Source: Methanofollis formosanus (GTDB lineage Archaea; Halobacteriota; Methanomicrobia; Methanomicrobiales; Methanofollaceae). From it: a stretch of 64,000 nucleotides of DNA. The stretch covers positions 2,796,789 through 2,860,788 of the forward strand of contig NZ_CP037968.1 of the NCBI RefSeq assembly GCF_019633745.1. Direction: 5' to 3'. Within the stretch, counting starts at the first letter, position 1; each line of letters opens with the position of its first letter. The notes beneath the pieces are model-generated. The model ran no database searches. It saw only the letters and a program-made list of their open reading frames with translations, and was not told the origin of the DNA. The position numbers were made by a program, and so were the translations under genes. Shown here piece by piece: positions 1 through 64,000 of the stretch.

Positions 1-116
1 AGCGGCTCGTCGAGCAACTGGCGCATACCGAGAACCCGTACACCTGCCCGCACGGGCGGCCGACGGTGATTCTTTTTTCGCCGGACGAGATGGCGGCGAT
101 GTTTCGGCGGACGTGA
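1..116 (+). CDS. mutL: DNA mismatch repair protein MutL, C-terminal end (partial)
   Basis: The reading frame enters from the left edge (first full codon at base 3) and ends with TGA at 114-116. The 37 visible residues contain [14 protein letters not shown], the highly conserved CPHGRP signature near the MutL C-terminus, where the endonuclease-type dimerisation domain binds metal. MutL couples MutS mismatch recognition to strand incision. The rest of the gene, and probably mutS, lies outside the window. Identity is firm because this motif is very specific; nothing can be said about its start or promoter. Confidence 0.85.
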
Positions 117-363
117 GGGGGGAGAGGGCGCCTCCGTCCGAACGATTTGAACTGTTGTCTCGCGCCGGGGGTTTCACCCCCGGACCCCCACGACGAAGAT
201 AGGCAGGGGACGGCACGATGCTCTTCACGATCATGGATGTTGCCTTCTCAGCCTCATTGCCATCCCGAGGGTTCAGGGGAGTATTGGGATGACCTCCATG
301 AAAACGACAGAAAGTTCGGCGACGACCGCACGATTAATGGCATTCAAAATATAATTCCTCTCC
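117..363. repeat. Intergenic GC-hairpin repeat module downstream of mutL
   Basis: A copy of the dispersed GC-rich module covers about 150-225. The perfect stem CCGGGGGT / ACCCCCGG (165-172 and 176-183, loop TTC) is followed by GGACCCCCACGACGAAGATAGG. The remainder carries no gene. TATA-like AT-rich stretches at 331-337 and 346-353 precede the lipoprotein gene at 364. Confidence 0.75.
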
Positions 364-792
364 ATGACCCCTCGCTCCCTCCCCATCGCCCTCTGCATGA
401 TCTTCGCCCTCCTCCTCCTGAGCGCCGGGTGTCTTGCCGGTACCGGCGGCCCGGATCTCGAAAGTCTGTCCCAGGTCAGAGAATCCCTGAACCGGACCCA
501 GGAAGAGTATGACGCACAGGTGGCGTCGGAGCCTGAGAATGCCACGGCGTGGTGCGTCCGGGCCCTGGTCTACCTCAACAACAACGGTCAGAACGAGGAG
601 GCGATGAAGAGTTGCGACCAGGCGCTTGCACTGGACCCGGAATACGGCATGGCCTGGTATGTGAAGGGCGTCGCGCTGGTGAACCTGCAACGATACGATG
701 AGGCGGAGGCGTGTTTCCTGAACGCGTCGAGGTGCGATCCCGAACTGGCGGACAATGCGGCCGGGATGATCCGCCGATATTGTGGGGATTGA
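364..792 (+). CDS. TPR-repeat lipoprotein
   Basis: A 142-residue exported protein. The N-terminus is a short signal peptide with a lipobox (LLSAGC), so it should be lipid-anchored at Cys23 on the outer face of the membrane. Residues 50-125 form about two tetratricopeptide repeats (ATAWCVRALVYLNNNGQNEEAMKS and the following AWYVKGVALVNLQRYDEAEA), a fold used for protein-protein contacts. The partner is unknown. The ATG at 364 keeps the charged residue expected before the hydrophobic core; the ATG at 397 would remove it. A TATA-like box lies about 27 bases upstream, suggesting a leaderless mRNA. It stands alone with no operon partner. Confidence 0.8.
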   Translation: MTPRSLPIALCMIFALLLLSAGCLAGTGGPDLESLSQVRESLNRTQEEYDAQVASEPENATAWCVRALVYLNNNGQNEEAMKSCDQALALDPEYGMAWYVKGVALVNLQRYDEAEACFLNASRCDPELADNAAGMIRRYCGD

Positions 793-830
793 GATGGGGG
801 GAGAGCCGGGTATGGAGCCGCCGTGATCTT

Positions 831-860
831 ATGCGTGATGATGCGTGATGATGCGTGATG
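831..860. repeat. Three tandem copies of a 10-bp unit
   Basis: ATGCGTGATG occurs three times head to tail at 831-840, 841-850 and 851-860, between the TPR lipoprotein and the oxidoreductase gene. It may be a slippage-prone microsatellite. A regulatory role is possible because it lies 86 bases before the next start codon, but nothing else supports that. Confidence 0.9.
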
Positions 861-945
861 CGGGTGAGACAATGAGGTAACTACCCCTCTCTCCCCCTCC
901 ACAACCTTCATATCCCCATGATCCCATCCCGCCCCGGTGGAACCA

Positions 946-1674
946 ATGAAAATCGTGGCATTCAACGGGAGCCCCAGGGCCGAGGAGAGCGGCACCCACG
1001 TCATGGTCGACGCCTTTCTCGAAGGGGCGGCACAGGCGGGCGCCGAGGTGGAGAACGTCTTCCTCGCACGCAAAAAGATCGAACACTGCCTCGGGTGTTT
1101 TCAGTGCTGGGCGTCGCCGGCGGGGCGGTGCGTCCTGAAAGACGATATGGAAGACCTCATCGGGCGCTACTCCGCCGCCGACATCGTCGTCTTTGCAACG
1201 CCGCTTCACAACGACAACATCTCCAGTCACCTGAAGGTCTTCATCGACCGCCTCCTGCCGACCGGAGATCCCCATTTTGAGGTGGACGAAGGGGGAGAGA
1301 CGGTACATCCCACCCGCGGTGGGAAGGTCCCGAAGTTCGTGATGATCTCGAATTGCGGTTTCCCTGAACAGAGCCACTTTCAGGTGCTCAGGCTGCTGAC
1401 GAAGCGGATGGCACGCAACTACAAGACCGAGTTCGTCGCCGAGATCTATCGCGGCGGCGGGCCCTGGCTGACCGAACCGGCCGCTGCGGAGGCGGTCGAG
1501 GGGTACCGGGAACTGGTGCGGGCGGCCGGGGAAGAGGTGGTGACGGCCGGCCGGCTCTCCGAAGAGACGAGAGAGCGCCTCGAACAACCCCTCATCCCGT
1601 CGCCGGATTTTCTCGATTTCTACCGGCAGGGGGTCAACCAGTACTGGGACGACCTGTGGGCCAGGAAGGGCTAG
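946..1674 (+). CDS. Flavodoxin-fold NAD(P)H-dependent oxidoreductase (FMN reductase / iron-sulfur flavoprotein family)
   Basis: A 242-residue soluble protein. The N-terminus KIVAFNGSPRAEESGTH is the FMN-phosphate loop of the NADPH-dependent FMN reductase/WrbA-like family. Residues 48-60 contain CLGCFQCW, the cysteine cluster typical of the group that includes archaeal iron-sulfur flavoproteins. The full four-cysteine cluster spacing is not clearly present, so an Fe-S cluster is not claimed. It probably moves electrons between NAD(P)H or ferredoxin and a small acceptor. ATG 946 was chosen because GGTGG lies just upstream; an in-frame GTG at 937 is the alternative. It is convergent with the next gene. 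Confidence 0.8.
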   Translation: MKIVAFNGSPRAEESGTHVMVDAFLEGAAQAGAEVENVFLARKKIEHCLGCFQCWASPAGRCVLKDDMEDLIGRYSAADIVVFATPLHNDNISSHLKVFIDRLLPTGDPHFEVDEGGETVHPTRGGKVPKFVMISNCGFPEQSHFQVLRLLTKRMARNYKTEFVAEIYRGGGPWLTEPAAAEAVEGYRELVRAAGEEVVTAGRLSEETRERLEQPLIPSPDFLDFYRQGVNQYWDDLWARKG

Positions 1675-1965
1675 GGTCGGTGCTCTGGCCCCCTGATCTC
1701 TCCATTCTGGGCTCTATTATTGATTTCAGGCCCCCCAAATCTGACAGAATGGGCCGCGTTCGGGAAAACAGCATTTTTGAGGTTTTAGGCCGTTCTGCCG
1801 CCGGAAACCGCCCCCATATCCGGCCGAGGGCGGGTTTTCCGGTGGGGTCTGATGTTTGGGTCGGATCGATGCCGTTGAGGGGACGAGAGAGGGCGATAAA
1901 ACGGGCGGAAATCGGCGCGAACCGGGGGCCCGTGGTCTGTCGGAAAAAGGGGTGGCGGTCTCTTC
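1675..1965. terminator. Convergent 3' region with hairpins, no gene
   Basis: 291 bases between two convergent genes, with no credible gene. Imperfect inverted repeats are visible: CCGGAAACCGCCC (near 1801) against GGGCGGGTTTTCCGG (near 1827), and CCATTCTG (near 1702) against CAGAATGG (near 1746). They could help end transcription from either side; no long T-tract accompanies them. Confidence 0.35.
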
Positions 1966-2814
1966 TCAGTACACCCCTTCCCCGGTGATCAGCACGCCTC
2001 TCACCTGATATGTCCCGTTGCACGCCCCCTCGAATTCGTGCCTGATCCTCTCCCGGTACGAGTTCGACTGCCACCCCAGCACCCACCACTGGTTGGTCCC
2101 CTGAAACTCGGTGGAGATGGTGAGGACGTTCTCGTCGTCGGCGTCGTAGGAGAGGATGAACGGCACCTCGATGAGGTGGCCTGAGGCGCCCTCGCTCAGG
2201 TAGTAGTCGCCGTCCATGCCCCCCTCCGACCCGCTGATATTCTCGGTGATCCGGTAGGGCATGAAGAGGGGTTCTTTTCCGAGCGGCGTCCTGGTATCGA
2301 TCTCGTGGTCGACCGCGGTGTCGTACATACTCAGTTCCATCGCGACCGGCACCGGCGTCTCCTCCGAGTATTGGTCTGAATAGATATGCGTCGGTTGGGG
2401 GAGGTCGGATTCGTTCTCGCCCGGCATGGCCAGGATCGGTTCGATCCGGTTGGTGTAGAGCGGAGCGATCCGGTCGGCCGCGATCTTCAGCATCGGCACC
2501 CCGTTCACCTCCTCGATCTCGACCGATATGGTATCCTGATCAAAGTTTTCGAAACTGGTGCGGGAGAGGTCGACGACCGTCTCGTTCTTTCCGGTGGCTG
2601 CGTCGTAATAGGAGGGGAGGGGGACCAGGAGGGTCGCGTTCTCCAGCGGCCCGGTGGTGAAGAGTTCGAGGTCGTAGATGTGGACCGCCTGTGAAGTTTC
2701 CGGTGCGGTGAGCGTGAAGTAGCCCAGGATCAGTGCGAAGGAGACGACCAGGATGGCGACGAGGATGACGAGGGCGAGAGCGATTTTTGTTGCGATGTTT
2801 GGGAGGCTTCCCAT
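1966..2814 (-). CDS. Membrane-anchored extracellular protein, function unknown
   Basis: About 282 residues. A single N-terminal membrane helix (ATKIALALVILVAILVVSFALI) is followed by a roughly 240-residue outer domain rich in beta-strand-like sequence, with several N-glycosylation sequons (NAT, NES, NIS). I do not recognise the outer domain. ATG 2814 was selected because ATATAT at 2838-2843 sits about 27 bases upstream, which fits a leaderless transcript. Longer in-frame starts up to 2991 would put a charged tail before the helix. There are two nearby tryptophans (QWWVLGW) and one cysteine near the C-terminus. No operon partner. Confidence 0.6.
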   Translation of the reverse strand: MGSLPNIATKIALALVILVAILVVSFALILGYFTLTAPETSQAVHIYDLELFTTGPLENATLLVPLPSYYDAATGKNETVVDLSRTSFENFDQDTISVEIEEVNGVPMLKIAADRIAPLYTNRIEPILAMPGENESDLPQPTHIYSDQYSEETPVPVAMELSMYDTAVDHEIDTRTPLGKEPLFMPYRITENISGSEGGMDGDYYLSEGASGHLIEVPFILSYDADDENVLTISTEFQGTNQWWVLGWQSNSYRERIRHEFEGACNGTYQVRGVLITGEGVY

Positions 2815-3075
2815 GGGGAGTTCGTTGACGGTGGGAGATATATGGATGATCATGTGTTGTCTGGGTGGGGATATTTTGGGGTCTGAGCGTTTTGGAAAAA
2901 TCTGTGTCCGGTTCCCAGAACTCATCCGTGAGATCGAAGACTGAAGATATTCCGGTTCACTCATACATTGGTTCTCAAGACTGAAATGCACGAATGGGCC
3001 GTCATCAGTGGGCTGAAAATTGTGCTCTTGTTTGTAAATGGGAGATATTTATGCCTTTAAAGTGCAATTATACAG

Positions 3076-3480
3076 ATGAATACACTGAAGTTACTTTCGG
3101 CGCTTCTTGTTCTTTCTGCAGCGGTTATTCTCACTGCAGGGTGTTCCGGACCAGCAGACAAAGCATATGATTCTCAGTCCATCCAGGCAAATTCAAGTTC
3201 TCATGGGGGGGAGTTGGAAATCGTGTACCGTGAATATGACTGGAGTCAGGAAGGATACCTCCACGTTGGCGGGACCGCAAAAAATGTCGGTGATGAAACC
3301 CTCTCGTCTGCTCAGGTCGATGTCAAATGTTATGACAAAGACGGCGTTCTCCTACGAACGAAGTCTGATCTCGTCAGAGATCTTGAGCCCGGAGAGTCGT
3401 GGGAATATAATGTGACTTATCTGGTTTCGGATATCGAGGGTTATTACAATTTCGAAACTATTGTTGGAAACTGTTCCTAA
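3076..3480 (+). CDS. FxLYD-like domain lipoprotein
   Basis: A 134-residue lipoprotein: signal peptide with lipobox LTAGC (Cys23), a short serine-rich linker, then one domain of about 85 residues. The domain has the pattern HVGGTAKNVGDETLSSAQVDVKCYDKDG, ending in a strand with ESWEYNVTY. That is the FxLYD-type immunoglobulin-like fold found in many archaeal and bacterial lipoproteins. Binding target unknown. A TATA-like box ATATTTAT at 3045-3052 lies about 28 bases before the start, so translation probably begins at or near the mRNA 5' end. Base composition is more AT-rich than neighbours. Confidence 0.75.
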   Translation: MNTLKLLSALLVLSAAVILTAGCSGPADKAYDSQSIQANSSSHGGELEIVYREYDWSQEGYLHVGGTAKNVGDETLSSAQVDVKCYDKDGVLLRTKSDLVRDLEPGESWEYNVTYLVSDIEGYYNFETIVGNCS

Positions 3481-3487
3481 TTTTTTT
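3481..3487 (+). terminator. T-tract terminator after the FxLYD lipoprotein
   Basis: Seven T's begin immediately after the stop codon, with a second T5 run shortly after. Poly-T alone is enough for termination in many archaea. Confidence 0.6.
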
Positions 3488-3602
3488 AACGGCTTTTTAG
3501 AATGCCTTTTCAAGATCTTCTTGCCTTCCCGGACGGATCTTGAGAGTGGAGGCGTTTGGGTCCGGGCTCACGCGAGCTGATCTTTCCAGGGCCCGAAAAA
3601 TG

Positions 3603-4653
3603 AGTTCTGTAGAATCAGGCATGAATCCCTGGCTCAAGCATACGGGATGAAAATTTCTCGTCGTTTGCTCTCTCTCTTTATTCAAGACAGGAGAATCTGG
3701 GGGGATCGTGTTCCATCGCCGCCCCCACCTATCTTCGTCGTGGGGGTCCGGGGTTTTCCCCCGGCGCGAGATTGCGGGAAAGATTTGACGATTCAGGGCG
3801 GTCGATCCATCAGAGGAATTTTCTATCCTCTGCGTATAGGTTTCAAAGGGATATAGCGAGTTCAAACTCTCATGAAAACCTGAAGAGAGGATCGCCAGGA
3901 TCATTTTCATGGAACATATCCCAAAAGTATCCCGAACATGAATCTTCGTCCGTATCAAAACCCTTCATTCCAAAAATTCTGATCGCAGACCTTCCGCTGG
4001 GTGGCTGGTTGCCCCCCGTTCCCCCCGCAGAAGATAGGGTGGAGGACGGTAATCCCCTTTTCAGCATCATCACGTGCGCCTTCCCGCCCCTATCGCAATC
4101 CCGGGGGTCCGGGGGCAGAGCCCCCGGCACGAGCATGCGGGAAGGCAGACCGATCGACGTGCCGCCCTACATAGAGACTAAAAAATGTTCTTCCGCTTTC
4201 TTTCGCCGGGGGGAGACCCCCCGGACCCCCCGAAGATAGGGGTCGGGCGGCAGAGCACCAGGTGAAAGGATAGAAGAAGGCGAGAAATGGATGTTCACGC
4301 TATGAAGAGAAGGGAGTTTTACACCATCATCTTTCTTTATCTCTGGTAGAGGGGGAAGTCAGGAGAGTTTTAGGAGGACCTCATGGTAAACCATCCTCTT
4401 TTCATCACTTCAACCCCCTGTGAACCGAATCCCCCTTCCCTCATGCTTGTGCCGGGGGCGCTGCCCCCGGACCCCCGGGATGAAGATTGGGTCGGGAAGG
4501 CGGAGAGATGACCATGAAGAGGGGGTTGCAATCCGCCACCTATCTTCTCGCGGGGGATCCGGGGGGACGACCGGAGGGAGTCGAGAAGATCTTTGATCTT
4601 CGAACGGCCAGCCCCCCGCAGAAATAGCCATCCTGAGCATTTCTACAAAGCCA
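3603..4653. repeat. Composite intergenic repeat element, about 1.05 kb
   Basis: The left end AGTTCTGTAGAATC (3603) and right end TTCTACAAAGCC (4641-4652) are inverted versions of the family terminus. AAAAATG occurs just outside both ends (3596-3602 and 4654-4660), a possible 7-bp target duplication, though the sequence is low complexity. Inside are the hairpin CATGAA..CTCAAGC module near 3620, GC hairpins near 3745, 4110, 4206-4224, 4455 and 4560, and a 110-bp module at 3805-3912 that recurs at 63296-63405. No open frame here looks like a real protein. Confidence 0.75.
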
Positions 4654-4937
4654 AAAAATGTGAAAAAAAGTTCTGTGAAGGTTGGACGGATCCTGACCAT
4701 CATGAAGCGGTCTGCCATGGGCCGCTCCCGAACACACACCGGCGATACGGCGGTAACGTGCCGGTGTCGGGTTCGAGGTCTTCATTCCCGGAGGAGCAGA
4801 AGGGTCTGCTCATGCCGAGGTATTTCGCCACATCGCTGTGGCATGAACGATCATGAAACGGTCGCGAGGATAAATATGGGCCGTGCGGTGCGAAAGTGAT
4901 CGCCTCTCCGGCGGGGGCTGAGTGTGGGGGGTCGATC
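4654..4937. other. Gene-free stretch with a possible degraded HTH remnant
   Basis: The complement of about 4720-4850 encodes SDVAKYLGMSRPF followed by LPPYRR and a GSGPW stretch. This resembles the excisionase-type helix-turn-helix (HTH_17) used by some antitoxins, but it has no start, no full domain and no conservation that I can test. It is best read as a possible decayed gene or chance. A TATA-like box (ATAAATAT, 4870-4877) belongs to the next gene. Confidence 0.25.
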
Positions 4938-5174
4938 ATGGGAAATATCACCGATACGTACTGTCCTCCTATGGCCGTCACCAGGTATGTGCCCGTATCG
5001 GAAGAGGTGTGGTCCGACCTCTCCGCGTTGAAAGGCCCGGGCCAGACGTACGACGATCTTCTTGCCTCGATGATTGAGCAGGAGAAGAAGCGGCGGTTCG
5101 TTGAGGAGATGGACCGCATCGAGGGGGAAGGGGAGTTTGTGGAGATGGGGTTTGGGGGGCGGGGTTGTGGGTGA
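4938..5174 (+). CDS. Small VapB-like antitoxin-type protein, no partner toxin
   Basis: A 78-residue protein. The core VTRYVPVSEEVWSDLSALKGPGQTYDDLL matches the pattern of the VapB/DUF217-type putative antitoxins, in which a short beta-strand is followed by a helix pair that binds DNA. The C-terminal part is a charged helix that in relatives contacts a toxin. ATG 4938 was chosen for the GGGGGGT ribosome site 8 bases upstream and because a TATA-like box at 4870-4877 predicts a 40-base leader. No RelE, PIN or other toxin gene follows: the next 640 bases are non-coding. It is therefore an orphan or a relic. Confidence 0.6.
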   Translation: MGNITDTYCPPMAVTRYVPVSEEVWSDLSALKGPGQTYDDLLASMIEQEKKRRFVEEMDRIEGEGEFVEMGFGGRGCG

Positions 5175-5202
5175 TTGAGAGGGGGGTGGCTCTCTTTATT
5201 AT

Positions 5203-5694
5203 CCTGAGTTTGCCACCTGGCTTCTGGAGGTGCTTCAAGTCCCATAAATATCCGAAATAGGGCTTTGCAGAATTCCTCTAGATGGTTCTCTTTGACGGGG
5301 GGCTGGCCGCCCCCCGACCCCCCCGCGTGAAGATGGGCGGTGGACGGCAACCCCCTCTTCATCGCCATTTCTTCGCCTTCCCGCTCCTATCTTCGGGGTC
5401 AGGGGGATCTCCCTCCCGAACGTGAACATGAGAAAAGGCGATGGCTTCAGTTCACCGAGGGGTTGAGTGATGAAAAGAAGATGGTCTCTCCAGAGCCCAC
5501 AAGAGTCTGAATAGAATTTGACCGTTGCGTTCAATGTGTGGGTAAAATGCACGTTTTATTATCTGAACGTCAGATCCATCAGAAATTGAAAGCCAAAATG
5601 AGGAGGTTTCAGGAGATATTTTTCCAGATACCTGGAACGGTCAAATTCTATTCTGCCACATTCTGAGAAATGTGAGCGGAGTGGCAAACTTAGG
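5203..5694. repeat. Nested inverted repeats enclosing a family element
   Basis: The outer arms CCTGAGTTTGCCAC (5203-5216) and GTGGCAAACTTAGG (5681-5694) match at 13 of 14 positions as an inverted repeat. A perfect 18-bp inverted pair lies inside (GAATAGAATTTGACCGTT at 5509-5526 and its complement at 5636-5653). The element at 5260-5498 lies within the outer pair. The stretch to 5816 has no gene. It may be a remnant of an older mobile element that a younger repeat entered. Confidence 0.7.
5260..5498. repeat. Dispersed repeat element (239 bp)
   Basis: Bounded by GGGCTTTGCAGAATTCC on the left and TCTCCAGAGCCC on the right, degenerate inverted forms of the family terminus. It contains two GC-rich hairpin modules (near 5296 and 5395) and the module that reads, in reverse, like the 'ACCGAATCCATCGCCTTCC' segment of other copies. 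No direct repeats were seen at its flanks. Confidence 0.65.
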
Positions 5695-5816
5695 CTCAAC
5701 CATCATCCATCGCCATCTTCTCCGAGAGGAAGGCCTGAAAGTTTTGGGATGAATTCCAGAATTATTTGCCCGATCAGAAAAAATACGAATAAAAATAGAT
5801 AGATTTCAAGTTTGAT

Positions 5817-6788
5817 TTATCCCAGTTTCCAGATGGGGGAGTCATCCTCGCTGAGATCAGCCTGAAGGTATGTGGATGCAAGGTCAGAACTGGTTGGGAT
5901 CTCGTAAACAAGGTAACCGGAGGTATGCTCCTTACGTTCGAGGGTGGTACTGGAGTAGATGGAACCGACGCCTTCGAGATATCCGCTTAGATATTTAGGG
6001 GAGTATTCTCTGCCATCAAGAATGAAGGAAAATTCAGACACTCCTGGGGTATAGAACCATGTGGATCCCTCGCCGCCTGAGCCGAGGTGATAGACCTCTA
6101 CAAGCACACAGAGGAACTCCTTCCCTTCCTGCGCCTCATGCTTGGTTGACTTTTCCCCTATCTTTGTGGTGTAATGACTCAACCGCTTGGTTGGCCCGAC
6201 TTTTACCGAGATCGTGTTTCCATGAGGTGCGTCCCTGAACTTGTATCTATCCTCAAGATCGAGGGTCTCAGAATCATCGATATCTCTATTTGCATCCTGA
6301 CCCCAACTCATAAAATCCGTTGAAACACTATCCTCATCTATAATTCTATAGACTCTGGAAACAACAGCAGGTAAGGAGACCTCATTCCCTAATACTGTCG
6401 TATATGATTCTATGCCTACGACCTCTGCATAAATGTCTAACATATCATCTTCCAGTACCCGCACATCTGCATTATTAATTTCAACCCAGACAATATCACC
6501 TGAATATACGCCGAAACCATGACATTTTGTGCTTAATCTAATTATATAGTCTTTATTTCCAGTTTCAGAAACCTGTACTGCTTGACCTGTCAGATGAACA
6601 ACGTTGCCGATATATCTTTCATTATATCTGAACAGGTCATCATATGGAACTTCTATAGAACTAGCGATTATTTCTTGTTTTGACATTCCATCTGTTTGTA
6701 AGTCATGCGAAGATGAAGTGCATCCACAAATCAAACAAAATGACAATAAAATCAATGGGACTGTTAGATAGTATTTTCCCTTAGACAT
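5817..6788 (-). CDS. Lipoprotein with OB-fold-like and DUF4352-like domains
   Basis: About 323 residues. The signal peptide ends in the lipobox LICGC. Residues 40-145 (VVHLTGQAVQV, IVWVEI, DIYAEVVGIESYTTVLG) resemble a tRNA_anti-like OB-fold. Residues 185-310 (EGKEFLCVLVEVYHLG, FSFILDGREYSP, YLVYEIPTSS) follow the DUF4352 immunoprotease-inhibitor-like beta-sandwich pattern common in surface lipoproteins. Its function is unknown, probably envelope-associated. The start at 6788 rather than 6812 puts an AT-rich TATA box (about 6816-6827) at the usual distance. The gene and its promoter are clearly more AT-rich than the surrounding DNA, which may signal transfer. Confidence 0.65.
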   Translation of the reverse strand: MSKGKYYLTVPLILLSFCLICGCTSSSHDLQTDGMSKQEIIASSIEVPYDDLFRYNERYIGNVVHLTGQAVQVSETGNKDYIIRLSTKCHGFGVYSGDIVWVEINNADVRVLEDDMLDIYAEVVGIESYTTVLGNEVSLPAVVSRVYRIIDEDSVSTDFMSWGQDANRDIDDSETLDLEDRYKFRDAPHGNTISVKVGPTKRLSHYTTKIGEKSTKHEAQEGKEFLCVLVEVYHLGSGGEGSTWFYTPGVSEFSFILDGREYSPKYLSGYLEGVGSIYSSTTLERKEHTSGYLVYEIPTSSDLASTYLQADLSEDDSPIWKLG

Positions 6789-7000
6789 GTAATTAAAATA
6801 TGGTGCGATCATCGATAAATATTTTTAAACGGGATTATTTTGCTGATTAGGTCGTTATTGGGGGGACTTTTTGATCTTAAGTTGGATTCTATCATTTAAT
6901 CTGAAATATTTGCGATTTCAAAGTTTTTTCGGGTTATTGTGATTTGAAGATGACCTCCCCTCACAAAGAGGAGAATCATCTCTCCTCTCTCAAAAAAAGA

Positions 7001-7945
7001 TTACTCCAGAGTGATCGTCCCGGCCACCCGCAGACTCCCACCCTCGAGATACGTCACAACCGCCTTCGAACCGTCCTTAAAGACCAGTTCCTTCTCCAGT
7101 TCGACGGTGACGCGGCTGCCCTCCACGGCAACGACCCGCGACGGCAGGAACTGTACCCAGTGCCCCAGATGGAGGACCATCCCCTCAGTAACAGGAGTCT
7201 TCCAGACCGGGACGAGGTCCAGGGTGCCGGTGACGGTGGTCTCGTACCTGAGCGTGGGGTCGTTGGAGAGGACGTAGCCGCGGTCGAGGTCCTCCTCGTC
7301 GACGTTCTTGAGCGCGAGGCCGACGCGGTCGCCCACCGTCGCCTCGTCGAAGTTGTCGTCGTGCTTCTGGATGGAGCGGACGAGTGCCGTCTTCTCGGTC
7401 GGGAAGACCCTGAGGTCGTCGTGCTTCCTGAGCGTACCGTCGGCGACGGTGCCCAGGATCACGGTCCCGATCCCGCGGACATTGAAGAAGTGGTCGATGG
7501 GCACGATGCAGGTCTCCTTCGTCTCGGCGTCGGCATGGGCGCGGGAGGCTTCGTCGAGGAGCCGCTCCCTGAGCACGATGAGGTCGTCCTCCACGCACTC
7601 GTAGCCCTCGAGGCCCAGGCCCTTCAGGAGCGGGGCCACCTGCTCGGGGGCGATGTAGTTGCGCAGCACCAGGAAGCCGCGGGGCACCCCGGCCGCCCGG
7701 AGCATCAGCAGACACTCGCCAAAGACAGCGTCGAGCTGGTCCACCACGATGACCGCCGCGTCGGCCATCGACGCCGCATAAAAGAGCGGGGCGAGACGGT
7801 CGGGATAGCGGGTCGGCTCGATGAAGGTGATCGTATCGGCGCCCTTCTTGAGGTTGTAGAAGGTGATGTCGGTGCTCGTCCCTTTCTTGCCCAGGTCCTT
7901 CGCATACCCGGCGGGGCCCAGCACCGCAACCGTGAGGTTTGCCAT
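7001..7945 (-). CDS. SelB-like EF-Tu family protein with degenerate GTPase site (aSelBL-type)
   Basis: About 314 residues. The N-terminal half has a G-domain-like layout, but the P-loop reads VLGPAGYAKDLGKKGTSTD instead of GHVDHGKT, and no normal NKxD is evident. Residues 170-290 look like EF-Tu domain 2 (VPIDHFFNVRGIGTVILGTVADGTLRKHD) and a domain-3-like barrel. This matches the archaeal SelB-like family described as having lost GTPase motifs; its cellular role is unsettled. It is divergent from the acetate-CoA ligase gene. ATG 7945 gives the N-terminus MANLTVAVLGP; ATG 7972, with GGAG 7 bases upstream, is the alternative start. Confidence 0.7.
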   Translation of the reverse strand: MANLTVAVLGPAGYAKDLGKKGTSTDITFYNLKKGADTITFIEPTRYPDRLAPLFYAASMADAAVIVVDQLDAVFGECLLMLRAAGVPRGFLVLRNYIAPEQVAPLLKGLGLEGYECVEDDLIVLRERLLDEASRAHADAETKETCIVPIDHFFNVRGIGTVILGTVADGTLRKHDDLRVFPTEKTALVRSIQKHDDNFDEATVGDRVGLALKNVDEEDLDRGYVLSNDPTLRYETTVTGTLDLVPVWKTPVTEGMVLHLGHWVQFLPSRVVAVEGSRVTVELEKELVFKDGSKAVVTYLEGGSLRVAGTITLE

Positions 7946-8079
7946 GGTTAGGTATTGGCAGGAGGACGGCATAATGGTTCTCCGGCGGGCAACCGCCCGG
8001 ATCACCGGGTTTCGCCCGGGCCGGATCGAAGCGGCAGATGTATATACTCACCGTCAGAATCGCGGGATGGTGCCGGCAG
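7946..8079. promoter_or_regulatory. Divergent promoter region of the SelB-like and acetate-CoA ligase genes
   Basis: TATATA at 8041-8046 is about 27 bases before the expected transcription start of the plus-strand gene (near 8070). Because the box is nearly palindromic it could also serve the minus-strand gene with a longer leader. A GC-rich inverted repeat (CCGGGTTTCGCCCGG, about 8005-8020) lies between the two. Confidence 0.5.
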
Positions 8080-10182
8080 ATGAGAGAGAGACTCAACGAG
8101 GCCGCAGGCTATGCCCTGCTGGAGAAATACGGGATCGGCGTGCCCGCCCACCGTCTCGCCCGCGACCGTGCGGAGGCGGTGGCCGCGGCCAGCGCCATCG
8201 GCTACCCGGTGGTGATCAAGGTCGTCTCCCCCGAGATCGTGCACAAGTCCGACGTCGGCGGAGTGGTGACCGGCGTCGCCGACCGGATCGGGGTCATGGC
8301 GGCCTACGAACAGGTCCGCACCGCCGCCGCGGCCGTGCCCGACGCACACTTCGAAGGAGTGATCGTCGAGGAGCACCTCCCGCCCGGCCGGGAGTTTCTC
8401 ATCGGCGGGACGACCGACCCGGCCTTCGGGAAGGTGCTCACCGTCGGGACCGGCGGCACCCTCGTCGAACTCCTCAGGGACGTCTCGTTCAGGGTGCTCC
8501 CCATCGACGAGGCCGGGGCGCGGGCGATGGTGAAGGAGATGCGGAGTTATCCTCTGGTGAAGGGCTACCGCGGCGCCCCGCCCCTCGACGAGGAGGCGCT
8601 GGTCCGCGCCGTCCTCGCGGCGGCCCGCCTCTTCGAGACCGAGGCGGTCCTCGAGTTCGACATCAACCCCCTCGTCCTGTACGCCGACGGCGTCGCGGCC
8701 GTCGACGCCCGGATCGTCGCCGGCACCCCGGAGGTTAAGCAGATGCCCGAGATTGCCCCCTTTACGTTCCCAGAGCCCCGGACCATTGCGGTCGTCGGGG
8801 CCTCCGCCGACCCGGCCAAGGTCGGGTACGCCGTCATGAGAAACCTGCTCGGCTTCGACGGCCGGCTCTGTCCGGTCAACCCGCACCGCGAGCAGGTGCT
8901 CGGCCTCCCGACCTATCCCTCGGTCGGGGCGATCAGGGGCGAGGTCGACCTCGCCGTCGTCGCGGTCAGGGCCTCGCTGGTGCCGGGCGTCGTGCGGGAA
9001 TGCGGCGAGAAGGGCGTGCCCCTCGCCGTCGTCATCTCCGCGGGTTTTGGCGAGACCGGCGAGGCCGGGCAGCGGCTCGAGGAGGAGACCGCGGCCATGG
9101 CTAAAAAATACGGAATGCGCCTCCTCGGCCCCAACTGCCTCGGGCTGATGCTCCCCCACCAGGGGATCAACGCCACCTTCGACCCCATCGCCCCGCAGAA
9201 GGGCCACCTCGGGTTTCTCTCGCAGAGCGGCGCCGTGATCACCACCGTCGTCGACTGGAGCGTCATGACCGAGACCGGGTTCTCGGCGGTCGTCAGCGTC
9301 GGCAACCAGGCCGACCTCGGCTTCGCCGACCTCCTCCCGGCCGTCGCCGCCGACCCGGCGACCAGGGCGGCGATCCTCTATGTCGAGGAGGTGAAAGACG
9401 GCCGGCGGTTCCTGGAGGCGGCGCGGCGGGTGACCGCAACCGTCCCGGTCATCGCCGTCAAGTCCGGCGCCTCCGCGAAGGGCCGGGCCGCTGCCTCCTC
9501 ACACACCGGGTCGCTCGCCGGATCGTACGAGGTCTACGCCGCCGCCTTCAGGCAGGCCGGGGTGCTCCAGGCAGGGTCCATCGAGGAGGCCTTCCAGCTC
9601 GGCGAACTCCTCGCCTCGGAGGGTTACCCGCAGGGCGAGCGCGCCTACGTCATCTCCGGGGCCGGGGGGTTCGCCGTCCTCGCCTCCGACTATGCCGAGC
9701 GGCACGGCGTCGCCCTCCAGACCATACCCGACGACATCCTCAGGGAACTCGACGCCGTCCTCCCGCCCATCTGGAACCGCGCCAACCCGATGGACATCGT
9801 CGGCGACGGCGGGGCCGGCCGGTACGCCCGCGTCTTCGACGTGATGATCGAGCACCAGGACGCCTGGGACATCGCCTTCGTCGTCACCGTCCCCTCGGCC
9901 GTCCTCAACCCGGTCGAGATCGCCCACGAGATCGTGCGCTTCTCCAGGAAAACCGGGAAGATGGTGGTCCCCTGCCTCCTCGGCGGGGAGACGATGCGGG
10001 GGGCGGTGCGGGTGCTCAAGAAACACTGCATCCCGAACTTCCCCGAGATCGAGGACGCCTTCAGGGCCGTCGGGACGGTGCTTCGGAGCGAGCGGCGGGG
10101 GAGCGGGGCGCGCCCTGCCTGCGACCGCCGCGAGGAGAGGGAACGGTTCAGGACCGCACCCCTGCCGCCGCCGCCCCCGTGA
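8080..10182 (+). CDS. Acetate-CoA ligase (ADP-forming), fused beta-alpha subunits
   Basis: A 700-residue soluble enzyme that interconverts acyl-CoA, ADP and phosphate with the free acid, CoA and ATP. Residues 1-225 form the ATP-grasp beta part, with PVVIKVVSPEIVHKSDVGGV. Residues 235-670 are the CoA-binding and ligase alpha part (AVVGASADPAKVGYAVMRNL, LGPNCLGL, FLSQSGAV). The phospho-histidine motif SSHTGSLAG is near residue 474, so both catalytic halves look intact. The beta-then-alpha order in one chain is known from other archaea. ATG 8080 follows a TATA box by 34 bases. The last 30 residues are an odd Arg- and Pro-rich tail. Confidence 0.85.
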   Translation: MRERLNEAAGYALLEKYGIGVPAHRLARDRAEAVAAASAIGYPVVIKVVSPEIVHKSDVGGVVTGVADRIGVMAAYEQVRTAAAAVPDAHFEGVIVEEHLPPGREFLIGGTTDPAFGKVLTVGTGGTLVELLRDVSFRVLPIDEAGARAMVKEMRSYPLVKGYRGAPPLDEEALVRAVLAAARLFETEAVLEFDINPLVLYADGVAAVDARIVAGTPEVKQMPEIAPFTFPEPRTIAVVGASADPAKVGYAVMRNLLGFDGRLCPVNPHREQVLGLPTYPSVGAIRGEVDLAVVAVRASLVPGVVRECGEKGVPLAVVISAGFGETGEAGQRLEEETAAMAKKYGMRLLGPNCLGLMLPHQGINATFDPIAPQKGHLGFLSQSGAVITTVVDWSVMTETGFSAVVSVGNQADLGFADLLPAVAADPATRAAILYVEEVKDGRRFLEAARRVTATVPVIAVKSGASAKGRAAASSHTGSLAGSYEVYAAAFRQAGVLQAGSIEEAFQLGELLASEGYPQGERAYVISGAGGFAVLASDYAERHGVALQTIPDDILRELDAVLPPIWNRANPMDIVGDGGAGRYARVFDVMIEHQDAWDIAFVVTVPSAVLNPVEIAHEIVRFSRKTGKMVVPCLLGGETMRGAVRVLKKHCIPNFPEIEDAFRAVGTVLRSERRGSGARPACDRREERERFRTAPLPPPPP

Positions 10183-11090
10183 GTGCTATTGGCCCACTCT
10201 GGGGGGCTATGTTCATCGATGTTGCCTTCCCGGCCCTATCGCCCTCCCGGGGGTCTGGGGGCAGAGCCCCCGGCGTGAAGATGTAGGAAGGCACGTCGAT
10301 CAGGTGTGCCGCCCCAAATCGGAGGATCTATTCTGGAATCTCGCGCCGGGGGAGACCCCCGGACCCCCACGGACGAAGATAGCCGAGGGGCAGCGATTGA
10401 ACGGTATCTTCCGGGTGCCCTGTCTCGAGGATAGGGATCCCCTCCGATTCAACAGAGCCCCTTGATCCTTCTCCTTGCGACAGAAGATCGGCCAGAAATC
10501 TCTGAGCATGCCGCCCCCGCCTATCCTCTCTCCATGGGGGAACCCCCCGCAGAGATAGCCACCCAGAGAATTTACCAAATGATCCAGAAAACTGTCTCTC
10601 CAGGTTTGCATGAGGATTTGATCCTTCCATGCTCCCCCATAGCTGATACACATAGGACATATCCACTCTCCGAACAATTCATCCTCTGCCTCCCCCGCCC
10701 TATCTTCATCCCGGGGGTCCGGTGGCTGCGAGCGTCAGCGAGCATGAGAAAGCCGAAGGCTTTCGAGAGAGCCCCCGGCGCAAGAGTGTGGGACGGCGTG
10801 ATGATCAGACGTAACGCCCCAATCGGAGAATCTTTTCTGAAATCTCGCGCCGGGGGGCCATGCCCCCCGGACCCCCGGGAACAGAGGATAGGTGGGGGCG
10901 GCACGGTGCTCGAGTTCTGGTCGTTCCCCTGTCACAAGGAGAAAGATCAAGGATCCTTCCACGCCCCGGAGACCTGCAATATGAAATTTTCAACCGCGTA
11001 TGCTTGAGCCCGGGATTCATGGGCAATTCTACAAAACCCCGCGACCAAAAACTTTCTACCGAACCCATCAAAGAGAGAAACGTTGCCGAT
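10183..11090. repeat. Cluster of dispersed repeat modules between two genes
   Basis: The 908 bases hold no credible gene. Right-hand termini are visible at 10446-10460 (GATTCAACAGAGCCC) and at 11026-11040 (AATTCTACAAAACCCC). GC hairpins occur near 10250, 10345, 10535, 10715 and 10853-10875. The last (CCGGGGGGC CAT GCCCCCCGG) is followed by GGACCCCCGGGAACAGAGGATAGG. The segment 10690-11040 is the same composite unit as 50690-50895 and 54895-55068. Confidence 0.75.
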
Positions 11091-12059
11091 ATGAAAAAAG
11101 TCCTGATCAACGCACGCAAAGAGGACTACGAAAACCTCGCCTCCATCCTCGAGGAGCACCACCACGTCGTCCTCAGGCAGGACCCGGTCTACGAGGTGAA
11201 GGTCTTTCTGCCCGACACCGACCTCGACGCCTTCATCGATGAGGTGCGGGAGACGATCGACCTGCGGTACAAAGAGAATCTTATAGAGGTCTCCTCGCCC
11301 GAGTTCGTTATCTCGCCGTACCTCAAGCGGGCAGAAGAGAAGGCGGAGAAGACCGAGAAGACCCCCATCGAAAAACTCGTCGAGACGACGAGACCGTACC
11401 TCCGCCTCAGCCCGGGCACCCTGGCCATGACCTCCATCGCCGGACTCATCGCCCTCACCGGGCTCTTTCTCAACAACGCCGCCGTGATCATCGGGGCCAT
11501 GCTCCTCTCCCCGATCCTCGGGCCCATCTACGCCTTCGCGATCAGCGTCGCCGTCGGCCGCGGGGAAGACGGCCTGCGGAGCCTCTCGGTCCTTGCCGCC
11601 CTCCTCCTTTCGGTCTTCGTCCTCTCGGCCCTCACCACCGCAGGCCTCCACCTCCTCGTCCCGCTCGCCGTCACCCCAGAGATCCTCTCGCGCACCGTCG
11701 TCAGCCCGATCTACATACTCATGGCAGTCCTGCTTGGGTTCGCGGCGGTGCTCGCCCTCGACCGCGGGATGTCGGACCTCATCGCCGGCGTCGCGATCGC
11801 CGCCGCCCTCCTCCCGCCGACCGTCGTGGCCGGGATCGCCACTGTCCTCCTCACCGACCGCGTCCTCCAGGCAGGCGTGCTCGTCCTGGAAAACGTCGTC
11901 GGGATGCTTGCCGGAGCGCTCATCGCCACCCTCGTGCTGGGAATCGGCGCCCGCGAGTACTACGAGCAGGTCGCCGCGAGGAAAGCGATGGTAAGGACCG
12001 CCCTCGCCGTGGCCCTCCTCCTCGCCATCCTCTTCGGACTCAGCCTGACCCTCACTTGA
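11091..12059 (+). CDS. DUF389 (TIGR00341-type) integral membrane protein
   Basis: 322 residues. The first 100 residues form a soluble ACT-like or ferredoxin-like domain (MKKVLINARKEDYENLASIL, YEVKVFLPD). Residues 125-320 contain about six membrane helices with the family signature LTGLFLNNAAVIIGAMLLSPILGPI and the repeat-like GVAIAAALLPPTVVAGIA. The biochemical role of this widespread family is not established. ATG 11091 follows repeat DNA directly, so its promoter may lie inside the element; a weak purine-rich site precedes it. It overlaps the convergent phoU gene by 8 bases (12052-12059). Confidence 0.8.
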   Translation: MKKVLINARKEDYENLASILEEHHHVVLRQDPVYEVKVFLPDTDLDAFIDEVRETIDLRYKENLIEVSSPEFVISPYLKRAEEKAEKTEKTPIEKLVETTRPYLRLSPGTLAMTSIAGLIALTGLFLNNAAVIIGAMLLSPILGPIYAFAISVAVGRGEDGLRSLSVLAALLLSVFVLSALTTAGLHLLVPLAVTPEILSRTVVSPIYILMAVLLGFAAVLALDRGMSDLIAGVAIAAALLPPTVVAGIATVLLTDRVLQAGVLVLENVVGMLAGALIATLVLGIGAREYYEQVAARKAMVRTALAVALLLAILFGLSLTLT

Positions 12060-12705
12060 TCTCGATCCGCTCGCCGGTCAGCATGAAATGGACCTTCTCG
12101 CCCATCGAACAGCAATGATCGCCGCACCGTTCGAGGTAACGGGCCACCATCACATAGTCCATCCCGCGCTCGATGTTGCGCGGATCCTCCATCATATAGG
12201 TGAGCGCCTCGCGGAAGACCGAGTAGCGGAGGTCGTCGACACAGTCGTCGCGGGCCGAGAGATCTTCGATCGGCGAGACGTCCCTCGTCTCGTACGCCTT
12301 CAGGACGTCGTCGACCATCGAGACGACGATTCCCGCCATGTGGGGGAGGTTCAGCATCCGTCCCAGGTGGTGGCCGGCGCCGGCGAAAGGGGGGACCAGC
12401 AGGGCGATGTCCTTGCCGTAGCGCCCGATGCGGTACAGCGAAGCGTTCATCCTGATGGTGCAGATGATCGCCCGCAGGTCCTGAGCCATTGGCTGGTACA
12501 GGGCGATGAGGGTGAGCAGCCGCTCGTCGAAATCATCGGACCGGCGTGCGAGTTCGTCTTTCCGCGCCAGCACCAACCCGGCCAGGTCCTCGTCGCCGTT
12601 CTTCAGGGCCTCGAAGGCGTCGACGAGCATTCCGCGTGCAAAATGTCCGTATTCAAGAAACTCATCTCTGAGAGTGTCCAGTTCTTCATGAAACTTGTCG
12701 CTCAT
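12052..12705 (-). CDS. phoU: Phosphate transport regulator PhoU
   Basis: 217 residues, all-alpha, with two PhoU-type three-helix repeats. Each carries the metal-binding helix pattern, e.g. LRAIICTIRMNASLYRIGRYGKDIA in the first and MDYVMVARYLERCGDHCCSMGEKV in the second. PhoU dampens phosphate uptake by acting on the PstSCAB transporter when phosphate is plentiful. It is the last gene of the pstS-pstCA-pstB-phoU operon, 7 bases after pstB. Its end overlaps the convergent DUF389 gene by 8 bases, so transcription from the two sides collides here. Confidence 0.92.
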   Translation of the reverse strand: MSDKFHEELDTLRDEFLEYGHFARGMLVDAFEALKNGDEDLAGLVLARKDELARRSDDFDERLLTLIALYQPMAQDLRAIICTIRMNASLYRIGRYGKDIALLVPPFAGAGHHLGRMLNLPHMAGIVVSMVDDVLKAYETRDVSPIEDLSARDDCVDDLRYSVFREALTYMMEDPRNIERGMDYVMVARYLERCGDHCCSMGEKVHFMLTGERIEIK

Positions 12706-12712
12706 CTTCCAC

Positions 12713-13477
12713 CTACCCGAACCTGCCGGTGATGTAGCGTTCGGTCAACTCCTCCCGCGGCGCCTCGAAGACCTGCGGGGTCTCCCCGAACTCGACGAGT
12801 TCGCCGAGGTACATGAACCCGGTGGAGTCGCTGACCCGTGCCGCCTGCTGCATGTTGTGCGTGACGATGATCACCGTGTAGCGGGTCTTCAGTGCTTCGA
12901 TCAGTCCCTCGATCTTCGCGGTGGCGATCGGGTCGAGGGCCGAACAGGGCTCGTCCATCAGCACCACCTCGGGCTCGACGGCCAGGGTCCGCGCGATGCA
13001 GAGCCGCTGCTGCTGCCCGCCCGAGAGACTGAAGGCCGGGGCGTCGAGGCGGTCCTTCACCTCGTCCCAGATCGCGGCGTCCCGCAGACTCTTCTCGACG
13101 ACGGCGTCGAGGGCCGAACGGTTCCGCACCCCGTGGACGCGGGGGCCGTAGGCGACGTTCTCGTAGATGGACTTGGGGAAAGGGTTGGGCCGCTGGAAGA
13201 CCATCCCGATCCGTTTCCTGATCTCGACCACGTCGACCTCAGGGGCGTAGATGTCGGTGCCGTCGAAGCGCACCTCCCCCTCGATCCTGACATTCTCGAC
13301 CAGGTCGTTCATCCGGTTGAGACAGCGGAGCAGGGTGGACTTCCCGCATCCCGAAGGGCCGATGAGGGCGGTGACCCGGTGCCGTGCAAACCCGACCTCG
13401 ATGTCCTTGAGGGCGTGGTGCTCCCCGTAGTAGAGGTCGAGGTGGCGGGCGGTGATGATTGTGTCGTTCTCTGTCAT
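12713..13477 (-). CDS. pstB: Phosphate ABC transporter ATP-binding protein PstB
   Basis: 254 residues. All ABC ATPase motifs are present in order: Walker [10 protein letters not shown] (40-48), Q-loop [17 protein letters not shown], signature LSGGQQQR, Walker [14 protein letters not shown], and the switch histidine in [10 protein letters not shown]. It powers phosphate import through the PstC-PstA permease at the cytoplasmic membrane face. It lies 3 bases after the permease gene and 7 before phoU, so the genes are almost surely cotranscribed. Length is typical for PstB. Confidence 0.95.
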
Positions 13478-13480
13478 GGT

Positions 13481-15319
13481 TCACCAGTGGATCTTCTTCT
13501 CTGAACGGTACCTGAGGGCGATGGCCGCGGCGTATATCCCGACGACCAGGACCAGGAGGACGAGGGCCGTCCCGTACTGCTGTTCTTTTGCGCCCGGCAC
13601 GGTGGTCGCCAGGATGTAGAGATGATAGGGCAGGGCCATCACGGGTTCGTCGAGCGAGGAGGGGAGAAAACGCGTGGAGAAGACCGCCGCCGTGAAGAGG
13701 ATGGGCGCAGTCTCCCCCGCGGCCCGGCCGACGGAGAGGATGGTGCCGGTAAGGATGCCCGGCACGGCCGGGGGCAGGACCACCCGACTGATCGTCTGCC
13801 ACCTGGTGGCGCCGAGGGCGAGGCTGCCTTCCCGCACCGAGGCCGGCACGCTCCGCAGCGCCTCCTCGGTCGTCCTGATGATCGTCGGGAGGACCATCAA
13901 CCCGAGGGTGATCATCCCGGCGATGAGCGAGACCCCGAAGTTGAGATAGATCACCAGGAAGGCAAACCCGAAGAGCCCGAAGACGATGGAGGGCGTGCCG
14001 TTGAGGAGGTCGATCCCGGTCCTGATCGCCGCGGTCACCCGGCCGCCGCGGGTGTACTCTGAAAGATAGACCGCGGCCCCGATCCCGATCGGGAGGGCGA
14101 AGAGGATCGCCCCGCCGACGAGGTACAGGGTGCCGACGATCGCCGGGAAGATCCCGCCGGCCCGCCCGAGGTCGCGGGGCGGCTGGGTGAGGAACTCCCA
14201 GCTGATGGCCGGGAGGCCGTTGACGATGATGTAGCCCAGGATGACGGCGAGGACGGCGATCACCACCCCGACCGCCGCCCAGAGGAGGGCGAAGGTGAGG
14301 TGCTGCACGCTCTTTCTGGAGAGGGGGCGGGGTAAGAGGGCGGCGAGCCGACCGATCGTTTCGCGGACCGGACGGAGGCTCAGACCCCGGCGCTTCTTCG
14401 CCGTCCCTTCCCCGGCCCGGATCGTCTTCATGATCCGGAGGGCGACGAGGTTGACCGCGAGGGTGATGAAGAGGAGGACCACCGCCACGCCGAAGAGGGC
14501 GTAGTAATGGGTGCTCCCGACGGCCACCTCGCCCATCTCGATCCCGAGGGTGCCGGTGAGCGTGCGGATCGGGGAGAGGAGGTTGGTGATCGGGTCGGGG
14601 ATGATCGCCGCGTTGCCGGTGACCATGATCACCGCCATCGTCTCGCCGATGGCCCGGCCCATCCCGAGGATGACCGCGGCGGTGATCCCGGAGAGGGCCG
14701 CGGGGACGAGCACCCGGCTGATCGTCTCCCACCTGGTGGCGCCGAGGGCGAGGCTCCCTTCCCGGTACGACGACGGGACGCTGTGGAGAGCGTCCTCGGA
14801 GACCGAGATGATCGTCGGGAGGGCCATGACGCCGAGGAGGATGGAACCGGCCAGCCAGCTCTCGCCCGAAGGGACGTCGAAGGCGATCCTGAGCCAGTCG
14901 GTGAGGACGATGAGGCCGAAGAACCCGTAGACGACCGAGGGGATACCGGCAAGCAGTTCGATGGCAGGTTTTGCCACGGCCTTCACCTGCGGCGGGGCGA
15001 GTTCGGCAAGGCAGACGGCGCTCCCGATGCCGAGGGGGACGGCGATGACCATCGCCCCCAGGGTGACGAGAAGGGTGCCGACGACGAGGGGCCAGATCCC
15101 GTAGGCCGGGACGGCGCCGGTCGGGTTCCAGGTGCCGCCGGTGAGAAACTCGAGCGGGCTGACGGTGGCGAAGAGGGGGAGGGCGTTGTTGAGCAGGAAG
15201 AGGAGGATGAAGAAGACGGTGAGGGTGGCGAAGGACGCGGCAAGGAACCAGAGCGACCGAACGCCCTGCTCTTTGAGGTTCCTCAGCCCGGCCCTCCGCG
15301 GTTGGTGGGTCTCTGACAT
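13481..15319 (-). CDS. pstCA: Fused phosphate permease PstC-PstA
   Basis: 612 residues, twice the size of one Pst permease. Residues 20-310 match PstC and 345-612 match PstA, each with about six membrane helices. Each half has its own permease loop: EDALHSVPSSYREGSLALGATRWETI and EEALRSVPASVREGSLALGATRWQTI. The two halves are joined by a basic linker (about 310-345) in one uninterrupted frame, so this is a real gene fusion and not two adjacent genes. The single chain should form the whole membrane channel with PstB. ATG 15319 starts the conserved MSETHQ segment, 37 bases after pstS. Confidence 0.9.
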   Translation of the reverse strand: MSETHQPRRAGLRNLKEQGVRSLWFLAASFATLTVFFILLFLLNNALPLFATVSPLEFLTGGTWNPTGAVPAYGIWPLVVGTLLVTLGAMVIAVPLGIGSAVCLAELAPPQVKAVAKPAIELLAGIPSVVYGFFGLIVLTDWLRIAFDVPSGESWLAGSILLGVMALPTIISVSEDALHSVPSSYREGSLALGATRWETISRVLVPAALSGITAAVILGMGRAIGETMAVIMVTGNAAIIPDPITNLLSPIRTLTGTLGIEMGEVAVGSTHYYALFGVAVVLLFITLAVNLVALRIMKTIRAGEGTAKKRRGLSLRPVRETIGRLAALLPRPLSRKSVQHLTFALLWAAVGVVIAVLAVILGYIIVNGLPAISWEFLTQPPRDLGRAGGIFPAIVGTLYLVGGAILFALPIGIGAAVYLSEYTRGGRVTAAIRTGIDLLNGTPSIVFGLFGFAFLVIYLNFGVSLIAGMITLGLMVLPTIIRTTEEALRSVPASVREGSLALGATRWQTISRVVLPPAVPGILTGTILSVGRAAGETAPILFTAAVFSTRFLPSSLDEPVMALPYHLYILATTVPGAKEQQYGTALVLLVLVVGIYAAAIALRYRSEKKIHW

Positions 15320-15356
15320 GGTTGACTCCAAAAAAAAGCCCGAAGGGTGGAGAGCT

Positions 15357-16220
15357 TTACTGCACCGGGACGAAACCCTCTTCTTCCACGATCCGCTGAC
15401 CATCCGGGCTGAGGATGAAGTCGAGATACTCCTGTGCCACACCGGTCGGTTCGCCGTCGGTGAACATATTGAGCGAACGGGCGATCGGGTACTGGCCGCC
15501 GGTGACGGTGGCGACGCTCGGATCGACCGGGGTGCCGTTCACCTCGATCGGGACGGCCTTCACCGAGCCGTCGAGGTAGCCCAGGCCCACGTAGCCGATG
15601 GCGCCCGGTGTCTGGGCGACGGTCTGCTGGACCGCACCGTTCGAGTTCTTCTCGAGCTGGGTGGCGACGAAATCTTCCTTCTCCATCACGGAGTCGTGGA
15701 AGAACTCGCGGGTGCCCGAGGCGCTGTCCCTGCCGACGACGACGATGGTCTCGTCGGGCCCGCCGACCCCCTTCCAGTTGACGGTCTCGCCCTTGTAGAT
15801 CGCCTTCACCTCGGCGGTGGTGAGCGGGCCCACCGTGTTGGACGGGTGGACGATGAGGGCGATCCCGTCGAGGGCGACGACGTGCGAGACGAGGTCAGGG
15901 AACTGGGTCTTCTCCGCGTCTTTCAGGTCGCGGGAGGCCATGCCGATATCGGCGGTGCCCCCGCCGACGGCCTGGATCCCGACGCTGGACCCGCCCCCGC
16001 TCACCTGGATCTCGGTCTTGGGGTGGGTGTCCATAAAGAGGTCGGCGGTCAACTGGGCGATCGGAAGGACGGTGGTGGACCCGGTGACCGAGATGCTCTC
16101 CCGGGCCTCGGGCGGTTGGGTGGGGCCGTCGCCGGTGCCCATGCACCCGGTGAAGAGTGCGGCGCCGACGAGGAGTGCCAGGACGCACCCGACAAGGATG
16201 GTGGATTTCATGGTCTTCAT
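15357..16220 (-). CDS. pstS: Phosphate-binding lipoprotein PstS
   Basis: 287 residues, first gene of the pst operon. The signal peptide ends in lipobox ALFTGC, so the protein is lipid-anchored outside the cell. Binding-site motifs of the PstS family are visible: SVTGSTTVLPIAQ near residue 45, SGGGSSVG near 74, and GRDSASGTREFF near 160. It captures phosphate and hands it to the PstC-PstA channel. A TATA-like box (about 16245-16252) sits 27-30 bases before ATG 16220, so the mRNA is probably leaderless. An in-frame ATG at 16211 is the alternative. Confidence 0.93.
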   Translation of the reverse strand: MKTMKSTILVGCVLALLVGAALFTGCMGTGDGPTQPPEARESISVTGSTTVLPIAQLTADLFMDTHPKTEIQVSGGGSSVGIQAVGGGTADIGMASRDLKDAEKTQFPDLVSHVVALDGIALIVHPSNTVGPLTTAEVKAIYKGETVNWKGVGGPDETIVVVGRDSASGTREFFHDSVMEKEDFVATQLEKNSNGAVQQTVAQTPGAIGYVGLGYLDGSVKAVPIEVNGTPVDPSVATVTGGQYPIARSLNMFTDGEPTGVAQEYLDFILSPDGQRIVEEEGFVPVQ

Positions 16221-16366
16221 GGTAGTTCGCCGACATCATACTCTCACCGTAAAAATATAACCCCTCTCGACAGAATCCATATTTCTCCCTATACCTATTG
16301 GACACTATGTATCACTATAGAGCAAATACAAACACATATATCCTCGACGGGAAAAGAAAACCCTGA
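16221..16366. promoter_or_regulatory. Divergent pst / AbrB-PhoU promoter region with phased CTAT repeats
   Basis: TATA boxes for both directions are visible: about 16245-16252 (minus) and 16335-16341 (plus). Between them CTAT occurs at 16289, 16295, 16305 and 16315; the last three are exactly 10 bases apart, on one face of the helix. CTATGTATCACTATAG (16305-16320) is also partly palindromic. This is a plausible binding site for the adjacent AbrB-PhoU regulator, inferred from position only. Confidence 0.55.
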
Positions 16367-17374
16367 ATGGAGATCAGGAAAGTTCAGGTCACCGGCGGCT
16401 CCTCCTATATCGTCTCCCTCCCCAAGGAGTGGGTGAAGACCTCCGGGATCCGGAAAAACGACCCTGTCGGGCTGATCACCCAGCCGGACGGCACCCTCCT
16501 CGTCACCCCGAAGATCACCCCCGAGGTGGCGCAGCGGGAGAAGCGCTTCGAGGTGAGTGCGGCCACCGACCAGACGTTCATCTTCAGGTGCCTCATCGGC
16601 GCCTACATCGCGGGGTACACCACGATCACCCTCTTCGCCCGGGCCCGCCTCCCGCCGCAGATCAGGATCCAGGTGCGGCAGTTCACCCAGATGGCCATCG
16701 GCCAGGAGGTGGTGGACGAGACCGAGACCTCGATCACCATCAAAGACCTCCTCAGCCCGGCCGAGATGCCCTTCCAGAACACCATCAAGCGGATGGGCGT
16801 GCTGGTGCGCGGGATGCACCGGGACGGCGTCGAGGCGCTGACGAGCGGGAACCGGCGCCTGGCCGAGGACGTGCTGACGCGGGACAACGACGTCGACCGC
16901 CTCCACTGGCTCGTCGCCAGGCAGACCAATCTCGTACTCGCCGACCCCAACCTCTCCAGGAAGATGGGCGTGAGCCCCTCGATGGTCATGAGTTATTTCC
17001 TCATCTCGCGGATCATCGAGCGGATCGGCGACCATGCGACCCGGGTCGCGAAGAACGCGATCCTGCTCCTCGACGACGGCGCCACCGGCACGGTGACCGG
17101 GATGGTCCGCGAGGCGAGCGCCACCTCCCAGACGCTCTTCGACCAGGCGCTCAGGTCGCTCTTCAGCCAGGACCTGGAGGCCGCCAACGAGACCCTCAAA
17201 CGCCTGCCTGACCTGGAGAGTCAGGCGCGGGCCATCAATGAGGAGGCGATGCAGTTCGACGCGGCGACGGCGACGGCGGTCGTCGCCCTCTCAGACAGCA
17301 TCAGGCGGACCGGCGAATATTCGGGCGACATCTGCGAGACGGTCATCAACCACCTCATCGACGAAGGGGCGTGA
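16367..17374 (+). CDS. Phosphate-responsive regulator: AbrB-type DNA-binding domain fused to PhoU domains
   Basis: 335 residues. Residues 1-50 (MEIRKVQVTGGSSYIVSLPKEWVKTSGI, GTLLVTP) form a SpoVT/AbrB-type swapped-hairpin DNA-binding domain. Residues 115-335 contain two PhoU repeats, e.g. FLISRIIERIGDHATRVAKNAI and the C-terminal IRRTGEYSGDICETVINHLI. This architecture is common in archaea and is thought to link phosphate status to transcription of pst genes. It is transcribed away from pstS across a 146-base shared promoter region. A TATA box at 16335-16341 lies about 29 bases before ATG, implying a leaderless mRNA. Confidence 0.88.
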   Translation: MEIRKVQVTGGSSYIVSLPKEWVKTSGIRKNDPVGLITQPDGTLLVTPKITPEVAQREKRFEVSAATDQTFIFRCLIGAYIAGYTTITLFARARLPPQIRIQVRQFTQMAIGQEVVDETETSITIKDLLSPAEMPFQNTIKRMGVLVRGMHRDGVEALTSGNRRLAEDVLTRDNDVDRLHWLVARQTNLVLADPNLSRKMGVSPSMVMSYFLISRIIERIGDHATRVAKNAILLLDDGATGTVTGMVREASATSQTLFDQALRSLFSQDLEAANETLKRLPDLESQARAINEEAMQFDAATATAVVALSDSIRRTGEYSGDICETVINHLIDEGA

Positions 17375-18068
17375 GCGGAGGGGGTGCGGGGCTTCGTGAT
17401 CGCTCGTCTTCCCTTTCGCGCGTTTTCCGGGGGTGCGGGCGCCGCATGGAGATCAGTGCGGGAAGGTCAACGGCCTGAAGATGTATACTCAAGAAAGGGC
17501 TCTGTAGAATTTTTCATGAGGCGAGCGCCCGCCTCAAGCATACGCGATGAAAATATCAGATCAGATCTGGATCGATTCCTGACCCTCATCCTTGCGATCG
17601 ATGAGTGAATCGAAGTCGAGCATCATGCCGCCCCCCGGCGCGAGACAGCGGGGAAGATGTTGCAATTGAGGGCGGCCGATCTGATCGACGTGCCTTCCCG
17701 AACCCTCGCGCCGGGGGCTCTGCCCCCGGACCCCCACGACGAGGATAGGCGGGGGCGGCGATGAAACCGGATCTTCCAAAGGTCCTGTCGCGAGGATTGG
17801 GGTCCCGCCCACACGCCGTAGCGCAGCTCAGAAAATTTTCATCCCGTATGCTTGGGCCGGCGGTTCATGCCCAATTCTACACAGCCCAAGAAAGTTTGTA
17901 CGATGAATCGGTGAAGATGTCATGAACAAAAACCGGGATTTCTTAAATGTCCTCTATTTTTTACGATAGGCCGGCGATGCCGTTGCCGTCTCCCCGGCGT
18001 TCCTGATTTTCGCAGACAAAACCCGCAGATATATATGTCCATCAAAATAATCCTCGAGTGTATCCATC
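17375..18068. other. Gene-free region holding a repeat element and a promoter
   Basis: 17497-17887 is a repeat element (see next entry). The rest has no credible gene. The stretch 17890-18068 becomes AT-rich, and ATATATAT at 18029-18036 is the likely promoter of the downstream hydrolase gene. Confidence 0.7.
17497..17887. repeat. Complete MITE-like repeat element with flanking AAGAAA duplication
   Basis: The best-defined copy of the family, 391 bp. It starts GGGCTCTGTAGAAT and ends AATTCTACACAGCCC, an inverted pair. The same six bases AAGAAA stand immediately outside both ends (17491-17496 and 17888-17893), as expected for a target-site duplication. Inside are a near-perfect hairpin GCATGAGGCG/CGCCTCAAGC style stem (about 17517-17543) and the GC hairpin CCGGGGGC TCT GCCCCCGG (17711-17729). 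Its right half, reversed, matches 63079-63260. No protein is encoded. Confidence 0.8.
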
Positions 18069-19568
18069 ATGCCCAAAAAGATCCCCCTGATCATGATCCT
18101 TATCGCCGCCGCCCTGATCCTTGCTGCGGGATGCACCCAGCCGACATCGGAGATCCGGTCCGCCGGGAAACTCGACGGCTTTGATGCGTTTGTCACCCGG
18201 ACGATGACTGAATACGAAGTTCCGGGCGCCGTTGTCGGTATTGTCGAGAACGATTCGGTCGTGTACTTGAAAGGGTTCGGCGTCCGTGAAATTGGGAAAC
18301 CCGGAGCTGTGGACCCTGACACCAGGTTCCAGATCGCATCGGTCACCAAGTACATCACCGCACAGGCAATCGGCACGCTCGTTGACGAAGGAAAACTCGA
18401 TTGGGACACGCCGGTCGTCACGTACATGCCGGACTTTGCGTTCAAAGAGCCTTATGTCACCGGGCACGCAACGCTCCGGGACCTGCTTGCCCACCGGACC
18501 GGCTTAAAAGAATACGACGGCGATATGCTGGGCCGGCTCGGGTACTCGAACCGCGAGATGCTCGAACGGATGCGATACCTCGACCTGCCGTACGGGCTCC
18601 GGGAAAAATACGCGTACTCGAATGCCGGATATTTCATTGCCGGGGAAGTCGCGGCAGGCACGGACAACCGGAGCTGGGAGAACCTGACCGACGCCCGGAT
18701 ACTCCGGCCGCTCGACATGACCCGCTCGGGAGCCCATCCCGAGACCCTGTACCTCGACGACAACCATGTCGTTGCCCATGGCGGCAGTGAGGGAAATGTC
18801 ACCGTCATCCCGCTCGAAGAGGCAGCGCTTCCGGCCGGCGGCCAGGTGGTCTCCACCGGCCGCGACATGACGCAGGTTCTGCGGATGATGCTCAACAACG
18901 GTTCGATCGACGGGAAGCAGGTTCTTTCGAAACAGACCGTGGCGGAGATCCATACGGCGAGCCTGGTCGCAGGACGTGCCGGCCCGCTGGGAGATCCCGA
19001 CGGTGCGGTCTGCCTCGGCTGTGACGCCTATCATTTCCTGGGCGAGCGGGTCATCGAGAAGAACGGGGCGCTTGAAGGGGTCAGGTCAATCGTGATCCTC
19101 GTCCCGGAGAGGAAAGTCGGCCTCGTGGTGATCGCAAACAAGCAGTTGACGGTATTTCCCGAGGCCGTAAGAGACGAATTCCTCGAACGCTACATCGACA
19201 GAAGCGGAGTCGACTTGCAGGCACGGGAAAAACTCAACCAGAAAGGATGGTATTCCCTTTTAATGAGCATGGAGGTGCCGACCGATGCACAGCCCGCAGG
19301 GATCCCGGCGTCCGCGGTTGCGGGAACGTACACCAGCGACCTGTACGGCACGATGATTCTTACCGCGGGACCGGACGCCGACACCATGACCGTCCTGCTT
19401 GGTCCGGCAGAATACCCTGGCACCCTGGAACACCAGACCGGCGATACCTGGTACCTCTCGTGGCCGAACCCCGACGATGCAGTCGGCTATCTCACCTTTG
19501 CCGCAAAACCGTCGGGAACAGTCACCGGCTTTTCATCGGATGACTACGGACCGTTTGCCCGGGCATGA
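18069..19568 (+). CDS. Serine hydrolase of the class C beta-lactamase / penicillin-binding family, lipoprotein
   Basis: 499 residues. Lipobox LAAGC (Cys22) anchors it outside. The catalytic domain spans about 35-380: SxxK nucleophile motif SVTK (Ser91, Lys94), YSN motif (Tyr183-Asn185), and a distal KNG that may stand in for the usual K/H-T/S-G. Relatives hydrolyse D-Ala peptides or esters; archaea lack murein, so the substrate is unknown. The last 90 residues form a separate lipocalin-like beta domain (VAGTYTSDLYGTMILT). Third-codon-position use (more A and G, fewer C) differs from neighbours and hints at transfer. A TATA box lies about 35 bases before ATG. Confidence 0.8.
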   Translation: MPKKIPLIMILIAAALILAAGCTQPTSEIRSAGKLDGFDAFVTRTMTEYEVPGAVVGIVENDSVVYLKGFGVREIGKPGAVDPDTRFQIASVTKYITAQAIGTLVDEGKLDWDTPVVTYMPDFAFKEPYVTGHATLRDLLAHRTGLKEYDGDMLGRLGYSNREMLERMRYLDLPYGLREKYAYSNAGYFIAGEVAAGTDNRSWENLTDARILRPLDMTRSGAHPETLYLDDNHVVAHGGSEGNVTVIPLEEAALPAGGQVVSTGRDMTQVLRMMLNNGSIDGKQVLSKQTVAEIHTASLVAGRAGPLGDPDGAVCLGCDAYHFLGERVIEKNGALEGVRSIVILVPERKVGLVVIANKQLTVFPEAVRDEFLERYIDRSGVDLQAREKLNQKGWYSLLMSMEVPTDAQPAGIPASAVAGTYTSDLYGTMILTAGPDADTMTVLLGPAEYPGTLEHQTGDTWYLSWPNPDDAVGYLTFAAKPSGTVTGFSSDDYGPFARA

Positions 19569-19583
19569 ACGGGCCAGAAAAAC

Positions 19584-19662
19584 GGCTCTGTAGAAAACAT
19601 CCTCTTTTTCATCAGCTCAACCCCCCTGTAACCTTCATCCATCGCCTTCCCTCCTGCTCACG
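19584..19662. repeat. Repeat element fragment abutting a truncated gene
   Basis: Starts with the family terminus GGCTCTGTAGAAAAC (19584) and continues with the same segment seen at 4385-4445, 23020-23075 and 33730-33795. It stops near 19660, exactly where the PGF-pre-PGF coding remnant begins. No right-hand terminus is present, so this is an incomplete copy. Confidence 0.7.
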
Positions 19663-19989
19663 ACCGGGGACGCGATCGAGAGCGTCGTCTTCTCCTTCAG
19701 CGTCCCGAAGGCGTGGCTGGAGGAGCAGGGTCTCGACCCCGCGGACGTGGTGCTGTACCGCTACTGCGACGGAGGATGGGGGCCTCTGCCGACAGCGATC
19801 GATGAGGATGACGCGACCACCCGGCACTTCTCGGCCAGGAGTCCGGGCTGCTCCCTCTTTGCGATCGGCGGCGATCCCTCCTCGCCGGCCGCGGCCGCGG
19901 CCCCGTCCGAGACGCAGACTTCCTTCCCCGCGGCGATGCTCGTCGTTGCGATAGCGATCGCCGCGATGGCGGTCAGGAAGAGAGAGTAA
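19657..19989 (+). pseudogene. 3' remnant of a PGF-pre-PGF domain surface protein
   Basis: In frame from about 19657 the sequence encodes TTGDAIESVVFSFSVPKAWL, then DPADVVLYRYCDGGWGPLP and ARSPGCSLFAIGG, the hallmark of the PGF-pre-PGF domain found near the C-terminus of archaeal surface proteins. It continues into a Ala/Pro/Ser linker, one membrane helix (AAMLVVAIAIAAMAV) and RKRE. Everything upstream of the domain is missing and the frame runs into repeat DNA, so the gene was cut off there. An internal GTG or CTG start could still yield a short protein, but this is unlikely to be functional. Confidence 0.8.
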
Positions 19990-20082
19990 CCCCTCTCTCC
20001 CCCTTCTTTTTCTCGCCCGACATCCTTCGCCGGGGCCGGGCAAGCTAAAAATACCCCGGCGACCATCTCCCCTCTGATCGCC

Positions 20083-20478
20083 ATGACCGACGAGAAGACG
20101 CTGGTGGAGGTGAACGACAGCACCTGGGAAGGGCGGGTCGAGAAGGGCGAGAAACCCGTCGTGATCATGTTCTACAGCGAGACCTGCCCTTTCTGCAAAC
20201 AGATCGAACCGTTTTTCCGGCAGTTCGCCGGGGAGTTCGGGAACGACCTCCTCTTTGCCCGGTTGAACGTCTCGCAGAACCCCTGGACCGTCGAACGATA
20301 CGGCGTGCGGCAGACACCCACCTTCAAGTTCTTCTGCCGGGGCCGTCCCGCCCAGGAGATCGTGGGGGCGGCGTTCCCGGCCCTGCTCAGGAAGAACATC
20401 CGGGAGTTTCTGGAACACGGGGAGGCATGTGTCCGGAGCAGTCGGGAGATCGATTACGAGATCACCGGATACGGGTGA
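20083..20478 (+). CDS. Thioredoxin-family protein (CPFC active site)
   Basis: 131 residues, cytoplasmic. The core KPVVIMFYSETCPFCKQIEPFF places the redox pair at Cys35 and Cys38; the cis-proline loop is in VRQTPTFKFF. The CPFC dipeptide differs from the CGPC of classic thioredoxin, so redox potential and partners may differ. It probably reduces disulfides of cytoplasmic proteins, but the electron donor is not evident. A TATA-like AAAAATA (20047-20053) lies about 30 bases before ATG. It is a single-gene unit followed by T6 at 20502-20507. Confidence 0.85.
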   Translation: MTDEKTLVEVNDSTWEGRVEKGEKPVVIMFYSETCPFCKQIEPFFRQFAGEFGNDLLFARLNVSQNPWTVERYGVRQTPTFKFFCRGRPAQEIVGAAFPALLRKNIREFLEHGEACVRSSREIDYEITGYG

Positions 20479-20943
20479 AAGTCTCCGATCGCCTTCATAC
20501 GTTTTTTGGGCCCTCGATGGGTGGAAGGGAGCTTCCTGAGTTGGGATTTCGCAGAATGGTATCGGTATCATATCCCGCCTCTGTCCCCCCGATCGGAATT
20601 ATATTATGGCGAAAATGGGGGACAAAGAATTCAAATGAAAATAGAAATCTATTTATATTGCTGGTGTCAACCATAATGCTGGAGCGAGCAGGGGTCTCAG
20701 TGACACGTCCCCCCCGTAACATGTGTCTTTTTTCTGAGGCGTCTGTCCCTCCACTTTCCTGTGATCCCATTCCATGAGCCACCGCTCTCGAGTATCCCGC
20801 ACCCCCCGCCCCGAGATCTGAGTAATTTCTTGCAATATCCCGGATCGGACCCTCCGATATGCATATCTGGTCCTGACACCTCCCCGACCCAGGGGAAGGA
20901 TTTATATATTGGTCGGGGAATGAATGGCTGTGTGGGGGACAGC
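20479..20943. other. Gene-free region with two promoters and a hairpin-T6
   Basis: No protein gene is visible; in-frame extension of the downstream gene to 20761 is Pro/Ser-rich and implausible. ATTTATATT at 20651-20659 resembles a TATA box. About 40 bases on, GACAC (20702-20706) pairs with GTGTC (20723-20727) just before T6 (20728-20733), which could bound a short RNA of about 50 nt. A second TATA (TTATATATT, near 20901-20909) serves the nucleotidyltransferase. Confidence 0.4.
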
Positions 20944-22020
20944 ATGAAAGGGCTAATTCTTTCCGGCGGCCATGGGATCAGACTCAGACCACTCACGTAC
21001 TCCCAGCAGAAGCAGTTGATCCCGGTTGCCAACAGGCCGATACTCTTCTACTGCATTCAGGACCTTATCGACGCAGGGATCCACTCGATCGGGATCATCA
21101 TCGGCCCGAACCGGGAGCAGGTCATCAGCGAGGTGACCGCTCACGAATGGGACGCGGAGATCAAGTTCATCAACCAGGACCACCCCGGCGGCCTGGCCCA
21201 CGCGGTCAAGGTCGCGGGACCCTTCCTCGGGGACGACCCCTTCGTGATGTACCTCGGCGACAACATCCTGCTTGGCGGCATCCAGAAATTCGTGCAGGAG
21301 TTCCGGGACTCAGGGGCAGAAGCAAGCCTGCTCCTCACGAAAGTCGCACACCCGGAGGAGTACGGGGTCGCCCTCGTCGACGAGCAGAAGAAGGTGATCG
21401 TCCAGCTCCTGGAAAAGCCGAAAAACCCGCCCTCAGACCTGGGCATCGTCGGGATCTACGGGCTGACGCCCAGGATCTTCGAGGCGATCGAGCAGATCAA
21501 ACCCTCCTGGCGGGGCGAACTCGAGATCACCGACGCCCTTCACTGGCTGATCCTCAACGGCCATGACGTCACCTACAACCTGGTCGAGGGGTGGTGGAAG
21601 GACACCGGCAAACCCGAAGACCTGCTGGACGCCAACCGCCTCATCCTCGACGCCCTCGTCGCGGAGAACGGGGACGGCCCGGGCGGCGCGCGGGTCGAGG
21701 AAAGCACGGTCGCGGGGCGGTGCCGGATCGGGAAGAACACGGTCATCAAGGAGAACTCGGTGGTGAAGGGTCCGGTGATCATCGGCGACGACTGCATCAT
21801 CTCCAACACCTACCTCGGGCCGTACACCAGCATCGGCAACGGCTCGCACCTTGCGAACACCGAGATCGAGGACTCGATCGTGATGGAGGGGACGGTCATC
21901 ATGAACTCGGAACGGATCGTGGAGAGTCTGATCGGAAAGAACGTGACCATCAACCGGAACGGCCGGCACCCTGGCGGGCGGCGGTTCGTGATCGGCGACA
22001 ACTCGAATGTGGTCATCTGA
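20944..22020 (+). CDS. rmlA: Glucose-1-phosphate thymidylyltransferase (long form with left-handed beta-helix)
   Basis: 358 residues. Residues 1-240 are the nucleotidyltransferase fold with the signature MKGLILSGGHGIRLRPLT, PVANRPILFYCI and the metal-site region MYLGDNIL. Residues 255-358 are a hexapeptide left-handed helix (VEESTVAGRCRIGKNTVIKENSVV). This is the long RmlA class seen in archaea and actinobacteria, making dTDP-glucose from glucose-1-phosphate and dTTP. ATG 20944 has GGGGG 6 bases upstream and lies about 13 bases after the predicted transcription start. It is followed 3 bases later by rmlB. Confidence 0.9.
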   Translation: MKGLILSGGHGIRLRPLTYSQQKQLIPVANRPILFYCIQDLIDAGIHSIGIIIGPNREQVISEVTAHEWDAEIKFINQDHPGGLAHAVKVAGPFLGDDPFVMYLGDNILLGGIQKFVQEFRDSGAEASLLLTKVAHPEEYGVALVDEQKKVIVQLLEKPKNPPSDLGIVGIYGLTPRIFEAIEQIKPSWRGELEITDALHWLILNGHDVTYNLVEGWWKDTGKPEDLLDANRLILDALVAENGDGPGGARVEESTVAGRCRIGKNTVIKENSVVKGPVIIGDDCIISNTYLGPYTSIGNGSHLANTEIEDSIVMEGTVIMNSERIVESLIGKNVTINRNGRHPGGRRFVIGDNSNVVI

Positions 22021-22023
22021 AGA

Positions 22024-22998
22024 ATGGGGGGAACAAGCAACGTGAAGATCATCATCACCGGCGGGGCCGGGTTTATCGGGTGCAACTTTGTCCGTCTGCT
22101 GCTTTCGCGCTACCCGGAGGCAGAGATTACGGTCTTTGACAAGTTGACGTATGCAGGACGAATGGAGAACCTTCATGGGTTCAACGGCCAGATCGAGTTT
22201 GTCAGGGGGGACATCTGCTCGGCCGACGAGGTGGCGGCGCTCGGCGACTGCGACCTCCTCTTCAACTTCGCCGCCGAGACGCATGTCGACCGTTCGATCG
22301 AGGACGCCGGGGTCTTTGTGAGGACCGACGTCCTCGGCACGTATACCCTCCTCGAACACGCCCTGCACCACGACGTCGGGCGTTTCGTCCAGGTGAGCAC
22401 CGACGAGGTCTATGGGAGCGTGCCGAACGGCTACTCGCGGGAGCATGACCCCATGTGCCCGTCCTCCCCGTACTCGGCCAGCAAGTGCGGGGCCGAGATG
22501 CTGGTGAAGGCCTACCACACCACCTACGGCCTCGACGCCGTCATCACCCGGAGTTCGAACAACTTCGGGCCGTACCAGTACCCGGAAAAACTCATCCCGG
22601 TCCTGATCCTCCGGGCGCTCCGGGACCAGCACCTCCCGATCTACGGGAACGGCCAGAACATCAGGGACTGGATCTACGTCGTCGACAACTGCGAGGGGAT
22701 CGCCGTCGCCGCTGAGGAGGGGGAGTCGGGCGAGGCCTACAACATCGGCGGCGGGAACGAGCGGACCAACCTGGAGATCGCGCGGGCGATCCTGGCGATC
22801 CTCCACAAGCCCGAGAGCCTCATCACCTATGTGGCCGACCGGCCGGGGCATGACCGGCGCTACGCCCTCGACTGTTCCAGGATGCGCGAGATCGGGTGGA
22901 AACCCAGGTTCCTCTTCATGGACGCCCTCAGGCACACCTGCCGGTGGTACCAGGAGAACGAGCGGTGGTATGCCCCGCTCCTGCTGGCGCATTCCTGA
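22024..22998 (+). CDS. rmlB: dTDP-glucose 4,6-dehydratase
   Basis: 324 residues, extended short-chain dehydrogenase. The NAD-binding GGAGFIG follows the first strand; the dehydratase-specific acid/base pair is in QVSTDEVYG, and the catalytic YxxxK is YSASKCGAEM. It converts dTDP-glucose to dTDP-4-keto-6-deoxyglucose, the precursor of 6-deoxysugars for surface glycans. It sits 3 bases after rmlA, forming a two-gene operon. No rmlC or rmlD is in the window, so the final sugar is unknown. The start could instead be GTG 22042, which has GGGGGG about 11 bases upstream. Confidence 0.92.
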   Translation: MGGTSNVKIIITGGAGFIGCNFVRLLLSRYPEAEITVFDKLTYAGRMENLHGFNGQIEFVRGDICSADEVAALGDCDLLFNFAAETHVDRSIEDAGVFVRTDVLGTYTLLEHALHHDVGRFVQVSTDEVYGSVPNGYSREHDPMCPSSPYSASKCGAEMLVKAYHTTYGLDAVITRSSNNFGPYQYPEKLIPVLILRALRDQHLPIYGNGQNIRDWIYVVDNCEGIAVAAEEGESGEAYNIGGGNERTNLEIARAILAILHKPESLITYVADRPGHDRRYALDCSRMREIGWKPRFLFMDALRHTCRWYQENERWYAPLLLAHS

Positions 22999-23505
22999 AT
23001 CTTTTTTTTCAATGGCTCTGGAGAAAATATCCTCTTTTCATTCCCTCAACCCCTGTGAACCGAATCCATCGCCTTCCCTCATGCTCACGCGAGGGGCGGA
23101 GCCCCCGGCACGATTGATGAGGGGAAGGCGTGATGATCGGATGTGCCGCCCTCATCAAAGAATCTCTGCCGCTGTCTCGCGCCGGGGGGCCGACTCGAAA
23201 CACTTCGTGTTTCTCCTGCTCGTTATCACTCGCATCTCGAAAATCGGCTTTGTAGAAAACTTCTTGCTGAATAGCTCTGCGGGGGGCTAGCCGCCCCCCG
23301 GTCCCCCCGCGCGATTCGATAGGCAGAAGACGGCATCCCGTCTTTCAGGATCTTTTGTTCAGCCTTCCCGGTCCTATCTTCATCCCGGGGGTCCGGGGGC
23401 AGCGCCCCCGGCGCGAGGGCGTGGGAAGGCAAGTGATGATCGGTGGGGCGCCTCCCTTCGGAGAATCCTCCACAGCCAGCCAAAAAAACAGAAACGATCG
23501 AGGTC
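22999..23505. repeat. Two adjacent dispersed repeat elements
   Basis: T8 at 23002-23009 ends the rml transcript. A left terminus GGCTCTGGAGAAAAT starts at 23014. A second, GGCTTTGTAGAAAAC, starts at 23246 and pairs with CTCCACAGCCAGCC ending near 23481, giving a 236-bp element. GC hairpins lie near 23090, 23185, 23275-23300 and 23395. No gene is seen. Confidence 0.7.
23002..23009 (+). terminator. T8 terminator after rmlB
   Basis: Eight consecutive T's start 4 bases after the rmlB stop codon. The same AATCTTTTTTTT arrangement follows argG at 61647. Confidence 0.65.
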
Positions 23506-24492
23506 TCACGACCCCTTCTCTCTTCCCCTGAAGATATAGGCGAGATAACTGATGATGACGCCCAGGGCGAGAAGGAGGAGCCCGCCTGTGATGAAGAGCA
23601 TGCCCAGAAGAGACTGGCCGAGCGGGAGGGGGGCCGCGGCGAAGGGTGCGGCGGCCGCCGCATACCAGGATACCGACCCGAGGAAGAGGAGCGCCCCGCC
23701 GAAGGAGCCGAAGGTTATCACCGGGTGTTTGAAACCGATGTTCCTGACGATGTTGTTCAGGACGCCGAAACCGTGGGTGAGCGGGTGCTTCTTGTGCTTG
23801 TTCGGGACATCGTACTTCACCGAGACCGGCACCTCGCGGATCCTGGAGCCCTTCTCGGCGAGGCTTGCGATCATGTCCGACTCCACGCTGTAGCCCTCCG
23901 AGTCCATGGTGAAGTTCTGGATCGCACTCCGGCCCAGAACCCTGAACCCGGACTGCGAGTCGGTCGTTTTGACGCGGGAGTCCATGTTCGTCATCGTCGT
24001 GAGCACCCCCTGCCCGATGCGTCGGTAGAAGGGGATGCCGTTCTTTGTGTCGTCCAGAAAACGCGACCCGATGACGAGATCGGCGTCGCCCTCCCTCACC
24101 GGCGCGAGCAGGCTCGGGATCTCGTCGGGGTCGTGCTGCCCGTCGCCGTCGAGGAGGACGAGATACGCAAAGCCCCGCACCCGTGCATATTCAAGGGCCG
24201 TCTTCACGGCCGCCCCTTTTCCAGCATTTTTCTGATGGGTGATCACGATCGCGCCGGCCTCCTGCGCGATGGCACGCGTGTCGTCGGTCGACCCGTCGTC
24301 GACCACCAGCACCTCGTCGACATATCGCCGCGCCTTGAGCACGACCGAGCCCACGGAGAGGGCCTCGTTATAGCATGGTATCGCTGCAATCGATCGGTCG
24401 ACGGGCCGCCGCCTGACCTCGGGGCCGATGATCACGGTCCCCTGCTGAGCGGTCCCCTCATTATAATGATGTACAATCGCCTCTGATCTCAC
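23506..24492 (-). CDS. Family 2 glycosyltransferase with C-terminal membrane helices (dolichol-phosphate sugar synthase-like)
   Basis: 328 residues. Residues 30-250 form a GT-A domain: AAIPCYNEALSVGSVV, nucleotide-binding VLVVDDGSTDDT, the DXD-type metal site LLDGDGQHDPDEI, and GSRFLDDT. Residues 255-320 contain two membrane helices. This layout is that of polyprenyl-phosphate mannose or glucose synthases, which load dolichol phosphate for protein N-glycosylation. GTG 24492 was used as start because GGGGGG lies 5 bases upstream. A TATA-like TATATATA (about 24622-24630) would give a leader of about 100 bases. It is near rmlAB but on the opposite strand. Confidence 0.85.
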   Translation of the reverse strand: MRSEAIVHHYNEGTAQQGTVIIGPEVRRRPVDRSIAAIPCYNEALSVGSVVLKARRYVDEVLVVDDGSTDDTRAIAQEAGAIVITHQKNAGKGAAVKTALEYARVRGFAYLVLLDGDGQHDPDEIPSLLAPVREGDADLVIGSRFLDDTKNGIPFYRRIGQGVLTTMTNMDSRVKTTDSQSGFRVLGRSAIQNFTMDSEGYSVESDMIASLAEKGSRIREVPVSVKYDVPNKHKKHPLTHGFGVLNNIVRNIGFKHPVITFGSFGGALLFLGSVSWYAAAAAPFAAAPLPLGQSLLGMLFITGGLLLLALGVIISYLAYIFRGREKGS

Positions 24493-24885
24493 GTGGTCCC
24501 CCCCAATGAAAACCAGGATTCAAGATCTCTCACCGGTCCGTCGCACCAGGAGGCAGGACCGGCATCATCCGGGTCATGGAAATATTCCCGGACGGTTTAT
24601 GAATGAGACCTAAATGATAATCTTATATATATGGTTTTCTCCTCGCTGGTGGTGAGCAGACCATTCTGGTCCAGAGGTCCGCCTGATCGAACCTGATATG
24701 GATGTCGTTCTTTTCAGGGCCTCTTATCGGGGGGGAAGGATCTGGCAAGATGCCAAAATGAAGTTGCAAAAAGAAGAAGTCGCCGGCGACTGTCTCGCTC
24801 GTTCACCGCAGCCCAAACGCTCCGTCCGACGGCGGGAGGCATCGCCAGATTTTTCATCACAGAGGACCAACATAGAATGGATCCT
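24493..24885. promoter_or_regulatory. Gene-free promoter region upstream of glycosyltransferase and tRNA-Thr
   Basis: Contains an AT-rich, nearly palindromic TATATATA at about 24622-24630, usable in either direction. The plus-strand reading frame from 24698 runs into the tRNA and is not a gene. No repeat-family terminus is seen here. Confidence 0.45.
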
Positions 24886-24957
24886 GCCCCAGTGGCTTAG
24901 TGGCATAGCGGCTGACTTGTAATCAGCAGGTCGCGAGTTCAAGTCTCGCCTGGGGCT
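24886..24957 (+). tRNA. tRNA-Thr (anticodon TGT)
   Basis: The cloverleaf is complete: acceptor GCCCCAG (24886-24892) pairs with CTGGGGC (24950-24956). The anticodon arm is GCTGA-CTTGTAA-TCAGC with anticodon TGT; the T-arm is GCGAG-TTCAAGT-CTCGC. The discriminator base is T, as usual for archaeal tRNA-Thr. The 3' CCA is not encoded and no intron is present. Confidence 0.95.
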
Positions 24958-25135
24958 CTCTACCTTTTGTTCAAAGCCCTGCCTCGTTTCTATGATATCG
25001 TCATGATGACCTGCCGGTGTCTCGGGGTGAGGCGACGAAGGGAGGCGCCGACCCCTCCCACCGGTTCCCGGTCCGCCACCGGGAAGATTAAATTGAAGAC
25101 CTGCCCAACCATTCTGCTCACCCAGGGGGAAGACC

Positions 25136-25444
25136 ATGCCGGATATGGGCAAACCGCACTGCATCAAAAGACTGCCGACGAAGGTTCTCGTCAGGGACAT
25201 GTCCGAAGAAGAGGCAAACGAGTACGTCAGGAAACATGCCCGAGAGCACTACGAGATCCCGGGCGACTATGAGATCCGCAATATCTGTATCCTCGGGAAG
25301 GGCCCGATGCTTGTAGGGATCAAAGAGAGAAAGAGAAAACTCATCTTCACCTTCACCAGGCCCTGCTTCGGGACCGACGTCCTGGAAATGGACACCACCC
25401 CCGACGAGATCGAGAGGATCCGGGCTGACCTCAAGAAGGACTGA
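25136..25444 (+). CDS. Small conserved-looking protein, function unknown
   Basis: 102 residues, cytoplasmic, no membrane segment. An N-terminal charged helix (MSEEEANEYVRKHAREHYEI) is followed by an alternating strand pattern (YEIRNICILGKGPMLVGIKERKRKLIFTFTRPCFG) and a final Asp/Glu-rich helix. I do not recognise a family. Ribosome site GGGGGAAG lies 6 bases before ATG 25136; ATG 25145 is possible. It lies 178 bases after tRNA-Thr and 80 bases before the FKBP gene on the same strand, and might be cotranscribed with either. Confidence 0.6.
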   Translation: MPDMGKPHCIKRLPTKVLVRDMSEEEANEYVRKHAREHYEIPGDYEIRNICILGKGPMLVGIKERKRKLIFTFTRPCFGTDVLEMDTTPDEIERIRADLKKD

Positions 25445-25523
25445 CCCCTTTTTTCCGTCGCCCCTCGGCGCGGTGCGGGTACTTGAAGACCTCGCAGGCG
25501 CAAACCATGGGGTGATGACTCGG

Positions 25524-26024
25524 ATGAACTCTCTGGTCGGCCTCGTCGCCGTCGCGGTGCTGGTGATCGCCGCGGGGTGCGTCGGCGCCGCTCCGAAACC
25601 GACGACCGGCGACACGGTCTCTGTCGAGTACACCGGCACGTTCGATAACGGCACGGTCTTCGACACCAATGTCGGGAAAGAACCGTTCTCGTTCACCATC
25701 GGGAACAGCGAAGTGATCCCAGGATTCGAGAAGGCGGTCCTCGAGCTTGCCGAAGGCGAGTCGGTGACCGTGACCATCCCGGCCGCCGACGCCTACGGGG
25801 AGTACGACGCGGCGAGGATGAAATACGTGGACCGCGCCACCTTCCCGGAGAACATCACCATCGGCCAGATGTTCCTGATGAAGAACGGCGAGAACTGGGC
25901 GCGCTTCACCGTCACGGCGATGAACGAGACGACCATCATCATGGACGGGAACCACGCCCTCGCCGGCGAGGACCTCACCTTCACCATCACCCTGCTCTCG
26001 ATCCAGACGCATGGAAACGCCTGA
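25524..26024 (+). CDS. FKBP-type peptidyl-prolyl isomerase, membrane-anchored lipoprotein
   Basis: 166 residues. Lipobox VIAAGC puts the enzyme outside the cell. The FKBP fold begins at TVSVEYTGTFDNGTVFDTN, with the pocket strand EVIPGFEKAVLELAEGESVTVTIPAADAYGEY and an inserted flap (DRATFPENITIGQMFLMK), as in SlyD-type archaeal FKBPs. It should help fold secreted proteins. ATG 25524 was chosen because GGGGTGAT, matching the 16S rRNA tail, stands 7 bases upstream; ATG 25515 is an alternative. Its last 14 bases overlap the methyltransferase gene. Confidence 0.85.
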   Translation: MNSLVGLVAVAVLVIAAGCVGAAPKPTTGDTVSVEYTGTFDNGTVFDTNVGKEPFSFTIGNSEVIPGFEKAVLELAEGESVTVTIPAADAYGEYDAARMKYVDRATFPENITIGQMFLMKNGENWARFTVTAMNETTIIMDGNHALAGEDLTFTITLLSIQTHGNA

Positions 26025-26643
26025 GAGGGACGGGGCCTGGGAACGCGACTACCGGCAGCGGGGCGCGCTCTGGGGCGGGGCGGTTCACGACCTCCCCCGC
26101 CCGGCGCCCGGTGACCGGGTGCTTGAACTGGGCTGCGGCAACGGCAAGACCCTTTCCGGCCTGACTGGACAGGGGGCGACGGTCGTCGGCCTCGATATCG
26201 CCGGGAGTGCGGTCGCCCTCGCCGCCAGGACGACTCGAGCGCACCTCCTCGTCGGCGACGTCCGCCGTCTCCCCTTCCGGGCCGGGTCGTTCGACACCGT
26301 CTGCGCCCTTCATCTCCTCGGGCACCTGCGCGGCGACGACCGGCGGACCGCCGCCCTGGAGTGCGGCCGGGTGCTGAAGGAGGGAGGGCGTCTCTATTTT
26401 CGGGCGTTCTCGGTCACGGACATGCGTGCAGGGAACGGAGAGGAGGTCGAGCCCCGCACCTGCCGGCGGGGCGGCGGGATCCTCGTCCATTACTTCACCG
26501 AGGAGGAAGCCGCGGCCCTCTTTCCGGATCTCGTCCCCCTATCGGTGACGACCCGGCGATGGGCGCTCAGGGTGCGGGGGGTGGACCACCCGCGCGCGGA
26601 GATCGCGGCGGTCTTTGAGAAACCGGAACGATCGGCTCTGTAG
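26011..26643 (+). CDS. Class I SAM-dependent methyltransferase
   Basis: 210 residues. Motif I VLELGCGNGKTLSGL binds S-adenosylmethionine; later motifs are VVGLDIAGSAVALA, LLVGDVRRLPF and FDTVCALHLLGHL. The fold is the Methyltransf_11/25 type, whose substrates range widely; none can be assigned. The start lies inside the end of the FKBP gene (14-base overlap), so translation is probably coupled. The stop codon TAG (26641-26643) is part of the repeat terminus GGCTCTGTAGAAT. The native C-terminus may therefore have been altered by element insertion. Confidence 0.85.
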   Translation: METPERDGAWERDYRQRGALWGGAVHDLPRPAPGDRVLELGCGNGKTLSGLTGQGATVVGLDIAGSAVALAARTTRAHLLVGDVRRLPFRAGSFDTVCALHLLGHLRGDDRRTAALECGRVLKEGGRLYFRAFSVTDMRAGNGEEVEPRTCRRGGGILVHYFTEEEAAALFPDLVPLSVTTRRWALRVRGVDHPRAEIAAVFEKPERSAL

Positions 26644-26699
26644 AATTTCATCACGTATGCTTGAGGCGTCCTCCAGGCTCAGGATTGATTCAGCAAAGC
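26634..26699. repeat. Minimal repeat element (about 66 bp) that ends the methyltransferase gene
   Basis: Left terminus GGCTCTGTAGAATTT (26634), right terminus GATTCAGCAAAGC (26687-26699). Inside is CGTATGCTTGAGGCG, the hairpin module of larger copies. It overlaps the last ten bases of the methyltransferase gene and provides its stop. Confidence 0.65.
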
Positions 26700-26785
26700 G
26701 GTTATAGAATCCTGTGTATGTGGTAGATCACCTGAATAAACGGAAAAGAACCTACTTATACATTCAGGGGAAAGAAAACTGTTCT

Positions 26786-27142
26786 GTGAAAGAAGACGCC
26801 GTAGACACCTCTGTCAGAATACAGGACGGGTGGGCCATCGTCTCGGTCGCCGGGCGGATCGACGCGGGTTCGGCCGGCACCCTCCAGGAGACGCTTGCCC
26901 CGCTCGTCGACGACGGCCAGAAGAAGGTTCTCGTCGATATGGCCGGGCTCGATTATATCAGCAGTTCGGGGCTGCGGGTGCTGCTGGCCACCCACAAGGC
27001 CCTCCAGAAACAGGGCGGGTCCGTCGCCCTCGCCGCCCTCACCCCCTTCGTCCAGGAAGTCTTTGAGATCTCGGGCTTTCTCAGGATCTTTTCGGTCTAT
27101 GAGGACGTCGACGGGGCGATGGGGGCGCAGGGACAGACCTGA
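26786..27142 (+). CDS. STAS-domain anti-anti-sigma-factor-like protein
   Basis: 118 residues, one STAS domain. The conserved phospho-serine loop is VDMAGLDYISSSGLRVLL. In bacteria such proteins are phosphorylated by RsbW-type kinases and reset by SpoIIE/RsbU phosphatases, switching partners. GTG 26786 was chosen because a TATA-like TTATA (about 26753-26760) lies about 29 bases upstream. The upstream frame back to 26714 encodes an unlikely basic extension. It shares TGATG with the next gene, so its stop overlaps the phosphatase start by one base. First gene of a four-gene partner-switching operon. Confidence 0.85.
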   Translation: MKEDAVDTSVRIQDGWAIVSVAGRIDAGSAGTLQETLAPLVDDGQKKVLVDMAGLDYISSSGLRVLLATHKALQKQGGSVALAALTPFVQEVFEISGFLRIFSVYEDVDGAMGAQGQT

Positions 27143-28512
27143 TGACGCCGCAGGTCGGGGACTTCATCGTCCTCTTCGAGATGATCTGCGTCATCGTCGT
27201 CGCGGCCTATTTTATCACCAGGACCCGGACCTTCACCGACGCCCTGGAGCGACGGCTCACCCCGAAAGGATCGGCCGCCTTGATCCTCTTTTTCGGTGCC
27301 CTGTCCATCTACGGCACCCTGAGCGGCGTCGAGGTGCTCGGCGCCCCGATCAATGTCCGGGACCTCGGGCCGATGGTCGCCGGGGTCTTCTGCGGCCCCA
27401 TCGTCGGCATCGGGGCCGGACTGATCGGTGGCGGGTTCAGGCTCGGGATGGGCGGGTTCACCGCTGTCCCGTGCGCTGTCTCCACCGTGCTCGCCGGCCT
27501 CCTCGGCGGCGGCGTCTACCTGCTTCTCCGCCGCGGCGACCTGCCGGTGCCTGAGGTGAAGACCGTCGTCGCCTTTGCCGTCGGGATGGAGGCGCTGCAC
27601 ATGGGGATCGTCCTCCTCACCTGTTCGCCCTTCGACGCGGCCCTGGCCCTGGTGAGGCAGGTCTCGGTCCCGATGGTCCTGGCCAATGCGATCGGGATGT
27701 TCGTCTTCGCCTTCATCATCACCAACCTGGTCACCGAACGGCGGACGCAGACCGAACGCGACACCTACCAGGAAGAACTCCGGGTGAAGAAGGCCGAGTT
27801 GAAGGTCGCCGCCGAGATCCAGCAGACCTTCCTCCCGCGGAGCATCCCGACGATGCTGGGCTTCGACCTGGCTGCGGTGAGTTGCCCGGCCCGCGAGGTG
27901 GGCGGCGACTTCTACGACGCCATCCGTCTCCAGGAAGGAAAGACCGGGTTGGTCATCGCCGACGTCTCGGGCAAGAGCGTGCCGGCGGCGATCTACATGG
28001 CCCTCTCCAGGACGATCATCAGGGCGATGGCGGCCCGCCACCCCGACGTCACCCTTGCCCTGGAGGACGCGAACTCCATGCTCCTCGAGGAGTCGGACAC
28101 CGGGATGTTCGTCACCCTCTTCTACGGCGTCCTCGACGAAGAGACCCGGACTCTCACCTATGCCAATGCCGGCCACAACCCCCCGCTCCTTCTCAGAGAC
28201 GGCACCGACGAGTTCATCTCCCTGCCCCCGACCGGGGTGGCGCTCGGCGCCATGGAGGATATGGAGTACGGCACCGGCGAGGTGACCTTCGGGGTCGGCG
28301 ACCTCCTGGTACTCTTCACCGACGGGGTGACCGAGGCCTTCAGCCCCGAGGGCGAGGCCTTCGGGAACGAACGTCTGGAGGAGACGGTGCGGGCCGCCAG
28401 GACGCTCCCGGCCGCGGCGATGATCCGGGAGATCCGGGACGCAGTCCGGGCCTTTGCCGGCGAGGGGCCGCAGGACGACGATATCACGGTGATGGTGCTG
28501 AAGGGGGAGTGA
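27142..28512 (+). CDS. SpoIIE/RsbU-type PP2C phosphatase with LytS-like membrane sensor
   Basis: 456 residues. Residues 1-200 hold about six hydrophobic helices with the GVFCGPIVGIGAGLIGGGFRL segment of the 5TM LytS-YhcK sensor type. A short coiled coil (ERDTYQEELRVKKAELKVAAEI) leads to the PP2C domain (225-456). Metal and catalytic motifs are visible: VGGDFYDAI, VIADVSGKSVPAA, LFTDGVTEAF and QDDDITVMVL. It should dephosphorylate STAS proteins in response to a signal sensed at the membrane. It overlaps the STAS gene start (TGATG) and abuts the kinase gene. Confidence 0.9.
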   Translation: MTPQVGDFIVLFEMICVIVVAAYFITRTRTFTDALERRLTPKGSAALILFFGALSIYGTLSGVEVLGAPINVRDLGPMVAGVFCGPIVGIGAGLIGGGFRLGMGGFTAVPCAVSTVLAGLLGGGVYLLLRRGDLPVPEVKTVVAFAVGMEALHMGIVLLTCSPFDAALALVRQVSVPMVLANAIGMFVFAFIITNLVTERRTQTERDTYQEELRVKKAELKVAAEIQQTFLPRSIPTMLGFDLAAVSCPAREVGGDFYDAIRLQEGKTGLVIADVSGKSVPAAIYMALSRTIIRAMAARHPDVTLALEDANSMLLEESDTGMFVTLFYGVLDEETRTLTYANAGHNPPLLLRDGTDEFISLPPTGVALGAMEDMEYGTGEVTFGVGDLLVLFTDGVTEAFSPEGEAFGNERLEETVRAARTLPAAAMIREIRDAVRAFAGEGPQDDDITVMVLKGE

Positions 28513-28514
28513 AC

Positions 28515-28922
28515 GTGACCGGGAGCATCACCGTCAGTGCCGACCTCTCATCCCTCCCCGGGGCGCTGGCCTCTGTCACCGACGCCCTCAGGGCCCTCGG
28601 CCTCTCCCCGAAGGCGGTGCAGGAGATGGAACTTGCCGTCGACGAGGCGGTGACGAACATCGTCCTCCACGGCTATGCCGGGACGGAAGGGTGGATCCGG
28701 CTCTCGTGCGAGCGGGCCGGCGAGGGGGCGGCGGTGGTGGTCATCGAGGACGCGGCCCCGCCCTTCGACCCGACCGTCGCCCCGTCGCCGGACCTGGAGG
28801 GGGACGCGGACGAGCGGCCGATCGGCGGGCTCGGGGTTCACTTTATCCGCACGATGACCGATGAGATGACATATGAATACCGGGACGGAATCAACGTCCT
28901 GAAACTTCGAAAAAACGTCTGA
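28515..28922 (+). CDS. RsbW-like serine kinase / anti-sigma-type ATPase
   Basis: 135 residues, GHKL ATPase fold. The N-box is MELAVDEAVTNIVLHGY; the G-loops are VVIEDAAPPFDPT and PIGGLGVHFIRTMTDEMTYEY. In bacteria this family phosphorylates STAS antagonists or binds sigma factors; archaea lack sigma-B-like factors, so the output partner is unknown. GTG 28515 has GGGGGAGTG about 6 bases upstream; GTG 28509 overlaps the previous stop (GTGA) and is also possible. It is cotranscribed with the phosphatase and STAS genes. Confidence 0.85.
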   Translation: MTGSITVSADLSSLPGALASVTDALRALGLSPKAVQEMELAVDEAVTNIVLHGYAGTEGWIRLSCERAGEGAAVVVIEDAAPPFDPTVAPSPDLEGDADERPIGGLGVHFIRTMTDEMTYEYRDGINVLKLRKNV

Positions 28923-28932
28923 GGAGAGATTT

Positions 28933-30201
28933 ATGGAGATGAGATCCGAACGGGAGGCCGCCCTCCTCACCGTCATGGTGAGCGGGCGGCTCGACGGGTA
29001 TGCGGCTGAAGAACTGAAGGCAGGGATCGACGGCGCCCTGCAGGACGACGACCGGGCGGTGGTCGTCGACCTTGCCGGGACGGACTACCTGAGCAGCGCC
29101 GGGATCCGGGTCTTCCTCGCTCTCCAGAAGCAGATGAAGGCGCGGGGAGGGTGCATGACCCTCTGCAGCGTGGAGGAGTACCCCATGGAGGTGCTCTCGA
29201 TGGCCGGGTTCGACCGCGTCTTCTCGATTGTCCCATCGCGGGAGGAGGCGAGGAGGATCTGTCTGCGTAAGGAGGAAAGCCTCTCGCTCATTGCCGACCT
29301 GGAACAGCCCGCGGTGGAGGTGGACGGAATGAAGGTCAGGTTCGAACCGGGCACGCGCGCGCCCGCTCATCTCAGGATGCACGGTGCCCTCGATCCCATC
29401 CTCAGCGCACGGCTTGCCCGCGAGGAGGTGCGGGCCGTCCCGCTCTCTGACCTCGGGTACGCCCTCGGGATTGGGGCGCTCGGCGGCAGCCGCGACGAGG
29501 CGACGGAGCGTCTCGGCGAGATGGTCGCCCTGCGCGGGGCGGTGGCCTGGCTGCCGACCGACGGCCACGGTGCCCCCGACTTCCTGGTGCCGGCGTTTCC
29601 CGGCGGCGGCGAGGGGGTGGCGTACACCGCCTTCGACCTGGCACTCGACGGGCCGTTCCATGAGGTGGCGGTCGTCGAGGCGGGTTCTGAGGAGGGCTTC
29701 ACCCTGGAAGCGCTGTACCGCGCTCTCCTTGCCCTGGCAGAGAGGCGCCGCCCCGATTTCGGCGGGGTCGTTGCGACCGCCCTCTGGGGGGTGACCGCCG
29801 GGGTGGCCGGTGCGGCGATGACGCAGGTGCCGCTCGCGGAGAAAGGGTTCGGTCCTGACGAGTTCGACCGGTGGGTTGATCGGCGGGATGACCTGCGGCA
29901 CGGCGGCGACACCCTCCTCGCCTTCGGGATCGCGGCCGACCGTGCCGCCGCGGGCCAGGAGGAGATCGCCGCCCTCTGCCCGACGCTCCCCGGCGAACCC
30001 GATGAAAAAGACCTCTGCTACCATGCCCACGGCGCGGTCTTCAGGCACGTCCCCTGGGACGATGGCGCGAGCCTGGAAAAAGGGATCGACCGGTGTTTTG
30101 CCGAGGGCGAGGTCGTGGACGTCTGCCACCTCCTGGGCTCGACGCGGCTGCGGCGGGCAAAGGTGGGGGTGGCGTACGTCACGCCCGCCACGCGTGAGTG
30201 A
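28933..30201 (+). CDS. STAS domain fused to a large uncharacterised domain
   Basis: 422 residues. Residues 1-105 are a STAS domain with the loop VVDLAGTDYLSSAGIRVFLAL. Residues 120-422 form a second domain that I do not recognise: VKVRFEP-like strand start, ARLAREEVRAVPLSDLGYALGIGALGG, then VAVVEAGSEEGFTLEALYRAL and KGIDRCFAEGEVVDVCHLLGS near the end. It has several Gly-rich turns and few cysteines. As last gene of the operon (10 bases after the kinase gene, with GGAG before ATG) it is the likely output or second switch. No similar fusion comes to mind. Confidence 0.75.
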   Translation: MEMRSEREAALLTVMVSGRLDGYAAEELKAGIDGALQDDDRAVVVDLAGTDYLSSAGIRVFLALQKQMKARGGCMTLCSVEEYPMEVLSMAGFDRVFSIVPSREEARRICLRKEESLSLIADLEQPAVEVDGMKVRFEPGTRAPAHLRMHGALDPILSARLAREEVRAVPLSDLGYALGIGALGGSRDEATERLGEMVALRGAVAWLPTDGHGAPDFLVPAFPGGGEGVAYTAFDLALDGPFHEVAVVEAGSEEGFTLEALYRALLALAERRRPDFGGVVATALWGVTAGVAGAAMTQVPLAEKGFGPDEFDRWVDRRDDLRHGGDTLLAFGIAADRAAAGQEEIAALCPTLPGEPDEKDLCYHAHGAVFRHVPWDDGASLEKGIDRCFAEGEVVDVCHLLGSTRLRRAKVGVAYVTPATRE

Positions 30202-30210
30202 GAACGCCCT

Positions 30211-30295
30211 CCGCTCTCCCCGCGCGATGAGAGGCGGAGGCGACTACGACGTCTGCACGCTCACCCCTCCCCCGCTCTCCCCGCGCGATGAGAGG
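30211..30295. repeat. 24-bp direct repeat after the partner-switching operon
   Basis: CCGCTCTCCCCGCGCGATGA plus GAGG occurs at 30211-30234 and 30272-30295, 61 bases apart. It sits at the 3' end of the operon, between it and a convergent gene. It does not match the termini of the main repeat family. Confidence 0.8.
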
Positions 30296-30328
30296 TGGAT
30301 CCGGCGATAGAGCGATGGGCCCCGGCCT

Positions 30329-31120
30329 TCAAGAGCCCTCGACCAGATGCCCCTGGAGCCACATGGCCCCTGTGATGAGATCGCCGACCTTCGGGACATA
30401 CCCGCCGGTGACATGCTCGGCGGCATAGAGGACGATCTCCACGTCGTCCTCCTCCTCTCCGTGCATCTCTCTGAAGAGCGGGACGGTGATCTGGTAGACC
30501 GTCCGCGTCCTGAAGGTGAGCTCTTTGACCTGATTGACCTCAGTCTGGAAGATGAAGTCGTCGACATCCCCACCCCGGAAGGGGAGGTATGCCGCCATAT
30601 GCCCCGGTGAGAGTTTTTTCCCGTCAGGGCCGGTCACCGTTCCAGGATTTGCTCTCCTGAGCTGATAGGCAAGAGCGGAGAGAGCGAAGCGGTATCGGCC
30701 GCCGGATCTGTATTGCTCCCGGTTCTTGAAATACAGCGTATCGAAGAAGGCCACCCGGGCCTCGCCGATGCGGCCCCTCACCTGTCCCTCGACCTCGTTC
30801 ATCCACTCGTCGACCTCCTCGACCTCGACCTCGTGGACGACGCCCTCCGTGATGAAGGGGTAGCCGGTGCAGAGTTCCTGGTCGACGACGACGGTGCAAG
30901 TCTTCAGGGCCTCTCCCCCCGACTGCGCCGTAAGGACAGTCCTGCGTCCCTTCTCGACCATCTTCAGGCTTTCGGCCTGTTCCAGGGCATTGACAACTGC
31001 TGCCTGGACCTCGCTCTCGGAGGTGAGCAGGGTGTCCCAGTGACTGCCGTGGCACCCGATCTTTTTCGGTCTTTTCTTCTCTTCTGGTCTGGTTATAGAT
31101 ATATCAGAGAGTCCCATCAT
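30329..31120 (-). CDS. Hypothetical protein, no recognised domain
   Basis: 263 residues, soluble and acidic. It begins with a short basic segment (RPEEKKRPKKIGCHGSHWDTLLTSE) and continues as mixed alpha-beta sequence. Notable stretches are VVVDQELCTGYPFITEGVVHEVEVEEVDEW near the middle and IVLYAAEHVTGGYVPKVGDLITGAMWLQGHL at the end. Two ATGs are adjacent at 31120 and 31117. A TATA-like stretch (about 31178-31190, minus strand) predicts a leader of roughly 35 bases. It converges on the partner-switching operon and stands alone; I cannot assign a role. Confidence 0.55.
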   Translation of the reverse strand: MMGLSDISITRPEEKKRPKKIGCHGSHWDTLLTSESEVQAAVVNALEQAESLKMVEKGRRTVLTAQSGGEALKTCTVVVDQELCTGYPFITEGVVHEVEVEEVDEWMNEVEGQVRGRIGEARVAFFDTLYFKNREQYRSGGRYRFALSALAYQLRRANPGTVTGPDGKKLSPGHMAAYLPFRGGDVDDFIFQTEVNQVKELTFRTRTVYQITVPLFREMHGEEEDDVEIVLYAAEHVTGGYVPKVGDLITGAMWLQGHLVEGS

Positions 31121-31446
31121 CTTGCCTCAGGTAATAGGGGGGAATTTCGGCCCGACTATCTGTGCAGGGGTATAGGGAGTTATACATATAGATTTTACCC
31201 GAATAATTTGGACAATTATCATATCGGAGATTTAAAAAGTATTTGATATTGAATTGAAGTTATTATCGTCAGGTATTATTTCATAATTTTGTCGTGGTGG
31301 CTTCTCCGATCCCCAGGAACGAGCACGGATCCGCCTCGGTATTCTCCATCGTGTCGGGTTTGGCGGGATAGAGCATCGATCGAGGGTTCTGTAGAATCAA
31401 GCATGTACCCGGGGTTCATGCCGAATTCTACACCGCAAAAAAAGAG
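31121..31446. other. Gene-free region with promoters and a minimal repeat element
   Basis: The left part is AT-rich and carries the promoter of the hypothetical gene on the minus strand. No coding frame is credible. The palindromic mini-element at 31387-31435 lies 12 bases beyond the end of the fasciclin gene and may act as its terminator. Confidence 0.5.
31387..31435. repeat. Minimal palindromic repeat element (about 49 bp)
   Basis: Arms TGTAGAATCAAGCATG (31390-31405) and CATGCCGAATTCTACA (31417-31432) pair at 13 of 16 positions around an 11-base loop. This is both family termini with almost nothing between, the shortest form of the element in the window. Confidence 0.75.
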
Positions 31447-31872
31447 TTACTTCGGGATCAGCACCGAGTCGATGACATGGCAGACGCCGTTCGAACAGAC
31501 GATGTCGGGCTGGATGACGCTGACCCCGTTGATCCGGACGCCGCGAGTGGTGTCAATCTCGAGGTCCGAACCCTGCAGCGACCTGACCGAGCGCATCTTC
31601 ACGATGTCGTCGGCCATGTGCGTGCCCGAGATCACATGATATTTCAGGACCTCGGCCAGCTGGCTTGGGTTCTCCATCAGGTGGTCGATCGTCTCCTTCG
31701 GGATCTTGGCGAAGGCGGCGTCGTTGGGTGCAAAGACCGTGAACGGCCCCGGACTGCTAAGCGTCTCGACCAGGCCCGCGGCCTTCACGGCCGCGACCAA
31801 TGTGTTGAACTGCCCGGCCTCGATCGCAGTCTCCACAATATTTTTCTGTGCCTGAACTGCTCTCTGTTGCAT
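31447..31872 (-). CDS. Fasciclin (FAS1) domain protein without signal peptide
   Basis: 141 residues, one FAS1 domain. The family boxes are clear: NIVETAIEAGQFNTLVAAVKAAGL, FTVFAPNDAAFAKIP (H1), the YH motif in LKYHVISGTHM, and VCSNGVCHVIDSVLIPK (H2). FAS1 domains usually mediate adhesion outside cells, but here the chain starts directly with MQQRAVQAQ, with no signal peptide or membrane helix. It is therefore cytoplasmic, or exported by an unknown route. GGAGGGAATG-type ribosome site precedes ATG 31872; a TATA-like TTAAATATGA lies near 31912-31920. Confidence 0.85.
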   Translation of the reverse strand: MQQRAVQAQKNIVETAIEAGQFNTLVAAVKAAGLVETLSSPGPFTVFAPNDAAFAKIPKETIDHLMENPSQLAEVLKYHVISGTHMADDIVKMRSVRSLQGSDLEIDTTRGVRINGVSVIQPDIVCSNGVCHVIDSVLIPK

Positions 31873-32468
31873 CTCTCATTCCCTCCACGGGAGTCCCCCC
31901 ATGGAATCTCGTCATATTTAACAGATCCGGCCGGAAATCAGCCCGGTTGCCGGGGTGATTATGCGGGCGTCAGGGCACTCTCTCCCGTCCCGCCGTCCCG
32001 TCCGGGTTCGGGCGGTCTTACGACCCTTTTGCCTTGCGACGCCGGGGGAATGGTAACCTCGAAAGGAGCGGGACATGGTGGAGGGATTGCAGGTCATGGG
32101 TACCGGGAGTTTGAGAAAAGCGGTGATTGTCCGGGACGGTGCTGATGATCCGACGTGTCCCCCTCATCGCAGAATTTCCACCGCCGTCTCGCGCCTGGGG
32201 GCGTTGCCGCCCGGACCCCCACGGACGGAAGATGGGCAGGGGTGGCGATGGAGCGAAGTCTCCATCGAGTCTCCAGTCTTGAAAAGAGAGATCAAACGAC
32301 GAAAAATTTTCATCAGGTATGCTTGAGGTGTGCCTTCGCTTCATGCCCGATTCTACAGGGCTAACCCTTTTCTACAACGTTCGAGTAAAAAACAGCAAGA
32401 ACCTGCCAGGGACAAACCCTCCCTCCGGTCTGTTCCTGACCAGGTCCGTAGATCGGGGGCCGGACCGA
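31873..32468. repeat. Promoter plus incomplete dispersed repeat (about 32100-32361)
   Basis: Left part holds the fasciclin promoter. From about 32120 the repeat composite begins, with a GC hairpin near 32188-32210 and the module CAGGTATGCTTGAGG, ending in the right terminus CGATTCTACAGGGCT near 32361. No left terminus was identified. No gene is present. Confidence 0.65.
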
Positions 32469-32708
32469 TCACTCTGCGGTCTCCGCCTCGGTCTCGATGG
32501 CGGAGAGTCTTTTCATCATCTCTCGCTGTGCCGCGCCCCGTTTGAGTTCGGCCACGACCACCAGGAAGTTCGCCCCGACGACGATGAACACGAGCAGCAT
32601 GCTCATCCAGAGCATGACCCCCTGCGCCGAGAGGAACGCCGCCCAGAGGAGGGCCACCGAGGAGATGAGGTACAGGAAGACCCAGGTCCTGAATTCCGGG
32701 AGCTCCAT
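32469..32708 (-). CDS. Small two-helix membrane protein
   Basis: 79 residues: two hydrophobic helices (VFLYLISSVALLWAAFLSA and WMSMLLVFIVVGANFLVVVAEL) joined by a very short turn, then a charged amphipathic tail ending ETEAETAE. Function unknown. A TATA-like ATTTATAG (32733-32740, minus strand) lies 28 bases before ATG, so the mRNA is probably leaderless, which supports it as a real gene despite its small size. Confidence 0.65.
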   Translation of the reverse strand: MELPEFRTWVFLYLISSVALLWAAFLSAQGVMLWMSMLLVFIVVGANFLVVVAELKRGAAQREMMKRLSAIETEAETAE

Positions 32709-32849
32709 TGAAATATAGATTGGAGTGCTATCATTTATAGATTTTTAATTTTTGAAAAAGAGAAAACTAACAAATTATTGCAATATATACTTTTAATACT
32801 GGTAAAATATTAAAAAAGTATTTCAAACCCCAGATCCCATAGAAAGATC

Positions 32850-33449
32850 ATGTCTTCAGGGGACCTCCTGAGCGTTGCGGCCGGTGTCGTGATCGTCATC
32901 CTCGTCGCCTCGGCCGTGCAGTGGTGGGGAGACGACCGCCCGCCCATAGACGGCATCGACGACGGGCAGCACCCGCCCCTTACGCATCCGCCTGATCCGA
33001 CGCCGTCTCCGACGCCTGTCTCCCTCCCTGCGCCGTCGAAACTCGGCTATGTCGAAAAACCGGTCCTCAAATATAAGACGTACCTCCTCCCGGACAACAT
33101 CAGTCTCTTCGGAGCCTCGGACCCCTCCTGGAAAACAAAAGAGTGCGTCGTCTTTGCGTCTCTAGAGGAGGAACACGGTGGGGTCACCGGCACCTTCACC
33201 GTTCCCTACCCGATATGGCGGATGAACTGCACCGTCATCCCGGACAACAATCCGGGATCGACTCTCTTCAGGGCCATCCTCGTCGATGCCAGCACCAATA
33301 CCATCATCGAAGGGATGGAACTGTGCGGACCGGGGCATGTCGTCAAGAATATCGAGGTCTCGAACGGCGAGTATTATCTCATCGTCGAGTGTCGGCACGC
33401 GCACTTCACGATGAATATGGAGACGAAAAAGGAGTTTCTGGCCCTGTAG
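32850..33449 (+). CDS. Membrane-anchored surface protein, paralogue of the gene at 51417
   Basis: 199 residues. The N-terminal helix LLSVAAGVVIVILVASAVQW anchors it; a Pro/Thr-rich stalk (about 30-62) leads to a beta-rich outer domain of about 130 residues. Shared with the 51417 gene are the same order of anchor, Pro/Thr stalk and domain, a VPYPIW/IPYPYW strand, and a final (G)EYYLIVECR / DYWFVINTRC strand. Function unknown. The stop TAG at 33447-33449 lies inside the terminus GGCCCTGTAGAATT of the repeat that follows, so the C-terminus may have been truncated or replaced by insertion. Confidence 0.7.
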   Translation: MSSGDLLSVAAGVVIVILVASAVQWWGDDRPPIDGIDDGQHPPLTHPPDPTPSPTPVSLPAPSKLGYVEKPVLKYKTYLLPDNISLFGASDPSWKTKECVVFASLEEEHGGVTGTFTVPYPIWRMNCTVIPDNNPGSTLFRAILVDASTNTIIEGMELCGPGHVVKNIEVSNGEYYLIVECRHAHFTMNMETKKEFLAL

Positions 33450-33978
33450 AATTAGGCATGGGGCGAGAGCACGCCTCAAGCATACGGGATGAAAATTTCT
33501 CGTCGCTTGCTCTCTCTTTTCAAGACCGGAGAATTGGTGGAGACCTCAATCCATCGCCGCCCCTCGGCTATCTTCTCGCGAGACGGCAGGAAAGATCGTG
33601 CGATGAGGGCGGCACGCCTGATCGTTCTGAGGGTGGTTTTGTTCTCCGTATATCGGATATGAGGGAAATTGGTGTCTTCGAATTCTCATCCATAACTCCA
33701 GAATTGAACGTCTGGATCATTTTCATGGTAAAACCTCCTCTTTTCATAACCTCAACCCACCCGTGAACCGAATCCATCGCTTTCCCTCCTGCTTATGCCA
33801 GGGGCTCTGCTCCCGAACTCCCTACGACGAGGATAGCCAGGGGCTGGCAACTGAGAGGTGTCTTCCTGATACCCTGCCGCAATTGATATGGATCGATTCC
33901 TCCACACCTCGAAACACCGCTCTGAACAATGTTCATCCCGCATGCTTGAGCGCGGAGTTCATGCCCGATTCAACACGC
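33440..33978. repeat. Dispersed repeat element (about 539 bp)
   Basis: Left terminus GGCCCTGTAGAATTAGG (33440), right terminus GATTCAACACGC (33967-33978). It holds the CATACGGGATGAAAATTTC module (33480), a GC module near 33555-33600, the ACCGAATCCATCGC module near 33765 and another GC module near 33800. No gene is present up to 34099. Confidence 0.7.
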
Positions 33979-34099
33979 TGTCTCATGAACAGTTTTTCCG
34001 GCTCGAGGAAGTCGGAGCATGTCATAAAGCACTTATCTTTATTTTTCCCGGAATAAATTGCCAAAATATAATACCTCGTCTCTTGTAGTAGAGTATGAT

Positions 34100-35275
34100 A
34101 TGCGCGGCGAGACACTCTCCGAAGCAGTCCAGTACGAACGGATCGAGATGCTGAAACTGGACTTCTTCGACTACATACAGAAAAACCATCATAAAATCGA
34201 TGAAAAACTGCCGGTCTTCTATGGCTATGTCATATCGGCCCTCAACTCCTCGTTCCCCCTCCTCGACTCAAAAGACCACGACCTCTTTCTGGACGCCATC
34301 AGTTTCAAGATCCTGGAGACCTCTCCCAGAGCCGCCGACGCCGACTTTGTCGAGACCGTCATCGAGAACGCCGCGAGATTCAAAAAAGGGAAAAAACCGA
34401 AGGCCGGGCTTGAGATCGCCGCCGGGTTCAGGATGGTGAAGGCCGGCGCCTTTCCCCATGCAATCCCCTACCTCCGAAAATACCGCTCCCACGACATCAT
34501 GGCCCATGCAACCCTGGCCTACTGCTACTATGCCCTCTCCCTCCAGGAGATCGCCCGCCACCGCGATACAAAGGTTCCGAGCGAGATGGAACTGAACGCG
34601 AGAGAGCAGATGCTCGAACTCGCACGGGTCCACCGGAGCATCAAGACCGCTCTTCCCTACGGCACCGACCCGGCCCTCCTCAGGATCTTCTGGATGATGA
34701 TCACCTGTGCCATCGAGTGGTTCCCGAGCAACCCGGCCTTCGTCAGACTCGGTCTTGCGAAAGCAAAGGCCGATCACAACCACGAAATGAGAAACGAGAT
34801 GCTCAAGATCGCCAGGGCCCGTTTTTACGACGACATGGGGCTCCTGCGCGAGGCATTTCATTTCGCCATCGAAGAGGGGAACGGCTCGAGGGCGGCGGAC
34901 GTCGTAAAACAGATGCGTCAGCAGGCACCCGAAAGCAGCGAACCACTCTACTACGGCATGCTCCTGGCCCTGAGGACGACGAAACGTTCAGGTTATCAGA
35001 CCTTCAGAAAACAGGCCGAAGAAAAAAGAATGCCCCCTGACGTCCTCGGTCTCCTTGACCTCTCGTTCTCGCTCTTTTCAGGACTTGAAAAGGACGTCTA
35101 CACCCGCATCAGGATCATGAGAGATACCTATCCGTCGCTCGACCATTATCTCATTCTCATCAACTACCTCGCCCACGATATCTTCTCAGAAGAGGAAACA
35201 CGGGTAAAAAAAGCAAAAAAGGCCTATCTCGACGCGGTGGAGGCCTATTGCTGGCGCCGACTGGTCCCTCGATAA
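34100..35275 (+). CDS. Alpha-helical repeat (TPR-like) cytoplasmic protein, function unknown
   Basis: 391 residues, predicted almost entirely helical. Pairs of helices recur (e.g. AFPHAIPYLRKYRSHDIMAHATLAYCYYALSL, then FVRLGLAKAKADHNHEMRNEMLKIARARFYDDMGLLREAFHFAIEEG), which suggests a TPR-like solenoid. No catalytic motif is seen. ATG 34100 was chosen because AATATAAT (34065-34072) lies about 30 bases upstream; an in-frame TTG at 34058 is less likely. It follows repeat DNA on both sides and is not in an operon. The nearest functional block is the che locus, on the other strand. Confidence 0.65.
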   Translation: MRGETLSEAVQYERIEMLKLDFFDYIQKNHHKIDEKLPVFYGYVISALNSSFPLLDSKDHDLFLDAISFKILETSPRAADADFVETVIENAARFKKGKKPKAGLEIAAGFRMVKAGAFPHAIPYLRKYRSHDIMAHATLAYCYYALSLQEIARHRDTKVPSEMELNAREQMLELARVHRSIKTALPYGTDPALLRIFWMMITCAIEWFPSNPAFVRLGLAKAKADHNHEMRNEMLKIARARFYDDMGLLREAFHFAIEEGNGSRAADVVKQMRQQAPESSEPLYYGMLLALRTTKRSGYQTFRKQAEEKRMPPDVLGLLDLSFSLFSGLEKDVYTRIRIMRDTYPSLDHYLILINYLAHDIFSEEETRVKKAKKAYLDAVEAYCWRRLVPR

Positions 35276-35655
35276 ACGAACTTGCGGCCCTGTAGATTTG
35301 CTCATGAGGCGAGCGCCCGCCTCACGCATATGGGATGAAAATATCATACCAGAATTGGATTGATTCTTGAACCTCATCCTTGCGTTCGAGGAGTGCATCG
35401 AAGTCGAGCATCATGCCGCCCCCCGGCATAAGCATGAGGGAAGGCGATGGATTCGGTTCACGGGTGGGTTGAGGTGAAGAAAAGAGGATGTTTTCTACAG
35501 TTGGGTATGAGGCGAGAGCACGCCTCACGCATATGGGATGAAAATTTCCTGTTGCTTGATCACCCACATTAAGATAGGAGAATCGGTGGGGATCGTGTTC
35601 CATCGCCGCCCCTCGAAGAGCGTGATCAAGGTTTTCAAAAAAGCCCGATCAACTG
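35276..35655. repeat. Two repeat modules joined back to back
   Basis: Left terminus GGCCCTGTAGATTTG starts at 35286. The first unit ends with TTTTCTACAG at 35500 and continues directly into TTGGGTATGAGGCG, the start of a second hairpin module (35501 to about 35640) that lacks its own outer CTGTAGAA. This is a chimera of two copies. No gene is seen. Confidence 0.7.
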
Positions 35656-36675
35656 TCACCGACCCCTCGTCGGCCTTTCAAAGGCGATCGGGACGAGGGT
35701 CGAATTCTCTGGAACAACATATCCGACCGCCGTGGACGTCGAGTACCAGCAGCGTCCGCCGCAGTCCACAAAGACCTTTTTGATCGCCGGCGACCAGATG
35801 CCGTCCGCACGATCGATCACATCGGCGACGCCCCCGTCCGCCCACCAGACGATCCCGCGATCGGTCGCACACCAGAGCGTCCCGTCGGGGGCGGGGCCGA
35901 GGTCCCTGAGCGCACAGCCGTCGGATTTCAGGTCGGAAGAGCGGAGCACCAGCGTCAGTCTTCCTGCGGGTCCGAGATGGACCACCGCACTGCTGTTGAA
36001 GAGATAGACCCCTCCGAAGGGATCGGTCCTCACGCCGTCGTAGCCGCGAAGCGGCATGCCGTGCAGCGTGACCGGCCTGAACCCGGCGCTGGCATTCGTG
36101 CCGACGGCCCAGAGTCCGTCATGGGAAAGACAGTAGAGTTGACCGCCCATCGGATCGAGGCCCATGTCCTCGAGGGCATAACTCGCCGGCGACCCCGGTT
36201 TGAATGGCTTGTACCAGGTCCAGTTCTCGCCTTCCACCCGGTGAACCCCGCTGTTCCGCGTCTCGACCCACATCACATCGTCCCAGCGCTGCAACGCGAT
36301 CACCGCCGGATTCTTGAGGCGGTGCTGGTCGGCGAGGGTCTGGAAGTTCTGGCCGTCAAAACGCTGGAGGCCCAGGGTCGTCCCGATCCAGAGCGCACCC
36401 TCAGGCCCATATTCAACTGCAAGAATCGTATCTGAAAGGAGAGACTCGGGCATGTACTCTTTTGGCGCATGATAGGTTGTCCAGTTCGCTCCGTCGTACA
36501 CCGAGAGACCGTCCGAGGTCGCCATCACCACCTCGCCCCCGGGCCCGTTCGTGCAATCATGGACCTGTGTGGAGGAGAGACCACCGTAGGAAGGGAGAAA
36601 GACCGTCAGGTCTGCCGATACCGGGAAAAAAACAATGAGACCAAGAAAAACGATGGCGATCAGAGCTCGGCGCAT
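35656..36675 (-). CDS. Exported beta-propeller protein at the end of the che operon
   Basis: 339 residues with an N-terminal signal peptide (ALIAIVFLGLIVFFPVSA) and no lipobox. The body is built from repeats of the two-component-regulator propeller type, e.g. GPEGALWIGTTLGLQRFDGQNF, GPAPDGTLWCATDRGIVWW and ATSDGLSVYDGANWTTY, about seven blades. It lacks the membrane helix and kinase domain usually following such propellers. Its start overlaps cheD by 16 bases, so it is translated as part of the che operon. An outer-surface ligand sensor or an archaellum-associated protein are possible roles. Confidence 0.75.
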   Translation of the reverse strand: MRRALIAIVFLGLIVFFPVSADLTVFLPSYGGLSSTQVHDCTNGPGGEVVMATSDGLSVYDGANWTTYHAPKEYMPESLLSDTILAVEYGPEGALWIGTTLGLQRFDGQNFQTLADQHRLKNPAVIALQRWDDVMWVETRNSGVHRVEGENWTWYKPFKPGSPASYALEDMGLDPMGGQLYCLSHDGLWAVGTNASAGFRPVTLHGMPLRGYDGVRTDPFGGVYLFNSSAVVHLGPAGRLTLVLRSSDLKSDGCALRDLGPAPDGTLWCATDRGIVWWADGGVADVIDRADGIWSPAIKKVFVDCGGRCWYSTSTAVGYVVPENSTLVPIAFERPTRGR

Positions 36676-37151
36676 ACCCCGTCCGCTCTCCTGACCACGA
36701 TCGTTCCGCCTGCCTTCGGGTTGTACATCACCGACCGCCCGACCTTCCCGCCGACATCCTCCGCATCAAGGGCGATGCGCCGCTCGTCGAGCACCCTGTG
36801 CACCGCCTCGATATTCCGTTCGCCGATATTGAGGTTGTTGTCGTTGAACCCGAACATATTGGCGCCGCCCACCATCTTCGCCCGGATCGAACCGTTCCTC
36901 GACCCGAAGGGCCCGAGACCCTCGAGCAGCGTCGCCAGGGCGGTGTCCGCATACTTTCCGGGCCGGTCGGTCTGGCCCTTGCTCTCCGGGAGCATCACAT
37001 GGGCCATGGCCCCGACCTCATGCCGCTCGTCATGGAGTATCAGGGCAATGCAGGAACCGAGCCCGATGGTGGTCATGGCGTCCCTGCCCACATAGTACTC
37101 GCCGATCCCTATAAACCGGGCATTGACATCGATGGGTCGAAACTCGGCCAT
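36660..37151 (-). CDS. cheD: Chemoreceptor glutamine deamidase CheD
   Basis: 163 residues. The catalytic cysteine is in TIGLGSCIALIL and the histidine in AHVMLP, as in known CheD enzymes. It deamidates receptor glutamines and is controlled by CheC. Signatures KMVGGANMF and IGERNIEAV follow. ATG 37151 has GAGGGAGA upstream; a GTG at 37166 overlapping the cheC stop (GTGA) is also possible. It is followed by the propeller gene with a 16-base overlap. Cytoplasmic. Confidence 0.92.
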   Translation of the reverse strand: MAEFRPIDVNARFIGIGEYYVGRDAMTTIGLGSCIALILHDERHEVGAMAHVMLPESKGQTDRPGKYADTALATLLEGLGPFGSRNGSIRAKMVGGANMFGFNDNNLNIGERNIEAVHRVLDERRIALDAEDVGGKVGRSVMYNPKAGGTIVVRRADGVCAEL

Positions 37152-37162
37152 TGAGTTCTCCC

Positions 37163-37777
37163 TCACATACCCTGCGATGTAAGCGCCTCGAGGAGGCTGA
37201 GCAGGTTGCCGAGCATTTCAGGTGTGAGGAACATCAGGATCGTCCCGTCGATCGCGTGCTGGCCGCAGGTCAGGTTCGTCCTGAAGATGACCACATCGTT
37301 GGTCTCCATGGCAACCTCCGCGATGAGCGCCTCCATGCCCGCATGGGCCATATCGATGCAGAGCGCCGGCGGGGAGGGGAGCATGACGATGCCGAGGAGC
37401 GTGGCCGTCGCGTCCAGGAACGCCGAGACCATGATGTTGCCGATCTCGATGATGGCGCTCTGGTCCATCTCGTTGATCTCCCGGTCCATGTCGTCCATGC
37501 CGAGCATGGTGTTGGTCATCCTCATCGCCGAGGGGAGCGGCATCATCATCACGACAAAACCTTCCCCTTCGACACCGCCGTCTATCCTGAAGACTACCAG
37601 TGCGACCTTCTCGTCGCCCACACACTGGTAGAATTGGGCGATATCGATGATATCGACTGACGGTACGTCCATCTCAATGTCGCTCATGAGCATCTGGGAG
37701 AGGGTCGTCGCGGCATGGGCCGCCCCGATGTTCCCGAGTTCCCCGAGTGCGTCTGCCTGTATCTCTGTCAGTTTCAT
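37163..37777 (-). CDS. cheC: CheY-P phosphatase CheC
   Basis: 204 residues. Two symmetrical active-site helices are present: DALGELGNIGAAH (Glu13, Asn16) and SAIIEIGNIMVSAF (Glu111, Asn114). This two-site form matches CheC, which removes phosphate from CheY and regulates CheD. It lies 8 bases after cheA and ends within a few bases of the cheD start. Membrane-free, cytoplasmic. Confidence 0.93.
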   Translation of the reverse strand: MKLTEIQADALGELGNIGAAHAATTLSQMLMSDIEMDVPSVDIIDIAQFYQCVGDEKVALVVFRIDGGVEGEGFVVMMMPLPSAMRMTNTMLGMDDMDREINEMDQSAIIEIGNIMVSAFLDATATLLGIVMLPSPPALCIDMAHAGMEALIAEVAMETNDVVIFRTNLTCGQHAIDGTILMFLTPEMLGNLLSLLEALTSQGM

Positions 37778-37785
37778 GATATTCC

Positions 37786-39702
37786 TCAGATCATTGTGTT
37801 CACGTCAAGGACCGGGACGACCTCGCCGTCGCCGGGGATGGTCACGCCGCCCACGCCCGGACAACTCCCGATGAGGGTGCTGAGCGGTTTGACGACGACC
37901 TCCTGCTGGCCTTCGACGACATCGGCCACGATACCGCATTTCTTGGAGCCGTACTGGAGGACCACCAGGACCTCGCCATGGTTGGAACCGCCGAACATAT
38001 CGTTGAGCAGATGGATCGGGAGCACCTCGTCGCGGAGAAGGATCACCTGACTGCTGCCGACCCGGTGGACGGCGTCTCTCTTGAGGATCGCCACCTCGAC
38101 GACGTTGCTGATCGGGATCGCACACCGCCGGCCGTTGATCCTGACCATCATCACCTCGACGATGGCCATCGTCGGCGGCAGGACCAGTTCAAAGCAGGTC
38201 CCCTTCCCTTCGACCGACCTGACATTGATCGAACCCTTCATCGACTCGATGGCGGCCTTCACCACGTCCAGGCCGACCCCGCGGCCGCTGATGTCGGTGA
38301 TCGTCTCGGCGGTCGAGAAGCCGGGGCTGAAGAGGAGGTCGGTGATCTGGTCTTCGGAGAGGGCGTCGGCCTCTTCCTCGGTGAGCAACCCTTTCGAGAC
38401 GACTTTTGTCCTGACCCGGTCGACGTCGATCCCGGCACCGTCGTCCTCGATCCTGATGACGACATTGTCGCGGTCCCGCATCGCCGAGAGGTGGAGGCGC
38501 CCTTTTTCGGGTTTTCCGGCGGCGATGCGTTCCTCGGGAAGTTCGATCCCGTGGTCGACGGCGTTCCTGATCAGGTGCAGGAGGGGATCGTTGAGCCCGT
38601 CCATGACGCTCCGGTCAAGTTCGGTCTCGCCGCCCTCGATGATGAAGTCCACCTCTTTGCCCTCGTGCTGGGCCACGTCGCGCACGACCCGCGGGAGGCG
38701 GTTGAAGATGTGGCTCAGGGGGATCATCCTGATATGCATCATCAAGTTCTGGAGGTCGGCCACCGACCGGCCGACCATGCTGAGGGCCTCGTCGAACTCC
38801 TTGATCTGGTTCTTCTCGGCGATCTGTTTGAGGCGCCCGCGGTTGATGACCAGGTCCTCGACCAGGTTCATCATCTGGTCGAGGAGATGGATGTCCACCC
38901 TGATGTTCTTGATCTCCTTTTGCTTCCCGTGGTGTTCGGATTTCTGCGGTTTTGCCTCTTTCTTCTTTGGAGGTGCGGCAGGAGCGTCAGCCGACGTCAC
39001 CTCGACGCTGGCGATGTCGGTCCCGGCGACGGCCGCCTGGACCGCCTCAGGTCCGTCCTCGCTCTCGACGACGACCTCGAAATGGTCCTCGAACTGCCCG
39101 TCCTCGATCGCCTCGACTTTCGGTTCGGCGGAGATGATCCGGCCGATCTCGCCCAGGTTGGAGAGGGCGATCATGGCGCGGACATCTTTCATCGAGCATT
39201 CGGGGACCAGGGTGACGGTCACGCGGTAGCGCTCGCCGCTCCCCTGGACCGTCTCCTCCTCTGCGGGATCGTCGGGATCTGTAGGGGCCTCGTCGGCCGG
39301 GGCGGCGTCCACCCGGTTGCCGTTCTCCTTCCAGGTTTCGAGGGCCGAGACCAGGTCCTCGATATTCTCGCCCTGGTCGTCGCCGCCGCTCTCGATCGAA
39401 TCGAGCAGCGCTTCGATCTCGTCGGTACACCCGAGAAAGACATCGATGAGCGGTGCGGACGCCACGACCTTGCCGTTCCTGATAAGGTCGAAGACGTCCT
39501 CCATCGTATGGCAGAGCTTTTCCAGGTTCATGTAGCCCATCGACGCCGAGGCGCCCTTGATGGTGTGGGCCGACCTGAAGATCTCGTCGATGGTCTCCCG
39601 GTCGTTGCACTCTTCCAGGTTCAGGAGCGCCTGGGCGATGGTCTCGTTGCTCTCCCTGGACTCCACCACAAAGAGTTCCTTATAATCCTCCATATCAGCC
39701 AT
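37786..39702 (-). CDS. cheA: Chemotaxis histidine kinase CheA
   Basis: 638 residues with the full domain order. The P1 phosphotransfer domain has His46 in SAHTIKGASASMGY. A single P2 CheY-binding region lies around 155-245 and an acidic/basic linker follows. The P3 dimerisation helices precede the HATPase domain, with N-box HLIRNAVDHGIELPEER near 380, DDGAGID near 419 and GRGVGLDVV. A C-terminal CheW-like domain ends near 635. It phosphorylates CheY and CheB in response to receptors. It overlaps cheB by 8 bases. Confidence 0.95.
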   Translation of the reverse strand: MADMEDYKELFVVESRESNETIAQALLNLEECNDRETIDEIFRSAHTIKGASASMGYMNLEKLCHTMEDVFDLIRNGKVVASAPLIDVFLGCTDEIEALLDSIESGGDDQGENIEDLVSALETWKENGNRVDAAPADEAPTDPDDPAEEETVQGSGERYRVTVTLVPECSMKDVRAMIALSNLGEIGRIISAEPKVEAIEDGQFEDHFEVVVESEDGPEAVQAAVAGTDIASVEVTSADAPAAPPKKKEAKPQKSEHHGKQKEIKNIRVDIHLLDQMMNLVEDLVINRGRLKQIAEKNQIKEFDEALSMVGRSVADLQNLMMHIRMIPLSHIFNRLPRVVRDVAQHEGKEVDFIIEGGETELDRSVMDGLNDPLLHLIRNAVDHGIELPEERIAAGKPEKGRLHLSAMRDRDNVVIRIEDDGAGIDVDRVRTKVVSKGLLTEEEADALSEDQITDLLFSPGFSTAETITDISGRGVGLDVVKAAIESMKGSINVRSVEGKGTCFELVLPPTMAIVEVMMVRINGRRCAIPISNVVEVAILKRDAVHRVGSSQVILLRDEVLPIHLLNDMFGGSNHGEVLVVLQYGSKKCGIVADVVEGQQEVVVKPLSTLIGSCPGVGGVTIPGDGEVVPVLDVNTMI

Positions 39703-40729
39703 GATCTGCCTCCATTCTTCCGACCGCTTCCACGACCTCCTCGGGGATGTGCCTCAGAGAGACCGTCCGGTCGACGCTGTTGGTTTTGAGCGCCGAACGG
39801 GCCATCCCGTAGACGAGACAGTCGTGCTCTTTACAGACGTATACCGTCCCGCCGGCCGCCTTGACATCGGCGGCGCCTGCGCCGCAGTCGCTGCCCATGC
39901 CGCTCATGACGACGGCGAGCGTCCTTTTTCCAAAGACCTTTGCCGCCGACGAGAAGGTCCTGTCAATCGCCGGCCTCACCGCGTGGACCGGGGGTGCCGA
40001 GGAGTGGACGATCTTGCCGCCGCGGATTCCCTCGCCGGTCAGGGCCGCCGAGATGACGGTGTGATACCCGGCCTTCGAGATGACGACCTCGCCTTCCTTC
40101 AGGAGGGTTCCGTTCTCGGACTCCCGTACCGGAAGAGGACAGATCCGGTTGAACCGGTCGGCAAGGGCGGCGGTGAACCCTGCAGGCATATGCTGGGTGA
40201 TGACGACCGCCGCGTCCAGGTCAGAAGAGAGTCTGGAGAGGACGAGGTCGAGTTGCTGGAGCCCGCCGGCCGACGACCCGAAGAGGACCACCTTTCTGGC
40301 GACGCGGTCCCGGCGTCCCGTGGCCTTGACCGCCGCCCTGATCTCGATGAGGTGTTTGATCCTGGTGACCAGTTCCTCCTCGATCCCGCGGACCTTGAAG
40401 ATCTCGGTGGGTTTGAGCATGAAGTCGTCGGCACCGAGGGCCAGGGCTTTTCTGGTGTGCTCAGCGTCCTTTGCGGTGAGGGAACTGAGCATCATCACCT
40501 TCGGGCGGTGGCGGCACCCTTTCATCCTCTCGAGTACTTCAAGCCCGTTCAGCTTCGGCATCTCGATGTCGAGCGTGATCGCGTCGGGCCTGAGGGTATC
40601 GATCAGTTCGAGTGCTTCGGCACCGTCGGACGCTGTCCCCACAACCTCGATCTCCGGCGATCTGCCGAAGATATCTTTCAGTATTGTGCGGATAAAGACC
40701 GAGTCATCGACAATTAGAACCCTGATCAT
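39695..40729 (-). CDS. cheB: Receptor methylesterase CheB
   Basis: 344 residues. The receiver domain (1-120) has phospho-acceptor Asp54 in ITLDIEMPKLNG. The methylesterase domain contains the triad: serine in LFGSSAGG (about 152), His180 in TQHMPAGFT and Asp281 in SGMGSDCG. The usual DGAxG after the aspartate reads DCGAG. It removes methyl groups from receptor glutamates during adaptation. It sits between cheY (2-base gap) and cheA (8-base overlap). No cheR is in the window. Confidence 0.94.
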   Translation of the reverse strand: MIRVLIVDDSVFIRTILKDIFGRSPEIEVVGTASDGAEALELIDTLRPDAITLDIEMPKLNGLEVLERMKGCRHRPKVMMLSSLTAKDAEHTRKALALGADDFMLKPTEIFKVRGIEEELVTRIKHLIEIRAAVKATGRRDRVARKVVLFGSSAGGLQQLDLVLSRLSSDLDAAVVITQHMPAGFTAALADRFNRICPLPVRESENGTLLKEGEVVISKAGYHTVISAALTGEGIRGGKIVHSSAPPVHAVRPAIDRTFSSAAKVFGKRTLAVVMSGMGSDCGAGAADVKAAGGTVYVCKEHDCLVYGMARSALKTNSVDRTVSLRHIPEEVVEAVGRMEADHG

Positions 40730-40731
40730 GA

Positions 40732-41094
40732 TCAGGCCCCAAGGACGTTTTTCACCTCCTCAAGTACCTTCGGGGCCTGGAACGGTTTGACGATGTAGCC
40801 CTTTGCGCCGCTTTTCACGGCCAATTTCACCATCTGTTCCTGGCCCACCGCCGTGCACATGACCACCCTGGCGTTGGGGTCGATCTCCCTGATCCCCTGG
40901 AGCGCCTCGATGCCGTTTTTCTTGGGCATGACGACGTCCATCGTGACGAGGTCAGGTTTCAGTTCCTGGTACTTGGCGATCGCCTCTTCGCCGTTCTCGG
41001 CTTCACCGACGATCGTATGCCCTCCGGAAAAGAGGATATTCTTCAGGAGAGTTCGCATAAAGAGCGTATCATCGACAATCAGGATCGTACCCAT
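40732..41094 (-). CDS. cheY: Chemotaxis response regulator CheY
   Basis: 120 residues, one receiver domain. The acidic pocket is VDDT near the N-terminus, the phospho-acceptor is Asp53 in LVTMDVVMPKKNG, the threonine switch is in VVMCTAVG and the lysine is in GYIVKPFQ. In archaea CheY-P acts on the archaellum motor through CheF and ArlCDE. A GGGAG site precedes ATG, and an AT-rich TTTATTAAAC (about 41126-41136) upstream could be its own promoter, separating che from the arl transcript. Confidence 0.95.
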   Translation of the reverse strand: MGTILIVDDTLFMRTLLKNILFSGGHTIVGEAENGEEAIAKYQELKPDLVTMDVVMPKKNGIEALQGIREIDPNARVVMCTAVGQEQMVKLAVKSGAKGYIVKPFQAPKVLEEVKNVLGA

Positions 41095-41170
41095 GGTGCT
41101 CCCAGCTATTATTTGAGAGCGCCGTTTAATAAACGTGTCTGTTTTGAGATGCGCTTAAAAATAAAATAAT

Positions 41171-41965
41171 TTATAGTTTTGTTGCATCTGAGATGTACCT
41201 GACCCCTTTTGTGGTGAGTTTGACCTCTCTTCGAGTCACGACCACCTCGGCAAGGCCCTGCTGGATCAGGGTGTCGTAGATATGGTCGACGTCCCGCTGC
41301 GAGAGCGTGAGCATATTCTCGATCGAGGCCGTGTCCATCCCGCTGTAGACAAGCATCGCGACCTGCGCCGACTGCGGATCGAGTTCGTTGCCCGCCATGT
41401 CCATCCCCTTCGTGGACTCCTTGAGGAAATTGTAGAGCACCTGGAGCGTCGTGACCGGGCAGAGGACCAGACTGGTGACCACGTCGCCGTCCTCGATATG
41501 GTCGATCTTGATGACGTCGATGTTCTTGCCCTGCACCTCCCGCTTGGTCATCTCGATGGACGCGACGTCGTTGAGGGGGACGCAGATCTGGCGGTCCTTC
41601 GAGAAGAACCAGATCCCGGAGACCAGAACGGCGATGCCACCCTTCTCCCAGTTTGCGTTCTTGACGAAGACTCCGCCCCTCACCGCCGGGGACATAAAGA
41701 AGGTGCTGAGGCGGTACGCGCTGCATGAGGCGAGGATCTGTCGCTTCAGAATCCCGAGCACCTTTGCGACTGACGCAATCCTGAGCGGATCCTGCTGTCC
41801 CTTTACCGTGATGGCGAGGACACTGCCCTTCGCCTCGAGGTCGACGATCGATTTGTACGGGACAGCGAGGGCATTGTCAGAGGACTTCATACCCTCGGCG
41901 TCCAGAGAAAGTTTTGCAGCAGTCCATTTCCCCTGCACTTCGATCTTTACCGGAAGACTACTCAT
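41171..41965 (-). CDS. cheF: Archaeal taxis protein CheF (DUF439)
   Basis: 264 residues. The length, the position between arl and che genes, and the sequence pattern (N-terminal beta-rich half ending in SVLAITVKGQ, C-terminal winged-helix-like half ALVVVTRREVKLTTKGVRYIS) fit the archaea-specific CheF family, which links CheY-P to the archaellum switch. It overlaps the preceding acidic membrane-protein gene by 8 bases, so translation is coupled. The identity is a pattern match, not a proven alignment. Confidence 0.8.
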   Translation of the reverse strand: MSSLPVKIEVQGKWTAAKLSLDAEGMKSSDNALAVPYKSIVDLEAKGSVLAITVKGQQDPLRIASVAKVLGILKRQILASCSAYRLSTFFMSPAVRGGVFVKNANWEKGGIAVLVSGIWFFSKDRQICVPLNDVASIEMTKREVQGKNIDVIKIDHIEDGDVVTSLVLCPVTTLQVLYNFLKESTKGMDMAGNELDPQSAQVAMLVYSGMDTASIENMLTLSQRDVDHIYDTLIQQGLAEVVVTRREVKLTTKGVRYISDATKL

Positions 41966-43091
41966 TCGAATGCACCTTGCTCTTCTTCACCGTCTTTGTC
42001 CTCAACATCCCCAGCGTCTCCTCAAGTTCTCCGGCCAGGTTCTCGGCCTCGAACTTCTTCCCTTTGAGGTCGCGGAGCAGACTGTCATGGTCTTCGGCCC
42101 TTTTCTTCTTGACATCGTCCTTGAGCAGACTCATCAGGTCGTTCGGGTCCCCGCTGCCGGTCGCGAAGGCGAGCATGTCGGGGCCGCCGCTCCCTCCCTC
42201 TTCCCCGGCGGCCGGGGCCGCCCCGCCGCCGGCATCGGGCTGCGGGGCGAGATCGGCCTGCAGCGCCTCGGTCAGGGACGAGTCCTCCTCCTCATCCTCC
42301 GGTTCAGGCTGAATCCCGTCGATATCGGCATCGGAGAGGTCGAGCGAGTCGAGATCGACCTCGTCGAGGCCTTCCAGGTCTTCGGAAAGGTCGTTGTCCA
42401 GGTCCTCGATCTCTCCGAGTTCTGCAAACTCCTCGAGTTCTTCGGCGTGTGCCTCCAGGATCGCGGAGACCGCCGAGGCGTCGACCGCCGCCCCCGGTAC
42501 CTCGGCATCGAGGGGGATATCCAGGCCGTGCCCGGAGACCGCGAGGCCCCCCTCGCCGAGGTCAAGTCCTTCCAGATCCTCGTCGCCGAACTCGTCGTCG
42601 CCGAGGTCGAGGCCGCCGCCGGGCCCCCCTGCCTCGCGGACGGCCTCGGGCGCTCCGCCTGGGGCCGCCATTGCGGCCTCGAGCGCCGAATCGATCTCTT
42701 TTATTTTCTCGTCTTTGTGAAAGAGCGTTGTCTTCAGCCGCCCGGCACTGTCGCCGAAGGCCCCGGGGAGTTGGGCGCACGCCGAACGGAGAGACGCAAC
42801 GATACCCTTGCCCTGCTTCTTCTCTGTGCCGACCTGCACCGGCCCTTCGGCCTTCTTTTTCCCGGCCCTGAATTCTCTGATGGCCTTCTTGATCTGGCTC
42901 GGCTTCAGGTCCGAGAGGTGTGCGGCCCCGAAGATGAAGAGCGTGAGACACCCGGCGGCGACGGTCCCGACGACAAGCAGTTCGGTCGGGACGTCGTAGA
43001 GGATGAAGACTGATCCGATGGTCACCGTCGAGAGGAAGATGAGCAACCGCCTGACGGTCGGGTCGATTGTGGGGAACCTGATCTTTTTCAT
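41958..43091 (-). CDS. Acidic membrane protein between arlJ and cheF, function unknown
   Basis: 377 residues. Two N-terminal membrane helices (LLIFLSTVTIGSVFILYD and LLVVGTVAAGCLTLFIFGAAHL) are followed by a basic segment (about 65-90), then a long, very acidic low-complexity region (about 135-330, rich in Asp, Glu, Gly, Leu). A helical end, LLRDLKGKKFEAENLAGELEETL, closes the chain. It lies one base after arlJ and overlaps cheF by 8, so it belongs to the archaellum-taxis operon. I know no function. ATG 43091 was chosen over an in-frame TTG at 43106. Confidence 0.7.
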   Translation of the reverse strand: MKKIRFPTIDPTVRRLLIFLSTVTIGSVFILYDVPTELLVVGTVAAGCLTLFIFGAAHLSDLKPSQIKKAIREFRAGKKKAEGPVQVGTEKKQGKGIVASLRSACAQLPGAFGDSAGRLKTTLFHKDEKIKEIDSALEAAMAAPGGAPEAVREAGGPGGGLDLGDDEFGDEDLEGLDLGEGGLAVSGHGLDIPLDAEVPGAAVDASAVSAILEAHAEELEEFAELGEIEDLDNDLSEDLEGLDEVDLDSLDLSDADIDGIQPEPEDEEEDSSLTEALQADLAPQPDAGGGAAPAAGEEGGSGGPDMLAFATGSGDPNDLMSLLKDDVKKKRAEDHDSLLRDLKGKKFEAENLAGELEETLGMLRTKTVKKSKVHSNE

Positions 43092-43092
43092 G

Positions 43093-44694
43093 TTAAACCG
43101 CTCCAAACTGGGGAATCTGGAAGAACATCTGGATGACCGGGGGTACGAGGAGGATGAGCGCTCCGGTGATGGTGAAGAGGAGGGCCGAGAGGAAGTAGAC
43201 CATGTACCGGTCGCCGCCCATCACGATCTTGCCCGCGACGATGTTGGCCAGCGTGATCAAGAGAAGGATGATCATCACGAAGGGGATCATCTTGTCCTCG
43301 GGGAAGTTGACGAACATATTCATCGAGCCCATCATCGAACCCGCGATCGAGTCCGAGGAGGTGAGGGCCGCCTGGTTGTCGCCCAGCGACGCCATCACCT
43401 CGGTGATGGCGTCCGACATCGTGTGGAGGATCTCGTACAGGGCCAGGAAGATCCCGACCATGGCGATGTGCATGGGCACGAGGAGGACGATGAACCCGGT
43501 CGCCACCATATCGCGCTTCCTGCGCAGGAGCACCTGCGAGAGCATGGAGGATCCCACGATCTTGCCGATGACCCCGGGGGCGCCGCCGAGGGCGACCGAG
43601 TCACGGAAGATGTTCATGTACTTCGCGATGAGGTTTGTGCCGCAGTCGCCGATGAACCGTTCCCAGGTCAGGGCCTCGTCGAGGCCCAGGTTCAACTTCG
43701 TATAGGCCGAGTTGATGAGGGGTTCGAGAGCGACGAGCGACTTGCGGTCGACCTCCCGGATCGCCTCGACCATGGTGGTGCCCTTCCCCTCCATGATCGA
43801 TCCCACACCCCTGATAAATGCCGGGAAGTCCTCGTCCCTCAGAATCACATTGTGGTTGTCGATATAACCGATGATCCCGAGGGGGGCGAGCAGGAGACCG
43901 ATCATCAGGTAGACCATCCCGGTGTTCACCCCGGCAAGAAGCAGGAGGAGGACGCCGAGCGTGGTGATCGCAAGGATCGGTTTCTGCAACCTGTCGATCA
44001 TCGCCTGTTCGCGCGAACACCAGTGGTTCATCGAACGGTTGATGGTCTTCTCGTCGACCGGGACGGCGCGGTACATCAGGGCGACGCCGAAGCCCGAGGT
44101 GAGCAGGACCAGGGCGTAGGCCGTGTTGAGGGCGGTTTCGATCCCGCTCGGCGCGTAGATCGCGACCGAGATCATGATGATGATCGCCACCAACATTGAG
44201 GAGAAGAGGAGGGCGATATAGGCGTCGCCCCACTTCTTCAGCATCTCAAAGCCCTGCTCGAAGGTGTTGCGATAGACGTTGCGGGCGGTGCCCAGTTCCA
44301 TCTCCAGGAAATCGGCGTCCGGCACACCCGACTCGATGGAGTTGGCGTACCGGTTGAACATGCTCCTGAGCATGTCGTTGTTGACTCGGTCGGCCACCAT
44401 CCTGAGCCCCTCGGCATACCCGTAGTTCCAGCGTTTGACGTAGAAGACGACCTTCTGGATGTACCTTGTCGAGATGTACTCGTACCGGTGGGCGGTGTAC
44501 TCGAAGAGTTCGGGTCTGGAGACGTCGGCGGTCATCGCCGAGGCCATGTACGTCGTCATGAAGACCAGGTCCCCTTCCATCTTCTTGTTCTCGGAGATCT
44601 GGGCGATTTTATCTTTCACCGTCTCGATCTCGCCCTCGAAGGGGATCTGCCCGCCGTTCTTCTCGGCGAGTTTGCTCTTCACCGACTCGAACAT
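43093..44694 (-). CDS. arlJ: Archaellum membrane platform protein ArlJ (FlaJ)
   Basis: 533 residues, related to type II secretion F and type IV pilus C proteins. A large cytoplasmic N-terminal part is followed by several helices (ALLFSSMLVAIIIMISVAIYA, AITTLGVLLLLLAGVNTGMVYLMIGLLLAPLGII), a second cytoplasmic domain, and more helices at the C-terminus. It anchors the ArlI motor and spans the membrane. Gaps are 3 bases from arlI and 1 base to the next gene. Confidence 0.92.
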   Translation of the reverse strand: MFESVKSKLAEKNGGQIPFEGEIETVKDKIAQISENKKMEGDLVFMTTYMASAMTADVSRPELFEYTAHRYEYISTRYIQKVVFYVKRWNYGYAEGLRMVADRVNNDMLRSMFNRYANSIESGVPDADFLEMELGTARNVYRNTFEQGFEMLKKWGDAYIALLFSSMLVAIIIMISVAIYAPSGIETALNTAYALVLLTSGFGVALMYRAVPVDEKTINRSMNHWCSREQAMIDRLQKPILAITTLGVLLLLLAGVNTGMVYLMIGLLLAPLGIIGYIDNHNVILRDEDFPAFIRGVGSIMEGKGTTMVEAIREVDRKSLVALEPLINSAYTKLNLGLDEALTWERFIGDCGTNLIAKYMNIFRDSVALGGAPGVIGKIVGSSMLSQVLLRRKRDMVATGFIVLLVPMHIAMVGIFLALYEILHTMSDAITEVMASLGDNQAALTSSDSIAGSMMGSMNMFVNFPEDKMIPFVMIILLLITLANIVAGKIVMGGDRYMVYFLSALLFTITGALILLVPPVIQMFFQIPQFGAV

Positions 44695-44697
44695 CTC

Positions 44698-46572
44698 TCA
44701 GACCTCGATCTTGAGGAGACCCTGTTTCTTGATCTTGGCGATCATATGGAAGAGGTCCCAGAACCGGATATACCCGGCATCGTTGAGCCTCTGCAGGATC
44801 TTCGCCCGTTTTTCGACCTCGAAGTAGATCTCGTTTCTCTTGCTCTCCGGGATACCGAGGAGGGTGGCGATCTTGTTCTCAAGCAGGAAACTGCTCCCGT
44901 GCCCGCAGAAGACGTGCTCGTCGGTGACCGGGTCCCAGTGGAACATCTCGACAAAGGAGAAACCCTGCGTCTGGGGATCGTAGCCGACGAGTTCGTTGAT
45001 GCTGAGCATCCGCCGCACCGTCCCGCCGCCGGGCCTGCGGACCGCACTCTGGATGATGACGATGTTGAGGTTGTCGACGTGGGTCTTGGGGATGCTGATC
45101 GGGTCACCGCAGAGACGCTGGATCAACTTCTCCACCGACGCGGCGTGGAAGGTGCTCATGACCGGGTGGCCGGTCTGCATGGCCGAGAAGGCGACGCTCC
45201 CCTCGACACCACGGATCTCGCCCACCAGGATCTGGTTGGGGCGCTGACGGAGGGCGGCCTTCAGGAGGTCGAACATCGTCACGTCCGAACCCTCGCCTTC
45301 GCCCTTGCCCTTGCCCTTCGCGACCTCGCGCGTCCAGTTCTTGTGCGGCACGGTCAGTTCGGGGGTATCCTCGATGGTCACGATCTTGTTCTCGGGCGGG
45401 AGGAAGGTGGTGATCGCGTTGAGGGTGGTCGTCTTCCCGCTTGCCGTCTCCCCGCTCACGAAGAGGGACATCCCGAACTCCAGGCAGATCCAGAGGTACG
45501 CCGCGACCATGTAGTCGCAGGTCTTGGAACTGATGAGGTGGAGGATGGAGAGGGGTTCCTCGTTCACTTTCCTGATCGTGAAGTTGCTCCCGTGCCGGCT
45601 GATGTCGCTGCCGTACACGATGTTGATACGAGAACCGTCCGGGAGGGTGGCGTCCACCACCGGGTTGCGGTAGGTGATCGGTTTCTTGATCCGCTCGGCC
45701 ATCTTGATGACGAAGTGGTCGAGGGTTGAGGACTCGGTGAACCCGATCACCGACTTGAGTCCCTTGAAGGTCTTGTGCTCGATGAAGATCGGGCCGACGC
45801 CGTCGCAGGTGATATCCTCGATATAGGGGTCTGAGAGGAAGGGCTTGAGGATGCCCATCTCGATCTTGTCCCTGACCATCATGTACTCGAGGGCCCGGTA
45901 CTCCTGGGGGGTGACCACGATCCGCCCGTCAGGGAGCCTGGTGATCCCTCTGTCCACCTCGCTGGTGTCGAGCTTCTTCTTTGCCGAGAAGTCGGTGTTG
46001 AGGAAGGTGACGATCCTGTCCTTGACCGAGGTCTTCTGGCCGCCGCCGCCGAGGAGGTCGGCACTGATCTCTGTGCCCGGTTCCTGGATGTACACGATCT
46101 CTCTGATCAGTTTCTTCAGGACCGCCGTCCGCTCCTCGTTGGTGATCGGGTCGGTATCCAGGGCGTCCAGGAGGTCGATAAGCCGCGCCTCGACCGCAGG
46201 CATCAGGAACCCGACGCTGTGGAGGAAGGAGGGCTCGATCGGGATATAGTAATTCCGGACGTCGTTGGGGTCCTGGAGGATATGGATGAAGGTGTCGCCG
46301 TCGGCGGGGTAGATGAGGTTGAGGTTCTCGATGTTTTTGGCGTCCCGCCCGAGTTCTGAGAAGAAGAGCGGGATCCCGTACTGGTTCACCGGGAAGATGT
46401 TGAGGTACTCGAGGAGGTGAGGACTCTGCTTGACATACTCCCGCGCATTGGAGGGGAGCATCCGGTACAGGGCCGAGGACTCGATGTCGGCATAGCAGCC
46501 GCTCAGGTCCTCGTTTGCTTCAGGTTTGAAGGGGAGGAATGCCGAGATGGAGAGTCCTGTGCCTGTACTCAT
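44698..46572 (-). CDS. arlI: Archaellum assembly and rotation ATPase ArlI (FlaI)
   Basis: 624 residues. The secretion-ATPase core contains Walker A GETASGKTTTLNAI (near 371-384), an Asp box with TIEDTPEL, Walker B region ILVGEIRGVEGS near 447 and the His box TGHPVMSTFHAAS near 467. It powers assembly and rotation of the archaellum with ArlH and ArlJ. Start ATG 46572 is two bases after the arlH stop. A little longer than typical ArlI, mostly in the N-terminal part. Confidence 0.94.
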   Translation of the reverse strand: MSTGTGLSISAFLPFKPEANEDLSGCYADIESSALYRMLPSNAREYVKQSPHLLEYLNIFPVNQYGIPLFFSELGRDAKNIENLNLIYPADGDTFIHILQDPNDVRNYYIPIEPSFLHSVGFLMPAVEARLIDLLDALDTDPITNEERTAVLKKLIREIVYIQEPGTEISADLLGGGGQKTSVKDRIVTFLNTDFSAKKKLDTSEVDRGITRLPDGRIVVTPQEYRALEYMMVRDKIEMGILKPFLSDPYIEDITCDGVGPIFIEHKTFKGLKSVIGFTESSTLDHFVIKMAERIKKPITYRNPVVDATLPDGSRINIVYGSDISRHGSNFTIRKVNEEPLSILHLISSKTCDYMVAAYLWICLEFGMSLFVSGETASGKTTTLNAITTFLPPENKIVTIEDTPELTVPHKNWTREVAKGKGKGEGEGSDVTMFDLLKAALRQRPNQILVGEIRGVEGSVAFSAMQTGHPVMSTFHAASVEKLIQRLCGDPISIPKTHVDNLNIVIIQSAVRRPGGGTVRRMLSINELVGYDPQTQGFSFVEMFHWDPVTDEHVFCGHGSSFLLENKIATLLGIPESKRNEIYFEVEKRAKILQRLNDAGYIRFWDLFHMIAKIKKQGLLKIEV

Positions 46573-46573
46573 G

Positions 46574-47314
46574 TCAGACCTTCGCGTAGGTCATCGGGAT
46601 GATCTTCATGCCGTACCCCGGGTGGACCTCGAAACTGACGATGTTGCCGGTGGTCCGCTGTGCCCCGCGTACTTTTACGACCTCAAGCATCATTACGTAT
46701 TTGTCGCCGACGAGCGCCTTCTTCATGAAGAGGTGGGCGTCGCAGATGGAGCGGATCCGCACCAGCGTGTCGGCCTCGAAGGCGTAGGTGTGCAGGGTGA
46801 TGAGGATCGTCTTGCCGTGATCGACGAGGTTCTTGCAGTTGGTGAAGAAGGTGAGGATCATGTCGGTGGAGGCGTACTCGGTGAAGAGGGTGAGGGAGTC
46901 GATGACCGCAACCTCTGCCTTGCTCCGCTGGATCTGCGTGATGATGGCCTGGAGGATGCCCTGCATGTCCTCTTTTTTCCACTCGAAACCGACGGTGTGC
47001 AGGGGAAAGATCCGCATATATCCCCAGGCAAAGTAGTCGGAGATGTCCAGGCTCATCGACTCCATCTGGTTGATGAAACTCTTGGTGGTGTTCTCGGTGG
47101 TGAAGAGGTCGACGTTGAGCCCCTGTTTCATCGCGCCCCAGACGATCTGCTGGGTAAGCACGCTCTTGCCGGTGTCGTTCTCCCCTTCGATGAGGGTGAG
47201 CGACTCGAGGGGCAGGCCGTCGGCGATCTTCTTGTCCAATTCGTTGTTCCCTGTGGAGAGGATCTTTCTGTCTGATCCTCCAAGGAGGTCTCCGAGTGAT
47301 CCGTTGTCTTCCAT
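46574..47314 (-). CDS. arlH: Archaellum KaiC-like ATPase ArlH (FlaH)
   Basis: 246 residues. RecA/KaiC fold with Walker A EGENDTGKSVLTQQI (about 43-57) and a Walker B-like strand VAVIDSLTLF. It binds ATP and docks on ArlI at the motor base. ATG 47314 was chosen because GAGGTGAGAGAG lies upstream; a GTG at 47323 is the alternative. Tight spacing to arlF (5 bases) and arlI (1 base) shows one operon. Confidence 0.93.
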   Translation of the reverse strand: MEDNGSLGDLLGGSDRKILSTGNNELDKKIADGLPLESLTLIEGENDTGKSVLTQQIVWGAMKQGLNVDLFTTENTTKSFINQMESMSLDISDYFAWGYMRIFPLHTVGFEWKKEDMQGILQAIITQIQRSKAEVAVIDSLTLFTEYASTDMILTFFTNCKNLVDHGKTILITLHTYAFEADTLVRIRSICDAHLFMKKALVGDKYVMMLEVVKVRGAQRTTGNIVSFEVHPGYGMKIIPMTYAKV

Positions 47315-47319
47315 CTCTC

Positions 47320-47802
47320 TCACCTCAGATATATCGAGTCGGAAATTCCGTTCGGGGTGGTCACCTGGGCCCAGTCAGGGCGGTCGCCGGTGTACCTGAC
47401 CGAGAGGTTCATCGCCTCGTCGGGGTCGAGTTGTTTGGGGTGGACGAGGTCCGGGCTGATCGTGAGCCAGGACCAGGTCCCCGCCCCTCCTGCCGGTTCG
47501 TAGGGGTAGTAGACAGGAGAAGTGTTTGCTGCGGCGGTGAAGACGACCATCTGGTCGTAGGTGAGCACCGGTTCGCTGCCGGTGTTCGTCAGGTTGAGGT
47601 ACAGGGTCGAGGTGCCCTGGTTGAGGGTGTAGCCGGTGATCTCGATCCCGGTGTGGAGGCGGAGTTCTTCCTGCTGCAGCCGCGCGCTCTGGGCGTCGGC
47701 GACCGTCTCGGCGGTGATGAGCACGCCCCCCATCACCACGTAGGCCACGACGACGATGAGGACGATGGAGATGGCGGATGCGATCACCGATGCCGCGCCC
47801 AT
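47320..47802 (-). CDS. arlF: Archaellum stator protein ArlF (FlaF)
   Basis: 160 residues. N-terminal membrane helix (VIASAISIVLIVVVAYVVMG) is followed by a beta-sandwich outer domain (IEITGYTLNQGTSTLYLNLTNTGSEPVLTYD). The domain pattern with a tyrosine-rich strand and NTGSEPV matches ArlF rather than ArlG, but the two are similar and the assignment is moderate. It anchors the motor to the S-layer from outside. ATG 47802 has GGGGTGTGAT upstream. Confidence 0.75.
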   Translation of the reverse strand: MGAASVIASAISIVLIVVVAYVVMGGVLITAETVADAQSARLQQEELRLHTGIEITGYTLNQGTSTLYLNLTNTGSEPVLTYDQMVVFTAAANTSPVYYPYEPAGGAGTWSWLTISPDLVHPKQLDPDEAMNLSVRYTGDRPDWAQVTTPNGISDSIYLR

Positions 47803-47803
47803 A

Positions 47804-48289
47804 TCACACCCCTGCCGTGAACTCTTTTGTCCTGGCCGCACCCCCCGGCAGGACGACCTGGAAGTAGACGGTCTCTCCCTCGGTGTCGGGGAGAAGGGCG
47901 TTGTCGGTGATGTCGATGCGGACGGTCTCCCCGGGGAGCCAGGAGTCGTCGGCGCCGTCGAGGATGGTGTACTGCCAGTCGGTGCCGTACGCGGCGCGGT
48001 CGAAGTTCCCGGGGACGCCGATGAAGATGTCGGAGGACTTCAGTTCTCCGGCCGAGAGCCGCGAAGATCCGATATTTTTGAGCCAGATCTTGGCGTCCTG
48101 CCCGCCGGCCGTTGCAAAGGTGTTGATGATCTTGAAGTCGGTCCTGAGCCTTTGGTCTGCGGCATGGGATGCCGAGCCTGCCGAGTCAGAGACGGTGTAG
48201 ATGATGGGAAAGATCGCGTTGACGAGCACCGCAGCGGCTACGACTGCGGTGATCAGAAAAATTGCGGTGGTAATGGTCTCGCTCGACAT
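47804..48289 (-). CDS. arlG: Archaellum stator protein ArlG (FlaG)
   Basis: 161 residues. Membrane helix (ITTAIFLITAVVAAAVLVNAIF) precedes a beta domain (DAKIWLKNIGSSRLSAGELKSSDIFIG, SWLPGETVRIDI). The KIWLKNIGSS pattern and position before arlF indicate ArlG, which with ArlF forms the outer stator complex. ATG 48289 is 12 bases after arlD/E. Confidence 0.75.
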   Translation of the reverse strand: MSSETITTAIFLITAVVAAAVLVNAIFPIIYTVSDSAGSASHAADQRLRTDFKIINTFATAGGQDAKIWLKNIGSSRLSAGELKSSDIFIGVPGNFDRAAYGTDWQYTILDGADDSWLPGETVRIDITDNALLPDTEGETVYFQVVLPGGAARTKEFTAGV

Positions 48290-48301
48290 CCATCATGTCC
48301 C

Positions 48302-49084
48302 TTAGATCCGTTCCAGCGACTGAATCCAGTCCTCACTACTTTCTTTATCGGTGTGCTCTTCTCTGGCGGCTTCGACGCCGGCGCGCTTGTTGTCCATCAG
48401 CACCTGGATCATGTCCCGGTCGAGGGTGGTGTCGTTGGGGTCGAGGATACGGTTGAGGACGTAGAGTTCGGAGACGAACTCTTCTGCCTTGATCTCGTCG
48501 GCCTCGCCGAGAGACGGGGGCATGAGCCTGGCGATCTCCTTGACCTGGGCGATCTCGTCGCCTTCCAGGTAGCCCATCGAGGAGTACGAGTCGAGCATGA
48601 TCTCGAGGCGGTCGAGGCCGTATTTCCTGACGGCCTTGCCGGTCCATTCAAAGAGCCGGTGGACTTTCTGGAGCCGGAGTTTGCTCTGTTTGGGGTGCTC
48701 TGGGGGCAGGGGCTGCGCGGCGGCCATCTGCGCCTGGAGTGCCGCGAGCATCTCGCTGTCGGCCTGGAGGCCGGCGAGGTCGGCGGCAAGGTCGGGTTTT
48801 TTCTGTTTTTTCGGTTTGGTCTCGACCGCCTCTTCTTCTTCCTCTTCTTCGATTTCTTCTTCGGCGTCTGCCGCCTCCATGGCGGGCGCCGGGGCCAGTC
48901 CGTGTGCGGCAAAGACGAAGGGGTTCTCCATCTCGTTCATCCGCTCCCTGATGTCGATGAGGAGCTTTTTGATCGAAGACTTGATGAGGTCGACCTCGCG
49001 CTCAAGGTTCGCGAGTTTGACCTCAGGATCGTCAGCCGACGCGGCGCTGAGAATTTGATCAACCTGTGCCTGGTTCACCGTCAT
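48302..49084 (-). CDS. arlD: Archaellum switch-complex protein ArlD/E (FlaD/FlaE)
   Basis: 260 residues, no membrane segment. Residues 20-50 are a coiled-coil-like helix, followed by a strongly acidic/basic low-complexity stretch (EEEIEEEEEEEAVE then KPKKQKKP), and a conserved C-terminal domain (HRLFEWTGKAVRKYGLDRLEIMLDSYSSMGYL...FVSELYVLNRILDP). This is the ArlCDE type that receives CheY/CheF input at the motor. It follows the archaellin genes after a T7 tract. Confidence 0.85.
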   Translation of the reverse strand: MTVNQAQVDQILSAASADDPEVKLANLEREVDLIKSSIKKLLIDIRERMNEMENPFVFAAHGLAPAPAMEAADAEEEIEEEEEEEAVETKPKKQKKPDLAADLAGLQADSEMLAALQAQMAAAQPLPPEHPKQSKLRLQKVHRLFEWTGKAVRKYGLDRLEIMLDSYSSMGYLEGDEIAQVKEIARLMPPSLGEADEIKAEEFVSELYVLNRILDPNDTTLDRDMIQVLMDNKRAGVEAAREEHTDKESSEDWIQSLERI

Positions 49085-49120
49085 TCCACGTCACCATTCC
49101 CTTCTGGAGAGGCGCACCTC

Positions 49121-49127
49121 AAAAAAA
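49121..49127 (-). terminator. T7 tract between archaellin and arlD/E genes
   Basis: On the minus strand seven T's begin 5 bases after the stop of the second archaellin gene. In archaea such a tract can end part of the transcripts, which would let archaellin mRNA exceed motor-gene mRNA. Confidence 0.5.
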
Positions 49128-49132
49128 GGGGG

Positions 49133-49741
49133 TTAGTAGAGGACGTTCACATCGTCGATCTGCGGCGGGGTGGTCCTCTTGACCTGGAGGGTCGCACCGA
49201 CTGCAGGTTTCAATTCGATGGCAAACGCCTCGTTGACGCCAAGGTCGTTCGGGATCGCAACTTCAATGACAACCTGTTCGCCGGGCTCTACAATCGAGTC
49301 ATAGGAGCCGCCGTCCTGGTCGTTCATGTACTTAATGACGCCCCACTGCCCTGCGGTGAGAGTTTTGGTGGTGTCGAGGGTGATGCCGGTGGGCGTGATC
49401 TTCGTGGAATTTGTGATGACTGAACTGTGTTTCTGGTCCCAGTAGGTCATCACAAGGTTGTTCAGGTCGAAAGCACTCCCGCCAGCGGTCGTGGCGATGG
49501 TGAAGTCAACATAATCAACATGGTTGCTACCATCCCCAAGACCGATAACATTGCCAACGACCTCGACGCTCGAACTGGCCTGCGCCACACTGCTGTGGAC
49601 GACTTCCTGGCTCTTCTGCGAGGTGAAGAACCCGGCGCCGAGCATGACATACGAGAACACAGCGGCCACGACAACAAAGGCGATCAGGACGATCGCAGCC
49701 TCGAGACCGGTGAAACCTTCTTCATTTCTCATGAACTTCAT
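49133..49741 (-). CDS. arlB2: Archaellin (second copy)
   Basis: 202 residues. The N-terminus has a short charged leader ending in EEG-FTGLEAAIVLIAFVVVAAVFSYVML, the class III signal peptide cut by the ArlK peptidase, followed by the hydrophobic assembly helix. The rest is the variable outer domain with sequons (NST). It is almost identical to the first copy through about residue 50 and then diverges. GGTGA precedes ATG 49741. Confidence 0.92.
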   Translation of the reverse strand: MKFMRNEEGFTGLEAAIVLIAFVVVAAVFSYVMLGAGFFTSQKSQEVVHSSVAQASSSVEVVGNVIGLGDGSNHVDYVDFTIATTAGGSAFDLNNLVMTYWDQKHSSVITNSTKITPTGITLDTTKTLTAGQWGVIKYMNDQDGGSYDSIVEPGEQVVIEVAIPNDLGVNEAFAIELKPAVGATLQVKRTTPPQIDDVNVLY

Positions 49742-49753
49742 TTCTATTTCACC

Positions 49754-50317
49754 TCACACGAGCTCGTAATACTCTCCGGCAACGATGCCCGGAGGCGCGT
49801 GTCTCACGATCGGCAGTGCTGCACCGACAGAGGGCTTGACATCGATGGTGAACTTGGCACTGGGCCCGATGTCCACGGGGGCACCTTTTGCATTGACCGT
49901 GATCTTCATCATCTCGTTCTTCTCAAGGAGATCGTCCCCGTCACCTTTGACGGCCTTGTCGATTACGACGTTGGCGTTCCCCGGTTCAAGGATCGCGAGT
50001 TCGTCCTTCGTAGAGAGAACATAGGCAACCTCGTCAATGTCAACAGGTGAACCACCAGAGGTCAACTGGACATAAAAGGTGACATTTCCAATTTTGTCGT
50101 TAACCGTTGCGTTGCCAATGACGGAGCCCGCGATATCCATAGATGAGCTCGTCTGCGCCACACTGGTGTGGACGACTTCCTGGCTCTTCTGCGAGGTGAA
50201 GAACCCGGCGCCGAGCATGACGTATGAGAACACCGCGGCCACGACGACGAACGCGATCAGGACGATCGCAGCCTCGAGACCGGTGAATGCCTCATCATTG
50301 CTTCCGATTTTTCTCAT
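49754..50317 (-). CDS. arlB1: Archaellin (first copy, promoter-proximal)
   Basis: 187 residues. Leader MRKIGSNDEA ends before FTGLEAAIVLIAFVVVAAVFSYVML, the ArlK cleavage and assembly region. The outer domain has NAT and NVT sequons. It is the first gene of the 14.7-kb block. GGGTGA lies before ATG 50317; a TATA-like ATATATAG (about 50390-50397) predicts transcription from near 50367, giving a leader of about 50 bases that includes a 16-bp palindrome. Confidence 0.92.
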   Translation of the reverse strand: MRKIGSNDEAFTGLEAAIVLIAFVVVAAVFSYVMLGAGFFTSQKSQEVVHTSVAQTSSSMDIAGSVIGNATVNDKIGNVTFYVQLTSGGSPVDIDEVAYVLSTKDELAILEPGNANVVIDKAVKGDGDDLLEKNEMMKITVNAKGAPVDIGPSAKFTIDVKPSVGAALPIVRHAPPGIVAGEYYELV

Positions 50318-50343
50318 AACTTCACCCTAAGTGATCAGTGAAC

Positions 50344-50359
50344 GTTGGACCCGTCCAAC
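50344..50359. promoter_or_regulatory. Perfect palindrome in the archaellin leader
   Basis: GTTGGAC-CC-GTCCAAC. It falls just after the predicted transcription start of arlB1 and before its ribosome site, so it could be an operator or an RNA hairpin in the leader. Confidence 0.6.
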
Positions 50360-50488
50360 ATTCCTAATCAGTTGATTTGTGTTTGTAGATATATAGTTTA
50401 CTATTTAATTTGAGTACTAATTTTGGGTTTTACACTCGATAATCACAATTTAACCTGAGAATGCAGATATAAATAATTTATTGGCGAT

Positions 50489-50520
50489 AAAAAAGGGCGG
50501 CCCCTGCACGGGTGCCGGGG
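50489..50520 (-). terminator. Hairpin and T6 on the minus strand, upstream of the archaellin promoter
   Basis: CCCCTGCAC (50501-50509) and GTGCCGGGG (50512-50520) pair with one mismatch; read on the minus strand they are followed by CCGCCC and TTTTTT. This would stop minus-strand transcription entering from the repeat region before the archaellin promoter. Confidence 0.5.
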
Positions 50521-50529
50521 TCAGATCAT

Positions 50530-51416
50530 TATCCTCGGTTTCGCTGTGGATTAAATGAATGGTATAATTGGAATCTTTCATAAAATAAAGCCGTAAGAAT
50601 CCTTTTCCTTCTGTGGGGTCGGTCCTTCGAATACCTACAATGCCGCATCGATCGCGCGGGGAGCGCTGTCCCCGGTGCGTATGCTGGAGAAGGCGTGATG
50701 ATCAGGCGGCGGCTCTCCATCGCAAACTCTTCTCCGCCGTCTCGCGCCGGGGGGCATTGCCCCCCGGAAACCCCCACGGTGAGGATGGGCGGGGGCGGCA
50801 GGCTCAGAGATTTCTGACCGTTGCCCTGTCGCAAGGAGAAGGGTCAGGGATCGATCCTTCCACTCCCTTGAGGACTGCGATATGAGATTTTCATCAGGAG
50901 CATATCCCAAAACTCACCCGGGGCGGCCATCTCCTCGAACCGAAGCGCTTCCTTCCAGAAATTTTGAACCCTCTCCTCCACCGGGGGGCTGGCCGCCCCC
51001 CGACCCCCCGCCGATGAAGATTGGCTGGGGATCGCATCCTGTCTTCACGATCATCGCTCTGCCTTCCCGCTCCAATCGCAATCCAGGGGGTCCGGGGGCA
51101 GAGCCCCCGGCGCGGTGGTGTGGGAAGGCATGAATGCATGGGTGTGCAACGAAAAGGGGAGGATATTTTCTTCACATCCATCGCTCTCTTCTGAGAGGGG
51201 GAGGACTGAAGAGTTTTGGGATGACCTCCAGGTATGCTTGAGGCGTACTTTCGGCTCATGCCTGATTCAACAGCGTTGGTATTCCTGAGCCCGTTGGAGT
51301 TCATCCCATTTTCATCAAATCTGGGGCATGGTTTCGACAAATCCTGGCAAAGCCGCAAATTCAAAGATGGAAGCATTATTATATGGCAAGGCTTCACATA
51401 GATCGAGAGCAGAGAG
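50530..51416. repeat. Dispersed repeat composite upstream of the surface-protein gene
   Basis: A degenerate left end GCCGTAAGAATCC (50589) and right end GATTCAACAGCG (51264-51275) bracket GC hairpins near 50660, 50749-50770 (CCGGGGGGC ATT GCCCCCCGG), 50985 and 51090-51113. The 50690-50895 portion matches 10795-10985. No gene is visible. The last 40 bases carry the promoter of the next gene. Confidence 0.65.
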
Positions 51417-52097
51417 ATGGAGAAGGAAGACATAATCAGCCTGGTGGCCGGGATCGCCATTGTGATCATCGTCGCTTTTGTCGTAAAGCCGATGGTCCAG
51501 GGAGAGACGCCCGGCCAGGCCATACCAGGCGCAGGAGGGGAGGCGGGCGTCGGCGTCATCCCGACGCCCACGGTGACCGTGGCCCCGGCCCAGACACCGA
51601 TGCCCACGCCGACGCCTACCTGGGACGGGAAACCGAGGGAGATCGGGTTTGTGGACCCCGGATCGTACAGCATCAATATCTCGGACGACCCGACCTTACA
51701 GGCGGTCAAGTTCCCCACCTCGTCGCGGCCAAACAACAAGATGACGACCTATGCGGAGGTCCATGGCGAAGGGAGCGGCACGACCGAGATCATCCACATC
51801 CCGTACCCGTACTGGGAACTCTGGTACGATGCCGACCCGTACAACACCGAGTACTGTTTCTTCAATGTCCAGGTGATGGACGCAAACGATCCCAACCGGT
51901 TCGTGCGGATCCTCTCCCACCCGTACACCGACTTCAAGAGCGGCAATGTCACCAGGGGCGACACAAAGAGCGGCTGGACCGAACAGTTCTATGAGGGCAG
52001 CGGCGACTACTGGTTTGTAATCAACACCCGCTGCATCAGGTCCTATGACCTCGAGATCATGGTGCCTGAGCGGTACGTCGGGCCAGAGGAGACCTAG
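51417..52097 (+). CDS. Membrane-anchored surface protein, paralogue of the gene at 32850
   Basis: 226 residues. N-terminal helix (IISLVAGIAIVIIVAFVV), a Gly/Pro/Thr-rich stalk (TPTVTVAPAQTPMPTPTPTW), then an outer beta domain of about 150 residues. Shared with the 32850 protein: IPYPYWELW versus VPYPIWRMN, and a final DYWFVINTRC strand versus EYYLIVECR. The ATG has a GAGAGATG-type context and a TATA-like ATTATATGG (51375-51383) about 38 bases upstream. Function unknown. It is larger and better preserved than its paralogue. Confidence 0.7.
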   Translation: MEKEDIISLVAGIAIVIIVAFVVKPMVQGETPGQAIPGAGGEAGVGVIPTPTVTVAPAQTPMPTPTPTWDGKPREIGFVDPGSYSINISDDPTLQAVKFPTSSRPNNKMTTYAEVHGEGSGTTEIIHIPYPYWELWYDADPYNTEYCFFNVQVMDANDPNRFVRILSHPYTDFKSGNVTRGDTKSGWTEQFYEGSGDYWFVINTRCIRSYDLEIMVPERYVGPEET

Positions 52098-52158
52098 GCC
52101 GGCAGGCCGCTCACCCCCGGCACACTCTTTTTTATCATCCCGTGTTTCATTCTCTCTT

Positions 52159-52872
52159 ATGTACGGGATCTCCACCTACGCCCTCTACGACCGTCCCCTC
52201 ACCGAGGCGCTGGACCGGATCGCGGCCCTGACTGGATATGTCGAGGTGATGGACGACGGGCTTCACTTCATCGAGAGCGCAGAACCCCTCCTCTCCCATG
52301 ACCTGCGCTACACCATCCATGCTCCCTCCCGGAGCGTCAACATCGCCAGCACCCTCGAACCGATCCGGCGGGCGAGCGTCGAGGTTATCACCGACTGTTT
52401 CTCCATTGCGGCGGAAGTGAACGCCGATGTGGTCATCCACCCGGGCTACTTCGCGTGGGAGGCCGACAGAGAGAGGGCGCGCCGGCAGTTCGGACGGTCG
52501 CTGGACGAACTCTCGGCGGCGGCGGAGGAGCGGTCGATTCGGTATGCGGTGGAGAACATGGCATGGGAGTTCTTCCTCCTCCAGACGCCCGACGAACTCC
52601 CGCTCCCCGGCGATGTGGGTTTTGTCCTCGACGTAGGGCATGCAAACATTCGGAAGTGTCTCCCTGCCTTCCTCGACCACCCGATCGCCCACGTCCATCT
52701 CCATGACAATGACGGGAGTGCCGACACGCACTCGCCGGTGGGCACCGGGACCATCGATTTCGCCGCGGTGATGGAGGCGGTCAGGAGAGACGGTGTCGAC
52801 CCGGTGATCGAGGTGAAGGGGATCGAAGGCGCCATCGAGAGCATGAAGAGGCTTGAAGAGTTATATGGATAG
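52159..52872 (+). CDS. Sugar phosphate isomerase/epimerase-type TIM barrel (AP endonuclease 2 family)
   Basis: 237 residues. Metal-site motifs typical of the family are present: TIHAPSRSVNIAS, DVVIHPGYF, YAVENMA, FVLDVGHANI, IAHVHLHDNDG and VIEVKG. The family includes xylose isomerase-like epimerases and endonuclease IV; the substrate here is unknown. A T-rich TATA-like TTTTTTATC (52128-52136) lies 27 bases before ATG 52159, which implies a leaderless mRNA and supports this start over longer ones. Confidence 0.8.
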   Translation: MYGISTYALYDRPLTEALDRIAALTGYVEVMDDGLHFIESAEPLLSHDLRYTIHAPSRSVNIASTLEPIRRASVEVITDCFSIAAEVNADVVIHPGYFAWEADRERARRQFGRSLDELSAAAEERSIRYAVENMAWEFFLLQTPDELPLPGDVGFVLDVGHANIRKCLPAFLDHPIAHVHLHDNDGSADTHSPVGTGTIDFAAVMEAVRRDGVDPVIEVKGIEGAIESMKRLEELYG

Positions 52873-53005
52873 ATATCTCCACAATATACGCAGGATATTA
52901 TTCTTTTTCATATCTGGAACAATCAACACCATTTTATAGGAGATACGACCACCTATGTAATGCATCTGTGCACGGGTGACCCGGTCACCTGCAGGATGAA
53001 CAGGT

Positions 53006-53077
53006 GCCTCGGTGGCATAGCGGTATCGCGCTTCCTTGGTAAGGAAGAGGTCGCGGGTTCGATTCCCGCCCGAGGCT
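53006..53077 (+). tRNA. tRNA-Thr (anticodon GGT)
   Basis: Acceptor GCCTCGG (53006-53012) pairs with CCGAGGC (53070-53076). The anticodon arm is CTTCC-TTGGTAA-GGAAG with anticodon GGT; the T-arm is GCGGG-TTCGATT-CCCGC. Discriminator T. No intron, no encoded CCA. With the TGT gene at 24886 this gives two threonine isoacceptors in the window. Confidence 0.95.
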
Positions 53078-53246
53078 CTCATTTGCTTTTGTTCGGTTCT
53101 TTTCGGTGTTTTTCTGCAGCATTCGTTTTGTTCGCGAAATCCATTCCCTCCTCTGCATCCCTGGAGAGCAGAGGCGGTGCCGCGGCGATTGACCGCGGCG
53201 CGCATATCAGACAGGCGACTCGGGCGGCGTCCACCCTTTCATGATA

Positions 53247-53483
53247 TCAGTAATCCTCCAGGAACCACTTCGCATCCAGAGCCTTGATCTCCTTCACGGT
53301 CGTCTCGGGCCGCCACACCACCCGCACCGCAATGTCCCGGTTCATGTCGATGAGCAGGTACAGGTCCAGCGCGGTGAACGCGGGCACCGTATAGGCCGTC
53401 AGCGCCAGGCCCTCGACGTCGGCCAGAAACTCATCGAAGCGTTCCTTTCTGATGATATAGGTGCTGTCGAAACTGTCATTCAT
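53247..53483 (-). CDS. Small hypothetical protein
   Basis: 78 residues, soluble, one short alpha-beta domain: DSTYIIRKERFDEFLADVEGLALTAYTVPAFTALDLYLLIDMNRDIAVRVVWRPE. No family recognised. ATG 53483 has GGAGTGG upstream; a GTG at 53492 is the alternative. It is divergent from, and separated by 139 bases from, the radical SAM gene. Confidence 0.5.
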   Translation of the reverse strand: MNDSFDSTYIIRKERFDEFLADVEGLALTAYTVPAFTALDLYLLIDMNRDIAVRVVWRPETTVKEIKALDAKWFLEDY

Positions 53484-53622
53484 CCGGGCCACTCCCCATA
53501 ACCATGCGGGGCAGGGGCTTCTGCGTTATTATACCTTCGTGCCCATGCTCGCGGGGACGACCATCGAGGATGCCGGGACAGAACGCTTTTTCATCGAACA
53601 GGTCAGATCCAGAGAGCAGATT

Positions 53623-54585
53623 ATGACTTACCATCATCTCTTCGGCCCGGTCCCGTCCAGACGTCTCGGGGTCTCGCTCGGGGTCGATCTCATACCATTC
53701 AAGACCTGCTCATACAACTGTGTCTACTGCGAGTGCGGCCCGACGACTCGCCTCACCGTCGAGCGAAAAGAGTACGTCCCGACCGACGAGGTGATCCGGG
53801 AACTGCGCGCGTACCTCGCCACCTCCCCCGCCCTCGACTACCTCACTCTCGCCGGGTCAGGAGAACCGACGCTCCACACCGGGATCGGCGAGGTGATCGG
53901 GATGATCAAGGACGAGTTTCCGGAGTACCGGGTGGCCGTCCTCACCAACGGCAGCCTCCTCTCCGATCCCGAAGTGCGCCGCGCCCTTCTCAGGGCCGAC
54001 CTCGTCGTCCCGACCCTCACCGCCGTCTCCGACGAGGCCTTCAGGGAGATCCACCGGGCGCACCCCTCGATCACCCCGGCGGCGGTGATCGACGGCATCG
54101 TGCGGTTCGGGGAGGAGTACGCAGGTGCACTCTGGCTCGAGGTCTTCATCGTCCCCGGCGTCAACGACGGCGACGAAGAGGTCGCCGCGATTGCAAGGGC
54201 GGTCGAACGGATCAGACCAGACAAAGTCCAGGTGAACACCCTCGACCGGCCCGGCGCCGCCGTCTGGGTCAGGCCCGCGGAGAAGACGCGGCTCAGGGAG
54301 ATCGCATCTGCCATCACCACCGCACCCGTCGAGATCATCGACGACCTCCCCTCGCGCGAGACCGTGGGCTCGTTCCACCTGGAGACCTCGGAGTTCATCC
54401 TCTCCATGGTACGAAGGCGGCCCTGCACCCTCGACGACCTGGCCCGGATCACCGGGCTGCACAGAAACGAGGTCGGGAAATATATCCAGTACCTGCTCGA
54501 AGAAGAACTGATCGAAGAGAAAGCCGAAGAAAGAGGGACGTTTTTCCGCCCCAGACAATCAGGTCCGGCCTCGGAATCGGATTAA
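53623..54585 (+). CDS. Radical SAM protein with C-terminal winged helix
   Basis: 320 residues. The Fe4S4 site is CSYNCVYCECG, with MTYHHLFGPVPSRRLGVSLGVDL before it, a typical N-terminus of the COG0731-like radical SAM proteins. A GSGEPTLH motif contributes to SAM binding. Residues 240-310 look like a winged-helix domain (RPCTLDDLARITGLHRNEVGKYIQYLLEEELI). The reaction is unknown. ATG 53623 was chosen because it starts the conserved block; the frame continues upstream to 53461. Confidence 0.85.
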   Translation: MTYHHLFGPVPSRRLGVSLGVDLIPFKTCSYNCVYCECGPTTRLTVERKEYVPTDEVIRELRAYLATSPALDYLTLAGSGEPTLHTGIGEVIGMIKDEFPEYRVAVLTNGSLLSDPEVRRALLRADLVVPTLTAVSDEAFREIHRAHPSITPAAVIDGIVRFGEEYAGALWLEVFIVPGVNDGDEEVAAIARAVERIRPDKVQVNTLDRPGAAVWVRPAEKTRLREIASAITTAPVEIIDDLPSRETVGSFHLETSEFILSMVRRRPCTLDDLARITGLHRNEVGKYIQYLLEEELIEEKAEERGTFFRPRQSGPASESD

Positions 54586-54602
54586 TAGGTTCCGTAGATA
54601 CA

Positions 54603-55068
54603 GATCTGTAGGATTAGGCGTGAGGAAAAAGCACGCCTCAAGCATACGGGATGAAAATTTCTCGTCGCTTGATCTCCCATATTCGGACAGGAAAAACGGT
54701 GGAGACCTCAATCCATCGCCGCACCCGCCTCATCTCCTCGCGAGACGGCAGGAACGATCGTGCGAGAGGAGGCGGCATGTTCTGATCGGCATGCCGTCCT
54801 GGTATCATGATCCTGAGGAGAGAATCCAGAAGGGAGAGGGCCGATCGTTTTTCAGCGGCATCACACCAATCTTCGCCGCCCCCGGTTATCTTCTCGTGAG
54901 ATGGCGAAACAGACTCGATGATGGAGGGGGCGGCAGGTCAAGAGATCTCTGCCTTTCCCCTATCACGAGGAGAAGGATCAAGGATCATCTCACACCCCGG
55001 AGACCTGCAATATGAAATTTTCATCCCGTATGCTTGAGCCAGAGGTTCATGCCCGATTCTACAGGGCC
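54603..55068. repeat. Dispersed repeat element (about 466 bp)
   Basis: Left terminus GATCTGTAGGATTAGGCG (54603), right terminus CCCGATTCTACAGGGCCC (55051-55068). It includes the CATACGGGATGAAAATTTC module near 54645, a GC/CTCGCGAGACGGCAGG module near 54740, another near 54890, and the reversed CGTATGCTTGAGCC module near 55028. Confidence 0.7.
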
Positions 55069-55534
55069 CCTTTTCGGTCATCAAAAAAAGATTCGAGAGG
55101 CACGAAAGGTCAGATCATTGTACTCACGGGTCAGGGAGATCAAGAATGATCTCTCGTTCGATCACCCGGTCTCCCGCGAGTGGACGGCGAAGGCGGACGT
55201 CTGAACCGACGACGACGGACCCGATCCTTCCACCCTCGCGCCCGGTTCGCGCCAGGGTGGTGACAACGTGACGGCCGAGGAAAAGAACCGATCCTGACCT
55301 TGATCTGTGTACAGAGTACAGAGAGAGAAGTGTGTACAGCTACCCCTGATAATTTGCACACGATCCGGAGAACACCCGGCACCGATGATCGTGAGACGGG
55401 TCTCTCCGGCCGTGATCCCGGTGCGGGTGTAAACGACCGGGGGTACGCTGCATGCATACTCCGATCATCGATCGGCGGCTGCCGGCGAGAAAGCGCCGGG
55501 TGCAAAGCAGGCGCGAAGAAAAAAATGACTCTCT

Positions 55535-55700
55535 GGCTTTTTAGAATTGGGTATGAGACGATATCACACCTCAAGCATACGAGAGGAATATTTCTCTTCG
55601 CTTGCTCTCTCTCTTTCCAAGATGAGAGAATCGGTGGAGACCGTGTTCCATTGCCGCCCCCCGGCCATCTTCGTCGTGGGGGGTCCGGGAGGTGTCCTTC
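55535..55700. repeat. Partial repeat module
   Basis: Left end GGCTTTTTAGAATTGGG (55535) with the hairpin ATGAG..CCTCAAGCATACG and a GC module at 55650-55695. No matching right end, so it is truncated. Confidence 0.6.
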
Positions 55701-55841
55701 TGTCACCCTGTCGCTCTTCGTGAACCGCTCGATCTTCTCCCCCGTCCGGTACCGTCCGATGCGAAGGGCCGGGAAGATCGGGACAATCTTTATTGCTGAA
55801 GTAGGTCATCTCCCGCCGCAATGTGGAGGGAGAGATGAGAG

Positions 55842-57056
55842 ATGGCAGGAGAATATCGATCATGGCGTGCGGTCGCGCTGCTCGTCTGCCTCGCCGCGGT
55901 CTGTGGTGTCGGGACGGCGGCGGCGGAAGCACCCGGTCCCCTGCAGTGGACCGTCTTTGACGGTGGGGCCGACGAGTTGGGTGCCGACATCATCGAGGTC
56001 GAAGTGGGTGGGTATGCCGTCGCCGGGACGGCACGAAACGAATCGTCTGAGAGGATGCTGCTCCTGCGGACCGATGAGAACGGCAGCGTCCTCTGGAACC
56101 GGACCTACGCGCTTTCCGGCGCGGACGCCGCCTATGCCGTCAGGCAGACCGCCGACGGCGGGTACGTGCTGGCCGGCGAAGAAGACGGTCACCCGGCGCT
56201 GATCGGCACCGGACCTGAGGGCGAGGTTCTCTGGACCGGACCCGAGGGGATCAATGTCACCGAATACGGCCCTGTCCGCGACCTCGTCGTGACAGACGAC
56301 GGCGGGTATGTGCTGGCGGGGTCGGCCCTTGCACCCGGCGGGGAGGAGACGGCCGCCCTGATACGGACGAACGAAAGCGGTCATGTCGAATGGGTGCAGA
56401 TCTATGAAGACCTCAACGAGAGCAGGGCCACCGCCCTTGCGACCGCAGGAGAGAGCGGGTACGCCGTCGCCGGCCTTTCTTCCGCCTCAGAGGAGGTCTT
56501 TCTGCTGACGACCGGGGCAGACGGGAACCTCACCTGGACCCGGACTTTCCCGGCCCTCGAGATCTGGCCGGTCTTCAGCGACATCAGGGCCCTCATGATC
56601 GCTCCCGACCTTGCCCGCAGGGCCGGCGGGGGCTATGCCGTCGCGGGCGGAGTGACGTTCCCGGAGCGACCGGTCTCCACCGCGGTGCTTCTCCTGACCG
56701 ACGAGAACGGGACGATGGAGAGGAACTGGACCTACCAGAGAGACGGAGACTTCTGGGCCGAATCGCTGGTCCGGACCCCCGACGACGGTTTCGTCCTTGC
56801 CTGTTACCTCGACCCCCTCGCCAACCCTACCAACGCGGTCGTCCTGATCCGGACCGACGAGAACGGGACGTCTCAATGGGAGGTCGACGCCACGCCGGGT
56901 TTCCTCAATCCCTCTGATAATGATCCCCACAGCATCATCGTGACCACCGGGGGTGGATATGCCGTCACGGGAGAGACCCTGACCATCGACCCCGAGACCG
57001 GTCTGGAGAGCCTGGACCTCTTCATCCTCCTGACCGGGCAGGAGCAGACCGGGTAA
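55842..57056 (+). CDS. Secreted beta-propeller protein
   Basis: 404 residues with an N-terminal signal peptide (AVALLVCLAAVCGVGTAAAEA). Blades of about 50 residues recur (e.g. RTDENGSVLWNRTYALSGADAAYAVRQTADGGYVLAGEED), giving about six to seven repeats. Many N-glycosylation sequons (NES, NGS, NRT, NVT) lie on the outside. No anchor is visible at the C-terminus. The sequence and blade layout closely resemble the N-terminal third of the next gene, so the two arose by duplication. Ligand unknown. Confidence 0.8.
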   Translation: MAGEYRSWRAVALLVCLAAVCGVGTAAAEAPGPLQWTVFDGGADELGADIIEVEVGGYAVAGTARNESSERMLLLRTDENGSVLWNRTYALSGADAAYAVRQTADGGYVLAGEEDGHPALIGTGPEGEVLWTGPEGINVTEYGPVRDLVVTDDGGYVLAGSALAPGGEETAALIRTNESGHVEWVQIYEDLNESRATALATAGESGYAVAGLSSASEEVFLLTTGADGNLTWTRTFPALEIWPVFSDIRALMIAPDLARRAGGGYAVAGGVTFPERPVSTAVLLLTDENGTMERNWTYQRDGDFWAESLVRTPDDGFVLACYLDPLANPTNAVVLIRTDENGTSQWEVDATPGFLNPSDNDPHSIIVTTGGGYAVTGETLTIDPETGLESLDLFILLTGQEQTG

Positions 57057-57112
57057 GAGGCCAGTTACCTTTATCCCTTCCCGGCCCCATCCACCCGCCA
57101 CCAGGAGGGGGA

Positions 57113-60100
57113 ATGATGAGAAGAGTATCCGCGGCCGGGACGTACCGGCCGGGAAGGTACAGGATAGCGACAGCCATCCTGATCCTGTTCGCGGTCCTGC
57201 TCGCCCTGACCGGCATTGCAGCAGGCGTGGAGATCCCGGAAGAGCGCTGGCAGATGACCTACGACTCGGGTTACAACGACTACGGCTATGCGCTCCAGGA
57301 GACCAACGAGAGCGATTTCATCCTTGCCGGGAAGGTGCAGAATGGTTCGACCAGCGACATGCTGCTGGTAAAGACCGACGAGAACGGCACACTGCTCTGG
57401 AACAAGACCTACGACTACGCCGCATACGACACGGCGAACGCGGTGAAGGAGACCCTCGACGGGGGCTATATCCTGGGGGGCTTCGGACTCATCGACCTGG
57501 CGAATGCATCGACCGACGGGGCGATGATGGTCAGGACCGACGAGAACGGCACCGTGCTCTGGACCGGGCCGACCGGGAACGTGAGCACCACCTGGGAGGC
57601 GGTCCAGGATGTCGCGGTCTGCGATGACGGGGGCTTTGTCCTGACCGGCCGGAACAACCCGCCGGCAGCGCCGAATGCCGCGTATCTGGTGAAGACCAAC
57701 GAGACCGGCGGCGTGGAGTGGGCGAATGGATACATGAGGGACATCGACGATGCCGGGTACTCGGTCCTGCAGACCGATGACGGGGACTATGTCTTCGCCG
57801 GGACGTCGGTCGACCTGACCAACGGGACGACTGACGCCTTCCTCAGAAAGACCAACGCCACCGGCGATCTGATCTGGGAGCGGTACTACGCGGCCAGTGA
57901 GATGAACTGGTCCTCGCAGGGGGCCGAGGGCGACTTCAGGTCGGTGAAGGTGGTCTCGACCGCCGACGGGGGGTACGCCGTCGCGGGCAGGGTCGTCTTC
58001 GAGAAACCCGAGACTGCGGCCGCCGCGATGATCAAGACCGACGCCGAGGGGCAGGTCGAGTGGGCCAGGATCTATACCGCCTGTTCGCAGACTTTCTGGG
58101 CGGAAGACCTTGTCGAGAGACCTGAAGGCGGTTTTATCCTTGCATGCCACTGCGACCCGCCAGCCAACCCGCAGAACGCCGTCTATCTTATCGGGACCAA
58201 CGAGACCGGCGAGATCGAGTGGCGGAACTTCTACACCATCGGTCCGTTCGAGAACGATCCGCACGCCATCATAGCGACTGCCGACGGCGGCTATGCGATC
58301 GGAGGCGAGACCGGGATCTGTGAGGATCTCACCGACCTCACGAACTGCACGCTCGACGCCTTCATCATCAGGCTCGGACCGAAAGAGCCACCGGCGCCAC
58401 CGCCCGGACCAGGGCCCGCGCCGCCGCCGGCGCTGAACGCGGACTTCAAGGCCTTCCCGAGGAGCGGTGTCGCCCCGCTGGACGTGGCGTTCACCGACCT
58501 CTCGACCGGATCGCCGACGTCGTGGGCCTGGGACTTCGGCGACGGGAAAGGGTCGACGGCCCAGTTCCCGACGCACACCTACACGAAACCGGGGGTTTAC
58601 ACCGTCTCGTTGACTATCTCGGACGGCAAATCGGCCGATACCGAGAGGAAGGTCGGGTACATCAAGGTCTCTGCAGAAGAACTCAAGGCGCGACTCTCCT
58701 TTGTCCCGAAAGAGGCAGAGGTGGCCGAGGGGGAGAACACCACCTATGACGTCGTGATGGACCGGGCCGAGAAGGGGATCGCCTTCTACTTCATGGACAT
58801 CAGACTCACCGACCCGGCGATCGCCGAGATCGTGGACGTCGAGATGCCGCCCTGGGTGAAGTCAGGGCCCATGGTCTCGCCGCTGCCGGCAGACTCGGTC
58901 CAGCTCTCGGGCGTCAAGGGGATCACCGATCCCGGGAAAGAGAAGATCACGCTCTGCACCCTGACGGTCCGCGGCGACCTTGCCGGCCAGACCGATCTCG
59001 TCATCGATGAGGCGCGGGTCCTGAGCACGGCGCTGGACGAGTATCTGCTCACGGCCAGTACGGGAGAACTCAATGTCACACCCGGGGCCTTCGACGCGAA
59101 CTTCACGGCCGACCCGCGGAACGGCACTGCACCGCTGGAGGTGAACTTCACCGACACCTCGATCGGATCGCCGACGTCCTGGCTGTGGGAGTTCGGCGAC
59201 GGGAACACCTCGACCGAGCAGAACCTGACCTATGTCTACAATCAGTCTGGCCTGTACACCGTGAACCTGACCATCTCTGACGGGACGCAGACCGACACCG
59301 AGACAAAGGTGGACTACATCAACGTCACCGCCGCACCGACGGTGCTCGCCGCAAATTTCACGGCCGATCCGCAGAACGGCACCGCACCGCTGGAGGTGAA
59401 CTTCACCGATCTCTCGGAGGGTGCACCGACGTCCTGGCTGTGGGACTTCGGTGACGGGAACACCTCGACCGAGCAGAACCCGACCAATGTCTATGCGGCG
59501 CCCGGAGTGTACACCGTGAACCTCACGGTCTCGGACGGGACAACGGAAGACTCGCTCGAGCGCCAGGACTACATCGAGGTCACGGCACCGCCGATCGTGC
59601 TCGCCGCAAACTTCAGCGCCACGCCGACCTCAGGAGCCGCACCGCTGGAGGTAGCGTTCACTGACACCTCGGAGGGTGCACCGACGTCGTGGCTGTGGGA
59701 CTTCGGCGACGGGAACACCTCGACCGAGCAGAACCCGACCAATATCTATGCAGCACCCGGAGTGTACACCGTGAACCTCACGGTCTCTGACGGGACGACC
59801 GAGGACTCGTTCGAACGGCAGGACTACATCGAGGTGACGGCACCGGTGGTCCCACTCTCCGCCGACTTCAGTGCCACACCGACCTCGGGCCCCGCGCCGC
59901 TTGCGGTAGCCTTCACCGATCTCTCGGTCGGTGCGGTGACGTCATGGCTGTGGGAGTTCGGCGACGGGAACACCTCGACCGAACCGGCGCCGACCTACAC
60001 CTTCCCCGCTGCTGGTACCTATGCTGTCTCATTGACGGTCTCCGACGGGACCGAGACCGATACCGAGACGAAGGCGGGGTACATCACCGTCACGCCAGGA

Positions 60101-60220
60101 GAGGAGATCACGCCCGAGGAGGAAGTGACACCGGAAGAAGAGGTGACGCCTGAGGAGGTGATCACGCCAGAAGAGGAAGTGACACCGGAAGAAGAAATGA
60201 CGCCTGAAGAGACGATCTGA
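57113..60220 (+). CDS. Large secreted protein: beta-propeller, five PKD domains, cohesin-like domain, acidic tail
   Basis: 1035 residues. Signal peptide (LLALTGIAAGVE region), beta-propeller about 40-430, Pro-rich linker PPAPPPGPGPAPP, then PKD 1 (about 441-519). A cohesin-like beta-sandwich follows (521-656, LSFVPKEAEVAEGENTTYDVVMD), then PKD 2-5 (661-995). Each PKD has the WDFGDGN/WEFGDGN motif. The last 40 residues are tandem TPEEEV-like acidic repeats with no membrane helix or sortase signal, so it is not obviously anchored. Ribosome site AGGAGGGGGA precedes ATG 57113. The PKD-encoding DNA is internally repetitive. Confidence 0.85.
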   Translation: MMRRVSAAGTYRPGRYRIATAILILFAVLLALTGIAAGVEIPEERWQMTYDSGYNDYGYALQETNESDFILAGKVQNGSTSDMLLVKTDENGTLLWNKTYDYAAYDTANAVKETLDGGYILGGFGLIDLANASTDGAMMVRTDENGTVLWTGPTGNVSTTWEAVQDVAVCDDGGFVLTGRNNPPAAPNAAYLVKTNETGGVEWANGYMRDIDDAGYSVLQTDDGDYVFAGTSVDLTNGTTDAFLRKTNATGDLIWERYYAASEMNWSSQGAEGDFRSVKVVSTADGGYAVAGRVVFEKPETAAAAMIKTDAEGQVEWARIYTACSQTFWAEDLVERPEGGFILACHCDPPANPQNAVYLIGTNETGEIEWRNFYTIGPFENDPHAIIATADGGYAIGGETGICEDLTDLTNCTLDAFIIRLGPKEPPAPPPGPGPAPPPALNADFKAFPRSGVAPLDVAFTDLSTGSPTSWAWDFGDGKGSTAQFPTHTYTKPGVYTVSLTISDGKSADTERKVGYIKVSAEELKARLSFVPKEAEVAEGENTTYDVVMDRAEKGIAFYFMDIRLTDPAIAEIVDVEMPPWVKSGPMVSPLPADSVQLSGVKGITDPGKEKITLCTLTVRGDLAGQTDLVIDEARVLSTALDEYLLTASTGELNVTPGAFDANFTADPRNGTAPLEVNFTDTSIGSPTSWLWEFGDGNTSTEQNLTYVYNQSGLYTVNLTISDGTQTDTETKVDYINVTAAPTVLAANFTADPQNGTAPLEVNFTDLSEGAPTSWLWDFGDGNTSTEQNPTNVYAAPGVYTVNLTVSDGTTEDSLERQDYIEVTAPPIVLAANFSATPTSGAAPLEVAFTDTSEGAPTSWLWDFGDGNTSTEQNPTNIYAAPGVYTVNLTVSDGTTEDSFERQDYIEVTAPVVPLSADFSATPTSGPAPLAVAFTDLSVGAVTSWLWEFGDGNTSTEPAPTYTFPAAGTYAVSLTVSDGTETDTETKAGYITVTPGEEITPEEEVTPEEEVTPEEVITPEEEVTPEEEMTPEETI

Positions 60221-60459
60221 AGGGTGTGAACAGCACCCCGCCATACATTGCCCGGTCGTCCATCCAATGGAAACGGCCGAAACAGAGGGGGGGGACGCAG
60301 ACGCCAGGACGTTTCCCCCCTGAACCTCATTTTTGCCGGCCCGAGACTGAAAAATACCGTCCTCCCGGTGAGGGTGCCCTGTCGCGGTCCAGAGGATTAA
60401 AAGTCTGAGAGCACCAATGAATAGTGGGTATACCCGTAGAGCACACTGGAGCATCAGAC
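60221..60459. promoter_or_regulatory. argG promoter region
   Basis: GATTAAAAG (about 60393-60401) is a TATA-like box. About 30 bases downstream, at the predicted transcription start, the perfect palindrome GGGTATACCC occupies 60426-60435. The rest of the stretch has no gene. Confidence 0.6.
60426..60435. promoter_or_regulatory. Palindrome at the argG transcription start
   Basis: GGGTATACCC, a perfect 10-bp inverted repeat placed at the expected start of transcription. A bound protein would block initiation, so it is a candidate arginine or nutrient operator. Position-based inference only. Confidence 0.45.
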
Positions 60460-61647
60460 ATGGGAAAAGGAAAAGTTGTTCTTGCCTTCTCGGGCGGGCT
60501 TGACACCTCGATCTGCGTTCCCCTCCTCAAGGAGCACTATGGCTTCGATGAGGTCGTCACCGTCGCAGTCGACGTCGGCCAGCCGCAGCACGAGGTTGAG
60601 GAAGCCACGAAGAAAGGCGAAAAGATTGCGGACCGCCACTACACCATCGACGCAAGGGAGCAGTTCGTCAGGGAGCACGTCTTCAGAGCGATCAAGGCCA
60701 ACGGGTCGTACGAGGGCTACCCGATGGGTACCGCACTCGCCAGACCGCTCATCGCCGAAGAGATCGTGGCCGTCGCCAGGAAGGAGGACGCCGTGGCCAT
60801 CGCCCACGGGTGCACCGGCAAGGGCAACGACCAGCTCCGCTTCGACTTCATCTTCAGGGCGCACGGCTACGAGGTCGTCGCCCCGATCAGGGAGATGAAC
60901 CTCACCAGGGAGTGGGAGATCGAGTACGCCGAAGAGCACGGCATCCCGGTCCCGGTCAAGAAGGAGAAGCCCTGGTCCATCGACGAGAATTTCTGGTCCC
61001 GGAGCATCGAGGGCGGGAAACTCGAGGATCCGGCCTACCATCCCCCTGAGGAGATCTATGCCTGGACCGCCTCCCTCACCGACGCCCCCGACGAGCCCGA
61101 GGTCATCTCCATCGGGTTCGAGCAGGGCGTGCCGGTCTCCCTCAACGGGAAGACGATGGCAGGCGAAGACCTGATCAAAGAACTCAACGTCATCGCCGGC
61201 CGCCACAGCGTCGGGAGAAACGACATGATGGAAGACCGGATCCTCGGCCTGAAGGCCAGAGAGAACTACGAGCACCCGGCCGCCACCGTCCTCCTCGCCG
61301 CCCACCACGATCTGGAGCGGCTGGTGCTCACCCGCCAGGAACTCGCCTTCAAGCAGGTCATCGACGCGAAGTGGTCGGAACTCGCCTACATGGGTCTGGT
61401 CCACGAACCGCTGTACGCCGACCTCAACGCCTTCGTCGACACCACCCAGGAGCGGGTCACCGGTACGGTCGACTGCATGCTCTTCAAGGGTGGGGTGCAC
61501 ATCATGGGCCGGAGCGCACCGCAGGCGCTGTACTCCGACGACCTGGTCTCCTTCGACTCAAAGACCATCGATCAGTGCGACGCCGTCGGGGTCTCGAAGT
61601 ACTTCGGGATGCAGGCGAGGCTCCTCCAGAAGGTCAGGAAGAACTAA
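60460..61647 (+). CDS. argG: Argininosuccinate synthase
   Basis: 395 residues. The ATP pyrophosphatase loop is [17 protein letters not shown]; substrate-site motifs [34 protein letters not shown] and [14 protein letters not shown] are all present. It joins citrulline and aspartate in arginine synthesis. ATG 60460 was chosen over 60424 because GGAG lies about 8 bases upstream and the product starts [14 protein letters not shown]8 follows the stop. It stands alone, without other arg genes nearby. Confidence 0.96.
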
Positions 61648-62440
61648 TCTTTTTTTTGCGGTTTTGAAACGTATTCACTCCAATCGGAGCGCCAGCGCCG
61701 GTCGTAGAGCAAGAGAAGAAAGACCCTCTGCCCGCGCTCGTATCGGCTTGTATTTCGACAGACCCATACCGCGAGGTGTATCCATGCAACGCAACGAGAA
61801 TATCGGTTCTCTTCCGGCCTTCGTGACCCTGATATGATCGCAGGGCATGAACCCTATGACCCTCCGGTACGCCCGTGCAAGGGGCGGGAAGAAGAGAGAG
61901 GATTGAGGAGGGATCTCAGGGGCCGGGGGAACAGCACAGGTCGGTGTGATCCCCTGAAAAGCGATCAGCCCCTTCCCGTTCCGGTTCTATCTTCGGGGTC
62001 ATGATAACAGGACGAGTGTGATGATCAGGTGTGCCGTCCCCTCATCAACGGATCTTTTCTGTCGTCTCGCGAGAGGATAGGCGGGGGACGGCAGGGTGCA
62101 TGATTCCACTGCCATCTAGGATTCATCTTCGGGGTCATGACAACAGGGCGAGTGTGATGATCAGATGTGCTGTCCCTTCATCAACGGATCTTTTCTGTCG
62201 TCCCGCGAGAGGATAGGGTGGGGACGGCAGGGTGCATGATTCCACTGCCATCTAGGTTCTATCTTCGGGGTCATGACAACAGGGCGAGTGTGATGATCAG
62301 AACGTGCCGCTCCCCATCGTAGAAGAATCTTCAATCGCCATCTCGCGCCGGGAGGAGAACCCCATGACGAAGATAGCCATAGGGCGGCAACCGCCTCCCG
62401 GTCGGGGGTTTCGAGATGTGATATAGAACCAAAAAAAAGT
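61648..62440. repeat. Gene-free region with a 136-bp tandem repeat
   Basis: After T8 at 61650-61657 no gene is visible. Copies of a 136-bp unit start at 61991 and 62127, with a third partial copy at 62263 to about 62310. Each unit contains an outer inverted pair (TGCCGTCCCC / GGGGACGGCA) around the CTCGCGAGAGGATAGG core of the GC module. The third copy switches into the CGCGCCGGGAGG form seen elsewhere. Confidence 0.75.
61650..61657 (+). terminator. T8 terminator after argG
   Basis: Eight T's start three bases after the stop codon, the same arrangement as after rmlB. Confidence 0.65.
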
Positions 62441-62845
62441 TTAAAGAAGTTCGTCCCCTGCACCGGCACCGGGAGCGCAGGTGTAGACCTCGGTGATCGT
62501 GATGACGATCAGCGACTTTGCCGGGTACTTCTCCGACTTCGCCTTCACCTCGGCCCGCATCTTCTCGTACTCCGGCCCGGAGGTGAGAATCTTTGCGTCG
62601 CCCTTCACCTGGATACAGCCGCCGGTCTCGGGCCCCCAGAGATAGATCGCGGCCCGCGGGTTCTCTTCGAGGTTGGCGAGGGTCTTTTTCATGAAGTTGT
62701 CCGCGACCCAGACCGTCTCGTCGTCGACAAGCCAGACCGACTTCATCGGTGCGACGTTCGGTTCACCCGCCTTTGAGGCGGTTGCAAGCGGATAGACCGG
62801 GGCCTTCTCAAAGATCTCCTTCATCTTCTCGTTCAGACGTACCAT
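62441..62845 (-). CDS. Pyridoxamine 5'-phosphate oxidase-like FMN-binding protein
   Basis: 134 residues, split-barrel fold. Motifs EKAPVYPLATASKAGEPNVAPMKSVWLVDDETVWVADNF and NPRAAIYLWGPETGGCIQVKGDAKIL fit the small PNPOx-like family that binds FMN or F420. Physiological substrate unknown; it is not a vitamin B6 enzyme by sequence alone. A GGAGGT site abuts ATG 62845, and a TATA-like ATTTTTATC (about 62868-62876) is 25-30 bases upstream. Confidence 0.85.
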   Translation of the reverse strand: MVRLNEKMKEIFEKAPVYPLATASKAGEPNVAPMKSVWLVDDETVWVADNFMKKTLANLEENPRAAIYLWGPETGGCIQVKGDAKILTSGPEYEKMRAEVKAKSEKYPAKSLIVITITEVYTCAPGAGAGDELL

Positions 62846-63679
62846 ACCTCCCCATTGTCCTGCGGCGAGATAAAAATGTCACGGGATGGGGATGAGGGAG
62901 ATGGGGATCCATTGTTCTTCGGGGCGGCACACCCCCGGCTACAGCGAGCGAGGATCCGGGATGGCGTGGAATCAGAGGATGTAAGGGGCGGGTATGTGAT
63001 GATCGTGGGCCTCCTCAATCGCAGGATTTTCACTGTCGTCTCGCGCCGGAGGGGTGCGAATCGAAAATCAGAGATTTTGGATCTGTAGAATTGCTCCTGA
63101 GGCGAAAGCACGCCTCACGCATACGGGATGAAAATTTTCTGAGCTGCGCTACGGCGTGTGGGCGGGATCCCAATCCTCGCGACAGGACCTTTGGAAGATC
63201 TGGTTTCATCGCCGCCCCGGCTATCCTCGTCGTGGGGGTCCGGGGGCTGAGCCCCCGGCACGGGATGGCAGGGAAATCTCGTCTATGGGGGCGGCCGATC
63301 CATCAGAGGGATTTTCTATCCTCAGCGTATCGGCTTCAACGGGATATGGCAAGTTCAAACTCTCATGAAAACCTGAAGAGCGGATCGTCAGGATCATTTT
63401 CATGGTAAATCATCGTGATGGTTCTCTTCGCCGGGGGGCTTGCCGCCCCCCGGTCCCCCGCGCAAAGATAGGCGGTGGACTGCAACCCCCTCTTTCAGGG
63501 TCATTTCTCCGCCTTCCGTCCCAATCTTCATCCTGGGGATCCGGGGGCGGAACCCCCCGGCGTGAGCTTGGGGGAAGGTGATGGATGAAGGTCACAAGGG
63601 GGTTGAGGTGATGAAAAGAGGATGTTTTCTACAGAGCCCTTTTTTCATTCCTTGTCCTGCAAAAGATCTGAAGGAGAGA
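62846..63679. repeat. Gene-free region dominated by a dispersed repeat element (63079-63639)
   Basis: Left terminus GGATCTGTAGAATTGC (63079), right terminus TTTTCTACAGAGCCC (63625-63639), 561 bp. Its first 180 bases match, in reverse, the right half of 17497-17887. The 110-bp segment 63296-63405 matches 3805-3912 at almost every base. The GC hairpin CCGGGGGC TGA GCCCCCGG lies at about 63240-63260. The left flank 62846-63078 contains another partial GC module. Confidence 0.75.
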
Positions 63680-64000
63680 TCACCGATCGCTTCTGTTGAC
63701 TTCACGCTGGATCTGCTGCATCCATTCCGGGATCTTCACATCATGCTGGGGGAAGAAGTCCCTGACATAGGGTTTGATGTCGATGACCGGGCTCCCATCG
63801 ATCGCGTCCAGGTCGGCGACTTCCAGCACATTCCCGTTTCGTCCGCAGAGACGCACGACTGTCATAAGCACGGGGTTTGGTCGGGCGGGGCTGCAGGTGC
63901 CGAACACTCCGGTCGCAGGGATATCCTTTCTCCCCATCGGATGCACCCGGGTCAGGATCCGGCTCTTTTCAGGAACGCCATGCGCCCAGTACAGCACCGT
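63680..64000 (-). CDS. trmO: tRNA t6A37 methyltransferase TrmO (TsaA family), partial
   Basis: The open frame runs off the right edge (start outside the window), leaving about 106 C-terminal residues. The signature WAHGVPEKSRILTRVHPMGRKD and SPARPNPVLMTVVRL, with DAIDGSPVIDIKPYV, is characteristic of the TrmO/YaeB family, which N6-methylates t6A at position 37 of tRNA-Thr using SAM. This fits the presence of tRNA-Thr genes but does not imply linkage. Its stop lies just inside the repeat region boundary. Confidence 0.85.
   Translation of the reverse strand, partial: TVLYWAHGVPEKSRILTRVHPMGRKDIPATGVFGTCSPARPNPVLMTVVRLCGRNGNVLEVADLDAIDGSPVIDIKPYVRDFFPQHDVKIPEWMQQIQREVNRSDR

Follow-up and report, generated by a model that had tools for sequence, protein, structure and literature searches.

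Published archaeal MITEs generally conserve with their autonomous partner only their borders, of less than 20 nt (PMC3852290), and those listed in Table 4 of that work display copy numbers of 2-34 and lengths of 89-570 bp (PMC3852290). Among insertion sequences (IS), ISTth7 (IS5 / ISH1) is listed as an element of 900-1150 bp with an 8-bp DR (PMC6352166). The literature that we searched contained no description of MITEs in Methanofollis, nor of the family presented below.

In this work, we characterized a short element located at positions 17498-17886 of a 64,000-nt stretch (hereafter the window; G000:C1:2796789-2860788) of a 2.97-Mb, single-contig Methanofollis genome. The family to which it belongs resembles the published archaeal MITEs in sharing only terminal inverted repeats (TIRs) of less than 20 nt with its candidate partner, in having no ORF for a transposase, in being multi-copy and in displaying DRs, which the published elements do sometimes. 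In turn, the element at 17498 differs from the IS of the IS5 family in that it lacks a transposase of its own, and is thus a derivative and not an IS. The IS6 family, which is characterized by GGCTCTGTTGCAAA-like ends and an 8-bp duplication, also deserves comparison: the MITE resembles it in the first bases of the terminus and in the duplication length, but differs in that no IS6/IS240 transposase was found in the genus and the intact candidate partner is IS5-type.

Boundaries of the element and abundance of its family

The termini of the element align as inverted repeats, GGCTCTGTAGAATT on the forward strand (17498-17511) and GGCTGTGTAGAATT on the reverse strand (17873-17886), with imperfect similarity extending to ~17557 on the left and inward to ~17833 on the right. 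Since the termini align in this way, the element spans 17498-17886 and measures 389 bp, and not 391 bp as the original prediction had it. It is bordered by two copies of CAAGAAAG, at 17490-17497 and 17887-17894; the AAGAAA pair first noticed at 17491-17496 and 17888-17893 is real and is contained in them, although the repeat has 8 bp instead of 6. These two copies represent a target-site duplication. The sole ORF inside the element encodes 83 aa without known identity, and a comparison of the element with the genome yielded 143 matches, mostly partial. The element therefore combines TIRs, a duplication of constant length (8 bp), a short size, multiple copies and the lack of a transposase ORF; since the candidate partner, an IS5-family IS, displays the same terminal bases, an 8-bp duplication and an intact transposase, we classify the element as a MITE, that is, a non-autonomous transposon, belonging to a high-copy, mosaic Methanofollis family. 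The gene upstream (16367-17374) appears PhoU-like from the reading of its translation, with the closest sequences in Methanofollis MAGs (90% aa identity). The window was also searched for structured RNAs against Rfam, and nothing matched except two tRNAs.

Other family copies in the window are preserved to different degrees. A 1050-bp member (3603-4652) lies between GAAAAATG (3595-3602) and AAAAAATG (4653-4660), which agree at 7/8 positions; the AAAAATG pair reported earlier is present at 3596-3602 and 4654-4660, but it forms part of this longer, imperfect repeat, and the element ends at 4652. The copy at 33440-33976 has a degenerate right end and no visible duplication, and the one at 63079-63638 conserves both termini between non-matching flanks (GAGATTTT / CTTTTTTC). 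A G+C-rich palindromic module, CCGGGGGCTCTGCCCCCGGACCCCC, was observed at 17707-17755, 159-209, 4446-4496 and 63215-63265 of the window, and recurs in many family copies in both orientations. Elsewhere in the window, a coding-looking region (58399-60214), possibly of a repetitive surface protein, contains 255-nt repeats and, after them, 18-nt repeats.

With up to 3 mismatches allowed, the genome contains 287 occurrences of one internal end motif (control, 0), along with 102 exact copies of GGCTCTGTAGAA (control, 0). In a spaced 390-kb sample, known members match 3.3% of the bases, in 54 islands; the true share is at least this value. The sample avoided stretches already picked as rich in ends; in the window the share reaches 8.9%. 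Member lengths range from ~240 to ~1490 bp, with strong mosaicism. The near-matches to the end motif, this range of lengths and the mosaicism set the family apart from the archaeal MITEs described so far (PMC3852290). Termini with at most 1 mismatch to GGCTCTGTAGAATT number 220 in G006, 213 in G007, 123 in this genome, 58 in G001, 38 in G002, 23 in G008 and 12 in G005, and 0-4 in each of the other five genomes; since the counts range so widely, the expansion of the family is lineage-specific and concerns only some Methanofollis genomes.

Empty sites and insertion history

That the family transposes, as originally proposed, was confirmed by empty sites holding a single copy of the target in related genomes, found for three members and for one reciprocal case. 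A 557-bp member (L092:15376-15932; G000:C1:2210784-2211340) is located between two copies of CGAAAAAT, and the corresponding site is uninterrupted, with one CGAAAAAT, in G001 (93%) and G006 (85%). At this locus (L092:15341-15932; G000:C1:2210749-2211340), the member breaks, near codon 12, a gene designated as sodium-dependent transporter-like from the reading of its translation, which is intact in G001. Similarly, a 242-bp member (L121:1501-1742) is flanked by two copies of GGAATAAT, a word found once in G001. The window copy at 3603-4652 is absent in G001, where the orthologous site holds a single GAAAAATTG and the junction reads CCCGAAAAATTGTGAAA, with one target copy and a 1-bp indel. Conversely, the window contains one CTATTTTT (17954-17961) that is duplicated in G006 around a 240-bp member, in the same intergenic region as the 17498 copy. 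Searches with joined flanks for two additional members (L094 and L104) found no contiguous empty site. Different family-like ends were also observed at or beside the 3603-4652 site in G006 (L209) and G007 (L210), which suggests either that the site was used more than once or that a single old insertion was rearranged.

The empty allele with a single target was not found in clean form for the copy at 17498: G006 and G007 carry the insertion, and G001 lacks the element together with ~100 bp of its flank. Thus, this check, put forward with the original prediction, was answered by other members of the family and not by the copy for which it was conceived. In G006, an orthologous copy is present, also flanked by two CAAGAAAG; it measures 356 bp, its ends and flanks are conserved, and part of its interior is inverted with respect to the matching sequence of the window copy (87% over 47 bp). 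In G007, the left flank and left end are kept, and a different right end is located farther downstream in the orthologous intergenic sequence. Because G006 shares both the site of the element and its CAAGAAAG pair, the insertion is old, predating the split from at least this sister species. Its interior has been rearranged since, being partly replaced or inverted in G006 relative to the window copy, and we infer that internal exchange between copies takes place by recombination.

These observations bear on the route by which the family spreads. The strong mosaicism of its copies, the G006 orthologue with its ends and flanks kept around a partly replaced or inverted interior, and the different right end in G007 would all fit a family expanding for the most part through replicative transposition, or through recombination or gene conversion among its copies, instead of cut-and-paste, whereas transposition, though no particular route of it, is needed to explain new sites that have clean 8-bp duplications and empty alleles; on balance, we regard such an expansion as rather unlikely. 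The duplication, presented in the original prediction as the clearest evidence of cut-and-paste, does not prove that mechanism, because DDE transposition generates duplications whether it is conservative or replicative.

Candidate source of the transposase

The best candidate for an autonomous partner of the MITEs is a 1008-bp element (L115:1501-2508; G000:C1:642014-643021) with termini GGCTCTGTAGAATT / GGCCCTGTAGAAAC, the duplication GAACAATC and an intact ORF for a 305-aa DDE transposase; no other intact copy with matching ends and a duplication was found in the genome. The transposase was assigned to IS5 by NCBIfam NF033579 (237 bits; cut-off, 140) and to PF01609 by Pfam (76.7 bits; cut-off, 23), and its D, D and Y(2)R(3)E(6)K residues (YHQRNKVETAFSVLK) are conserved in relatives. 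In its size, 8-bp duplication, IS5-level DDE transposase and Y(2)R(3)E(6)K signature, the element is alike to the ISH1-like IS5, and it probably belongs to this subgroup. Three 1007-bp relatives were identified in G011, with 8-bp duplications AAATTTAT, GTGCATAT and CATCGAAC; viral contigs were searched as well, and no relative of the transposase was found in them.

Between the MITE and this IS, only ~12-14 terminal bases are shared, and BLAST yielded no match between them; this extent is typical of archaeal MITEs, since borders of <20 nt are reported as the part generally conserved (PMC3852290). Another locus (L133:1336-2562; G000:C1:2308225-2309451) contains a 70% relative (at 2308390; an IS5 transposase gene, open, 328 aa), with its right part duplicated and unmatched flanks, and its left end resembles the MITE end (80% over 56 bp). 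This locus is a chimera in which a MITE-type end is physically joined to an IS5 gene. A 1488-bp element (L084:25-1512) was considered as autonomous parent and rejected, as it seems to be a family copy that holds another IS5 element, and its right part matches other copies. It displays an exact 8-bp duplication (GATAATAT), and the IS5_3-type transposase inside it, encoded in two frames (137 and 119 aa), apparently belongs to a second, nested IS.

No relative of the transposase was found in G006, the genome with the most termini by one pattern (220), which counts against the IS5 protein as mover, and G007 contains only a fragment; because G006 lacks such a relative, the family in that genome may be inactive, or dependent on another or a lost transposase. 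Both genomes, with more than 200 termini each, would be accommodated if the MITEs were moved by a transposase of another family generating 8-bp duplications (IS6, IS1595, ISL3 or IS256), lost or undetected, and IS6-type ends (GGCTCTGTTGCAAA) do resemble those of the MITE. Against this stand the intact IS5-type element with the same TIR and an 8-bp duplication in this genome, and the result of the search with the IS6/IS240 model (PF13610), which had no match in any of the 12 Methanofollis genomes and led us to reject IS6 as partner. A mover from another family is improbable, and the IS5 protein encoded by the 1008-bp element most likely moves the MITEs in trans, as suggested by the matching ends, the duplication length and the co-occurrence of both elements.

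Duplication length and target pattern

Terminus pairs were collected from the window and 40 genome stretches, picked for family ends and not for duplications. Among 71 facing pairs, the flanks were identical at 8/8 positions in 17 and at 7/8 in 8, compared with 0.2% and 0.8%, respectively, of all non-self re-pairings of the same flanks, which corresponds to chance expectations of ~0.14 and ~0.6 for 71 pairs. Identical flanks at merely random rates across copies, the outcome that the original prediction had set against itself, are contradicted by these figures. In the 41 pairs with at most 1 mismatch per terminus, exact flank repeats were found 15 times at 8 bp, twice at 2 bp and twice at 7 bp (near chance), and never at 3-6 or 9-14 bp. 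The duplication length of the family is exactly 8 bp.

Roughly two thirds of the facing pairs have no duplication, which we attribute here to decay, recombination and mis-pairing of ends. The earlier remark that no duplication is visible at other copies holds approximately within the window, where most copies are truncated, and is false genome-wide. In the reconstructed targets, A/T makes up 76-92% at positions 2-7 and 32% at the two outer positions (1 and 8), the sample having 60% G+C; accordingly, the suggested preference for A-rich targets holds as far as the targets are A/T-rich, but the pattern is that of a G/C-ended word with an A/T-rich core of six. A/T-rich flanks raise the rate of chance matches, and the same flanks recur in G006 as expected if they belonged to the repeat; nevertheless, the duplicated word changes from copy to copy (CAAGAAAG, ATCTTTCC, GATAATAT) and has exactly 8 bp, and empty sites hold the target word once, so that chance or an extended terminal repeat, instead of target duplication, hardly merits consideration as the origin of the identical flanks.

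Discussion

With the integration of these findings, we are confident that the sequence at 17498-17886 is a MITE whose 8-bp target was duplicated on insertion, that an IS5-family element likely provided the transposase in trans, and that the insertion is old. In the proposed sequence of events, a staggered cut at an A/T-rich target and the insertion of the MITE would have led to the duplication of the 8-bp CAAGAAAG; we infer this duplication for the 17498 copy, and direct evidence comes from the empty sites of other members. The transposase would have been provided by an IS5-family element with terminal GGCTCTGTAGAA and an 8-bp duplication, a source that would survive as the single intact 1008-bp copy at G000:C1:642014-643021, and the interior of the 17498 element would have been rearranged after insertion.

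The mechanism is ordinary, and the family at 17498 brings no new one; its copy number, on the other hand, is unusually high. As a tentative and somewhat doubtful extension, a MITE family of this kind could outlive its transposase and diversify by inversion and module exchange between copies, being among the most abundant archaeal MITE families. What was an unexplained repeat family, accounting for several percent of the genome of a methanogen, can now be described as a mobile element: its ends are defined to the base, and a duplication of 8 bp, empty sites and a candidate transposase are assigned to it. Comparison of species allows its insertions to be dated, and what they do to genes can be read directly, as with the broken transporter.
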